IMG/VR virus record: IMGVR_UViG_3300030116_000265 | Location: 1-34,243 of that record | From: a virus | Direction: 5' to 3' (one strand) | DNA length: 34,243 nt | Part shown: piece by piece, positions 1 to 34,243 of the stretch | Layout of the letters: the number at the start of each line of letters is the position of its first letter | Position numbering within the stretch: position 1 is the first letter of the stretch | Program-made: the position numbers and the translations under genes | The notes under the pieces: model-generated | Told to the model about the DNA's origin: nothing | Database searches by the model: none | The model's input: only the letters and a program-made list of their open reading frames with translations

Positions 1-2
1 GG

Positions 3-89
3 ATGCAGAATGAGATTAGCGGTATGGGTATACCGCAGCCAACGCCGCAAAAGCCAAGATTAGCGGTTATTGAAGGCGGAAAGGACTAG
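3..89 (+). CDS. C-terminal end of an upstream gene, probably terminase large subunit (5' partial)
   Basis: An open frame enters the window from the left and stops with TAG at 87-89, two bases before the portal start. The visible tail is 28 residues, rich in proline and glutamine (GIPQPTPQKPRLAV, ending EGGKD). No domain can be identified from so little. The large terminase gene normally sits directly upstream of the portal in tailed phages, so that is the likely identity, by position only. Its last codons contain GGCGGAAAGG, which probably acts as ribosome binding site for the portal gene. Confidence 0.5.
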   Translation: MQNEISGMGIPQPTPQKPRLAVIEGGKD

Positions 90-91
90 AT

Positions 92-2530
92 ATGGCTGTT
101 GAAAAAGGAGTAGGCGCTGGCGGCGATCAGGATATGACCGCTCAAGAGCAAGCTGAAATTGACATAATTGATTTTCCTGCACAGCCTGGAGTCATGCAGA
201 TGGATGATGGCTCTGCAATTGTTGGCGAAATCATGGAAGAGGTCACTGTCGCTGCCGACGTTCCTTTTGGTGCGAATTTAGCTGAGTTTATTGAAGATAA
301 CGATTTAGGGGTCATTGCGTCTGAGTTGTCCAGTGACATTGAAGATGACATGTCCTCTCGACAAGATTGGGAAGACTCATACAAACGTGGCATTGAACTA
401 CTTGGCATGAGCTATGAAGAGCGTAGTCAACCGTTTGAAGGTGCAACTGGCGTTGTGCATCCTTTACTTGCCGAGTCAGTCACACAGTTTCAAGCACAAG
501 CTTATCGTGAGATGTTACCGTCTGGTGGCCCTGTAAGAACACAGACTATGGGCGCAGAAACACCTGCTTTGGTGGCTCAAGCCCAACGTGTTAAAGATTA
601 TATGAATTACATGATCACTTACGAGATGGAAGAGTATGATCCTGAAACAGATCAGATGCTATTCTATCTACCGATTGTTGGTTCAACATTTAAGAAGGTG
701 TATTTTGACCCACTTTTGCAAAGAGCAGTCAGTAAATTTGTACATGCTGAAGATGTTGTTGTTCCTTATGGCGCAACTGATCTGCTTACTACGCCGCGTA
801 TTACGCATATTATTCGCATGGACAAGAACGAGGTTCTGAAGCTACAGCTTTCAGGATTTTACAAAGATATTGACCTTCCAAGTGGCTCATCTTCATCTGA
901 AGATTATAGCGGTGTAAAAGAGGCGATAAATGAAGCGCAAGGCGTACAATTGTCCGGCTCTGGCTCTGAAGAATTAGTTATCCATGAGGTTCACACCTCA
1001 TTAGATCTAACAGGTTTTGAAGACACTGACATGGAAGGTCAGCCAACAGGACTAAAAGTACCATATGTTGTTACAATATTAGAGTCTACCAACCAGATAT
1101 TGTCTATTCGCCGAAATTATCTTGAGGGTGACGCTTTAATGCGTAGGCAGCAGTATTTCATACATTACAAGTTTTTACCTGGTCTTGGATTTTACGGTTT
1201 TGGCTTAACACACATGATTGGCGGCTTGTCTCAAGCCTCAACTAGTATTCTGCGTCAGTTAATTGATGCTGGTACGCTATCTAATCTGCCAGCAGGTTTT
1301 AAGGCTCGTGGTGCGCGGATTCGTGACGAAGATGAACCGTTAAGACCTGGCGAGTTCCGTGATATTGACTCTGCTGGCATGGATATTCGTCAGTCTATTA
1401 TGACATTGCCGTTTAAAGAGCCTTCAAACACCCTTTATAGCCTCTTAGGAGGGCTTGTGGAGGCTGGTAGGCGTTTTGCGTCTATGGCAGACATGAAAGT
1501 AGGCGAAATGGGCGGAGAAACGCCTGTAGGCACGACTATGGCTATCATGGAACGTGGTACAAAGGTCATGTCTGCGATACATAAGCGTCTTCATTACTCA
1601 CAAAAGCAAGAATTTAAGCTTTTGGCTAACATATTTGCCAGAAACATGGCTCCAATGTACCCATACCCAGTGCCTGGTGCGCCTCCACAAATAAAACAGA
1701 CTGATTTTGATGACAGAATTGATGTTTTGCCTGTATCTGACCCTAATATCTTTTCTATGTCACAGCGCATTGCCTTGGCACAGACAGAATTGCAGTTAGT
1801 TCAGTCTAATCCTGACATACATGGTGGTGAGCAAGGTTTATATCAGGCTTACAGAAAGATGTATGAGGCTTTAGGTGTTACAAACATTGATGCCATACTG
1901 CCAATACCTAAACAGCCACAGCCTTCAAACCCTGCAAAAGAAAATCAGGAGGCCATGCGTGGTCAAAGGTTACAGGCATTCCCTGATCAAAATCACCAAG
2001 CGCATATTGAGTCACACTTAGCCATGTTAGCTACACCAGTGGCTCAAGCGAATGCAACTATTGTGATGACGCTACAAGGTCATATTCAAGAACACATAGG
2101 AATGATGGCTGAGATACAGGCTCAACAAGAAGTAATGAGTCAACTTGATCCAGAGGCTCAACTTGTGTTGCAACAAAACCCACAGATGGCACAACAGTTA
2201 CAGGTTGAGATAGCGAACAAAGCCGCTGAACTTATTGGTGAGCTAACTGAGCAATTTGCACAGGCTGTGGCTCCTTCTGATAACACTGATCCTTTAGTGG
2301 CAATCAGACAACAAGAGCTTTCTCTGCGCGGTGCAGAAATACAGGAACGTGCGCGACAGTTTGAAGAGAGACAACAGCTTGAGCGTGAAAAAGAGCGTAA
2401 TGACGTTCTTATTAATCAACAACGTATTGATTTGACTGAAGAGGCAAATCAAGAAAAGGTTCGTGTCGCTGAAGAGAGAATACAAACACAGCGCGACATA
2501 GCCGCTGCCAATTTACAAAGGAGAAGATAA
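92..2530 (+). CDS. Portal protein (P22-type, large)
   Basis: The 812-residue protein would form the dodecameric ring at the capsid vertex through which DNA is packaged and ejected. Length and layout fit the P22-like podovirus portals (about 700-800 residues) rather than T7-type portals (about 535). Visible marks are the N-terminal acidic segment, a central region containing EMGGETPVGTTMAIMERG followed by a long helix (HKRLHYSQKQEFKLLANIF) typical of this family, and a Gln/Glu-rich C-terminal coiled coil from about residue 640 that resembles the portal barrel. The start is supported by GGAAAGG 8-14 bases upstream. The neighbours (terminase tail upstream, scaffold and capsid downstream) agree. 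The stop overlaps the next ATG as TAATG. Confidence 0.9.
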   Translation: MAVEKGVGAGGDQDMTAQEQAEIDIIDFPAQPGVMQMDDGSAIVGEIMEEVTVAADVPFGANLAEFIEDNDLGVIASELSSDIEDDMSSRQDWEDSYKRGIELLGMSYEERSQPFEGATGVVHPLLAESVTQFQAQAYREMLPSGGPVRTQTMGAETPALVAQAQRVKDYMNYMITYEMEEYDPETDQMLFYLPIVGSTFKKVYFDPLLQRAVSKFVHAEDVVVPYGATDLLTTPRITHIIRMDKNEVLKLQLSGFYKDIDLPSGSSSSEDYSGVKEAINEAQGVQLSGSGSEELVIHEVHTSLDLTGFEDTDMEGQPTGLKVPYVVTILESTNQILSIRRNYLEGDALMRRQQYFIHYKFLPGLGFYGFGLTHMIGGLSQASTSILRQLIDAGTLSNLPAGFKARGARIRDEDEPLRPGEFRDIDSAGMDIRQSIMTLPFKEPSNTLYSLLGGLVEAGRRFASMADMKVGEMGGETPVGTTMAIMERGTKVMSAIHKRLHYSQKQEFKLLANIFARNMAPMYPYPVPGAPPQIKQTDFDDRIDVLPVSDPNIFSMSQRIALAQTELQLVQSNPDIHGGEQGLYQAYRKMYEALGVTNIDAILPIPKQPQPSNPAKENQEAMRGQRLQAFPDQNHQAHIESHLAMLATPVAQANATIVMTLQGHIQEHIGMMAEIQAQQEVMSQLDPEAQLVLQQNPQMAQQLQVEIANKAAELIGELTEQFAQAVAPSDNTDPLVAIRQQELSLRGAEIQERARQFEERQQLEREKERNDVLINQQRIDLTEEANQEKVRVAEERIQTQRDIAAANLQRRR

Positions 2531-2775
2531 TGTCAAGTTCTGTGTATGAAAAAGTTCGTGCAGTTGAAAAGGCAAAAAAGGTGGAGCGTAGAAATGCCAT
2601 TGAAAAAAGGAACCAGCCAGTCAACGATCAGCAAGAACATATCGAAGCTGAGGTCAGAAGGGTACCCGCAGAAACAAGCAGTAGCGATAGCCCTGTCATC
2701 AGCAAAAAAACCGAAGAAAAAAAGCCAGAAAACAAAAAAAGTGTCCTCAAGAAAAAAGCCAAGAAAAAAAGCTAA
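2530..2775 (+). CDS. Possible 81-residue ORF overlapping another frame
   Basis: This frame starts at a TAATG junction with the portal stop, the coupling style used throughout the window, and stays open for 246 bases. The product is Lys/Glu-rich and low in complexity, with a lysine tail. From 2594 onward it overlaps a different frame that encodes a recognisable small phage protein. A-rich DNA gives open frames easily, so this may be a chance reading frame. It may instead be a short upstream ORF that delivers ribosomes to 2594. It is listed because the stretch 2531-2593 is otherwise unassigned. Confidence 0.3.
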
Positions 2776-2785
2776 TGTCAGATAA
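2594..2785 (+). CDS. Small basic conserved phage protein (MPLKKG... type)
   Basis: The 63-residue protein begins [19 protein letters not shown] and continues [16 protein letters not shown] before a Lys-rich tail. I recognise this pattern ([24 protein letters not shown]) from many phages. Its function is unknown to me. The start at 2594 matches where the family begins and has GGAG at 2583-2586, seven bases away. The same frame is open from 2546, but those extra residues do not fit the family. It would follow the portal in the late operon. A structural or DNA-associated role is only inference from its charge. Confidence 0.65.
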
Positions 2786-2907
2786 AAAAGAAAGGGTACA
2801 CCTATGATACAAAAACTGGTCAATATGGTTTTAAAATGTCTAAAGGTGGCCTTGTTACCCGTGGCGTGGGTGCTGTCTCGCGTGAGCGGCGGTTTAAAAT
2901 TTATTGA
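2775..2907 (+). pseudogene. Protein-like reading broken by a frameshift at an A run
   Basis: An ATG at 2775 opens MSDKK and soon stops at 2805-2807. If the run of six A at 2784-2789 were five, the frame would continue as KKGYTYDTKTGQYGFK and end with GGLVTRGVGAVSRERRFKIY, about 43 residues stopping at 2907. That reading looks like a real phage peptide: its Gly/Arg/Tyr-rich tail resembles the end of the protein encoded at 10204. Three explanations are open: an assembly or sequencing indel, a true pseudogene, or a +1 shift during translation. The sequence alone cannot decide between them. Confidence 0.3.
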
Positions 2908-2950
2908 GAATAAACTAAACGCGATCATTGATAAGGACATAGGCAAATGA
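2804..2950 (+). CDS. Small hydrophobic protein, 48 residues
   Basis: The start ATG at 2804 follows AAAGGG at 2791-2796 at suitable distance. The stop overlaps the next start as ATGA at 2947-2950, which supports translation of this frame. The product has a hydrophobic stretch (roughly residues 7-26, VNMVLKCLKVALLPVAWVL) and a short charged C-terminus, so it is probably a small membrane protein. I recognise no family. It overlaps the broken frame described at 2775-2907 for most of its length, so one of the two may be spurious. It lies at the head of a run of membrane proteins. Confidence 0.5.
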   Translation: MIQKLVNMVLKCLKVALLPVAWVLSRVSGGLKFIENKLNAIIDKDIGK

Positions 2951-3267
2951 AGTCTAAGCAAAAAAAATTGCAGAAAGACAGCATTTACTCTGATTACGAT
3001 GAAGATGGTGATGGCATCGTAAGCGATGAAGAGCTTGCTCATGTTAAGGAAATAAAGAAGACAGAAACTGAATTGCGTAAAAATTTAGCTCAACTACGCA
3101 TGGCTAGATACACTTTGATTGCAATGGGCGCATTTACAGCCGCAATGTTTTTTGTGCCTATTGAGCGAGTTGAGGCATTATCAGATATAAGTAACTTGTT
3201 TTATATTAGTGGAGCAGGCGTGGTTGGGGCCTATATGGGTACGACTGCTTGGATGAATAGAAAGTAA
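2947..3267 (+). CDS. EF-hand membrane protein
   Basis: The protein has 106 residues. Residues 18-29 (DEDGDGIVSDEE) form a complete EF-hand calcium loop, with Asp at loop positions 1, 3 and 5, Gly at 6, Val at 8 and Glu at 12. A charged helix with coiled-coil character follows (about 30-52), then two likely transmembrane segments (about 55-72 and 81-101). The topology suggests a soluble N-terminal calcium sensor on a membrane hairpin. The role is unknown. Proximity to a holin gene suggests lysis timing or a membrane function during infection. A single EF-hand loop is unusual for a phage membrane protein. It starts inside the preceding stop (ATGA). Confidence 0.8.
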   Translation: MKSKQKKLQKDSIYSDYDEDGDGIVSDEELAHVKEIKKTETELRKNLAQLRMARYTLIAMGAFTAAMFFVPIERVEALSDISNLFYISGAGVVGAYMGTTAWMNRK

Positions 3268-3284
3268 CTTGAAAAGGTAAGGGC

Positions 3285-3455
3285 ATGGAAAACATTATAA
3301 TAGCTGCAATCTTAGCAGCGATGATACACGGTCATATGACTGGTGATAAAGAGACTCCAACTGTATCAGAAAATCCAAATTCTGAATTTGCAACAAAATT
3401 CAGAACAGAAAGCACTCCTAACACTGTTCAATGGGTGATAATTACGGATGAATGA
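3285..3455 (+). CDS. Small protein with N-terminal hydrophobic segment, 56 residues
   Basis: ATG at 3285 is preceded by AAAAGGTAAGG. The product starts with a short hydrophobic stretch (MENIIIAAILAAMI), continues with a polar Ser/Thr/Asn-rich middle and ends VQWVIITDE. It may be a small anchored or secreted protein, and no family is recognised. The stop at 3453-3455 overlaps the next start (ATG 3448). Placement between the EF-hand protein and further small membrane or secreted proteins suggests membership of the same functional group. Confidence 0.6.
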   Translation: MENIIIAAILAAMIHGHMTGDKETPTVSENPNSEFATKFRTESTPNTVQWVIITDE

Positions 3456-3690
3456 AATCCATCACACTGTTGAAACTTTTTTTATCATGGTTATTAGCAT
3501 GTGGGGTTTTGACGGTAATGATTGGCAATATATTGGTAATCAAATAGCTTTACAGCAACCGATGACTCAAGCTCAGTGTGAATATTTAATAGATGAAGAT
3601 ATGTGGCAAGTTAGTTATGAAAACCACTATTATCGCTTGATGGCGCATTGTTTTCCTGCCGAATGTGCAGAAGAAGGTAAGTGTCAATAA
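3448..3690 (+). CDS. Small Cys-containing protein, possibly exported
   Basis: The 80-residue product has a short hydrophobic stretch (FFIMVISMWGF) and then an aromatic-rich, cysteine-containing domain (QCEYLIDEDMW, MAHCFPAEC, EGKC). I recall similar small proteins in marine phages but know no function. Cysteines at about 42, 67, 71 and 78 could form disulfides if the protein reaches the periplasm. An internal ATG at 3487 could be the true start. The 3448 start has GGGTGA at useful distance and overlaps the previous stop. The stop overlaps the next start as TAATG. Confidence 0.7.
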   Translation: MNEIHHTVETFFIMVISMWGFDGNDWQYIGNQIALQQPMTQAQCEYLIDEDMWQVSYENHYYRLMAHCFPAECAEEGKCQ

Positions 3691-4082
3691 TGCCAAAGTT
3701 GAATGAAAACACTGAACTAGCAATGCCTATACGCAATTTGATTGCGTTAGTTGGAGCCGCAACTGTTGGCACATGGGCTTATTTTGGTGTGATAGAGCGA
3801 TTAAATACGATTGAGAACAAACTTATTTTAATGGAAACTGATCTGGCTATGAACACAGAGTTCAGAATCAAGTGGCCGCGTGGAGAGATGGGCAGTTTGC
3901 CAGCAGACTCAGAACAGTTTATGATGATCGAACATTTGGCTAGTGAATTAGAAAAGCTGGCGGAGAGCATAGAATCAGGCAACGCACCACATGATCAGCA
4001 ACAAAAGCTGGTGTTAGAGTTTTACGACAGGCGGTTAACAAAGATTGAGGACAACATAGAAAAGTTGGTGAATCAAGAATGA
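3690..4082 (+). CDS. Membrane-anchored coiled-coil protein
   Basis: The 130-residue protein has one N-terminal membrane segment (RNLIALVGAATVGTWAYFGV, residues about 15-34). Then comes a conserved-looking stretch (NTEFRIKWPRGEMGSLPAD) and a long charged helix with two coiled-coil parts. I have seen this domain order in marine phage proteins, but no function is established that I know of. An inner-membrane spanin or holin accessory is conceivable from the topology. The ATG at 3690 is preferred over the in-frame GTG at 3681 because it makes the TAATG overlap. It ends in an ATGA overlap. Confidence 0.78.
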   Translation: MPKLNENTELAMPIRNLIALVGAATVGTWAYFGVIERLNTIENKLILMETDLAMNTEFRIKWPRGEMGSLPADSEQFMMIEHLASELEKLAESIESGNAPHDQQQKLVLEFYDRRLTKIEDNIEKLVNQE

Positions 4083-4291
4083 TTGAGATGACTTTTGTTT
4101 TGTTATTGATGATAGGCGAGGAGCGAGTTGAGTACACGCCTTACAAGAACTTATCTGAATGCCTAAATATACGCCGTAAGATAAAACGCAACGTAGGACA
4201 CACTACAGACTTTGACAAAAAGTGGTCATGTAAACAACTTAAAGTCAGATTAGAGGCTGGCGAAATCATGGAGATAATTGAAGAAGAATGA
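4079..4291 (+). CDS. Small protein with hydrophobic N-terminus and two cysteines
   Basis: The 70-residue product begins MIEMTFVLLLMIGEE, a short hydrophobic strand or weak signal sequence. It continues with YTPYKNLSECLNIRR and a second cysteine in KKWSCKQLKV. The pattern of a short hydrophobic start followed by an aromatic/Cys pair resembles the protein at 3448, so the two may be distant relatives or share a compartment. No function is recognised. Both ends overlap neighbours by ATGA, tying it to the membrane protein upstream and the holin downstream. Confidence 0.7.
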   Translation: MIEMTFVLLLMIGEERVEYTPYKNLSECLNIRRKIKRNVGHTTDFDKKWSCKQLKVRLEAGEIMEIIEEE

Positions 4292-4674
4292 TACAGGCAC
4301 TTCTTGGTCCAATCTCCTCTCTGGCAGGCACATGGTTAGAGGGTAAGGTTGAAGAGAAAAAAGCAGTAGCAGGCGCAAAAGTAGCGAAAGCGAAAGCTGA
4401 AGCAGTCATAATGGAGAAGAAAGCCACGGGCGAGATCGACTGGGATCTCAAGATGGCTGATGCTTCTGCACATAGCTGGAAAGACGAGTGGCTAACAATT
4501 TTGTTCTCGATTCCGCTCATTTTGAGCTTCTGTGGAGAATGGGGCAGAGAGATTGTATCAAACGGTTTTCAGGCTCTTGAGGCCATGCCGCAATATTATC
4601 AATACACGCTTGGAGTTATTGTAAGCGCGTCTTTTGGAACCCGCGCTGCAACTAAGTTTTTTGGGAAAAAATAA
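4288..4674 (+). CDS. Holin, 3TM GTA-type family
   Basis: The 128-residue protein has an amphipathic N-terminus (MIQALLGPISSLAGTWLEGK), an Ala/Lys-rich helix (residues 20-48), the conserved-looking SWKDEWLTILFSIPLIL (63-79), and a second hydrophobic segment at about 106-120. This order is that of the family described as holin of 3TMs for gene-transfer release (GTA_holin_3TM). It would make lesions in the inner membrane so the lysozyme can reach the wall. The lysozyme gene is 28 kb away at 32440, so holin and endolysin are not adjacent. Both ends overlap neighbouring genes. Confidence 0.82.
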   Translation: MIQALLGPISSLAGTWLEGKVEEKKAVAGAKVAKAKAEAVIMEKKATGEIDWDLKMADASAHSWKDEWLTILFSIPLILSFCGEWGREIVSNGFQALEAMPQYYQYTLGVIVSASFGTRAATKFFGKK

Positions 4675-4871
4675 TGGACGCAATTATACTTGCGGAGTAT
4701 TTGTTAAAGAACATACGTCAAGACAAAGATGACTACACACAACGTCTTGCGGATGGTGCGATAGAGGATCTTTCCGACTATCGGTTCATAGTGGGTCAAA
4801 TACGCGGCTTGACTCAATGTGAGGAACATATAAAGACCGCGATGAAAGGCATAGAGCTAGAGGATGGCTAA
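4674..4871 (+). CDS. Small conserved phage protein, 65 residues
   Basis: The acidic, helical small protein begins MDAIILAEYLLKNIR and contains DYRFIVGQIRGLTQCEEHI. Similar proteins of about 60-70 residues are found near portal and scaffold genes in other podoviruses, from family memory. Their role is not known to me, and a head-assembly or packaging accessory is a guess. It starts at a TAATG overlap with the holin stop and itself overlaps the co-chaperonin start by 8 bases. Confidence 0.7.
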   Translation: MDAIILAEYLLKNIRQDKDDYTQRLADGAIEDLSDYRFIVGQIRGLTQCEEHIKTAMKGIELEDG

Positions 4872-5340
4872 AAAACTATTCGTCCCCGACAGGTTGGCGG
4901 CACAAAAAACTAAATCTAAAATACCAGAGCCAATATCAAAAGGCTTTGATTCCGTAGAAGACAATAAGAAAAATACAGAAGATCCATCTAAGATGGATGT
5001 TTCTGCTATTGATAGATTACCTAATCCTGTTGGGTATAGGCTTCTTGTCATTCCATATTACATGAAACAGAAGACCGCTGGCGGCATAATTATTCCAGAC
5101 GCAGTTCGTGAACGTGAAAGTCATGCAACTGTTGCAGCATATGTCGTTAAAATGGGTCCAGATGCTTATGCAGATGCTAATAAGTTTCCTACTGGACCTT
5201 GGTGTGAAGATAGATCATGGGTATTAATGGGCAGATATGCTGGAAATAGGTTTAAAGTGGACGGTTTAGAAGTTCGGCTTATAAATGACGATAATGTCAT
5301 AGCCACAATACTTGACCCGTCCGATATTTCCTATGTATAG
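4864..5340 (+). CDS. GroES-like co-chaperonin
   Basis: The 158-residue protein has a GroES-type beta-barrel from about residue 55 (VGYRLLVIPYYMKQKTAGG) to the end (ATILDPSDI). The mobile-loop motif KTAGGIIIPD lies at 70-79, with the hydrophobic triplet III that in GroES contacts GroEL. The first 50 residues are a charged extension absent from bacterial GroES (about 97 residues). An acidic, Trp/Cys-containing insertion (about 98-118) lies in the barrel. Like T4 gp31, it probably redirects host GroEL to fold the capsid protein, whose gene lies 2 kb downstream. No GroEL gene is visible here. Confidence 0.88.
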   Translation: MAKKLFVPDRLAAQKTKSKIPEPISKGFDSVEDNKKNTEDPSKMDVSAIDRLPNPVGYRLLVIPYYMKQKTAGGIIIPDAVRERESHATVAAYVVKMGPDAYADANKFPTGPWCEDRSWVLMGRYAGNRFKVDGLEVRLINDDNVIATILDPSDISYV

Positions 5341-5358
5341 TGCAGACAGGAGCTTGTA

Positions 5359-6288
5359 ATGAATGCAAATGAATTAATGGAAAAAGAGTCTGAGCAGGAA
5401 TCTGTATCTTTTGAGATAGAAGATGATGCCCCTCAATCTGCACAGGAAACGATTGTAGATCAATCTCCTGTTCAAGCAGAATCTGAAGAAACCAGTACAG
5501 TTGTACAGGGTGAAGATGATTCAGAGCTAGAAAACTACAGCGAAAAAGTTCAAAAACGTATTAATCAACTGACTGCCAAACGCAAACAAGCGATTGAAGA
5601 GGCAGAGGCTGCTTATGCTTATGCACAACAATTGCAACAGCAAAATGAAGAGATGAAGCAGCGTATGGCTCAGTTAGATCAAGGTTATATAGCTGAGTAC
5701 GATGGCCGTGTTGAAAGTCAAACAGCCGCAGCAAAAAGAATGTTGCAAGAGGCTTATGATGGCGGTGATATGGAAAAAATGGCTCAAGCGCAGGAGTTAA
5801 TTTCTTCATTAGCTATTGAAAAAGAGCGACTTCGCATTCAAAAAAATCGTCAAGAGCGGCAAGCTGCACAACCCGTACAACAGCAAGTGCAACAGCCACA
5901 ACAGCCGCAACAGCCACAAGAGCTTGATCCAAAGCTTAAATCTTGGATGAGCAAAAACTCGTGGTTTGGCACCGATATGTTTATGACTCGTGGTGCTACA
6001 GCTATCCACGAACAATTGGTGGTTCAAGAGGGCTTTGATCCATCATCAGATGAATATTATGCGGAGATTGATAGGCGCATGCGCCAAGAAATGCCGCACA
6101 AGTTTCAGGAACAAAAGCAAAGCGCCCAAGCTGTTGCTCCTGCGTCTAATGGACGGTCATCAAGTAAAACTGGGCGGAAAAAGACGGTGCAGTTAACGCC
6201 GGGGCAAGTAAGAGTTGCCGAGAGAATGAAAATACCACTTGAGAAAATGGCTCAAGAAGTTGCTAAACTAGAGAGGAAAGCGACATGA
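5359..6288 (+). CDS. Capsid scaffolding protein
   Basis: The 309-residue protein is acidic at the N-terminus, then has long coiled coil (about 55-165) and a Pro/Gln repeat linker (PQQPQQPQQPQ, about 175-190). A globular stretch follows (SKNSWFGTDMFMT), then a basic C-terminal helix (QLTPGQVRVAERMKIPLEKM). Coiled coil plus a short basic C-terminal capsid-binding helix is the standard plan of scaffolds placed just upstream of capsid genes. It should template the procapsid and be removed before packaging. AGGAG at 5346-5350 supports the start. The stop overlaps the next start by ATGA. Confidence 0.85.
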   Translation: MNANELMEKESEQESVSFEIEDDAPQSAQETIVDQSPVQAESEETSTVVQGEDDSELENYSEKVQKRINQLTAKRKQAIEEAEAAYAYAQQLQQQNEEMKQRMAQLDQGYIAEYDGRVESQTAAAKRMLQEAYDGGDMEKMAQAQELISSLAIEKERLRIQKNRQERQAAQPVQQQVQQPQQPQQPQELDPKLKSWMSKNSWFGTDMFMTRGATAIHEQLVVQEGFDPSSDEYYAEIDRRMRQEMPHKFQEQKQSAQAVAPASNGRSSSKTGRKKTVQLTPGQVRVAERMKIPLEKMAQEVAKLERKAT

Positions 6289-6743
6289 CTGATCGTGCAA
6301 GCAGGGATTCGCAAACCCGTGAAAAAACAGCGAGAGTTGCCGCGTGGAAGCCGCCTTCAACTTTAGAAGCACCTGAAGCCCCAGTTGGCTATAAACACCG
6401 TTGGATCCGTGAGTCCGTAATGGGCTACGATGACCGAAATAACATCCATAAGAAGCGTAGAGAGGGATGGGAGCTTGTAAGAGCCGAAGATTATCCTGAA
6501 TTTGACGCTCCTGTTATAGATGAAGGAAAAAACGCTGGCGTGATCGGCGTAGGTGGATTGGTTTTAGCCAGAATCCCTGAAGAGATCGTGGAACAAAGAA
6601 CTGCTCATTATCAAAATGTGACGCAGAATCAAATGGAAGCTGTGGATCGTGATTGGATGCGTGAAAGCAATCCAAACATGCCAAAGCTAAAACCTCAACG
6701 ATCCTCTTCTGTGTCCTTTGGTGGACCCAAAGGAGAGGAGTAG
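6285..6743 (+). CDS. Conserved head-region protein of unknown function
   Basis: The 152-residue protein sits between scaffold and capsid genes and is coupled to the scaffold by ATGA. Its sequence is charged and soluble. Visible landmarks are GYKHRWIRESVMGYDDRNNI, EGWELVRAEDYP, and a C-terminal GGPKGEE. I recall homologues at the same position in marine podoviruses, without assigned function. Placement suggests a role in capsid assembly, perhaps a minor head protein or a second scaffold. No catalytic motif is seen. Confidence 0.75.
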   Translation: MTDRASRDSQTREKTARVAAWKPPSTLEAPEAPVGYKHRWIRESVMGYDDRNNIHKKRREGWELVRAEDYPEFDAPVIDEGKNAGVIGVGGLVLARIPEEIVEQRTAHYQNVTQNQMEAVDRDWMRESNPNMPKLKPQRSSSVSFGGPKGEE

Positions 6744-6766
6744 TGATAGTCGAAGGAGACTAGATC

Positions 6767-7351
6767 ATGGCGAATAAAGATGCCGCATTCGGCATGCGCC
6801 CAGTAAAAAGAATAGGGGGAACTCCCTATACTGGTGGGCAAAGCCGTTATCGTATCGCTGCTAACTACGGAACAGCCATTTTCCAAGGTGATATGGTTGC
6901 TCAAGTAACAGGTGGTGGTATTGAAGTACACGCTGACGGTGGTACAGTACCAATCGTTGGTGTGTTTAATGGATGTCAGTTCACTGATCCGACAACAGGT
7001 GAGCAGAAGTTTTCAAACTTCTATCCTGCAAGCACTAATGCTTCTGACATTATTGCTTTTGTCATTGATGACCCTATGGTTATCTTTGAAATTCAGTGTA
7101 ATGCTGCATTCCCTGTTGCTGATTTGTTTGGCAACTTTGACATTGTTTACACTTCCGCTGGAAGCACAACAACTGGCATCTCTGGTGCAGAGTTGAATGT
7201 GTCTGATGGTGCGACAACTGCAAACTTGTCAGTTAAGGTGATAGACATCTCTGAAGATCCAGAGAATAACGATGTGTCTTCTGATGCAACGAATGTCTAT
7301 TGTGTCATTCAAAATCATGTCTTCGGCCAAAAAGCCGCTGGCTTGGCATAA
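6767..7351 (+). CDS. Capsid decoration or head fibre-like protein
   Basis: The 194-residue beta-rich protein begins MANKDAAFGMRPVKRIGG and contains YRIAANYGTAIFQGDMVAQV and PIVGVFNG, strand-rich stretches typical of small-barrel structural proteins next to capsid genes. It probably binds the capsid surface or stabilises it. The good ribosome site GAAGGAG and the position one gene before the major capsid gene suggest high expression. The exact class (decoration protein versus minor capsid) cannot be fixed by eye. Confidence 0.78.
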   Translation: MANKDAAFGMRPVKRIGGTPYTGGQSRYRIAANYGTAIFQGDMVAQVTGGGIEVHADGGTVPIVGVFNGCQFTDPTTGEQKFSNFYPASTNASDIIAFVIDDPMVIFEIQCNAAFPVADLFGNFDIVYTSAGSTTTGISGAELNVSDGATTANLSVKVIDISEDPENNDVSSDATNVYCVIQNHVFGQKAAGLA

Positions 7352-7363
7352 GGAGGCTGATCA

Positions 7364-8272
7364 ATGGCTATATCTCGCGCCCAACTAGCGAAAGAGCTAG
7401 AACCTGGCCTTAACGCCTTATTTGGAATGGAATATGAGCGTTACGAAGCCGAGCATGCTGAAATCTATGATACCGAAGCTTCAGACAGAGCGTTTGAAGA
7501 AGAAGTGATGATCACTGGTTTTGGTAATGCGAACACCAAGACTGAAGGCTCTGGAGTTGTATTTGATACTGCATCAGAAGCTTTCACTGCACGTTATACG
7601 CATGAGACAATCGCTCTTGCGTTTGCGTTAACAGAAGAGGCTTTGGAAGATAACCTGTATGATCGTTTAGGCGCACGGTACACCCGCGCTCTTGCACGTT
7701 CTATGGCTCATACAAAGCAAGTTAAAGCCGCTGCAACGCTTAACAATGCGTTTGATAGCAGCTTTACAGGTGGAGATGGAAAAGAGCTTTGTGCTACAGA
7801 TCACCCATTGTCTGGTGGTGGCACTCTGCGTAATGAGCCATCAACTGCTGCTGACCTCAACGAAACCTCACTTGAGAATGCCTTGATTGACATCTCAACA
7901 TTCGTTGATGAGCGCAATATGATTATTGCCCTTCGTGGCATGAAGCTTATTGTGCCGCCACAGCTTCAGTTTGTAGCTGACCGTCTTCTTGAGTCTACAC
8001 TTCGTCCAGGCACCGCCGACAACGATGTGAACGCAGTACGCAATATGGGCATGCTCCCAGAAGGCTATGTCGTTAACCACTTCCTGACCGATACAGATGC
8101 TTTCTTTATCAAGACGGATGCACCTAACGGCTTCAAGCACTTTGAGCGCACACCCATGACAACTGGTATGGAGGCTGACTTCGATACTGGCAACATGCGT
8201 TTCAAGGCTCGTGAGCGTTACAGCTTCGGCTTTTCAGATCCTCGTTGTGTATTTGGTTCACCAGGCGCATAA
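7364..8272 (+). CDS. Major capsid protein, HK97-fold type
   Basis: The 302-residue protein resembles the compact HK97-fold capsid proteins of the Mu gpT-like group. It has a helical N-terminus (LNALFGMEYERYEAEHAEIY) and the middle motif YTHETIALAFALTEEALEDN. Next is a spine-helix-like region (RYTRALARSMAHTKQVKAAA) with LNNAF. Further on are IVPPQLQFVADRLLEST and a C-terminal FKARERYSFGFSDPR strand. There is no obvious long N-terminal delta domain, consistent with the separate scaffold. The ribosome site AAGGAGG is strong. The gene ends 24 bases before an intrinsic terminator, so the head operon probably peaks here. Confidence 0.92.
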   Translation: MAISRAQLAKELEPGLNALFGMEYERYEAEHAEIYDTEASDRAFEEEVMITGFGNANTKTEGSGVVFDTASEAFTARYTHETIALAFALTEEALEDNLYDRLGARYTRALARSMAHTKQVKAAATLNNAFDSSFTGGDGKELCATDHPLSGGGTLRNEPSTAADLNETSLENALIDISTFVDERNMIIALRGMKLIVPPQLQFVADRLLESTLRPGTADNDVNAVRNMGMLPEGYVVNHFLTDTDAFFIKTDAPNGFKHFERTPMTTGMEADFDTGNMRFKARERYSFGFSDPRCVFGSPGA

Positions 8273-8295
8273 CGTACAATTATACTTGTTTAGAT

Positions 8296-8324
8296 GGGGC
8301 GGCAGTTGCCGCCCTTTCTTTTTT
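8296..8324 (+). terminator. Rho-independent terminator after the capsid gene
   Basis: A perfect 7-bp GC stem, GGGCGGC (8297-8303) with GCCGCCC (8308-8314), closes the tetraloop AGTT. It is followed directly by TTTCTTTTTT (8315-8324). It would end or attenuate rightward transcription after the major capsid gene, lowering expression of downstream tail genes or separating transcripts. Confidence 0.88.
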
Positions 8325-8334
8325 AATGTATAGT
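8306..8334 (+). promoter_or_regulatory. Weak candidate sigma70 promoter after the terminator
   Basis: TTGCCG (8306-8311) and TATAGT (8329-8334) are 17 bases apart. The -10 matches the consensus in five of six positions and the -35 poorly. A promoter here would restart transcription for the gene at 8391. The -35 would lie inside the terminator stem, and AT-rich phage DNA gives such matches often. Confidence 0.2.
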
Positions 8335-8345
8335 TTTTTTATCCC

Positions 8346-8368
8346 TGACAGCCCACTGGGGGCTGACA
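8346..8368 (+). other. Leader hairpin upstream of the structural gene at 8391
   Basis: CAGCCC (8349-8354) pairs with GGGCTG (8360-8365) around the loop ACTGG, with two further outer pairs across a mismatch. No U tract follows, so it is not a terminator. It may stabilise the 5' end of the downstream message or mark a processing site. The ribosome site AGGAG follows it, just before 8391. Confidence 0.35.
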
Positions 8369-8390
8369 CTAGCCACGACAGGAGATAAAC

Positions 8391-9020
8391 ATGGCTACTA
8401 CCACTTTTACTGGACCAGTCCGTTCCGAGGGCGGTTTTCAAGTAACCAATAAGAATGGCACCACTGGTGCAATCACTCAAACAGGCTATTCTGTAAATGC
8501 AACAGGACAGCTTATTTCTTTAGGCACTCGCAAAATTCAGACATTTGCAGTGAGCCTAGCTGACACAAATGCAGCATCAGTGACCTATACAGATGATGAT
8601 GTGTTAGTAGAATTGGGTGAGCTAAATACAGATCATCCAGATGCTTTAGTTACAGCTACCAAGTTTTTCATTCACAAAGTAGTGATTGGTATTACAACCG
8701 CTGCCGCTAGTGATGCTAACTCTTTGGCTAATTTGCAGTTAAGTGCAACCTCTGGCACTGCAACAAATGCAGCAATATCATCTGGAACAGAAATTGTGGG
8801 CGCTGGCGTTGCGTCATTCAATCCACGCATTTCTGCAACAGATTCAGTTACTGAAGTTGACATCAATCTTGATGACACTGCTGGAAACTTTCATGTGTTT
8901 GAGCCAAACATTAGCGCAGCTATTGCAAGCAAGCACTTGTACATGTGTGCAGGAGATGCTTGTGATACAGCCTTAACAGCTTTCCGTGCCACTCTTGAAA
9001 TAGAATACTCTGTTTACTAG
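8391..9020 (+). CDS. Virion structural protein, beta-rich
   Basis: The 209-residue protein begins MATTTFTGPVRSEGGFQVTN and is rich in Thr, Ala, Ser and Asp with alternating hydrophobic residues, as in beta-sandwich surface proteins. Its C-terminus ends TLEIEYSVY, close in style to the next gene's TIIMQVQKSY. I have seen similar proteins annotated as structural in marine phages. It is probably a capsid-bound or neck fibre protein. It follows the terminator and has its own AGGAG site. Confidence 0.75.
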   Translation: MATTTFTGPVRSEGGFQVTNKNGTTGAITQTGYSVNATGQLISLGTRKIQTFAVSLADTNAASVTYTDDDVLVELGELNTDHPDALVTATKFFIHKVVIGITTAAASDANSLANLQLSATSGTATNAAISSGTEIVGAGVASFNPRISATDSVTEVDINLDDTAGNFHVFEPNISAAIASKHLYMCAGDACDTALTAFRATLEIEYSVY

Positions 9021-9032
9021 AGGGAGATTAAC

Positions 9033-9434
9033 ATGGCGGATGCTGTAACATCACAGACGCTTGTTGATGGTGAAAAAACTGCTGTATTAAAGTTCACCAA
9101 TATTTCTGATGGTTCTGGTGAGAGCGCTGTTAAAAAAGTAGATGTTTCTGCTTTGGCTAACAATAACGCTGGACAGGCTTGCACTAGAGCTACGATAGAA
9201 AAGATTTGGTGGCAGTGTAATGGCATGAAGGTCAAAATACTATTTGACGCTTCTACAGATGATTTTTGTATTGAGTTAGGCGAAAATCAAAGTGGTCATC
9301 ACGATTACACCAGTTTTGGTGGTTTAACAAATCCAGCAAGTTCTGGTGTTACAGGTGACATCATGTTCACGACTGTAGGCCACTCCTCTGCTGATACATA
9401 TACCATCATCATGCAAGTGCAGAAGAGCTACTAA
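9033..9434 (+). CDS. Conserved marine-phage structural protein
   Basis: The 133-residue protein contains the run LKFTNISDGSGESAVKKVDV, then RATIEKIWWQCNGMKVKILF and DIMFTTVGHSSADTYTIIM. The pattern FTN.SDG.GE.AV.KVDV...W...GM.V is one I know from many uncultured marine phages, where it is called hypothetical or structural. It is probably a beta-sandwich virion component. GAGGGAG upstream supports the start. Its relationship to the protein at 8391 (same size class, similar ending) suggests a pair acting together on the virion surface. Confidence 0.78.
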   Translation: MADAVTSQTLVDGEKTAVLKFTNISDGSGESAVKKVDVSALANNNAGQACTRATIEKIWWQCNGMKVKILFDASTDDFCIELGENQSGHHDYTSFGGLTNPASSGVTGDIMFTTVGHSSADTYTIIMQVQKSY

Positions 9435-9436
9435 CT

Positions 9437-9721
9437 ATGGCTCGCAAGAGGGACAAACAACCTCCTAAGACAAAAAAGTATTTCCGCTCCACTAAATCTG
9501 GAGCGGGAATGACTAAGGCTGGTGTTGCTAGATACAGAAGAGAGAACCCAGGAAGTAAGTTAAAAACAGCAGTTACAGGCAAAGTTAAACCTGGTAGTAA
9601 AGCAGCAAAACGGCGTAAGTCATTTTGCGCTAGATCTGCTGGACAGATGAAAAAGTTTCCAAAGGCGGCTAAGAATCCTAATAGTCGTTTAAGACAGGCT
9701 CGTAGAAGATGGAAGTGCTAA
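9437..9721 (+). CDS. Small highly basic phage protein (DUF6321-like, from memory)
   Basis: The 94-residue protein has only two acidic residues (D7 and E36) among many Lys/Arg. The stretch GMTKAGVARYRRENPGSKLK followed by TAVTGKVKPGSKAAKRRKSF and CARSAGQMKKF is one I connect with the DUF6321 family of phage proteins, although I cannot check this. It ends RRRWKC. A nucleic-acid-binding or packaged-DNA role is inferred from charge. It is the first of several basic small genes. Its stop overlaps the next ATG. Confidence 0.78.
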   Translation: MARKRDKQPPKTKKYFRSTKSGAGMTKAGVARYRRENPGSKLKTAVTGKVKPGSKAAKRRKSFCARSAGQMKKFPKAAKNPNSRLRQARRRWKC

Positions 9722-9879
9722 TGACCCCAGAAGAAGTCCTACGTCAGCTTGAGAAGCATGAAGAGTCATGTGATAAGCGTTATGCTGAGATTCAGCGTCA
9801 ATTAGATAAGTTAGATATGCGACTATGGGGGATCGCTGCTCTCATAGTGGCAACAGCATTAGCTAATAGGTTTATATAA
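9721..9879 (+). CDS. Small coiled-coil, C-terminally anchored membrane protein
   Basis: The 52-residue product starts with a charged helix of heptad character (MTPEEVLRQLEKHEESCDKR, then AEIQRQLDKLDMRLW) and ends in one membrane segment (WGIAALIVATALANRF). This resembles haemolysin XhlA-type or other tail-anchored phage accessory proteins in layout only. The start at 9721 makes a TAATG overlap. An in-frame ATG at 9709 would add four residues. It ends in another TAATG. It could take part in lysis or in membrane attachment of the virion during entry. Confidence 0.68.
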   Translation: MTPEEVLRQLEKHEESCDKRYAEIQRQLDKLDMRLWGIAALIVATALANRFI

Positions 9880-10211
9880 TGGTTATGAACAGAGCGCGGA
9901 TGAGTAAGCAAATTACTAAGCCGCCAAGCAAAAAAGATCCGAAGGTAGGAACAGGTAAAAAACCTAAAGGCTCTGGCAGGAGATTATATACAGATGAAAA
10001 TCCCAAAGATACTGTCAGAATTAAGTTTGCGACTCCAGCAGATGCTAGAGCTACTGTTGCAAAAGTTAAAAAGATTAAAAAACCTTTTGCTAGGAAGATT
10101 CAAATCCTGACTGTTGGTGAGCAAAGAGCTAAAGTCATGGGTAAAAATGAGGTAGTGAATATTTTTAAGAGGGGCAAAGAGTCTTTACGAAGGAGCAGAA
10201 AAAATGCCTAA
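9879..10211 (+). CDS. Basic conserved phage protein
   Basis: The 110-residue protein contains KKPKGSGRRLYTDENPKDTV, then IKFATPADARATVAKVKKIK and ARKIQILTVGEQRAKVMGK. The RRLYTDENP.DTV.I.F......A.ATV signature is familiar from marine phage genomes, with no function known to me. The C-terminal third is helical and strongly basic. The start at 9879 is supported by the TAATG overlap, though ATG 9885 and 9900 are also in frame. The stop overlaps the next gene by 8 bases. Confidence 0.72.
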   Translation: MVMNRARMSKQITKPPSKKDPKVGTGKKPKGSGRRLYTDENPKDTVRIKFATPADARATVAKVKKIKKPFARKIQILTVGEQRAKVMGKNEVVNIFKRGKESLRRSRKNA

Positions 10212-10488
10212 AGACGCTTGTTATCATAAGGTAAAGGCTCGTTACAGAGTTTTTCCAAGCGCCTATGCCTCAGGCGCAATTGCAAAATGTAGAAAGGTTG
10301 GTGCTGCTAACTACGGCACTGGAGGCAAAAAGAAGAAGAAAGCCAAGAAAAAGGCTCTTGGCGGTGTAGTTACAATGAACAATGGAGGGGCAGTTACCAA
10401 GGCAAAGCGTCCATCTAGCAATCCTAATATCGCTAGAGGATGTGGTGCCATTATGAGTAACAGAAGAAAAGTTACTCAAAAATCATAG
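10204..10488 (+). CDS. Small basic phage protein with two linked segments
   Basis: Residues 1-40 hold CYHKVKARYRVFPSAYASGA and IAKCRKVGAANYG, a motif I know from many phages (C..KVK.RY.V.PSAYASGA..KCRKVGA). A lysine-rich linker (42-50) joins a second segment with NNGGAVTKAKRPSSNP and ARGCGAIMSNRRKVT. The second part resembles separate small marine-phage peptides, so this may be a fusion. The two cysteines of the first part could bind metal, but only two are present there. Function is unknown. It overlaps the previous gene by 8 bases. Confidence 0.75.
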   Translation: MPKDACYHKVKARYRVFPSAYASGAIAKCRKVGAANYGTGGKKKKKAKKKALGGVVTMNNGGAVTKAKRPSSNPNIARGCGAIMSNRRKVTQKS

Positions 10489-10496
10489 AGGTTTGA

Positions 10497-10994
10497 ATGG
10501 AGCCAATTTCGACTGCTTTAGCAGGCTTTGCATTATTTAAAAGTGCAGTCGATGGCATCAAAAGTGTCATTAGCACAGCGAATGATGTATCAGAAATCGC
10601 TGGACACATAGACAACCTTTTTGAGGGTGAAAGACAGGTACAACAGAGGCGTAATAAAAAGTCTGGTGTAGGAGTAGGAGATCAGTTTGGTATAAAGTCA
10701 GTAGCGCAAGAAATCATAGACGCGAAGCTGGCTAAAGAACAGATGCAAGAAATTGCCAGTATGGTGGATATGAGGTTTGGACATGGCACCTGGTCTTCTA
10801 TAGTGGCAGAAAGGGCAAAACGCATACAAGAGGCTAAGGAGGCCGCTGCTGCGGCTAGGAGAGAAGCCGCTAAACGTCATAAAGAGTTGCAAGAAAATAT
10901 AAAACTTGCATTTATGGTAGGTGGAGTAATCATAGTTGCTGTTGGTTTATTCGTTATTCTTATGATTTCTATAGCAAGGGCGATGGGTTTATAA
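10497..10994 (+). CDS. Tail-anchored helical membrane protein, conserved in marine phages
   Basis: The 165-residue protein starts MEPISTALAGFALFKSAVDG and has a central motif with MRFGHGTWSSIVAERAKR. An Ala/Glu/Arg helix follows, and it finishes with a single strong membrane segment (FMVGGVIIVAVGLFVILMIS, about 140-160). I recall this plan (MDPIS start, GP.HW-like centre, C-terminal membrane helix) from phage structural clusters, function unknown. It might be a minor virion component inserted into the host membrane. The stop is immediately followed by the next ATG at 10995. Confidence 0.75.
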   Translation: MEPISTALAGFALFKSAVDGIKSVISTANDVSEIAGHIDNLFEGERQVQQRRNKKSGVGVGDQFGIKSVAQEIIDAKLAKEQMQEIASMVDMRFGHGTWSSIVAERAKRIQEAKEAAAAARREAAKRHKELQENIKLAFMVGGVIIVAVGLFVILMISIARAMGL

Positions 10995-11273
10995 ATGGCA
11001 GTAAGGAAAACAAAAAGTGGGTTGGCGCTCAAGAGGTGGTTCAAAGAGGACTGGAAGGACCAGCGCACGGGGAAACCGTGTGGGCGTAGGAAGGGTGAAA
11101 AACGGGGTACTCCATATTGCCGCCCCACCAAAAGGATTTCTTCTAAAACTCCCAAAACAGCCAGCGAAATGACTGCCGCTGAAAAGCGTAGTAGGATAGC
11201 TCAAAAGAAGAGGCTTGGGCAACCAGCAGGTAAGCCAAGAAGGGTGAAGGCATTAAAGAGACGGAAGAAATAG
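10995..11273 (+). CDS. Basic phage protein with two-Cys motif (DUF5872-like, from memory)
   Basis: The 92-residue protein carries LKRWFKEDWKDQRTGKPCGR and then GTPYCRPTKRISSKTPKT. The KRWF.E.W.D...GKPCGR....YCRP pattern is known to me from phages and large DNA viruses and I associate it with DUF5872, unchecked. The tail is almost pure Lys/Arg. A nucleic-acid-binding or virion-DNA role is inferred. It continues the basic-protein cluster and starts directly after the upstream stop. Confidence 0.75.
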   Translation: MAVRKTKSGLALKRWFKEDWKDQRTGKPCGRRKGEKRGTPYCRPTKRISSKTPKTASEMTAAEKRSRIAQKKRLGQPAGKPRRVKALKRRKK

Positions 11274-11296
11274 AGGATTTAATTGAAAACTGGGTA

Positions 11297-11752
11297 ATGA
11301 CAGATCTTAGTGTGGTTGACAAAGCCACAGGATTTGCACCTTGTCCGTTTGCTAAAAAAGCCTATCAGGGTAACAAATTAAAGATTGTTAATTGTGACTC
11401 AGACTTTTGGGCAAAAGTAGCTAAAGAGTGTAAAGACTTTGATCCAAATTATTCAGTTGTAATTTGTATTGAAGAAGAGCCATCACAAAGTTACGAGGAG
11501 GTTGAGTCTGCTTGCATGGCTTTAAATGAATGGTTCGCTCTTAATAAAATAGATGTGTGGGTTTTATCTTTTCAAACAAATTTTACTATGGTTTTCATAC
11601 AAAGACTGTCAGAGTTAGATGAAGCTAGTCAAAAGCTAGAAAAAATGGGATACTATGAAAGTTACGATCCTTCAGATTATGTAAAACTAATCTTGAATCG
11701 CAGATACCAGTATAGGAGATATGAAAATGGTAGGTGCCAAAAAACAAGCTAA
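11297..11752 (+). CDS. Conserved phage protein with APCPFAKKA motif
   Basis: The 151-residue protein begins MTDLSVVDKATGFAPCPFAK and has alternating strands and helices (LKIVNCDSDFWAKVAKECKD, VWVLSFQTNFTMVFIQRL). The PCPFAK motif near the start is shared with other phage proteins I remember as uncharacterised. A thioredoxin-like or ferredoxin-like alpha/beta fold is possible. The start is doubtful: no good ribosome site precedes 11297, and the frame is open back to 11234 (adding EEIEDLIENWV, which looks genuine) but without ATG, GTG or TTG. The C-terminus overlaps the next gene by 26 bases. Confidence 0.7.
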   Translation: MTDLSVVDKATGFAPCPFAKKAYQGNKLKIVNCDSDFWAKVAKECKDFDPNYSVVICIEEEPSQSYEEVESACMALNEWFALNKIDVWVLSFQTNFTMVFIQRLSELDEASQKLEKMGYYESYDPSDYVKLILNRRYQYRRYENGRCQKTS

Positions 11753-11984
11753 ACGCATGCGTGGCGGCGGATCAACTATTCCTAAAAAAATGATGGGCGG
11801 CGGAGCTGCTAAAAAAGCCAAGCGTATGCGTGGTGGCGGTATGGCTATGCCTAAGAAGATGATGGGTGGTGGCGCAGCTAAACAAGCATCTAAGAAAATG
11901 GGTGTATCTCCTCGTAAAGCTATGGGCATGATGCGCGGTGGTAAAGTCAAAAAGATGATGCGTGGCGGTAAGGCTAAGAAATAA
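11727..11984 (+). CDS. Repetitive Gly/Met/Lys protein without acidic residues
   Basis: The 85-residue protein contains no Asp or Glu. It is built of AKRMRGGG and PKKMMGGGAAK blocks repeated with a 23-residue period, followed by MMRGGK-type units. It should be disordered and strongly positive, suited to binding DNA, RNA or acidic surfaces. The ATG at 11727 is preferred because AGGAG at 11714-11718 is 8 bases away. ATG 11721 is only 2 bases from it. It lies between the basic-protein cluster and the adaptor genes, and its stop overlaps the adaptor start by TAATG. Confidence 0.72.
   Translation: MVGAKKQAKRMRGGGSTIPKKMMGGGAAKKAKRMRGGGMAMPKKMMGGGAAKQASKKMGVSPRKAMGMMRGGKVKKMMRGGKAKK
11748..11885 (+). 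repeat. Two 69-bp coding repeats
   Basis: Units 11748-11816 and 11817-11885 encode nearly identical 23-residue blocks (AKRMRGGG, three variable residues, PKKMMGGGAAK). Third codon positions differ at several sites, so the repeat is old or kept by selection on the protein. Confidence 0.7.
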
Positions 11985-12652
11985 TGGCTGTCTCAGGATC
12001 AACTGACTTTGAACTAGACGTAAGTGACTATATTGAAGAAGCTTTTGAGCGTTGTGGTTTAGAAGTTAAAACTGGGTATGATTTAAAGAGCGCAAAACGC
12101 TCTTTAAATCTATTGTTTGCTGATTGGGCTAATCGTGGTCTTAATCAGTGGACAATAGCACAAAGGACTCAAGCCTTAACTCAAGGCACATCTAGTTACA
12201 ACTTGGATGCAGATGTTATTGATGTGTTGTCTATGGTTGTTAGACGTAGTGGGTCTGATTTATCAATGAGTCGTATAAGTCGAGACACTTATCTATCAAT
12301 AAACTCAAAGACTACGCAATCAAGGCCATCTCAGTTTTTTGTTGATCGACAGATAACACCAGCCATAAAGATATGGCCTACACCTGAAAATAGCACAGAT
12401 ACGTTAGTTTATGATTGTTTAACTAGGATTGATGATGCTGACACCTTCACCAATACTGTTGAAGTGCCATTTCGTTTCTATCCTTGTTTAGCCGCTGGTT
12501 TAGCTTACTATCTGTCAATTAAAAAAGCGCCAGACAGAATACAGGTTTTGAAGACCATATATGATGAGGAGTTTGATAAGGCTCAAGCAGAGGATCGTGA
12601 TAGAGCCTCATTTAGTGTGAGTCCTAATCTTCAGTTTTATAGGATAGCGTGA
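11984..12652 (+). CDS. Head-tail adaptor / tail accessory protein (P22 gp4-like role)
   Basis: The 222-residue protein has an N-terminal helical bundle (VSDYIEEAFERCGLEVKTGY, SLNLLFADWANRGLNQWTIA), a beta-rich middle (PAIKIWPTPENSTDTLVYD) and a C-terminal helical region (ACLAAGLAYYLSIKKAPDRI type). The layout matches proteins that dock under the portal in podoviruses. The ADWANRGLN.W motif is common in such adaptors. It should bridge portal and nozzle. Its neighbour at 13386 has a related plan, so one is probably the adaptor and the other a second ring or fibre dock. It starts at TAATG. Confidence 0.65.
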   Translation: MAVSGSTDFELDVSDYIEEAFERCGLEVKTGYDLKSAKRSLNLLFADWANRGLNQWTIAQRTQALTQGTSSYNLDADVIDVLSMVVRRSGSDLSMSRISRDTYLSINSKTTQSRPSQFFVDRQITPAIKIWPTPENSTDTLVYDCLTRIDDADTFTNTVEVPFRFYPCLAAGLAYYLSIKKAPDRIQVLKTIYDEEFDKAQAEDRDRASFSVSPNLQFYRIA

Positions 12653-13389
12653 TGGGCAAATACGCTGTTGGTAAAAACGCTTATGGCATATCTGACAGGT
12701 CTGGTTTCAGATATAGGCTGCGTGACATGCGTAAAGAGTGGAATGGACTCCTTGTAGGCAAAGATGAATATGAGGAGAAACATCCTCAAATACAGCCTGT
12801 ACGCCGTGCCATAGACGCTGAAGCGTTAAGAGATCCAAGACCAGATACTAATAATATCATTAGTGTGACAGCTTCTTTTCCTGCGTTTGATATAGTGACG
12901 TTGTTGTTTCAACCGTTAATACCTGCAATGCGGGGTCAAGTAGGAGATATTACTTTTGGTGGGGATGTTATCACGCCCACTGACGCAACTACTACAGGGG
13001 TTTCTGGAACTGGTTCTGTTGGCACCGTTACAGCTTCTGGCACAGGTGTAAGCATAGCTGCGACTTACACAGTTACGGTAGTTAGCACAGGTTATGGTAA
13101 TAAGTATTATATTGATGGAGTACAACAGGCCACAGTAAACTTATCAGAGGGAAGCACTTATCGCTTTGACCAGTCTGATAGTAGTAATTCTGGTCATCCA
13201 CTTAGATTTTCTACAACATCAAATGGCACCCATGGCGGAGGTTCTGAGTATACCACAGGTGTAACCACTAACGGCACACCAGGTAGCTCTGGTGCTTACA
13301 CTCAAATCACGGTTGCCGTTGGCGCACCAACACTGTATTACTATTGCACAAACCATAGCGGTATGGGTGGACAGGCGAACACACCATGA
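12652..13389 (+). CDS. Virion protein with C-terminal cupredoxin-like domain
   Basis: The protein has 245 residues. Residues 1-65 form a conserved phage segment (GISDRSGFRYRLRDMRKEWN, then HPQIQPVRR). In some relatives, as I remember, Cys stands where Ser13 and Ser17 are, suggesting a lost zinc site. Residues 138-245 resemble a cupredoxin: a beta sandwich with H182 (GHPLRF), and C232, H235 and M238 in YYYCTNHSGMGG. These are the four ligand types of blue-copper sites, with shorter His-Met spacing than plastocyanin. It is probably a surface or fibre-type protein. ATG 12652 is chosen (TGATG overlap) over GTG 12649. It ends in ATGA. Confidence 0.75.
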   Translation: MGKYAVGKNAYGISDRSGFRYRLRDMRKEWNGLLVGKDEYEEKHPQIQPVRRAIDAEALRDPRPDTNNIISVTASFPAFDIVTLLFQPLIPAMRGQVGDITFGGDVITPTDATTTGVSGTGSVGTVTASGTGVSIAATYTVTVVSTGYGNKYYIDGVQQATVNLSEGSTYRFDQSDSSNSGHPLRFSTTSNGTHGGGSEYTTGVTTNGTPGSSGAYTQITVAVGAPTLYYYCTNHSGMGGQANTP

Positions 13390-14237
13390 GTTTTACATAT
13401 TCAACATTAAAAACAGCTATTCAAGACTGGACAGAAAACACTGAATCCACCTTTAAGAATAATCTAAGTTTCTTCATAAAAAACGCAGAAGAGCGCATTT
13501 TAAAAGAGGTGGATTTAGATCTTTTTCGTAAAAATGTAACTGGTACAACAACTTCTGGTAATGAGTTTCTTGCTGTTCCAGATGATTATTTGGCCTCTTT
13601 TAGTTTAAGTGTTACAAATTCTAGCACTAAAGAATTTGTGTTGTTGAAAGATGTAAACTTTTTGCAAGAGTTTAATCCTACAGGCGCTACTGGTGTACCT
13701 AAATATTACGCTCTTTATGATGTTAATAATTTTATTTTAGCGCCGACACCAAATGCGGCTTTTTCAGCCGAACTTCATTATTATTATAGACCTACCAGCT
13801 TAACAAATAGTTCATTTACTTTAACAGTAAGCAGTGTAAGTGGAACATTTGTTGCTGGAGAGACAATCACAGGCGGTACAAGTGGTGCCAGCACTACAAT
13901 AAACTCTGTGCCAAGTGGCACTACAATGATTATCGTTATACCAAGTAATGATTTAACAGTTGGTGAGACTGTAACTGGAGCTACAAGCGGCGCAACAGGA
14001 ACAGTGGTTTCCACTAGCGCAGACTCAACTTTGACCTGGTTAAGTGAAAACGCTCCAAATACATTATTGTATGGTTCTTTAGTTGAGGCGTATACTTTTA
14101 TGAAGGGTGAGACTGATATTCTTCAGCTTTACATTGCTAGGTACACTGAGTCTCTAACCAGACTTAGAAATTATGCTAGTGGTGTTGAGAACTCAGACGC
14201 ATATCGTGAAGGGTTAGTAAGGGCAAATAAAACATGA
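13386..14237 (+). CDS. Phage adaptor protein (SU10-type) with inserted repeat domain
   Basis: The 283-residue protein has an N-terminal helical part (TYSTLKTAIQDWTENTESTF, AEERILKEVDLDLFRKN), a beta part (FLAVPDDYLASFSLSV, PKYYALYDVNNFILAPTP) and a C-terminal helical part (LLYGSLVEAYTFMKGETDIL, YTESLTRLRNYA). This matches the SU10-like adaptor family that joins portal to tail. Between about 141 and 215 an extra Gly/Thr-rich domain with two related units (FVAGETITGGTSGA, LTVGETVTGATSGA) is inserted. Such units are common in marine phage surface proteins, and the insertion may project outward. Coupling is by ATGA at both ends. Confidence 0.78.
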   Translation: MSFTYSTLKTAIQDWTENTESTFKNNLSFFIKNAEERILKEVDLDLFRKNVTGTTTSGNEFLAVPDDYLASFSLSVTNSSTKEFVLLKDVNFLQEFNPTGATGVPKYYALYDVNNFILAPTPNAAFSAELHYYYRPTSLTNSSFTLTVSSVSGTFVAGETITGGTSGASTTINSVPSGTTMIIVIPSNDLTVGETVTGATSGATGTVVSTSADSTLTWLSENAPNTLLYGSLVEAYTFMKGETDILQLYIARYTESLTRLRNYASGVENSDAYREGLVRANKT

Positions 14238-14911
14238 AGGTAGCCATAGTTGGTCTTGGTGGCAGCTACGCTGACTATATGTCTGCGCGTATTGCCTCTC
14301 AAGAATTTGATGAGGTATGGGGCATAAATTGTATCGGCGCTGTTATACACGTTGATAAAACATTTATGATGGATCCTGTGTCTAGGTTTTTAGATACAGA
14401 AAACGCAGGAACACAAACAGGTGTTGCTCGTGAGTTTTTAAAAAAAAATAAAAACCCTATATACACTTGTCAGTTAGATGACAGAGTGGATCAATTAAAA
14501 CTGTATCCCTTAGAAAAAGTAACTAAAGAATTAGGTTATTGTTATTTTAACAATACTGTAGCTTATGCTGTTGCTTATGCAATTTGGAGTAAAGTTACTT
14601 GTATTTGTTTATATGGCATAGATTACACATACAAAAATGTAAGTATGGCAGAGTCTGGTAGAGCTTGTGTGGAGTTTTGGTGCGGTATAGCCGCAACTAA
14701 AGGGATTAAGTTGGAGATAGCGCATAGATCTAGCTTGTTAGACACAAATGTACCAGATAATGAAAAATTATATGGTTATCATAGATTAGATGATCCGCTT
14801 GTGCAAACAGTGCAAGATGGCAATTTAATGATTGTTAGACAATCAGAATTTAAATCGCCAGAGCCTATTGAACATGAACCTGTAATTTTTGGAAGGCATG
14901 ACAATGTTTGA
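14234..14911 (+). CDS. Rossmann-like protein, possible glycosyltransferase-fold enzyme
   Basis: The 225-residue protein starts MKVAIVGLGGSYADYMSARI, a beta-strand/Gly-rich-loop/helix unit. It continues with FDEVWGINCIGAVIHVDKTF and MMDP, and later has CLYGIDYTYKN and a helix ending in KGIKLEIAH. The order of Gly loop, N..D..F..DP and YGIDYTY loosely recalls the DUF115 and GT42 (sialyltransferase-type) folds. That is inference, and no catalytic residue is proven. I remember homologues in marine podoviruses at the same tail locus without function. It is odd for a soluble enzyme-like protein to be embedded in the tail operon. Confidence 0.7.
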   Translation: MKVAIVGLGGSYADYMSARIASQEFDEVWGINCIGAVIHVDKTFMMDPVSRFLDTENAGTQTGVAREFLKKNKNPIYTCQLDDRVDQLKLYPLEKVTKELGYCYFNNTVAYAVAYAIWSKVTCICLYGIDYTYKNVSMAESGRACVEFWCGIAATKGIKLEIAHRSSLLDTNVPDNEKLYGYHRLDDPLVQTVQDGNLMIVRQSEFKSPEPIEHEPVIFGRHDNV

Positions 14912-15191
14912 AGTTAATATTGGATCTGTAGGATCAGTTAATGTTGTATCGTCTGATAATGGCGGATTATCTAATGATCAAATAGCTGACATGGCGGCAG
15001 ATAAAATCATGTATATATCTGATGAAGCTCCTGAACCGATTAGATTGCAAGCTGAAGCTTTTAAGGATAGAGTTAGGAATTTAGTCCAATATTATGTAGA
15101 GTTGGCTAGAAGAGAAGAACGTGCTACAATTTGCGCGAAGGTCCGTGAGGCGGGTCAACATCAATTAGCTGACGCTATAGGGAGACTGTAA
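14904..15191 (+). CDS. Small conserved phage protein, helical C-terminus
   Basis: The 95-residue product begins MFEVNIGSVGSVNVVSSDNG, then has two helices (AADKIMYISDEAPEPIRLQA, DRVRNLVQYYVELARREERA), ending GQHQLADAIGRL. Related proteins sit near tail genes in other phages, and their role is unknown to me. ATG 14904 is preferred because GGAAGG at 14891-14896 is 7 bases away. ATG 14898 and TTG 14889 are in the same frame. It overlaps the preceding gene by 8 bases and the next by one (TAATG). Confidence 0.72.
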   Translation: MFEVNIGSVGSVNVVSSDNGGLSNDQIADMAADKIMYISDEAPEPIRLQAEAFKDRVRNLVQYYVELARREERATICAKVREAGQHQLADAIGRL

Positions 15192-15643
15192 TGGCAATAG
15201 CACAAGCAATGTGTACCGCATTCAAACAAGAGTTGATGTTGGGTACGCATAATTTTGCAACAAATGGCAACGCTTTTAAGCTTGCTTTATATGCAGAAGG
15301 CAGCGGTGGAAAGTCTAGCACTACTGCTACTTTAGGAGCAACAACCACTGCATTTACCACGACAGGTGAAGTAGCTTCTAGTGGCACATATGCTACAGGT
15401 GGTGGAACACTTACAAAAGTCGCGCCAACTACATCTGGAACCACAGCATTTACTGATTTTGCTGATCTTAGCTTTACCACAGCTACAATTACTGCAATGG
15501 GCGCTTTGATATATAACAGCACTAACAGCAACAAGGCCGTTGCAGTTTTGGACTTTTCTTCAAATAAAACCTCAACCTCTGGCACATTTACCATTCAGTT
15601 TCCAACAGCCGATGCAAGTAACGCTATTATTCGTATAGCTTAA
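15191..15643 (+). CDS. Tail-region structural protein, beta-rich
   Basis: The 150-residue protein starts MAIAQAMCTAFKQELMLGTH and NAFKLALY, then has Thr/Gly-rich strands and ends with MGALIYNS, KAVAVLDF and FPTADASNAIIRIA. This set (MC.SFK.E...GTH, ALIYN....AVAVLDF, F.I.FP..DA..AIIRI) is familiar from many phage tail loci and probably forms a beta sandwich. It is likely a virion component, but its exact place (tail tip, fibre or neck) is unknown. It starts at TAATG. Confidence 0.75.
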   Translation: MAIAQAMCTAFKQELMLGTHNFATNGNAFKLALYAEGSGGKSSTTATLGATTTAFTTTGEVASSGTYATGGGTLTKVAPTTSGTTAFTDFADLSFTTATITAMGALIYNSTNSNKAVAVLDFSSNKTSTSGTFTIQFPTADASNAIIRIA

Positions 15644-15655
15644 CGGAGTGACGCG

Positions 15656-16222
15656 GTGACTGTATCTGGATGGGGTAGAGGCACTTGGGGCGAAGGTGCT
15701 TGGAACCAAGCCATACCAATTACTGTCACGGGTGTTTCAGCTACAGCCTCCGCTGGTGCTGTAACCCCAGCAGGAACTGTTCTGCATGTACCCACGGGCG
15801 TAGCAGCCACTGGAGCCGTAGGAAACTTAACTCTTACAGGCACAGCCCTTTTTTCAGTTACAGGTGTGGCAGGAACTTCTGCTCTTGGCGATGAACAAAC
15901 CAACGCTGGAGCAAGGGTAATAGGTGTTGGCGCTGTAGCCACGACAAGTTTAGGAGAAGAGGGGATTACGGGATCTTCTCTTTTATCTCTCACAGGAGTT
16001 TCAAGCGCAGCCGAATTAAGCACTGGAACGGTTACTTTCCCATTATCTATAGGAGTTTTTCCGACAGGGGTTACAGCGACAGGAAATACTGCTATAGTTC
16101 TCGTGTACACGGATGTTATACCGTCACAAACGCCAAATTGGGTTTCTGTGGCAGGTGTTACAACAATTTGGAGTGATGTAACGCCGTCACAAACACCGTC
16201 TTGGACAGATAAGGCGGCATAG
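15656..16222 (+). CDS. Repetitive structural protein starting with a GWGRGTWGEG motif
   Basis: The 188-residue protein has a GTG start at 15656 with GGAG seven bases before it. It opens MTVSGWGRGTWGEGAWNQ, a Trp/Gly motif that also occurs in the nozzle gene (GWGAGTWGRFTWG). Then come four or five imperfect units of about 25 residues with the core VTGV.A....G. The C-terminus carries two SQTPNW/SQTPSW units. It is probably an elongated beta structure on the virion, such as a fibre or nozzle accessory. Function is inferred only from composition and place. Confidence 0.7.
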   Translation: MTVSGWGRGTWGEGAWNQAIPITVTGVSATASAGAVTPAGTVLHVPTGVAATGAVGNLTLTGTALFSVTGVAGTSALGDEQTNAGARVIGVGAVATTSLGEEGITGSSLLSLTGVSSAAELSTGTVTFPLSIGVFPTGVTATGNTAIVLVYTDVIPSQTPNWVSVAGVTTIWSDVTPSQTPSWTDKAA

Positions 16223-16231
16223 GAGTAATAA

Positions 16232-16744
16232 ATGGCAAGCTCGTTTAGTACAAACCTTGGCATAGAAAAGCCAGCTACAGGGGAGTTATCTGGTAGTTGG
16301 GGCGATGTCACCAACTTTAATTTTGACATATTTGATAGAGTTTTAGGTGCTTCAGATCTTACTGCTTCAGACCTCACGACAGACCTCACCATACGATTAG
16401 GATCTCCTACATCTGGACAAAGTAATGTTCAAACAGGCATGTTTGCTGTAATAAACCTTAAAGACAGTGGTTCTGACTTAGGCGGCACTAATGTTGTAAC
16501 AATCGCGCCTAACACCGCTACTAAATTTTTTATAATTAAAAATTCTTTGACGGGCAGCAGGGCAGCCACCATAAAACAAGGAACAGGATCTACAGTGTCT
16601 ATACCAAACGGAACAACGGACATTGTATTTTGTGACGGGGCTGGGTCTGGAGCCGCTGTCACGGGGGTTGCAGCCTCTTTAAATATTGCAGACAATACTG
16701 AGGTGGCTGGTACAGCTACTGCTTTAGCCATAGCTTTAGGATAG
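16232..16744 (+). CDS. Tail fibre-type protein
   Basis: The 170-residue protein begins MASSFSTNLGIEKPATGELS with GSWGDVTNFNFDIFDRVL. This is the well-known start of phage tail/fibre proteins (S..L.IE.P..GE.SG.WGD.TN.N). Two later hydrophobic strands, FAVINLKDSG and KFFIIKNSLTG, fit beta prism or sandwich folds. It is probably one of the fibres or fibre adaptors. GGAGTAATAA before the ATG gives a ribosome site. Confidence 0.75.
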   Translation: MASSFSTNLGIEKPATGELSGSWGDVTNFNFDIFDRVLGASDLTASDLTTDLTIRLGSPTSGQSNVQTGMFAVINLKDSGSDLGGTNVVTIAPNTATKFFIIKNSLTGSRAATIKQGTGSTVSIPNGTTDIVFCDGAGSGAAVTGVAASLNIADNTEVAGTATALAIALG

Positions 16745-16753
16745 GAGTTAAAA

Positions 16754-17209
16754 ATGGCAAATGATGGATCCGCAACAATACAGGCGACAGTTTTGCCAGA
16801 CGAGATTGCTAAGACCTTTTCTGCAAGCATGACTGTTACTCCTGCTGATGCCAACGATAAGTGGTATTACAAAAAGACTAGCGTTTCTAACTCAAGCACA
16901 GACTTGATCGCTGGTAATTACACAGATTACACCGCAGTTGACGATGACACAGCACCTACCGCTGTGGCTACGGGTGACAAAGTAAAGTTCTTGTTTATCA
17001 AGAATGTAGATACCAACAGCCGTAGCATTTATATAGTTTTGGATGCTGGCACGGCATCATCTAGTGCAACTGATGGTATTACGATTGGTCCAAGCGAGGC
17101 TTTTGTAGCCAGACTGCCAAACACAACCGTAGCGGATATACACGCTATTTCATCTGCATCAACAGCCGAAGTCATAGTATGTGCTTTACTAGATGATGTA
17201 AGTGAATAA
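16754..17209 (+). CDS. Tail-associated structural protein
   Basis: The 151-residue beta-rich protein contains VKFLFIKNVDTNSRSIYIVL, ITIGPSEAFVARLPNTTVAD and HAISSAS..EVIVCALLDDV. This combination (K..FIKN......IYI.LD....IGP.E.F...PN...D.HA.S) is known to me from marine phage tail modules as hypothetical or structural. It resembles the partner at 17220 (sandwich with MVFLAKDIPIP). It is probably part of the tail or fibre base. It has an AGGAG site. Confidence 0.72.
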   Translation: MANDGSATIQATVLPDEIAKTFSASMTVTPADANDKWYYKKTSVSNSSTDLIAGNYTDYTAVDDDTAPTAVATGDKVKFLFIKNVDTNSRSIYIVLDAGTASSSATDGITIGPSEAFVARLPNTTVADIHAISSASTAEVIVCALLDDVSE

Positions 17210-17219
17210 GGAGTAGAAC

Positions 17220-17549
17220 ATGGCTAATACCTTTAAAAATAAGGTGTTCAACGGTGGATCAGCCAGTGCCAATTCAGATATGGCTGTTTACACCGTGCCA
17301 AGTTCTACCACTACCGTTGTTATTGGTCTGACCCTGGCGAACACTTCATCTTCTCAAATCACTGCTGACATAAAGCTAAACGCTGGAGATATGGTGTTTC
17401 TGGCAAAAGACATACCGATTCCTGCGGCATCTAGTTTTGAATATATGGCAGGTAACAAGATTGTCATGGAGACAGGGCATAGCCTGATTGTGCAAAGTGA
17501 CACGGCAAACAGCTTAGATACTGTAGCGAGTATAATGGAGATCACTTAA
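17220..17549 (+). CDS. Small beta-sandwich tail protein
   Basis: The 109-residue protein is strand-rich: MAVYTVPSSTTTVVIGLTLA, ADIKLNAGDMVFLAKDIPIP, FEYMAGNKIVMETGHSLIVQ and DTVASIMEIT. This resembles small virion proteins from marine phage tail loci. It follows 16754 with GGAG spacing and ends in TAATG with a fibre gene, so it probably belongs to the base of the host-recognition apparatus. No enzymatic motif is seen. Confidence 0.7.
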   Translation: MANTFKNKVFNGGSASANSDMAVYTVPSSTTTVVIGLTLANTSSSQITADIKLNAGDMVFLAKDIPIPAASSFEYMAGNKIVMETGHSLIVQSDTANSLDTVASIMEIT

Positions 17550-18001
17550 TGCCACTTCTTGGAAACACATTAGTATCCAGTTTCAAGGCTAGACCTACTC
17601 GGCAGGAGTTTAGTGGTGATGGATCTACCACCACATTTACCTTGAATCAGACAGTTCGTGCAGAGGATGTGGTCGTTTCCGTAGATGGAGTGGTTCAGGA
17701 ACCAACTGGATCATATACCATACCTGATGGCACTACTTTGACTTTTAGTGCCGCGCCATCAAGTAACTCCGGCAACAATATCTTTGTTATGTACATGGGT
17801 GTATCCTCTGGATCCATTTCACCTGCCGCAGAAAACAGAGGCAACTTTAAGTCTGGTGGTATCTTTCGTACAAACAATCAAAGCCTGACTGTAGACACCA
17901 CTATCCTAGCCACAGAGAACGCCAACGTAACTGGTCCGTTTACTGTGGCTTCTGGTGTTACACTTACAGTCGAATCTGGCGGGACGTTGGTGACGCTATG
18001 A
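17549..18001 (+). CDS. Tail fibre protein with T7-fibre-like beta domain
   Basis: The 150-residue protein begins MPLLGNTLVSSFKARPTRQE. It continues FSGDGSTTTFTLNQTV, DVVVSVDGVVQEPTGSYTI and GTTLTFSAAP, a domain pattern found near the start of many phage fibres (GDG..T.FTL......V.V.VDGV.Q.P...Y.......L.F..AP). The C-terminus is a beta-helix-like repeat tail (VASGVTLTVESGGTLVTL). It is short for a full fibre, so it may be the anchor to which the GDLA-type proteins that follow attach. TAATG start, ATGA end. Confidence 0.75.
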   Translation: MPLLGNTLVSSFKARPTRQEFSGDGSTTTFTLNQTVRAEDVVVSVDGVVQEPTGSYTIPDGTTLTFSAAPSSNSGNNIFVMYMGVSSGSISPAAENRGNFKSGGIFRTNNQSLTVDTTILATENANVTGPFTVASGVTLTVESGGTLVTL

Positions 18002-18393
18002 GTACATTAAAAGCAGATACCGTACAAAGCACAGGCGGTGGCGCGACTACGTTGACGAAGCAAAGTGCGGCAAAATGTTTTGGTAGTTGTGACTTTTCAA
18101 CAAACTCAACAGCCGATTTACTTTCTGGGAGTCTAAATGCTTCTGGTTTAACTGATAATGGCACTGGTGATGGAACGATAGCCTTTACAAACAATTTTAA
18201 TTCTACCACACATGCGTTTCAATTTAATGTTGCATTTGATAGCGGTAGTGCAAATGATGATGTTGGTAATGTTGGTCATTACAGGCAAGCTAGGTCAGCT
18301 TCCAGTATGAGATTTGTGGCGCAAGTTCCAAACACACTTGCTGCGGATGACTCTGAACATATTACGTTCACAGTTCACGGAGACTTAGCATGA
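17998..18393 (+). CDS. GDLA-family tail protein, copy 1 of 7
   Basis: The 131-residue protein has the family order seen seven times in this locus: an N-terminal LKADT, then AAKCF at 24-28, SLNASGLTDNGTG at 45-57, a variable beta-rich second half, and a C-terminal HGDLA. The conserved N-terminal half with variable C-terminal half is what receptor-facing fibre parts look like, though no receptor can be named. It follows fibre gene 17549 by ATGA and is coupled to copy 2 by ATGA. Confidence 0.75.
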   Translation: MSTLKADTVQSTGGGATTLTKQSAAKCFGSCDFSTNSTADLLSGSLNASGLTDNGTGDGTIAFTNNFNSTTHAFQFNVAFDSGSANDDVGNVGHYRQARSASSMRFVAQVPNTLAADDSEHITFTVHGDLA

Positions 18394-18791
18394 GTGAGGT
18401 AAAAACAGACAAACTTACTGGCGTAGGCACGGCTGGGTCTATTGTAGTCACGGGTGAAGGTAATAGCACAACCACTAATCTTCAGCAAGGGTTGGGGAAG
18501 GTTTGGTGTAACCAGACTAATGGAACAACCATAAATGATTCGTTCAATACAAGTTCTGTTGATGATAATGGAACAGGATCTTACGAAACTAATTTGACCA
18601 GCAGTATGTCTAGCAATGATTACGCAAGAAATGCTTTAGGTGGCACAGGTGGATATAGAACAAGTATAGATACTATCTCTCACGCTTCAAACACAGCATC
18701 AAGTATATACACCTATTGTGCCAGGACAGACACTGGTGCGGCGATTGATGTTGACGATGTAAGTTCTTTAGGGCATGGAGACTTAGCATAA
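18390..18791 (+). CDS. GDLA-family tail protein, copy 2 of 7
   Basis: The 133-residue protein has TGEGNSTTTNLQQGLGKVW (21-39), nearly the same as copy 6 at 21271 although the codons differ. DSFNTSSVDDNGTG (50-63) follows, and the end is GHGDLA. The central part (SMSSNDYARNALGGTGGY) is specific to this copy. It is likely a receptor-binding or fibre accessory protein by context. TAATG couples it to copy 3. Confidence 0.75.
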   Translation: MSEVKTDKLTGVGTAGSIVVTGEGNSTTTNLQQGLGKVWCNQTNGTTINDSFNTSSVDDNGTGSYETNLTSSMSSNDYARNALGGTGGYRTSIDTISHASNTASSIYTYCARTDTGAAIDVDDVSSLGHGDLA

Positions 18792-19171
18792 TGGCACTAG
18801 GAAAAATAAAAGCAGATACCCTAGAACATAGCACCTCCGGCTCTGTAGATACAAAGTTTGTTGTTGAGGGTAGTGCGAAAGCACGAGGTCATTTTGAGGG
18901 TAGTGATGCGACTTTGGATGACAGCCTAAATACATCAAGTTTAACAGATAACGGCGGCAATGGTAGCTTCTCACCGCAGCTAACAAGTAGTTTTGCAAAT
19001 GTAAATTATTCAGCAGTAACAGAATGTGCAAATACTTCTAATACAGCAAGTAACAGTGGTTCTAAAGCGCAGACATACGCGACAGGTAGTTTTAACATAG
19101 TAACCACTCAAAACGGTACAGGAGCTGATATAGATGATACTATTTACATAGCAGTTGGAGACTTAGCATAA
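18791..19171 (+). CDS. GDLA-family tail protein, copy 3 of 7
   Basis: The 126-residue protein has IKADT near the start, VVEGSAKAR at 24-32, DSLNTSSLTDNGGNG at 44-58, SSFANVNYS, and ends VGDLA. The VAEGSAKAW element of copy 7 (21663) is close to this copy's VVEGSAKAR, so copies 3 and 7 form a subgroup. TAATG links the stop to the gene at 19171, which is not a family member. Confidence 0.75.
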   Translation: MALGKIKADTLEHSTSGSVDTKFVVEGSAKARGHFEGSDATLDDSLNTSSLTDNGGNGSFSPQLTSSFANVNYSAVTECANTSNTASNSGSKAQTYATGSFNIVTTQNGTGADIDDTIYIAVGDLA

Positions 19172-19647
19172 TGGAAACACCAGAGTTTCAAGGCACACAT
19201 TTATGGGACAGACTCTGCTGGGCAAAAGAAAACCTAGAGGGTTATCAGTCAGACTATCGTGTAGTGTACGAAGATAGCGTTGATGAGTGCGCTAAAGTTC
19301 TTATCCCTGACCCCAACTGGATGGCTTGTGCGTTGCAGGGCGGTATCCTGCCACCAGTGCAAGTATACTGGGAACTAGCCAAAGATGAGGCACAGCCCGA
19401 CTTTAAGAAGCACACAAGAGGATATTTGCTTCATAACACAGAGCCTGTTGAGGCGATGACAGAAGAGCAAGCAATCGAGTATTTGATTATGAAAGACTGC
19501 CCACAGCACGTTTGGCGTGAGTGGGATAGCGGAAACAAACCAAAACTGGTAATATGCCGCAAAGAACAGCTTCCAGCGACAAGAGAGTGGCGCAACGCTT
19601 GGAAGATTAGTGAAGAACTAGCCACTGATGAAACCGTAGCCGCATAG
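19171..19647 (+). CDS. Acidic phage tail-module protein, probable fibre assembly factor
   Basis: The 158-residue acidic soluble protein has no repeats: METPEFQGTHLWDRLCWAKE, then PDPNWMACALQGGILPPVQVYWELAKDE split by variable residues, and CPQHVWREW. The PDPNWMA....G phrase is familiar from marine phage fibre regions. Soluble acidic proteins encoded straight after fibres are often fibre chaperones, and this is my inference here. It starts at TAATG after a GDLA copy and uses that copy's GGAG as ribosome site. Confidence 0.65.
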   Translation: METPEFQGTHLWDRLCWAKENLEGYQSDYRVVYEDSVDECAKVLIPDPNWMACALQGGILPPVQVYWELAKDEAQPDFKKHTRGYLLHNTEPVEAMTEEQAIEYLIMKDCPQHVWREWDSGNKPKLVICRKEQLPATREWRNAWKISEELATDETVAA

Positions 19648-19657
19648 GAGAAACCTC

Positions 19658-20032
19658 ATGGCACCAACAACATATATCGTAGATAAGGACGGTAATCAGA
19701 TTGATGCTTCAACCGCTACCGTTCCATCAGACCGTCACTTCAGAGGCGCATGGACTCTGAATGGCAAAGTCATCTCTGAGGACATGACAAAAGCCAAAGA
19801 AATATTTAAGGATAAAATTCGTGAAGTACGTCAGCCACTGCTTGATGCAGAAGATGTCGTATATATGAAAGCATTAGAGGCTGACGATGCCTCTGCAAAA
19901 ACTGCATCTGTAGCTAAGAAGAAGGCTTTGCGTGATGCACCAGCCGCTTCAGCGATTGACAATGCAGATACGATTGCAAAATTAAAAGCCGCTTGGGACA
20001 CATCTGTATTGGGTGACAGCCCTTACGCATAA
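19658..20032 (+). CDS. Probable tail fibre assembly/chaperone protein
   Basis: The 124-residue protein starts TYIVDKDGNQID and has GAWTLNGKVISEDMTKAKEI, a short strand-rich N-terminal domain. A long helix follows (IREVRQPLLDAEDVVYMKAL, SVAKKKALRDAPA). The helical part with R.PLL.A.D...M.A.E......VA..K..LRD.P is typical of the C-terminal part of tail fibre assembly proteins. It would help fold or attach the fibres around it. It has an AGGAG-like site and ends before GDLA copy 4. Confidence 0.72.
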   Translation: MAPTTYIVDKDGNQIDASTATVPSDRHFRGAWTLNGKVISEDMTKAKEIFKDKIREVRQPLLDAEDVVYMKALEADDASAKTASVAKKKALRDAPAASAIDNADTIAKLKAAWDTSVLGDSPYA

Positions 20033-20043
20033 GGAAATAAGTT

Positions 20044-20439
20044 ATGGCACTGACTCAAGTAATAGGCACAGGTATTGGTGCAAGTAACACTGTCACTTCT
20101 GAGGGCGGTGCTGTAACTACTTCTTTGCAACAGGGTTTGGCAAAATGTTTTGCTTTCTTTGACCAGAGAACAGGCAATGTGCTTCGTGATTCATTTAACA
20201 CCAGCTCTGTATCAGATGAAGGTGCTGGTGATGCTCGTTGGAATATAACCAATGCAATGTCCAGTGTTTACAGCAATTTAAGTGGCACAACAGCTAGAAG
20301 TGGTACTCACGGTCTTTCAGGCGGTGGGGGTAATATGATGCTCAGTACATCACAATGGAGAGTTGTTACATCAGAGTCTGAATCACAAACTACTGAAGAT
20401 GCAGAGTGGTCAGCGACAGGACATGGAGACTTAGCGTAA
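20044..20439 (+). CDS. GDLA-family tail protein, copy 4 of 7
   Basis: The 131-residue protein contains VTTSLQQGLAKCF (24-36), DSFNTSSVSDEGAG (49-62) and C-terminal GHGDLA. It lacks the LKADT start of other copies, having VIGTGIGASNTVTSEGGAV instead. The second half (HGLSGGGGNMMLSTSQWRV) is unique. It is related most to copies 2 and 6 by the LQQGL element. TAATG leads into a second fibre gene. Confidence 0.75.
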   Translation: MALTQVIGTGIGASNTVTSEGGAVTTSLQQGLAKCFAFFDQRTGNVLRDSFNTSSVSDEGAGDARWNITNAMSSVYSNLSGTTARSGTHGLSGGGGNMMLSTSQWRVVTSESESQTTEDAEWSATGHGDLA

Positions 20440-20897
20440 TGCCATACATAGGAAAATCTCCAGAGTTTGGTGTTCGCAACCGCTTCGTGTATCAAGCCAC
20501 AGCTAGTCAAACGACATTCAGTGGCAGTGATGGCGATGCGAAGACACTAAAGTATACAGATAGCCTGTATATGGACGTATATCAGAATGGTGTGCTTCTC
20601 AAGCCTGGAACTGATTATGCAGCTACGACAGGCACAAGTGTTGTATTAGTTACAGCCGCCAGCTTAAACGACATTGTTGAGATGGTGGTCTATGATACCT
20701 TTGCTATATCCAGCAGTTACACAAAGACAGAGAGTGACACACGCTATCCGTTCAAGGGAAACAACAGCATCATTCGCTTGAATGGGCAGACTATCTCTGC
20801 TGACATCACGATTGACAGCGATGAGAATGGCGTGTCGGCTGGTCCGATTACACAGAACGCCACAGTCACCGTTAATGGCTATTGGAGTATCGTATGA
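20439..20897 (+). CDS. Second short tail fibre protein
   Basis: The 152-residue protein starts MPYIGKSPEFGVRNRFVYQA. It continues ATASQTTFSGSDGDAKTLKY, YMDVYQNGVLLKPGTDYAAT and NDIVEMVVYDTF, a common fibre N-domain in marine phages (MPYIG..P..G.R..F.Y.ATA.QT.FSG.D.......Y.D....V..NGV.L....DY). It ends with a beta-rich tail (SADITIDSDENGVSAGPIT). The start is the TAATG at 20439, since 11 upstream codons in the same frame lie in the previous gene. It parallels the fibre gene at 17549 as head of a second cassette. Confidence 0.8.
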   Translation: MPYIGKSPEFGVRNRFVYQATASQTTFSGSDGDAKTLKYTDSLYMDVYQNGVLLKPGTDYAATTGTSVVLVTAASLNDIVEMVVYDTFAISSSYTKTESDTRYPFKGNNSIIRLNGQTISADITIDSDENGVSAGPITQNATVTVNGYWSIV

Positions 20898-21271
20898 CCA
20901 GTGTATTGAATGTGGATACTATTGCTGACAAGGCGGGTACTGGTCCAGTTGCGCTAACTAAGCAAGAAGCGGCAAAGGCATGGATAAACTTAAACGGTAA
21001 TAGCACTATTGCAGCTCGTGATTCACTTAATGTGAGCGGTATAACAGATGAGGGGACGGGTGAATATACCGTAGCGTTTTCGTCAAGCTTTGCGAATGTA
21101 AATTTTTGCACAACACAAGCGCACGAATATTCAATTGATGCTACTGGTAATTCAAGTTTTATGAGTTTTTATACATACACTGCTTCAAGCATTAGAGTTG
21201 AGTTGCACTATAGTGGAACAAACTATGACCATGAAATAATATTAATGGCCTCAACAGGAGACCTCGCATAA
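20894..21271 (+). CDS. GDLA-family tail protein, copy 5 of 7
   Basis: The 125-residue protein has LNVDTI, LTKQEAAKAW (21-30), DSLNVSGITDEGTG (43-56), SSSFANVNF, and ends STGDLA. The LTKQ.AAK element is shared with copy 1 at 17998, making those two a subgroup. Each of them directly follows a fibre gene by ATGA, so the two fibre-plus-copy pairs may be duplicated units. ATG 20894 (ATGA overlap) is used instead of the in-frame TTG at 20882. Confidence 0.75.
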   Translation: MTSVLNVDTIADKAGTGPVALTKQEAAKAWINLNGNSTIAARDSLNVSGITDEGTGEYTVAFSSSFANVNFCTTQAHEYSIDATGNSSFMSFYTYTASSIRVELHYSGTNYDHEIILMASTGDLA

Positions 21272-21663
21272 TGGCTAGTATCCTCAAAGTAGATACCATA
21301 ACAGGTGTAACCACCGCTGGCTCTATTAGCGTTACTGGCGAGGGCAACTCAACCACGACTAATTTACAGCAGGGGTTGGCAAAGGTTTGGTCTACTCAAT
21401 CAGCAGATGGAACCTCTACCCTAGACAGTTTTAATGTTACAAGTATTGCTGACACAGCCACTGGAAAACAAACGATAAGTTTTGCAAACGACTTTGCCAA
21501 TGCAAACTATTGCACTAATTTGTCTAACACTGGTGGCACTACTAGATTTGTTGGTACTAGCTCAGAAGCTACAGGTTCTGTTTTATGTTTTAGTTTTGCT
21601 GCAAATAATACTGGATTTGAGGATGGGCAAATTGCAACTCAAATTAAAGGGGACTTAGCATAA
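21271..21663 (+). CDS. GDLA-family tail protein, copy 6 of 7
   Basis: The 130-residue protein has ILKVDTITGV, VTGEGNSTTTNLQQGLAKVW (21-40), DSFNVTSIADTATG (52-65), and DFANANY, ending KGDLA. The segment 21-40 is the closest protein match in the family (to copy 2), while synonymous codons differ, so the duplication is not recent. The ribosome site comes from the GGAGAC of copy 5. TAATG links on to copy 7. Confidence 0.75.
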   Translation: MASILKVDTITGVTTAGSISVTGEGNSTTTNLQQGLAKVWSTQSADGTSTLDSFNVTSIADTATGKQTISFANDFANANYCTNLSNTGGTTRFVGTSSEATGSVLCFSFAANNTGFEDGQIATQIKGDLA

Positions 21664-22046
21664 TGGCAAGCGAACTTAGAGTTAACACCCTAAAGGATGC
21701 CAGCGGTAATAATAGCGTGGCTTTGTCTACTGTTGCAGAGGGTAGTGCGAAGGCATGGATGCACTTGGATGGTAGTGCAACTTTTGATGGGTCTGACACT
21801 GAAATAAAAGAAAGTTTCAATATAACAACGACAACAGATGAAGGAACAGGTTATTACGCATACGCATTTGTTAGTGCATTTTCAAATGCTAATTTTTCAG
21901 AAACTTATGGTACAGGACAGGATGAAATACGGTTAGAAATTGCTAATAGAACAGCATCTGCATCTGGCGTTAGAGTTCAAGGTAGCGATGGCACTCTTAC
22001 TGATAATGGTTACGTTATGACAGCGGCACACGGAGACCTAGCATGA
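21663..22046 (+). CDS. GDLA-family tail protein, copy 7 of 7
   Basis: The 127-residue protein has ELRVNTL, VAEGSAKAW (24-32), ESFNITTTTDEGTG (50-63), SAFSNANFS, and C-terminal AHGDLA. It is closest to copy 3. Its upstream junction reads GGGGAC instead of GGAGAC, a small departure. It is coupled by ATGA to the large fibre at 22043. Confidence 0.75.
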   Translation: MASELRVNTLKDASGNNSVALSTVAEGSAKAWMHLDGSATFDGSDTEIKESFNITTTTDEGTGYYAYAFVSAFSNANFSETYGTGQDEIRLEIANRTASASGVRVQGSDGTLTDNGYVMTAAHGDLA

Positions 22047-23068
22047 GTAAAGCAGCAGAACTAGCGGCACTTATTGGGTCGCAGACAGTCACATCAAACC
22101 GAAACTTTATCATTAACGGTGGGATGAGAATTGCACAGCGTGGCACATCAACAGCTTCAATTACTGGTGCTGGAGTTTATGTCATTGATAGATGGGAATT
22201 GGATGAAGTGGCAGACTCAACTCTTACTATGTCGCAAGAAACACTTACAACTGGTGTTGCTTTTGATGCGGGATTAAATCATAGTTTAAAAGTTCTAGTT
22301 ACAGGTGCAGATACAAGTATTGGAAGCAGCCAAGCTGTGCAGTTAATGCAAAGTATAGAAGCACAAAATTTACAAACTTTAAAGTTTGGAAGTTCTGGTG
22401 CTAGAAATTTAACATTATCCTTTTACTACAAAAGTAATGTAACTGGTGTCCACACAGTGTGTATAGATAAAATAGATTCTACGAGAACTACCTGTCCATT
22501 AGAATTTACCGTTTCATCTGCTAATACTTGGGAAAGATATATCTTAAAGGCCGTTGCAAATTCCGCTGTTCAAGCCTCTTCTGGTGCTATTGCAAATGAT
22601 AACGGACAAGGTTTTAGAGTAATGTGGGGATTAGCCTACGGTTCAGATTACCTGAGTGGAACAAGTGGCACTTGGGAGCAAAATGGTACAGCTAGTTTCT
22701 CAACATCGAATCAACAGAACATTGTAGGCGCGGCAGATAATTATGTTGAACTTAGCGGTGTTCAGCTTGAGATAGGCGATGTAGCTACAGCGTTTGAACA
22801 TGAAGATATTGGCACCACGCTTAGAAAATGTCAGAGGTACTATGTAAAAGAGGCGGGGACTATTTATGGTGGACAATACAATACATCTAGTGGCTTTGCG
22901 GGGTTAAGAAGTTTGCCTGTCACCATGAGACAAGCACCAGCTTTAGATTATTCTGTTGTAAGAACAACTTCTGGGTTAACGGCTTATGTTTCAACCAATT
23001 CAGCTCAATATGCTATGACTGCTGCAAATCCATATGTTACTGGTCTTGAAGCTGATGCGGAGTTTTAG
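22043..23068 (+). CDS. Large tail fibre / carbohydrate-binding tail protein
   Basis: The 341-residue protein opens with a short helix, then NRNFIINGGMRIAQRGTSTA and YVIDRWELDE, the start of a widespread phage tail domain with a jelly-roll-like fold. Strand-rich parts follow (LTLSFYYKSNVTG, RYILKAVAN). Then comes VELSGVQLEIGDVATAFEHE, a phrase common in these proteins (VQLE.G..AT.FE), and a C-terminal receptor-type part (RKCQRYYVKEAG, LPVTMRQAPAL). It is probably the main receptor-binding protein of this cluster. ATGA overlap with copy 7. A small partner follows. Confidence 0.82.
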   Translation: MSKAAELAALIGSQTVTSNRNFIINGGMRIAQRGTSTASITGAGVYVIDRWELDEVADSTLTMSQETLTTGVAFDAGLNHSLKVLVTGADTSIGSSQAVQLMQSIEAQNLQTLKFGSSGARNLTLSFYYKSNVTGVHTVCIDKIDSTRTTCPLEFTVSSANTWERYILKAVANSAVQASSGAIANDNGQGFRVMWGLAYGSDYLSGTSGTWEQNGTASFSTSNQQNIVGAADNYVELSGVQLEIGDVATAFEHEDIGTTLRKCQRYYVKEAGTIYGGQYNTSSGFAGLRSLPVTMRQAPALDYSVVRTTSGLTAYVSTNSAQYAMTAANPYVTGLEADAEF

Positions 23069-23070
23069 AG

Positions 23071-23253
23071 ATGTCAAAGTATACGATAACAAACGCACAA
23101 TATTATAATGACTTTGACGGCAAAAAACTTGGTGTAAGAGCCACCGTAAACGGGAAATCATGGCATATTCCACTTGATCCAGAAAACAGGTTTTATGCAG
23201 AAATCCTGCGCCAAGTAGATGCTGGCGAATTAACCATAGCAGATGCGGATTAA
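23071..23253 (+). CDS. Small acidic fibre-associated protein, 60 residues
   Basis: The product reads MSKYTITNAQYYNDFDGKKL with GVRATVNGKSWHIPLDPENR and EILRQVDAGELTIADAD. Such 60-residue proteins often follow a tail fibre gene, and I take it as a fibre-associated or assembly protein, by position. It begins two bases after the fibre stop, with its ribosome site inside that gene's end. The next gene follows after three bases. Confidence 0.65.
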   Translation: MSKYTITNAQYYNDFDGKKLGVRATVNGKSWHIPLDPENRFYAEILRQVDAGELTIADAD

Positions 23254-23256
23254 TGG

Positions 23257-25125
23257 ATGCCTCTAAGCAAACTGCAATTCAAACCAGGAATAAATAGAGA
23301 GGGTACAAACTACTCTAATGAAGGCGGCTGGTTTGATGGTGATAAAATTAGATTCCGTAATGGATTGCCAGAGCGCATAGGTGGTTGGACTCGTGTATCT
23401 AATACACAAGTTACAGGCACACCTCGTAAAATATTTGATTTTGTAACATTAGACTCACAAAACCTTTTATTCATAGGAACAGAGCAAAAAGTATTTTTAG
23501 AAAATGCTGGCACTTTTAACGACATAACACCTATTAGATCTACCGTCAGTCTTGGCGCAAACCCCGTAAATACCACGGGTGGCGCAGGAAGTGGTGTTGT
23601 CACAATCACGACACAAGCTTCTCATGCTGCATCAACTGGAGACTTCGTAACTCTTGCATCTCTCACCGCGACAGATGGTATAACAGCCGAACAGCTTAAC
23701 ACAGAACACAAAATAACTTCTGTGCCTAGCACCACCACATTTACCATTACTACAACAGGATCAGCTAGTTCAGGTAGCACCGCAGGCGGCGGCTCATCTG
23801 GCACAGCAGCATTTCAAATAGGCGTAGGTCTTAACAGTACGGTTCTTGGTGCTGGTTGGGGTGCAGGCACATGGGGTCGATTTACTTGGGGTTCCGCTGC
23901 TGGATCTTTGTCTGGTCAAACTTTGCGTTTGTGGTCAGTAGATAATTTTGGTGAAGATCTTTTGTTTAACAACATGGATGGGTCAATATTTTATTGGGAT
24001 GCAACTAATGGCACAAGCACAAGAGGTGTTTTACTTAGTAGCTTAGCTGGCGCTAGTGATGTTCCTATTGTAGCTCGTAAGCTTTTAGTTTCTGATGTTG
24101 ACAGGCACGTTATTGTTTTTGGCACTAATCCAATAGGAAGTGCGACTCTTGACCCATTACTTATTCGTTTTGGCAGTCAAGAGTCTTTAACAGATTTTAC
24201 GCCATCTGCTGAAAATACAGCGGGGGATCTAAGATTATCAAAGGGTAGTGAGATCATCACCGCCATACAAACCAGCCGTCAGATACTTGTATTTACAGAT
24301 CAATCTTTATACACCATGCAGTTTTTAGGACCGCCATTTACTTTTGGTGTTTCTTTGCTTGGTGATAATATTCGTATAGCTGGTCCCAACACCGCAATTG
24401 CTGTGAATGATGTGGTATTCTGGATGGGTCAAGAAAACTTCTATCTGTATGATGGACGTATTCAAGCCATACCTTGCAGTGTTCGTGACTTTGTGTTCAA
24501 TGACATGAACAACCAACAGTCCTTTAAATTTCATGCTGGCTCCATAGGCAGTCAAACTGAAATATGGTGGTTTTATGTATCCTCTGGAGCTACAGAGATA
24601 GATCGTTATGTGGTTTATAATTACGGACAACGCATTTGGTACTATGGTAGTTTAGTTCGTACAGCTTGGAATGATAGAGCCTCTGGCCTTCGTAGCTTCC
24701 CACAGGCCACAGGCGCAGATTTTTACCTTTATGATCACGAAAACGGTTTAGATGACTTTAGCACAGGTAGCGCTGTTGCAATCAATGCGTTCATTGAATC
24801 ATCAGATTTTGATATAGGTGATGGTCAACAATTTATGCTTGTTAATAGAATATTGCCAGATCTTAGCTTTTCAGGTTCTACGACTGGTAGTCCAGCCGCG
24901 TTATTTACCGTGAAAAGCCGTGATTTTGGTGGAGATAACTTCACTGAGTCACCATCTGGCAGCGCCGTTAGAACGGCTACAAGCCCTGTTGAGCAATACA
25001 CTGACAAGATTGATCTTCGCGCTCGTGGTAGACAAATGGCTATTCGTGTGGAGAATACAGCAACTGGCGTTAACTGGAGACTTGGTGCGCCTAGACTTGA
25101 CGCGAGAGCAGATGGCAGACGATGA
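23257..25125 (+). CDS. Tail nozzle / DNA stabilization protein (P22 gp10-like)
   Basis: The 622-residue protein starts MPLSKLQFKPGINREGTNYS and then EGGWFDGDKIRFRNGLPERI, a signature of podovirus nozzle proteins. The body is a beta-propeller-like series (KIFDFVTLDSQNLLFIGTEQ, DGSIFYWDATNGTS, LLVSDVDRHVIVFGTNPIG, QILVFTDQSLYTMQFLG). The C-terminal part contains EIWWFYVSSGATEIDRYVVY and YWYGSLVRTAW-type strands. A low-complexity Ser/Thr/Gly segment (about 100-190) is probably an inserted surface domain, followed by GWGAGTWGRFTWG like the protein at 15656. It should form the hexameric tail tube end that holds the packaged DNA. Confidence 0.85.
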   Translation: MPLSKLQFKPGINREGTNYSNEGGWFDGDKIRFRNGLPERIGGWTRVSNTQVTGTPRKIFDFVTLDSQNLLFIGTEQKVFLENAGTFNDITPIRSTVSLGANPVNTTGGAGSGVVTITTQASHAASTGDFVTLASLTATDGITAEQLNTEHKITSVPSTTTFTITTTGSASSGSTAGGGSSGTAAFQIGVGLNSTVLGAGWGAGTWGRFTWGSAAGSLSGQTLRLWSVDNFGEDLLFNNMDGSIFYWDATNGTSTRGVLLSSLAGASDVPIVARKLLVSDVDRHVIVFGTNPIGSATLDPLLIRFGSQESLTDFTPSAENTAGDLRLSKGSEIITAIQTSRQILVFTDQSLYTMQFLGPPFTFGVSLLGDNIRIAGPNTAIAVNDVVFWMGQENFYLYDGRIQAIPCSVRDFVFNDMNNQQSFKFHAGSIGSQTEIWWFYVSSGATEIDRYVVYNYGQRIWYYGSLVRTAWNDRASGLRSFPQATGADFYLYDHENGLDDFSTGSAVAINAFIESSDFDIGDGQQFMLVNRILPDLSFSGSTTGSPAALFTVKSRDFGGDNFTESPSGSAVRTATSPVEQYTDKIDLRARGRQMAIRVENTATGVNWRLGAPRLDARADGRR

Positions 25126-25409
25126 CAAAAAAAATTGTACGCCCTATCTTGCCCATAGCGCCTGATCAATATGATCAAGTGTTTGTAAATCAATTAGCTA
25201 GGACGTTAGAACAACTTATTGATGAAGTCAGATCAGCAGATGTAAATTTCCAAGGCATATCTGGTTCAGGTGCAGCTAACATATTGGAAGCAGGTGATTT
25301 TTACGTTGGGGAAGCTGGCTTTATAAGAATAGTAGAAAAGACAGAAATATACTCTGGAAGTGTTCAAGGGACAACCGCCGTAGGCACAGTGACTATAACA
25401 ACGTCATAA
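25122..25409 (+). CDS. Small tail protein following the nozzle
   Basis: The 95-residue protein starts MTKKIVRPILPIAPDQYDQV and FVNQLARTLEQLIDEV, a helical N-terminus. A short strand-rich C-terminus follows (FYVGEAGFIRIVEKTEIYSG, VGTVTITTS). Similar proteins follow nozzle genes in related phages, and I expect a tail tip or plug component. The start overlaps the nozzle stop by ATGA. Confidence 0.7.
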   Translation: MTKKIVRPILPIAPDQYDQVFVNQLARTLEQLIDEVRSADVNFQGISGSGAANILEAGDFYVGEAGFIRIVEKTEIYSGSVQGTTAVGTVTITTS

Positions 25410-25447
25410 CTTGTGGAGATTGCCTAATAATGTTAAGGTTCAAACAC

Positions 25448-25459
25448 GAACAATTGTTC
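25448..25459. repeat. Perfect 12-bp palindrome GAACAATTGTTC
   Basis: It lies in the 69-base gap between tail and ejection genes. The GAAC-N4-GTTC shape resembles Gram-positive type SOS boxes but could be chance. No promoter elements of good quality surround it. The gap also holds a 20-codon ORF (25430-25492), which I do not call as a gene. Confidence 0.3.
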
Positions 25460-25478
25460 ATACTAAAGGGATCCAGTC

Positions 25479-26372
25479 ATGGGATTATTTGACGATCTTG
25501 TAAAAGTAGCGTTACCCGTAGCCGCTGGAGCCTTTCTTGGCCCTGCTGGTCTTGGTGCTGGTGGTTTATTCAGTGGGACTGCACTCGCTGGTTTAAACCC
25601 TGCTGTGCAAAGCGCCTTACTTACAGGCGGTCTTGGCTTGCTTACAGGACAAAAGCCAAAAGATGCTCTTAAATCAGCGTTACTTGGTGGCATTGGTCAA
25701 GCTGCTTTTGGTGGTATGGGTCAAGCTGGTCAGGCCGCAGGACAAACCGCAGGATCAGCGGCAGGGGCTACAGGCGCGGCTGGTGCGGCTACTTCTAGTA
25801 GACCTGGATTCCCAACAACTCCAGGTGCAGCCGCTATGAAAGCTGCCAGAACAGTTACTCCACCTCCATCAATTGAACCTGTGGCAGCCAAAACATTTTC
25901 TGGTGAGCTATTGCAGGGTTTGGGTATGGCTGGTGATCCTGGGCAAGAAAATTTATTGTTTAAATTGTTAAATACTAATATGGGCGAAGGATTAGCCGCT
26001 GGTCTAGTTGCAAAATTACTCGCTGGTGACGATGATGAGGATGTTGATAACAGAGGATCATTTGAGCGCCGTCCTTATGGCGCTGGTGGTCCTGGGGGTA
26101 AGCTTGGCGGTATAAATTACGCTCAAGGCGGCATAGTGCAACATTTTAATCAGGGCGGTGCGATGCAGAATTATCCAGCAAATCCGCCTAGAAGAGACGG
26201 TCCCATTAATCCATATGAAGGATCAGGTACAAAAGATGATGTACCAGCGTTGTTAACGGCTGGTGAGTTTGTGATGACCCGTGACGCTGTTAAGGGCGCA
26301 GGTGGCGGTGATTTAAATCAAGGTCTTAACAGAATGTATAACATGATGGATAAATTTGAGGCGATGGCATAA
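25479..26372 (+). CDS. Ejection (internal virion) protein A
   Basis: The 297-residue protein begins MGLFDDLVKVALPVAAGAFL and is rich in Gly/Ala, with hydrophobic helices (GGLFSGTALAGLNPAVQSAL, LLTGGLGLLTG). A low-complexity Gly/Gln/Ala region (about 80-105) and an acidic part (GDDDEDVD) follow. The C-terminus carries KDDVPALLTAGEFVMTRDAV and GDLNQGLNRMYNMMDKFEAM. That ending (DDVPALLTAGE.V.....V....G...G...MY..M...E) recurs in phage internal and tape-measure-like proteins. It should be packaged and ejected into the host envelope at infection. TAATG with the next gene. Confidence 0.78.
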   Translation: MGLFDDLVKVALPVAAGAFLGPAGLGAGGLFSGTALAGLNPAVQSALLTGGLGLLTGQKPKDALKSALLGGIGQAAFGGMGQAGQAAGQTAGSAAGATGAAGAATSSRPGFPTTPGAAAMKAARTVTPPPSIEPVAAKTFSGELLQGLGMAGDPGQENLLFKLLNTNMGEGLAAGLVAKLLAGDDDEDVDNRGSFERRPYGAGGPGGKLGGINYAQGGIVQHFNQGGAMQNYPANPPRRDGPINPYEGSGTKDDVPALLTAGEFVMTRDAVKGAGGGDLNQGLNRMYNMMDKFEAMA

Positions 26373-27274
26373 TGTCCACACAAACTATAGAAAATGTACA
26401 AAGACTCGCCCCTTATCTTGAGGGTCTTGAAAAACGTCTACTTGGCACCGCCTTTGGTGAATTTAGTGGCTCTACACAGACAAGTCCTGGTCTTTTAGAC
26501 ACACCAATAAATCTACCACCACGACAAGTTGCTGGGTTTGATCCGTTACAAGAGCAAGCTTTTGCTCTAGCCCCTGAGTTAGTAGGTTCATACGCTCCGT
26601 TTATATCAGGCGCGGCTGGTCAGACCCTTGGTGGTCAGGCTGCTTTAGGCGCTGGACTTGGAATGCTTGCAGACCCAACTGCCGCAGTAGCGCAGTTTAT
26701 GAACCCTTATCAGTCTAATGTAATTGATGAGATAAACAGACAGGCCAACATAGGTAAACAAAAAAGAGCCGCACAAGCTGTGCAATCTGGAGCGTTTGGT
26801 GGTTCAAGACAAGGCATCATGGAAGCCGAAGCAGAGGGACGTAGATTAGCCGCCATTGGTGATGCACAGCGTAAAGGCTTTAGTGACGCTCTAACCGCTT
26901 CTCAGAGGGCTGCACAGCTTATGGGCGGTCTAGGGCAAGCATTTGGCGGTCTTGCTGGCACAACGGCAGATTTGGGTCGAGTCCAATCTGAGCTTGGTCG
27001 CGCTGATCTTGGTATGTTATCTGGTCTTGGTGAAACAGGACGTTTATTTGATCAACAAGTTTTAGAGGCAGAGCGTTTAAATCAAATGCAAACTGCACAA
27101 GAGCCATTTAAGAGACTGGAGATTGGTCAATCATTGCTTAAAGGCATACCAAGTGCAGGTCTGCAAAGCAGCTTCCGAACCACCACAGAGCCATCAGCCA
27201 ATCCGTTCTTGTCTGGTATTGGTGTATACAGCGCCTTGCAAGGAATACAGCCCTCTGGCGGATTTGGTAAATAG
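26372..27274 (+). CDS. Ejection (internal virion) protein B
   Basis: The 300-residue protein is rich in Ala/Gly/Gln. Recognisable parts are FDPLQEQAFALAPE, DPTAAVAQFMNPYQSNVIDE and INRQANIGKQKRAAQAVQSG with AFGGSRQGIMEAEA. The M.PYQ..V.......I........AA.A..SGAFGGSR motif is known from podovirus internal proteins. Helical heptads fill the middle (GRVQSELGRADLGML). It is presumably one of the ejection complex proteins, following A and before the two large ones. Confidence 0.78.
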   Translation: MSTQTIENVQRLAPYLEGLEKRLLGTAFGEFSGSTQTSPGLLDTPINLPPRQVAGFDPLQEQAFALAPELVGSYAPFISGAAGQTLGGQAALGAGLGMLADPTAAVAQFMNPYQSNVIDEINRQANIGKQKRAAQAVQSGAFGGSRQGIMEAEAEGRRLAAIGDAQRKGFSDALTASQRAAQLMGGLGQAFGGLAGTTADLGRVQSELGRADLGMLSGLGETGRLFDQQVLEAERLNQMQTAQEPFKRLEIGQSLLKGIPSAGLQSSFRTTTEPSANPFLSGIGVYSALQGIQPSGGFGK

Positions 27275-27284
27275 GGGAACGTAG

Positions 27285-29459
27285 ATGGCGGTAACTCCAA
27301 CAAGAGGTTCACCAATTGGTGCGGTCAGCGTAGGCACGACTGACGACTTTTTCACTGATGATCTTCAAAAAAGGTTAGCGAGATTATCTACCGCTGGTCT
27401 ACGCACAACCCCACAAAGTCAAGTGATAGATAAAGATGGGAATGTTCTTGGCACAGTAGCTGATTTTACGCCTCCTCCTACAACTTTAGATAAGGTTATG
27501 GCTCTTGGATTAAGATCAGGAGGAATATCAGATGCGTTATCTCCTTTAGGAGATGCTATAATGGGCAGGAGCAGTAATTTAGGCATACTTCCATTATCTC
27601 CAATGACAGGTGATAGAGATACAATTGGTGGAGAGCTTCTTCAAGGGTTAGGCAACATAGGATTAGCTGGATTAGAAGGTCTTAGAAGAACCGCTGAGAC
27701 TGTTTCAGAGGTGCCTTTTGCTCTCGGCAGAGGTTTAGGCACTGAATCAGAATCAGCATACATGCGTAGAATGAGACAGCTTGCAAGTGATCCTAGAAGA
27801 CCGGGCGAAGGAGTGCCTGATTTCGTTGGTGGATCTCTTCAGCCAGATATAGGAATTGATGACCCGCGTAGTCCTATAGCTTTTGGTCCTAGCTATCAAC
27901 AGACTCCAACTGATGTGGATCAGGATGCTGCTATCAGGAGTCAGATTAGACAGGCTCAAGACATCACAGAAGAGCAAGGTATCTTTGGTGATACTAGACA
28001 GCCAGGTATGGGTGTCCCTGATTTTGTTGGCGGTGTGCCATCATCCAGAGAGGAAATAGCACAGGCCATAGCAGCATCTGATCAGCCTAAAGGAGATCCT
28101 AGAACTGGCGAAAGAGAGAGAGCTTTGGCACAAGGCATGCCTCAGGCTGATGAAACAACACCATTAAAACAAACTGACGGTTCAAATGTGGAGGGCGCAG
28201 ACAACCCTGTGAAGCAATCTACTGTTGCGGCTATTAATGATGTATTGAGACAGGTAAAGCCAGATGCAAAGCCTCAAGATTATGATGACTACATGAAAGA
28301 GTTTGCTGATTTAACTGGTTTAGATGTTTCTGGTCAGCCAGACAACAGTCAAGCTCTTATGGCATTTGGCTTGGCATTAATGCAGAACAAAGCTGGTAAA
28401 GGATTTAACGTAGGCCGCATGTTGTCAGAAGTGGGAGCGGCTGGTGAAAAAGCTATGCCAGCACTGGAAGCGGCTCGTAAAGAGGCCAAGCAAACCAGAA
28501 TTAAAGCGGCTGAGTTTGCCATTAGTCGTAAAGACAAAGATGAGGCACAAATGCTTAATAGACAGCAATACTTTGTGCTTCCAAAAGACGGAAAGGGATT
28601 CGCTTCAAATATTAATAAAGCAGAATCAGAATATCTTAATCCTCTTGAATTAAACGCTATGGTAACAGATAAGGCGTTTACTGATAAGTTTGAGATTATA
28701 CCTGGATCACAATTTAATGCTATTCGTAAAGAGGCTATGAAAGGCACAGAATTAGGTGATCAGTATAGAGACAAGCCTGAAATGGTTCCGTTGTTAGCAG
28801 GAGCAAAAGATCTTTTAAAAGTCCCTGTATTCTATGAAAGCCCTAATTATAAGGGGCCAAGAACAGGAGTTAGTTATGTGCCGCAAGATGCAGCTAAAAG
28901 ATCTTTAGGCGAAATAAATAGAATGAACGCTAATTTAAATAGAGCGGAAGATCAAATTGTTGAGTTGGTTACAACTATTAATTCTGAAGGATTAACTTCA
29001 AGTGGAGGTGCTGTTACTATCTTTGATCAAACTAAAGATGGTTTAGTTTCCTTTGGCAGATCAATTGGTGTTGACTTTGGAGAACCTGGTAAGCTTACCA
29101 AAAGTCAGAAAATACGTCTCATATTTGATCGTATTCAAGCACAATATGCTCCACAAATTCTTCAAGAAGCTGGCAAAACCATATCTGACGCAGATAGAGC
29201 GCGTGTTGAGCAAATTGTTGGTGGGTTGGACGCTGTAACATCACCAGAACAATTGACTGACAAGATAAGAAGAATACATGAGGACATTATTGGTTTAGGC
29301 AGAGCAAATGTTCAACAAGCTTACAATAATCTACAAGACATGACTGATTATGATATATCTAAATTATTGCCAAGAACTCAAACTACAGCGAGCCAGGCGT
29401 TAAATGAAGACGAACGAAAAGAACTAGAAGCCCTTCGTAAAAAACAAGGTATCACCTAA
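27285..29459 (+). CDS. Ejection (internal virion) protein C, 724 residues
   Basis: The large, mostly hydrophilic protein has a disordered-looking N-terminal part with two GVPDFVGG units at about residues 176 and 243. A helical middle follows (MLSEVGAAGEKAMPALEAAR, KEAKQTRIKAAEFAISRKDK). The C-terminal helical domain contains LNRAEDQIVELVTTIN, IRLIFDRIQAQYAPQIL and a tail of ERKELEALRKKQG. No enzymatic motif is seen. Size and place between two ejection genes argue for a virion protein released at infection. The peptide GELLQGLG at about residue 116 also occurs in protein A. AGGGGAACG supplies the ribosome site, and TAATG couples it to the next gene. Confidence 0.75.
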   Translation: MAVTPTRGSPIGAVSVGTTDDFFTDDLQKRLARLSTAGLRTTPQSQVIDKDGNVLGTVADFTPPPTTLDKVMALGLRSGGISDALSPLGDAIMGRSSNLGILPLSPMTGDRDTIGGELLQGLGNIGLAGLEGLRRTAETVSEVPFALGRGLGTESESAYMRRMRQLASDPRRPGEGVPDFVGGSLQPDIGIDDPRSPIAFGPSYQQTPTDVDQDAAIRSQIRQAQDITEEQGIFGDTRQPGMGVPDFVGGVPSSREEIAQAIAASDQPKGDPRTGERERALAQGMPQADETTPLKQTDGSNVEGADNPVKQSTVAAINDVLRQVKPDAKPQDYDDYMKEFADLTGLDVSGQPDNSQALMAFGLALMQNKAGKGFNVGRMLSEVGAAGEKAMPALEAARKEAKQTRIKAAEFAISRKDKDEAQMLNRQQYFVLPKDGKGFASNINKAESEYLNPLELNAMVTDKAFTDKFEIIPGSQFNAIRKEAMKGTELGDQYRDKPEMVPLLAGAKDLLKVPVFYESPNYKGPRTGVSYVPQDAAKRSLGEINRMNANLNRAEDQIVELVTTINSEGLTSSGGAVTIFDQTKDGLVSFGRSIGVDFGEPGKLTKSQKIRLIFDRIQAQYAPQILQEAGKTISDADRARVEQIVGGLDAVTSPEQLTDKIRRIHEDIIGLGRANVQQAYNNLQDMTDYDISKLLPRTQTTASQALNEDERKELEALRKKQGIT

Positions 29460-32440
29460 TGCAGGACTTTGAAGAGTTGCAAATAAGAAAAGCTCTTGAG
29501 TCTGGAAACCTTGATGCAAGAACAGAACTTGCAGCGAGAAAAGCTTTAGACTCTAACCCTGATGATGTTAGTTCAGTATTAGCAGCTTTATCTCCACAAG
29601 AAGATTATTCTGGAATCACTGATTTTAGAACAGGAAATCCCTTTGACTCTATACAAGTAAGTCAAAAAGCAACTGGGTTCAAAGGTTTTGCATCAGAAGA
29701 TGTAGACACGAAATCTGGCATACAAAACGCTGGACTCCGTGCAGAACTGTCTTTAGCAGAAACAGACGATGATCAAGTCGCTGTGCTGAGAAGTTATGGA
29801 CTGGATCAAACTGACTTTGCTCGTGACAATCGAGGTCGTTTAGCCGTAACGCCTGAAGGAGCAAAGAAGCTTGGCGTCAATACAGAAAAGCTGACTCTGA
29901 TTGATGAAGAAGGTTTTAGCATGAATGACCTATCTGACTTAGCTGGCATAGCGCCAGAAGTCATTGGTGCTGTTGGCGGTGCCATAACTGGTCAAGCACT
30001 TATACCCATTCCTATTCTTGGTGCAGCCTTAGGTGCTGGGTTTGGTGCTGGCGGAGGTCAAGCTGTTGAAGAAGTGTTTGAAGCTGTTCGTGGCACACAG
30101 ACACAGACAGATGAAGAAGTATTAAAAGACGTTGCTACAGAGGCAACGATAGGCTTCTTAGCTGATGCTACCTTTGGCGTACTAGGCGCTGGTATAAGGG
30201 GCGTAAGAGGCACTGTGAGGCCCGGCAAAGGGCTTTCTGATGAAGAGCTTAAAACTGTTGGCGAATCTCTTGAAGCAGGTATTGTTCCAAGCTTGGGTGC
30301 TATCAGAGCGCCAGCCCTTATAGCTAGACAACAAGCAATAGCTGAAAAGACGTTTGGAACGTCAAAGCGTTTAAAGAGAAACAACGAAATATTACAAGCC
30401 AAGATTGCAGATCTGAGAGCAAGAGTCGGCGCTGCCTCTGATGAAGAGGTCGGTGAGATTATACTCAACGCCACAGGTAAACAGGCTGCTGTCTTAAAAC
30501 AAGCTGAAAGAGAGGCACAAGAGGCAGTGCTTAAAACTCTTGATGACTTGGCGCAAGACATTGGTGCGGCGGCTGAAAGAAATGTTAATCTTGAACGTGA
30601 AACATTTGACATATTGACCAACGCACAAAAAACTTTTGATGATCAAATGAATGTTTTATTTAAGCCAATTGACGATGCGCTTGAATCTAGGATTGGAACA
30701 TCAAAAATTATCCCTGTGGGGAGAACCATAGAATTAGCAAAAGAGGCTGGAAAAAGAGAAGCATCTGGTATTGTCGCTGGAACAAGGCCGATGTTGAGAG
30801 ATGCAATTAATGCGGTCAACACATTAAAAAACACAGACTCTTTTCAACAAATATATACGACTAGAAAAACATTAAATGACATTCTAGCTAAATCTGATGG
30901 CCGTCAGGCTAAATACATATCCGAAATGATAAAAGAATTGGATAAACAATTAACAGTTGGAAACATAGACGATTTAGCTAGGTCAGCAGGTAAAAGCTTT
31001 GGTTCAGATGATTTTGATATATTGCGTAGAGCCAGTGAGAGGCTTGACACGGCTAGAGGTCAATATAAACGTGGAGCCGATATATTTGATCAACTTGAAA
31101 CTGCTGGTGTAATTAAAAGATTAAGACAAAAGACAGACAGAGGTGAGAGAATCAGCATTGATGATGTTCGTATGGAACGGATCATTAAAAATGATAAACC
31201 TGACGTTTTGTCTCGCACATTAAAAGCTGTAAGAATAGCGGCTGGCGGCTCTGGTAGAGAAGCGGATGCAGCGGCTGAACAATTTAGACAAAAGCTTGCT
31301 GGTGAGTGGTTAAGAGATGCTTTAGATAAATCAGGCATTAGTGCTTTAGATAATTATGCCCCAGAGACGTTTAAGGGTGCTGCTTTTGCTAGATCAATCA
31401 ATAATCTTGGACGCACAGCAGATGAGTTGTTTGGACCTGACGCTAATAAGATAAGACAGCTTGCAAAACAAATTGATCGCACATCTTTATCTAAAATGGA
31501 TCAAGCAACAGTTAGCAGAATACTGCAAGAGGGTGGGGATGAAAATCTTGTTGGTATGATGCAAGGTGTAGTAAATGCACAGAAACAAATATTTCAAGCA
31601 GACAACAGTGCCGCTTTCCAAAAGCTTGCGTCTGGCAGGTTAAACTCTGTTGAGGCCGCAGATCTCATAGCTCATAGATCAACCAGTGCAGCAGACATTA
31701 GTAAAATCGTTAAAAGCTTTGAAGGTGATCAAGCCGCGTTAGATAAGATACGCGGTAATTACATGGAAAGGCTGATTGAGGATTTTGGTGATGGCCTAAC
31801 TACTGACGGAAAAGCTCTTGGTGATTTTGCTAAACGCATATTAGACGCAGATGAAAGTGGAAAATTAAAAGCTATCTTCGATGAGGGCATGGCTGATGAT
31901 ATGGTGTCTTTTGCAAAGATACTGGAGTTTAATGCCAGAACTGTTAAAGGCGGTGACTTGGTTGCAGCCAACATTGCGGCAAGTCCTCTACAAAATTTAG
32001 ATAAGCTATTAAAGTTAAGTATTGTTGGCAGAGTATTCTCTTCTGGTGGATATTACGATGATATTCTGAAGCAGTATAAGAAACAGATCAAAGGTGAAAA
32101 TCCAGAGGAAAGAGCTAGAACTTTGGGCAGACTCATGTCTCAAGCTTTCACGAATGCTTCTATCCAAACTCCTCCACAAGTCATACAAGAAGGCGCTCGT
32201 GAAGCCGAAAGACAGATCTCATCTGTGATTGATAGCTCTGGCATAGGCGAACAATTGTCCGCGATACAAGGTCAAATGACTCAACCAAACGCAGCATCTG
32301 GTCTTGGATCAGTAAACGTAACACAACCCACAGCTCCAGCAGGAACCAGTACAATTCGACAGCAAGCAGCGGCGAATCCTGGTGTAGCTCAAGCTCTGGG
32401 AATAACAGGCTCTACAGCAGCCTTGTTGGGGAATCCATAA
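29459..32440 (+). CDS. Ejection (internal virion) protein D, 993 residues
   Basis: This is the largest protein of the window. The N-terminus has two related helices (QIRKALESGNLDARTELAAR). A glycine-rich hydrophobic stretch (EVIGAVGGAITGQALIPIPI then LGAALGAGFGAGGGQAVEEV, about residues 167-205) could insert into a membrane. The rest is long helices and coiled coil, without visible catalytic motif. The end is low complexity (AAANPGVAQALGITGS). This is the plan of the big ejection proteins that build a channel through the periplasm, such as T7 gp16 or P22 gp16/gp20, though no lytic transglycosylase domain is seen. TAATG joins it to the lysozyme. Confidence 0.78.
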   Translation: MQDFEELQIRKALESGNLDARTELAARKALDSNPDDVSSVLAALSPQEDYSGITDFRTGNPFDSIQVSQKATGFKGFASEDVDTKSGIQNAGLRAELSLAETDDDQVAVLRSYGLDQTDFARDNRGRLAVTPEGAKKLGVNTEKLTLIDEEGFSMNDLSDLAGIAPEVIGAVGGAITGQALIPIPILGAALGAGFGAGGGQAVEEVFEAVRGTQTQTDEEVLKDVATEATIGFLADATFGVLGAGIRGVRGTVRPGKGLSDEELKTVGESLEAGIVPSLGAIRAPALIARQQAIAEKTFGTSKRLKRNNEILQAKIADLRARVGAASDEEVGEIILNATGKQAAVLKQAEREAQEAVLKTLDDLAQDIGAAAERNVNLERETFDILTNAQKTFDDQMNVLFKPIDDALESRIGTSKIIPVGRTIELAKEAGKREASGIVAGTRPMLRDAINAVNTLKNTDSFQQIYTTRKTLNDILAKSDGRQAKYISEMIKELDKQLTVGNIDDLARSAGKSFGSDDFDILRRASERLDTARGQYKRGADIFDQLETAGVIKRLRQKTDRGERISIDDVRMERIIKNDKPDVLSRTLKAVRIAAGGSGREADAAAEQFRQKLAGEWLRDALDKSGISALDNYAPETFKGAAFARSINNLGRTADELFGPDANKIRQLAKQIDRTSLSKMDQATVSRILQEGGDENLVGMMQGVVNAQKQIFQADNSAAFQKLASGRLNSVEAADLIAHRSTSAADISKIVKSFEGDQAALDKIRGNYMERLIEDFGDGLTTDGKALGDFAKRILDADESGKLKAIFDEGMADDMVSFAKILEFNARTVKGGDLVAANIAASPLQNLDKLLKLSIVGRVFSSGGYYDDILKQYKKQIKGENPEERARTLGRLMSQAFTNASIQTPPQVIQEGAREAERQISSVIDSSGIGEQLSAIQGQMTQPNAASGLGSVNVTQPTAPAGTSTIRQQAAANPGVAQALGITGSTAALLGNP

Positions 32441-32886
32441 TGAACAAAGATAAGTTGCGCGAAGAAATCGCAGAAGATGAAGGGTGTAAATATGAGATAT
32501 ATTTGGATCATCTCGGTCTTCCTACTTGTGGAATTGGTCACTTAATAACTGAAGCTGACGAAGAGCATGGTAAGCCTGTCGGCACAGTTGTCGAACAGGA
32601 TCGTGTGCAAAACCTTTTTGCGTTAGACATGGCAGTGACGATTGACGAATGCAAAGTATTGTATCCAGACTTTGATGATCTGCCAGAAGAGGCACAACAC
32701 ATCATTTGCAATATGATGTTTAATATGGGCAGACCCAGACTCAGCAAGTTCAAGGGTATGAAGGCTGGCGTTGACGCTCGTGATTGGAACAAGGCAGCGG
32801 ATGAGATGGTGGACTCAAGATGGTACACACAAGTCCCTAATCGCGCACGGCGTTTGGTAGACCGCATGAGAGCGTTAGCAGACTAA
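32440..32886 (+). CDS. Endolysin, T4-type lysozyme (GH24)
   Basis: The 148-residue muramidase cuts the beta-1,4 bonds of peptidoglycan. The catalytic arrangement E14-8 residues-D23-5 residues-T29 matches the T4 lysozyme triad (E11, D20, T26), and GIGHLI follows at once. The C-terminal domain has EAQHIICNMMFNMGRPRLSK, then DSRWYTQVPNRARRLVDRM. There is no signal peptide, so a holin must release it, and the candidate is at 4288. Being the last of the ejection block, it could also be packaged in the virion. The stop overlaps the stop of the opposite-strand gene by 3 bases. Confidence 0.9.
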   Translation: MNKDKLREEIAEDEGCKYEIYLDHLGLPTCGIGHLITEADEEHGKPVGTVVEQDRVQNLFALDMAVTIDECKVLYPDFDDLPEEAQHIICNMMFNMGRPRLSKFKGMKAGVDARDWNKAADEMVDSRWYTQVPNRARRLVDRMRALAD

Positions 32887-33062
32887 TTACTCACAGCCGC
32901 AGAACCTAGTCCCCCCTGACCGTATTTCTTATCAAAAGCGTCAGCAGTTAACTTGGCTATTTGCTGGCGCACGTTCCTGTGTTCATCCTCTGAGAGCTTT
33001 ACCAGTTTGTTGTGAGTTGTTAAATCAACTGCAACCGACTTGAATTTAGTTGTGTCTGGCAT
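32883..33062 (-). CDS. Ribbon-helix-helix (Arc/CopG-like) DNA-binding protein
   Basis: The 59-residue protein, read right to left, has one beta strand (FKSVAVDL), helix A (THNKLVKLSEDEH), a turn (RN) and helix B (VRQQIAKLTADAFDKKY). This is the ribbon-helix-helix fold, where paired strands read the major groove. It is probably a transcription repressor of the early region. The ATG at 33062 has GGGA at proper distance. ATG 33077 would add five residues. It is the only well-supported gene on the minus strand and converges on the lysozyme. It lies beside a CCAT repeat array that is its likely operator. Confidence 0.8.
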   Translation of the reverse strand: MPDTTKFKSVAVDLTTHNKLVKLSEDEHRNVRQQIAKLTADAFDKKYGQGGLGSAAVSN

Positions 33063-33068
33063 TATACT
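33040..33068 (+). promoter_or_regulatory. Candidate rightward early promoter
   Basis: TTGAAT (33040-33045) and TATACT (33063-33068) are 17 bases apart, matching sigma70 in 4/6 and 5/6 positions. Predicted start is near 33075, inside the CCAT repeats. It would transcribe the nuclease gene at 33107. Confidence 0.5.
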
Positions 33069-33073
33069 AATTC

Positions 33074-33103
33074 CCATATTTAACCATTAATGTCCATATT
33101 TAT
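33074..33103. promoter_or_regulatory. Three 10-bp-phased CCAT repeats, probable repressor operator
   Basis: CCATATTTAA (33074-33083), CCATTAATGT (33084-33093) and CCATATTTAT (33094-33103) follow each other exactly every 10 bp, one DNA turn. The outer two share nine of ten bases. Ribbon-helix-helix proteins bind such phased half-sites side by side, and the gene for one starts 12 bp away. The array covers the predicted starts of both flanking promoters. Confidence 0.6.
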
Positions 33104-33126
33104 AACATGTACAACTATAAACGCAA
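33099..33126 (-). promoter_or_regulatory. Candidate leftward promoter for the repressor
   Basis: On the minus strand TTGCGT (33126-33121) and TATAAA (33104-33099) are 16 bases apart. The predicted start is near 33092, giving a leader of about 30 bases. The -10 overlaps the third CCAT repeat, fitting autorepression. The -35 match is modest. Confidence 0.38.
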
Positions 33127-33487
33127 GACAAACAAGTATGGTGCCAGGAAGACAACTTTCATGGGCATAACCTTTGATTCCAAGTGGGAAGCAGAGCGAT
33201 GGGGTGAGCTTACAGCTATGGAAAAAGCTGGGTACATAGTAGATCTGGAGAGGCAAGTGTCATATGATCTGGTGGTCAATGATCAAAAGATCTGTAAGTA
33301 TGTGGCTGACTTTAGATATAACAAAGTTGACGATTATGGAAATCTTGAACAGGTGGTCGAGGACGCAAAAGGTGTAGAGACTCAAGAGTTCAAGTTAAAA
33401 AAGAAGCTGATGAAAGCTTTGTTTAATATAGAAATTATTTTATCAAAAAAAAATAATAACAATTTTCTCAAAATACCCTTGACTTGA
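33107..33487 (+). CDS. DUF1064-type PD-(D/E)XK nuclease
   Basis: The 126-residue protein begins with NKYGARKTTFMGITFDSKWE at residue 9, AERWGELTAMEKAGYIVDLE, then CKYVADFRYNK and QVVEDAKGVET. The order FDSK.EA.R...L......G.I..LE, then DFRY, then EDVKG-like is that of the DUF1064 phage family. E28, D90-type and the E-x-K pair in EDAKG make a PD-(D/E)XK active site. Likely role is recombination or Holliday-type DNA cleavage. The start has no clear ribosome site, though ATG 33161 has AGGAAG but would lose the conserved start. The tail (KKNNNNFLKIPLT) lies over a run of nine A. Confidence 0.82.
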   Translation: MYNYKRKTNKYGARKTTFMGITFDSKWEAERWGELTAMEKAGYIVDLERQVSYDLVVNDQKICKYVADFRYNKVDDYGNLEQVVEDAKGVETQEFKLKKKLMKALFNIEIILSKKNNNNFLKIPLT

Positions 33488-33507
33488 AAAGATTGCATCA
33501 TTATCTT
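33479..33507 (+). promoter_or_regulatory. Candidate promoter for the recombination genes
   Basis: TTGACT (33479-33484; 5/6 match) and TATCTT (33502-33507; 4/6) are 17 bases apart. The -35 lies in the last codons of the nuclease gene. The predicted start is near 33514, inside the dyad described next. Confidence 0.5.
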
Positions 33508-33536
33508 CAGTTTATGTTTAGCGACATTAACTGAAG
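33505..33536. promoter_or_regulatory. 32-bp dyad overlapping the promoter start, probable operator
   Basis: CTTCAGTT (33505-33512) is the exact reverse complement of AACTGAAG (33529-33536). After one T/T mismatch, ATGT (33514-33517) pairs with ACAT (33524-33527). Twelve of thirteen arm positions match. The dyad covers the end of the -10, the predicted start, and part of the ribosome site GAAGGAG (33533-33539). Since transcription would start inside the left arm, a DNA operator fits better than an RNA hairpin. Confidence 0.55.
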
Positions 33537-33545
33537 GAGAAGGCG

Positions 33546-33977
33546 ATGAACGCTATTAGTCTACCGAATGATCTGACCGCTCTGTTTGACAAGCGCGAGG
33601 ATCTCAAATCTAAAATTAGTGATCTCCAAAAAGAACTGAAGATCGTAAACAAATCTCTACAAGATCAGTTTGAAGAGACTGCCAGAATGCAACTTGCTCA
33701 GCAAGGCAAGGATTTTGGTCAGACTTCTATGACCAGTGGTGAGTTCAAAGTTACTGTTGATTTCAAGAAACGTGTGGTTTGGGATGAGGCCACTTTGTTG
33801 CGCGTACTTGGTGCGATGGACGATGAGACTGCGCGTCATCTTGCTACTGTGAAATACAGTGTGGCAGAGGCTAAGTTCCAGAATGCAACACCAGACATCA
33901 AAGCAGCATTATCAGAGGCACGCACTGTGGAGTTGCAGGGCGTGTCTGTTGATATAAAAAGGAAGGAGGGCGAATAA
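33546..33977 (+). CDS. Conserved partner of the Sak4-like ATPase, function unknown
   Basis: The 143-residue protein starts with a coiled-coil helix (LFDKREDLKSKISDLQKELK, residues about 13-45), then has a beta part (GEFKVTVDFKKRVVWDEATL). The end resembles a conserved pattern (VKYSVAEAKFQNATPDIKAA, then ARTVELQGVSVDIKRK). I know this pattern from phages, beside P-loop ATPases of the Sak4 type, without settled function. A DNA-binding or recombination accessory role is inferred. AAGGAG is 6 bases before the ATG. It is coupled by TAATG to the next gene. Confidence 0.75.
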   Translation: MNAISLPNDLTALFDKREDLKSKISDLQKELKIVNKSLQDQFEETARMQLAQQGKDFGQTSMTSGEFKVTVDFKKRVVWDEATLLRVLGAMDDETARHLATVKYSVAEAKFQNATPDIKAALSEARTVELQGVSVDIKRKEGE

Positions 33978-34243
33978 TGCTGAAAATTATTTCCGCAGAG
34001 GAAAGGCTTGCCGAAAAACGCGGTCACAAGATTGTGATCGCGGGTAAGTCTGGAGTGGGTAAAACGTCACTGGTGCGTACCTTGGACATGGACAAGACAC
34101 TGTTCATGGACTTAGAAGCTGGTGATGCCGCCATTGAAGGATGTAAGGTTGATGTTATCAGACCCAAGACATGGCAAGAATGTCGTGACTTTGCATGCTT
34201 CCTTGGTGGTGGCAATCCTGCATTAAATGAGGACTCTCCGTAT
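33977..34243 (+). CDS. Sak4-like P-loop ATPase, partial (runs off the window)
   Basis: The first 89 residues are visible. A Walker A motif GKSGVGKT is at 23-30 after a hydrophobic strand (HKIVIA), followed by TLFMDLEAGDAAIEG and DVIRPKTWQECRDF. Strand, P-loop, helix, and a D-x-E-x-G strand match the RecA-like phage nucleotide-binding family (AAA_24/Sak4), single-strand annealing or recombination ATPases. The Walker B and C-terminal parts lie beyond the end. With the upstream partner and the nuclease it forms an early DNA-metabolism group. The ATG overlaps the previous stop (TAATG). Confidence 0.8.
   Translation, partial: MLKIISAEERLAEKRGHKIVIAGKSGVGKTSLVRTLDMDKTLFMDLEAGDAAIEGCKVDVIRPKTWQECRDFACFLGGGNPALNEDSPY

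Follow-up and report, generated by a model that had tools for sequence, protein, structure and literature searches.

A conserved region of facing promoters and 10-bp-phased repeats, a candidate autoregulatory switch, beside a small leftward gene in a virus from IMG/VR

The window, by which we mean the whole stretch of DNA that was analysed, is a viral sequence of 34,243 nucleotides (IMG/VR record IMGVR_UViG_3300030116_000265). Towards its end a small leftward gene and a rightward gene of the DUF1064 type are separated by a short interval, where two promoter sequences face each other across three CCAT repeats. The features of the locus are as follows.

32440-32886, plus strand: convergent lysozyme gene, the 3′ end of which meets the end of the repressor gene
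32883..33062, minus strand: candidate repressor gene, 59 aa, MPDTTKFKSVAVDLTT..., start codon 33062-33060
33040..33068, plus strand: rightward promoter TTGAAT-17-TATACT from the promoter scan, -35 at 33040-33045 and -10 at 33063-33068
33074-33077, minus strand: CCAT unit 1, ATGG on the repressor-coding strand, overlapping the repressor ribosome-binding site (RBS) GGGA
33084-33087, minus strand: CCAT unit 2, ATGG, exactly 10 bp from unit 1
33094-33097, minus strand: CCAT unit 3, ATGG, 10 bp beyond unit 2, clade-specific
33099..33126, minus strand: leftward promoter-like sequence TTGCGT-16-TATAAA, read from the sequence with a weak consensus, -35 at 33126-33121 and -10 at 33104-33099
33107..33487, plus strand: DUF1064 / Holliday-junction-resolvase-like gene, the first gene to the right of the switch
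33479..33507, plus strand: second rightward promoter TTGACT-17-TATCTT, without an array, preceding a gene at 33546

The rightward promoter is embedded in the candidate repressor gene, with its -35 in codons 7-8 and its -10 abutting the start codon. The leftward site mirrors this arrangement, its -35 lying within the DUF1064 gene and its -10 just upstream of that start codon. In the window sequence the facing -10 elements are 30 bp apart and the transcription starts are predicted at about 33075 (rightward) and 33092 (leftward), a separation of 17 bp. The sequence-only reading had described face-to-face promoters over three phased repeats, and the sequence bears this out: the CCAT units begin exactly at 33074, 33084 and 33094, the rightward promoter is confirmed, and the leftward one is present in a weaker form, both being kept in relatives. 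The leftward site scores 8/12 on consensus, below the scan threshold of 9, and so does not appear in the scan list. The product of 33107-33487 matches PF06356 (DUF1064) with an E-value of 2.6e-15 and phrog_190, ‘Holliday junction resolvase’, with an E-value of 2e-30. At the other end of the locus the repressor and lysozyme genes overlap by four bases (32883-32886), leaving no space for a terminator between them.

Relatives of the 59-aa protein were sought in IMG/VR, where the protein as query gives 59 loci and an alignment as query gives 168. The loci used are the 59 plus the best 80 of the 168, many of these 80 on contigs already reached by the first search; counts are given as distinct sequences, which remain related by descent, many closely, so that the counts are not independent. 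The relatives share a conserved start and a KSV[AG][VI]D...RQQ core. No cultured homologue was found by tblastn in 50,697 phage records, nor were there near DNA matches. The capsid and portal proteins are closest to those of Pelagibacter phages HTVC023P and HTVC027P and of phage DSL-LC04, and more distantly like those of Roseobacter phages CRP-901/902. The inspected stretches of HTVC023P and DSL-LC04 carry no annotated equivalent of the 59-aa gene, and literature searches found no paper on the gene or the switch region. A 64-aa frame from 33077, inside unit 1, was rejected as the gene product: several relatives place its ATG 13 or 14 nt before the start, out of frame.

The rightward promoter, in the form TTG[TA]A[TC]-17-TA[TC]A[AC]T, is found in 48 of 50 distinct relatives and is retained down to relatives of about 42-48% protein identity. 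Among 45 distinct sequences examined, the 43 that bear the promoter all read TTC or TAC and then AAG at codons 7-8, with invariant third bases. In the genes of the window TTC makes up 21% of the Phe codons, TAC 34% of Tyr and AAG 35% of Lys; past codon 8 of the repressor genes TTC accounts for two of 28 Phe codons and AAG for about half of those for Lys. The Ser, Val and Asp codons adjacent to codons 7-8 show synonymous variation. Judged by this codon use, codons 7-8, which hold the -35, are constrained beyond the protein sequence, as expected for a working promoter. The two exceptions, L048 and L049, have codons CAT and AAA, and lack both the rightward promoter and the phased array. Both retain the gene, which begins with GTG and has a strong GGAGG site; they represent a natural contrast case.

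For the leftward promoter, TTGNNN-16-TA-type -10 (with a spacing of 17 in the L051-L060 clade) occurs in all 50 distinct relatives; the search pattern is loose, and a few sequences match it at a second place. Among the relatives displayed, CGC is the Arg codon beneath most leftward -35s; it represents 11% of the Arg codons in the window. On this comparative sequence evidence the interval 33040-33126 is a real, conserved regulatory region.

What is the array for? The window contains the triple CCAT pattern once, and 0 of 100 dinucleotide shuffles contain it, but the pattern was picked after being seen and the conservation tests therefore outweigh the shuffle test. NTGG pairs at 10 bp are present in 26 of 35 distinct intergenic sequences, against four at most for each other spacing from 6 to 17, and NTGG triples in eight of the 35. 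The comparison of the phasing in relatives, proposed in the sequence-only reading, thus upholds the first two units, whilst the third is clade-specific. Mean self-identity reaches 0.41 at lag 10 and 0.38 at lag 20, compared to about 0.29-0.30 for shuffles; other lags from 3 to 20 give 0.335 or less. Depending on clade, 13, 14 or 15 nt separate unit 1 from the start codon and, despite this shift, the spacing of units 1 and 2 stays at 10 in the clades that keep both. That the repeat block drifts by 1-3 bp, further in one clade, with respect to the start codon and the rightward -10, with its 10-bp period fixed, favours a protein-binding array. The pattern triple is also found once only in the 56-kb relative G001, there as in the window beside the 59-aa gene. 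G002 has two further triples that match the loose pattern (8214 and 8831); they lie away from its switch and are probably due to chance.

The units could instead serve separate purposes, with the promoters real and the repeats no operator: unit 1 and unit 3 (or its replacement) as the RBSs of the 59-aa and DUF1064 genes respectively, and unit 2 as part of the initial transcribed region. Unit 1 does hold GGGA, suitably spaced from the start codon. Other clades have GCCTTTA in place of unit 3; its complement contains AAGG, likely the RBS of the rightward gene, and in many relatives AAGG or GAGG stands here, just upstream of the DUF1064 start. Unit 2, however, overlaps no known signal, yet it remains 10 bp from unit 1 as the latter moves between 13 and 15 nt, and the preference for a spacing of 10 over any other also speaks against unconnected signals. 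In the L051-L060 clade, moreover, the array is shifted relative to the start codon, the period is still 10 bp, and the phased repeats (in L052 TTGGGTATAA ATGGGTATGG ATAGGTC) persist upstream of a separate GGAGG RBS. We regard the separate-signals explanation as unlikely. Two properties do count against an operator, namely that direct, non-palindromic repeats are an unusual site for a two-fold symmetric dimer, and that unit 1 also serves as an RBS.

The sequence-only reading assigned the 59-aa protein to the ribbon-helix-helix class by recognition. No curated model in Pfam, PHROGs or NCBIfam matches the window's protein over its cut-off; the best weak E-values, among its relatives, are 0.0039 for MatP_C, 0.18 for RHH_4, 0.19 for Arc and 0.013 for phrog_3180. 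The latter, an Arc-like family, is weakly matched by ten of 21 members. Alignment with hhalign against an Arc/Mnt alignment is weak (E-value 0.0087, probability 4.6%) and falls in the expected register. In scoring against the family profile, one of 500 shuffles outdoes Arc, five outdo Mnt and six outdo an Mnt relative; three further Arc-type proteins score weaker, one doing no better than 153 of 500. The best gapless placements of all six Arc/Mnt proteins share one register. A proline at residue 31 in L093 and L094 is in keeping with a helix that breaks where the ribbon-helix-helix turn would lie. Two AlphaFold2 models, made as monomers from shallow alignments, each give one long helix with mean pLDDT values of 67 and 70, and a Foldseek search with the first gave no PDB match; these modelled helices are mild evidence against a ribbon-helix-helix fold and do not exclude it. 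We call the protein, with some reserve, a probable Arc/Mnt-like ribbon-helix-helix dimer. Two other sequence relatives were considered and rejected. The omega repressor scores no better than shuffles, so that a match made by eye was dropped, and CopG is beaten by 121 of 500 shuffles.

If the array is an operator, is the 59-aa protein its ligand? A different protein, of host or phage, might bind the repeats, with the 59-aa gene merely one of its targets. Both the link of the protein to the array and its fold are putative. In the L105-L137 clade, where the gene and promoters are kept, unit 2 is changed to TTGTTAAC and the putative strand KYKSVAVD is not altered. On the other side, gene and array occur together across relatives, and in the window and G001 the triple is found nowhere else. 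Small phage regulators are, besides, often encoded next to their own operator. We judge another binding protein to be quite improbable.

The preferred reading is that 33040-33126 is an autoregulatory switch, at which the 59-aa repressor would act on the array to shut both promoters, and we hold this to be reasonably probable. The conservation in relatives of facing promoters with repeats one turn apart points to a small self-regulating switch for a replication gene. From the layout we infer promoter activity, polymerase exclusion, the fold, array binding, the direction of control and its timing. A host RNA polymerase of the sigma-70 type would initiate rightward into the DUF1064 gene and leftward into the 59-aa gene, such that the first 17 or so nucleotides of the opposing transcripts would overlap. 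A bound polymerase extends from roughly 55 bp upstream of its start to 20 bp beyond it and, with the starts so close, only one polymerase is probably bound at once. The collision of polymerases suggested in the sequence-only reading thus gives way to mutual exclusion, which the overlapping footprints make likelier than a clash of elongating enzymes. The rightward promoter, being the stronger, would prevail early in infection, with some leftward transcription yielding the 59-aa protein. Its dimer would then occupy the ATGG units, which are spaced by one helical turn and lie over or beside the two starts, and turn both promoters off. The outcome would be an early pulse of expression of the rightward gene and a repressor that limits its own production. 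The earlier proposal of control over rightward early expression would apply in so far as the promoter drives the DUF1064 gene directly; it cannot simply be extended to the genes beyond, which have their own promoter at 33479-33507.

The closest known layout is that of coliphages 186 and P2, in which the switch has face-to-face promoters and the Apl sites are direct repeats 10-11 bp apart, Apl repressing both promoters (PMC7498355). By sequence, the locus described here resembles the Apl/Cox arrangement in having facing promoters with one-turn direct repeats between and overlapping them, and a small protein acting on the repeats to repress both promoters is what we propose by analogy. There are differences. 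The 186 phage has seven Apl sites compared to the two or three units here, and in the P2 group the promoters are 40-60 bp apart, whereas here the predicted starts lie within 17 bp and the transcripts overlap. The 186/P2 switch has a separate immunity repressor; no second repressor is seen at this locus. Apl and Cox have a further role at att, next to the integrase, as recombination directionality factors, and no integrase was found in 14 contigs of the present group. In a library search of Pfam, PHROGs and NCBIfam profiles the 59-aa protein has no significant match to Apl or Cox.

Promoters that face each other across one-turn repeats typify the P2/186 lysis-lysogeny switch (PMC7498355), and the 59-aa protein might accordingly be a lysogeny repressor in a temperate immunity switch, as opposed to a regulator that times lytic growth. 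The lack of integrase speaks against this, extending as it does to the two contigs of 56 and 58 kb, although contigs may be incomplete, and the view in the sequence-only reading of an otherwise lytic phage is supported in this respect. Nor was a relative of the 59-aa protein, and hence a prophage copy, found in GTDB genomes, a search in which short queries miss distant relatives. A lysogeny switch thus appears very unlikely.

With respect to the protein, the closest system is Arc/Mnt of phage P22, to which the similarity of the 59-aa protein is weak. The P22 immI region likewise has a small leftward repressor gene (here for a probable ribbon-helix-helix protein) beside overlapping promoters of opposite direction. 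The P22 promoters, however, are back to back (P_ant at 14793-14821 on the plus strand, P_mnt at 14798-14826 on the minus strand) and not face to face. There are two repressors in immI, Mnt and Arc, and the target is the antirepressor gene ant, whereas here there are direct repeats and the target is the DUF1064 gene. A third comparison is with the omega repressor of pSM19035 (PDB codes 1irq and 2bnw), a small ribbon-helix-helix protein that acts on short direct-repeat arrays in its own and other promoters. We propose, by analogy, a short direct-repeat array at the gene's own promoter. Omega uses heptad repeats in place of the 10-bp spacing observed here and there is no significant sequence similarity. 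The switch may work like that of P2/186, and the 59-aa protein may be a distant member of the Arc/Mnt class. A tentative extension, to which we give slightly less than even chances, is that in a marine phage lineage a P2/186-like layout was reached independently by a new, Arc-like family of small repressors that times lytic growth without an integrase.

Little is known about gene timing in the phages of marine bacteria that have not been cultured. Frames of at least 80 aa in the two longest relatives examined, G001 (56 kb) and G002 (58 kb), nearly all run in one direction and the repressor gene opposes them; the opposite frames are few, at least one of them antisense to the lysozyme gene and spurious. 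A repressor gene set against near-unidirectional genes makes the conserved switch a good candidate for a control point. The comparison leads to testable predictions: the starts should lie about 17 bp from each other, and function should require units 1 and 2 but not unit 3. If these hold, an arrangement in the style of P2/186 would occur, with a different regulator, in a phage group without signs of lysogeny.

The second rightward promoter, as TTGAC[AT]-17-TA-type -10, is present in 43 of 46 distinct relatives, and no phased pairs occur in its region among the relatives examined. Since a conserved promoter free of an array serves the genes beyond DUF1064, the switch cannot simply be taken to govern all early genes. 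Just past this promoter, at about 33513-33526 on the plus strand, lies ATGTTTAGCGACAT, with GTATCTAGCGATAT also seen in relatives. The short arms around TAGC in this element change together, as TGTT/GACA and TATC/GATA. The element is present in 23 of 46 distinct relatives and may be a small hairpin at the 5′ end of the transcript or a palindromic protein site. In the L051-L060 clade TAGGTTATGTATGCCTATATTGTAGGTATC, after the DUF1064 gene, spans the second promoter; two copies of TAGGT occur in it, along with one near complement. This sequence is similar to the ATAGGT unit of the array in that clade and might be a second operator.
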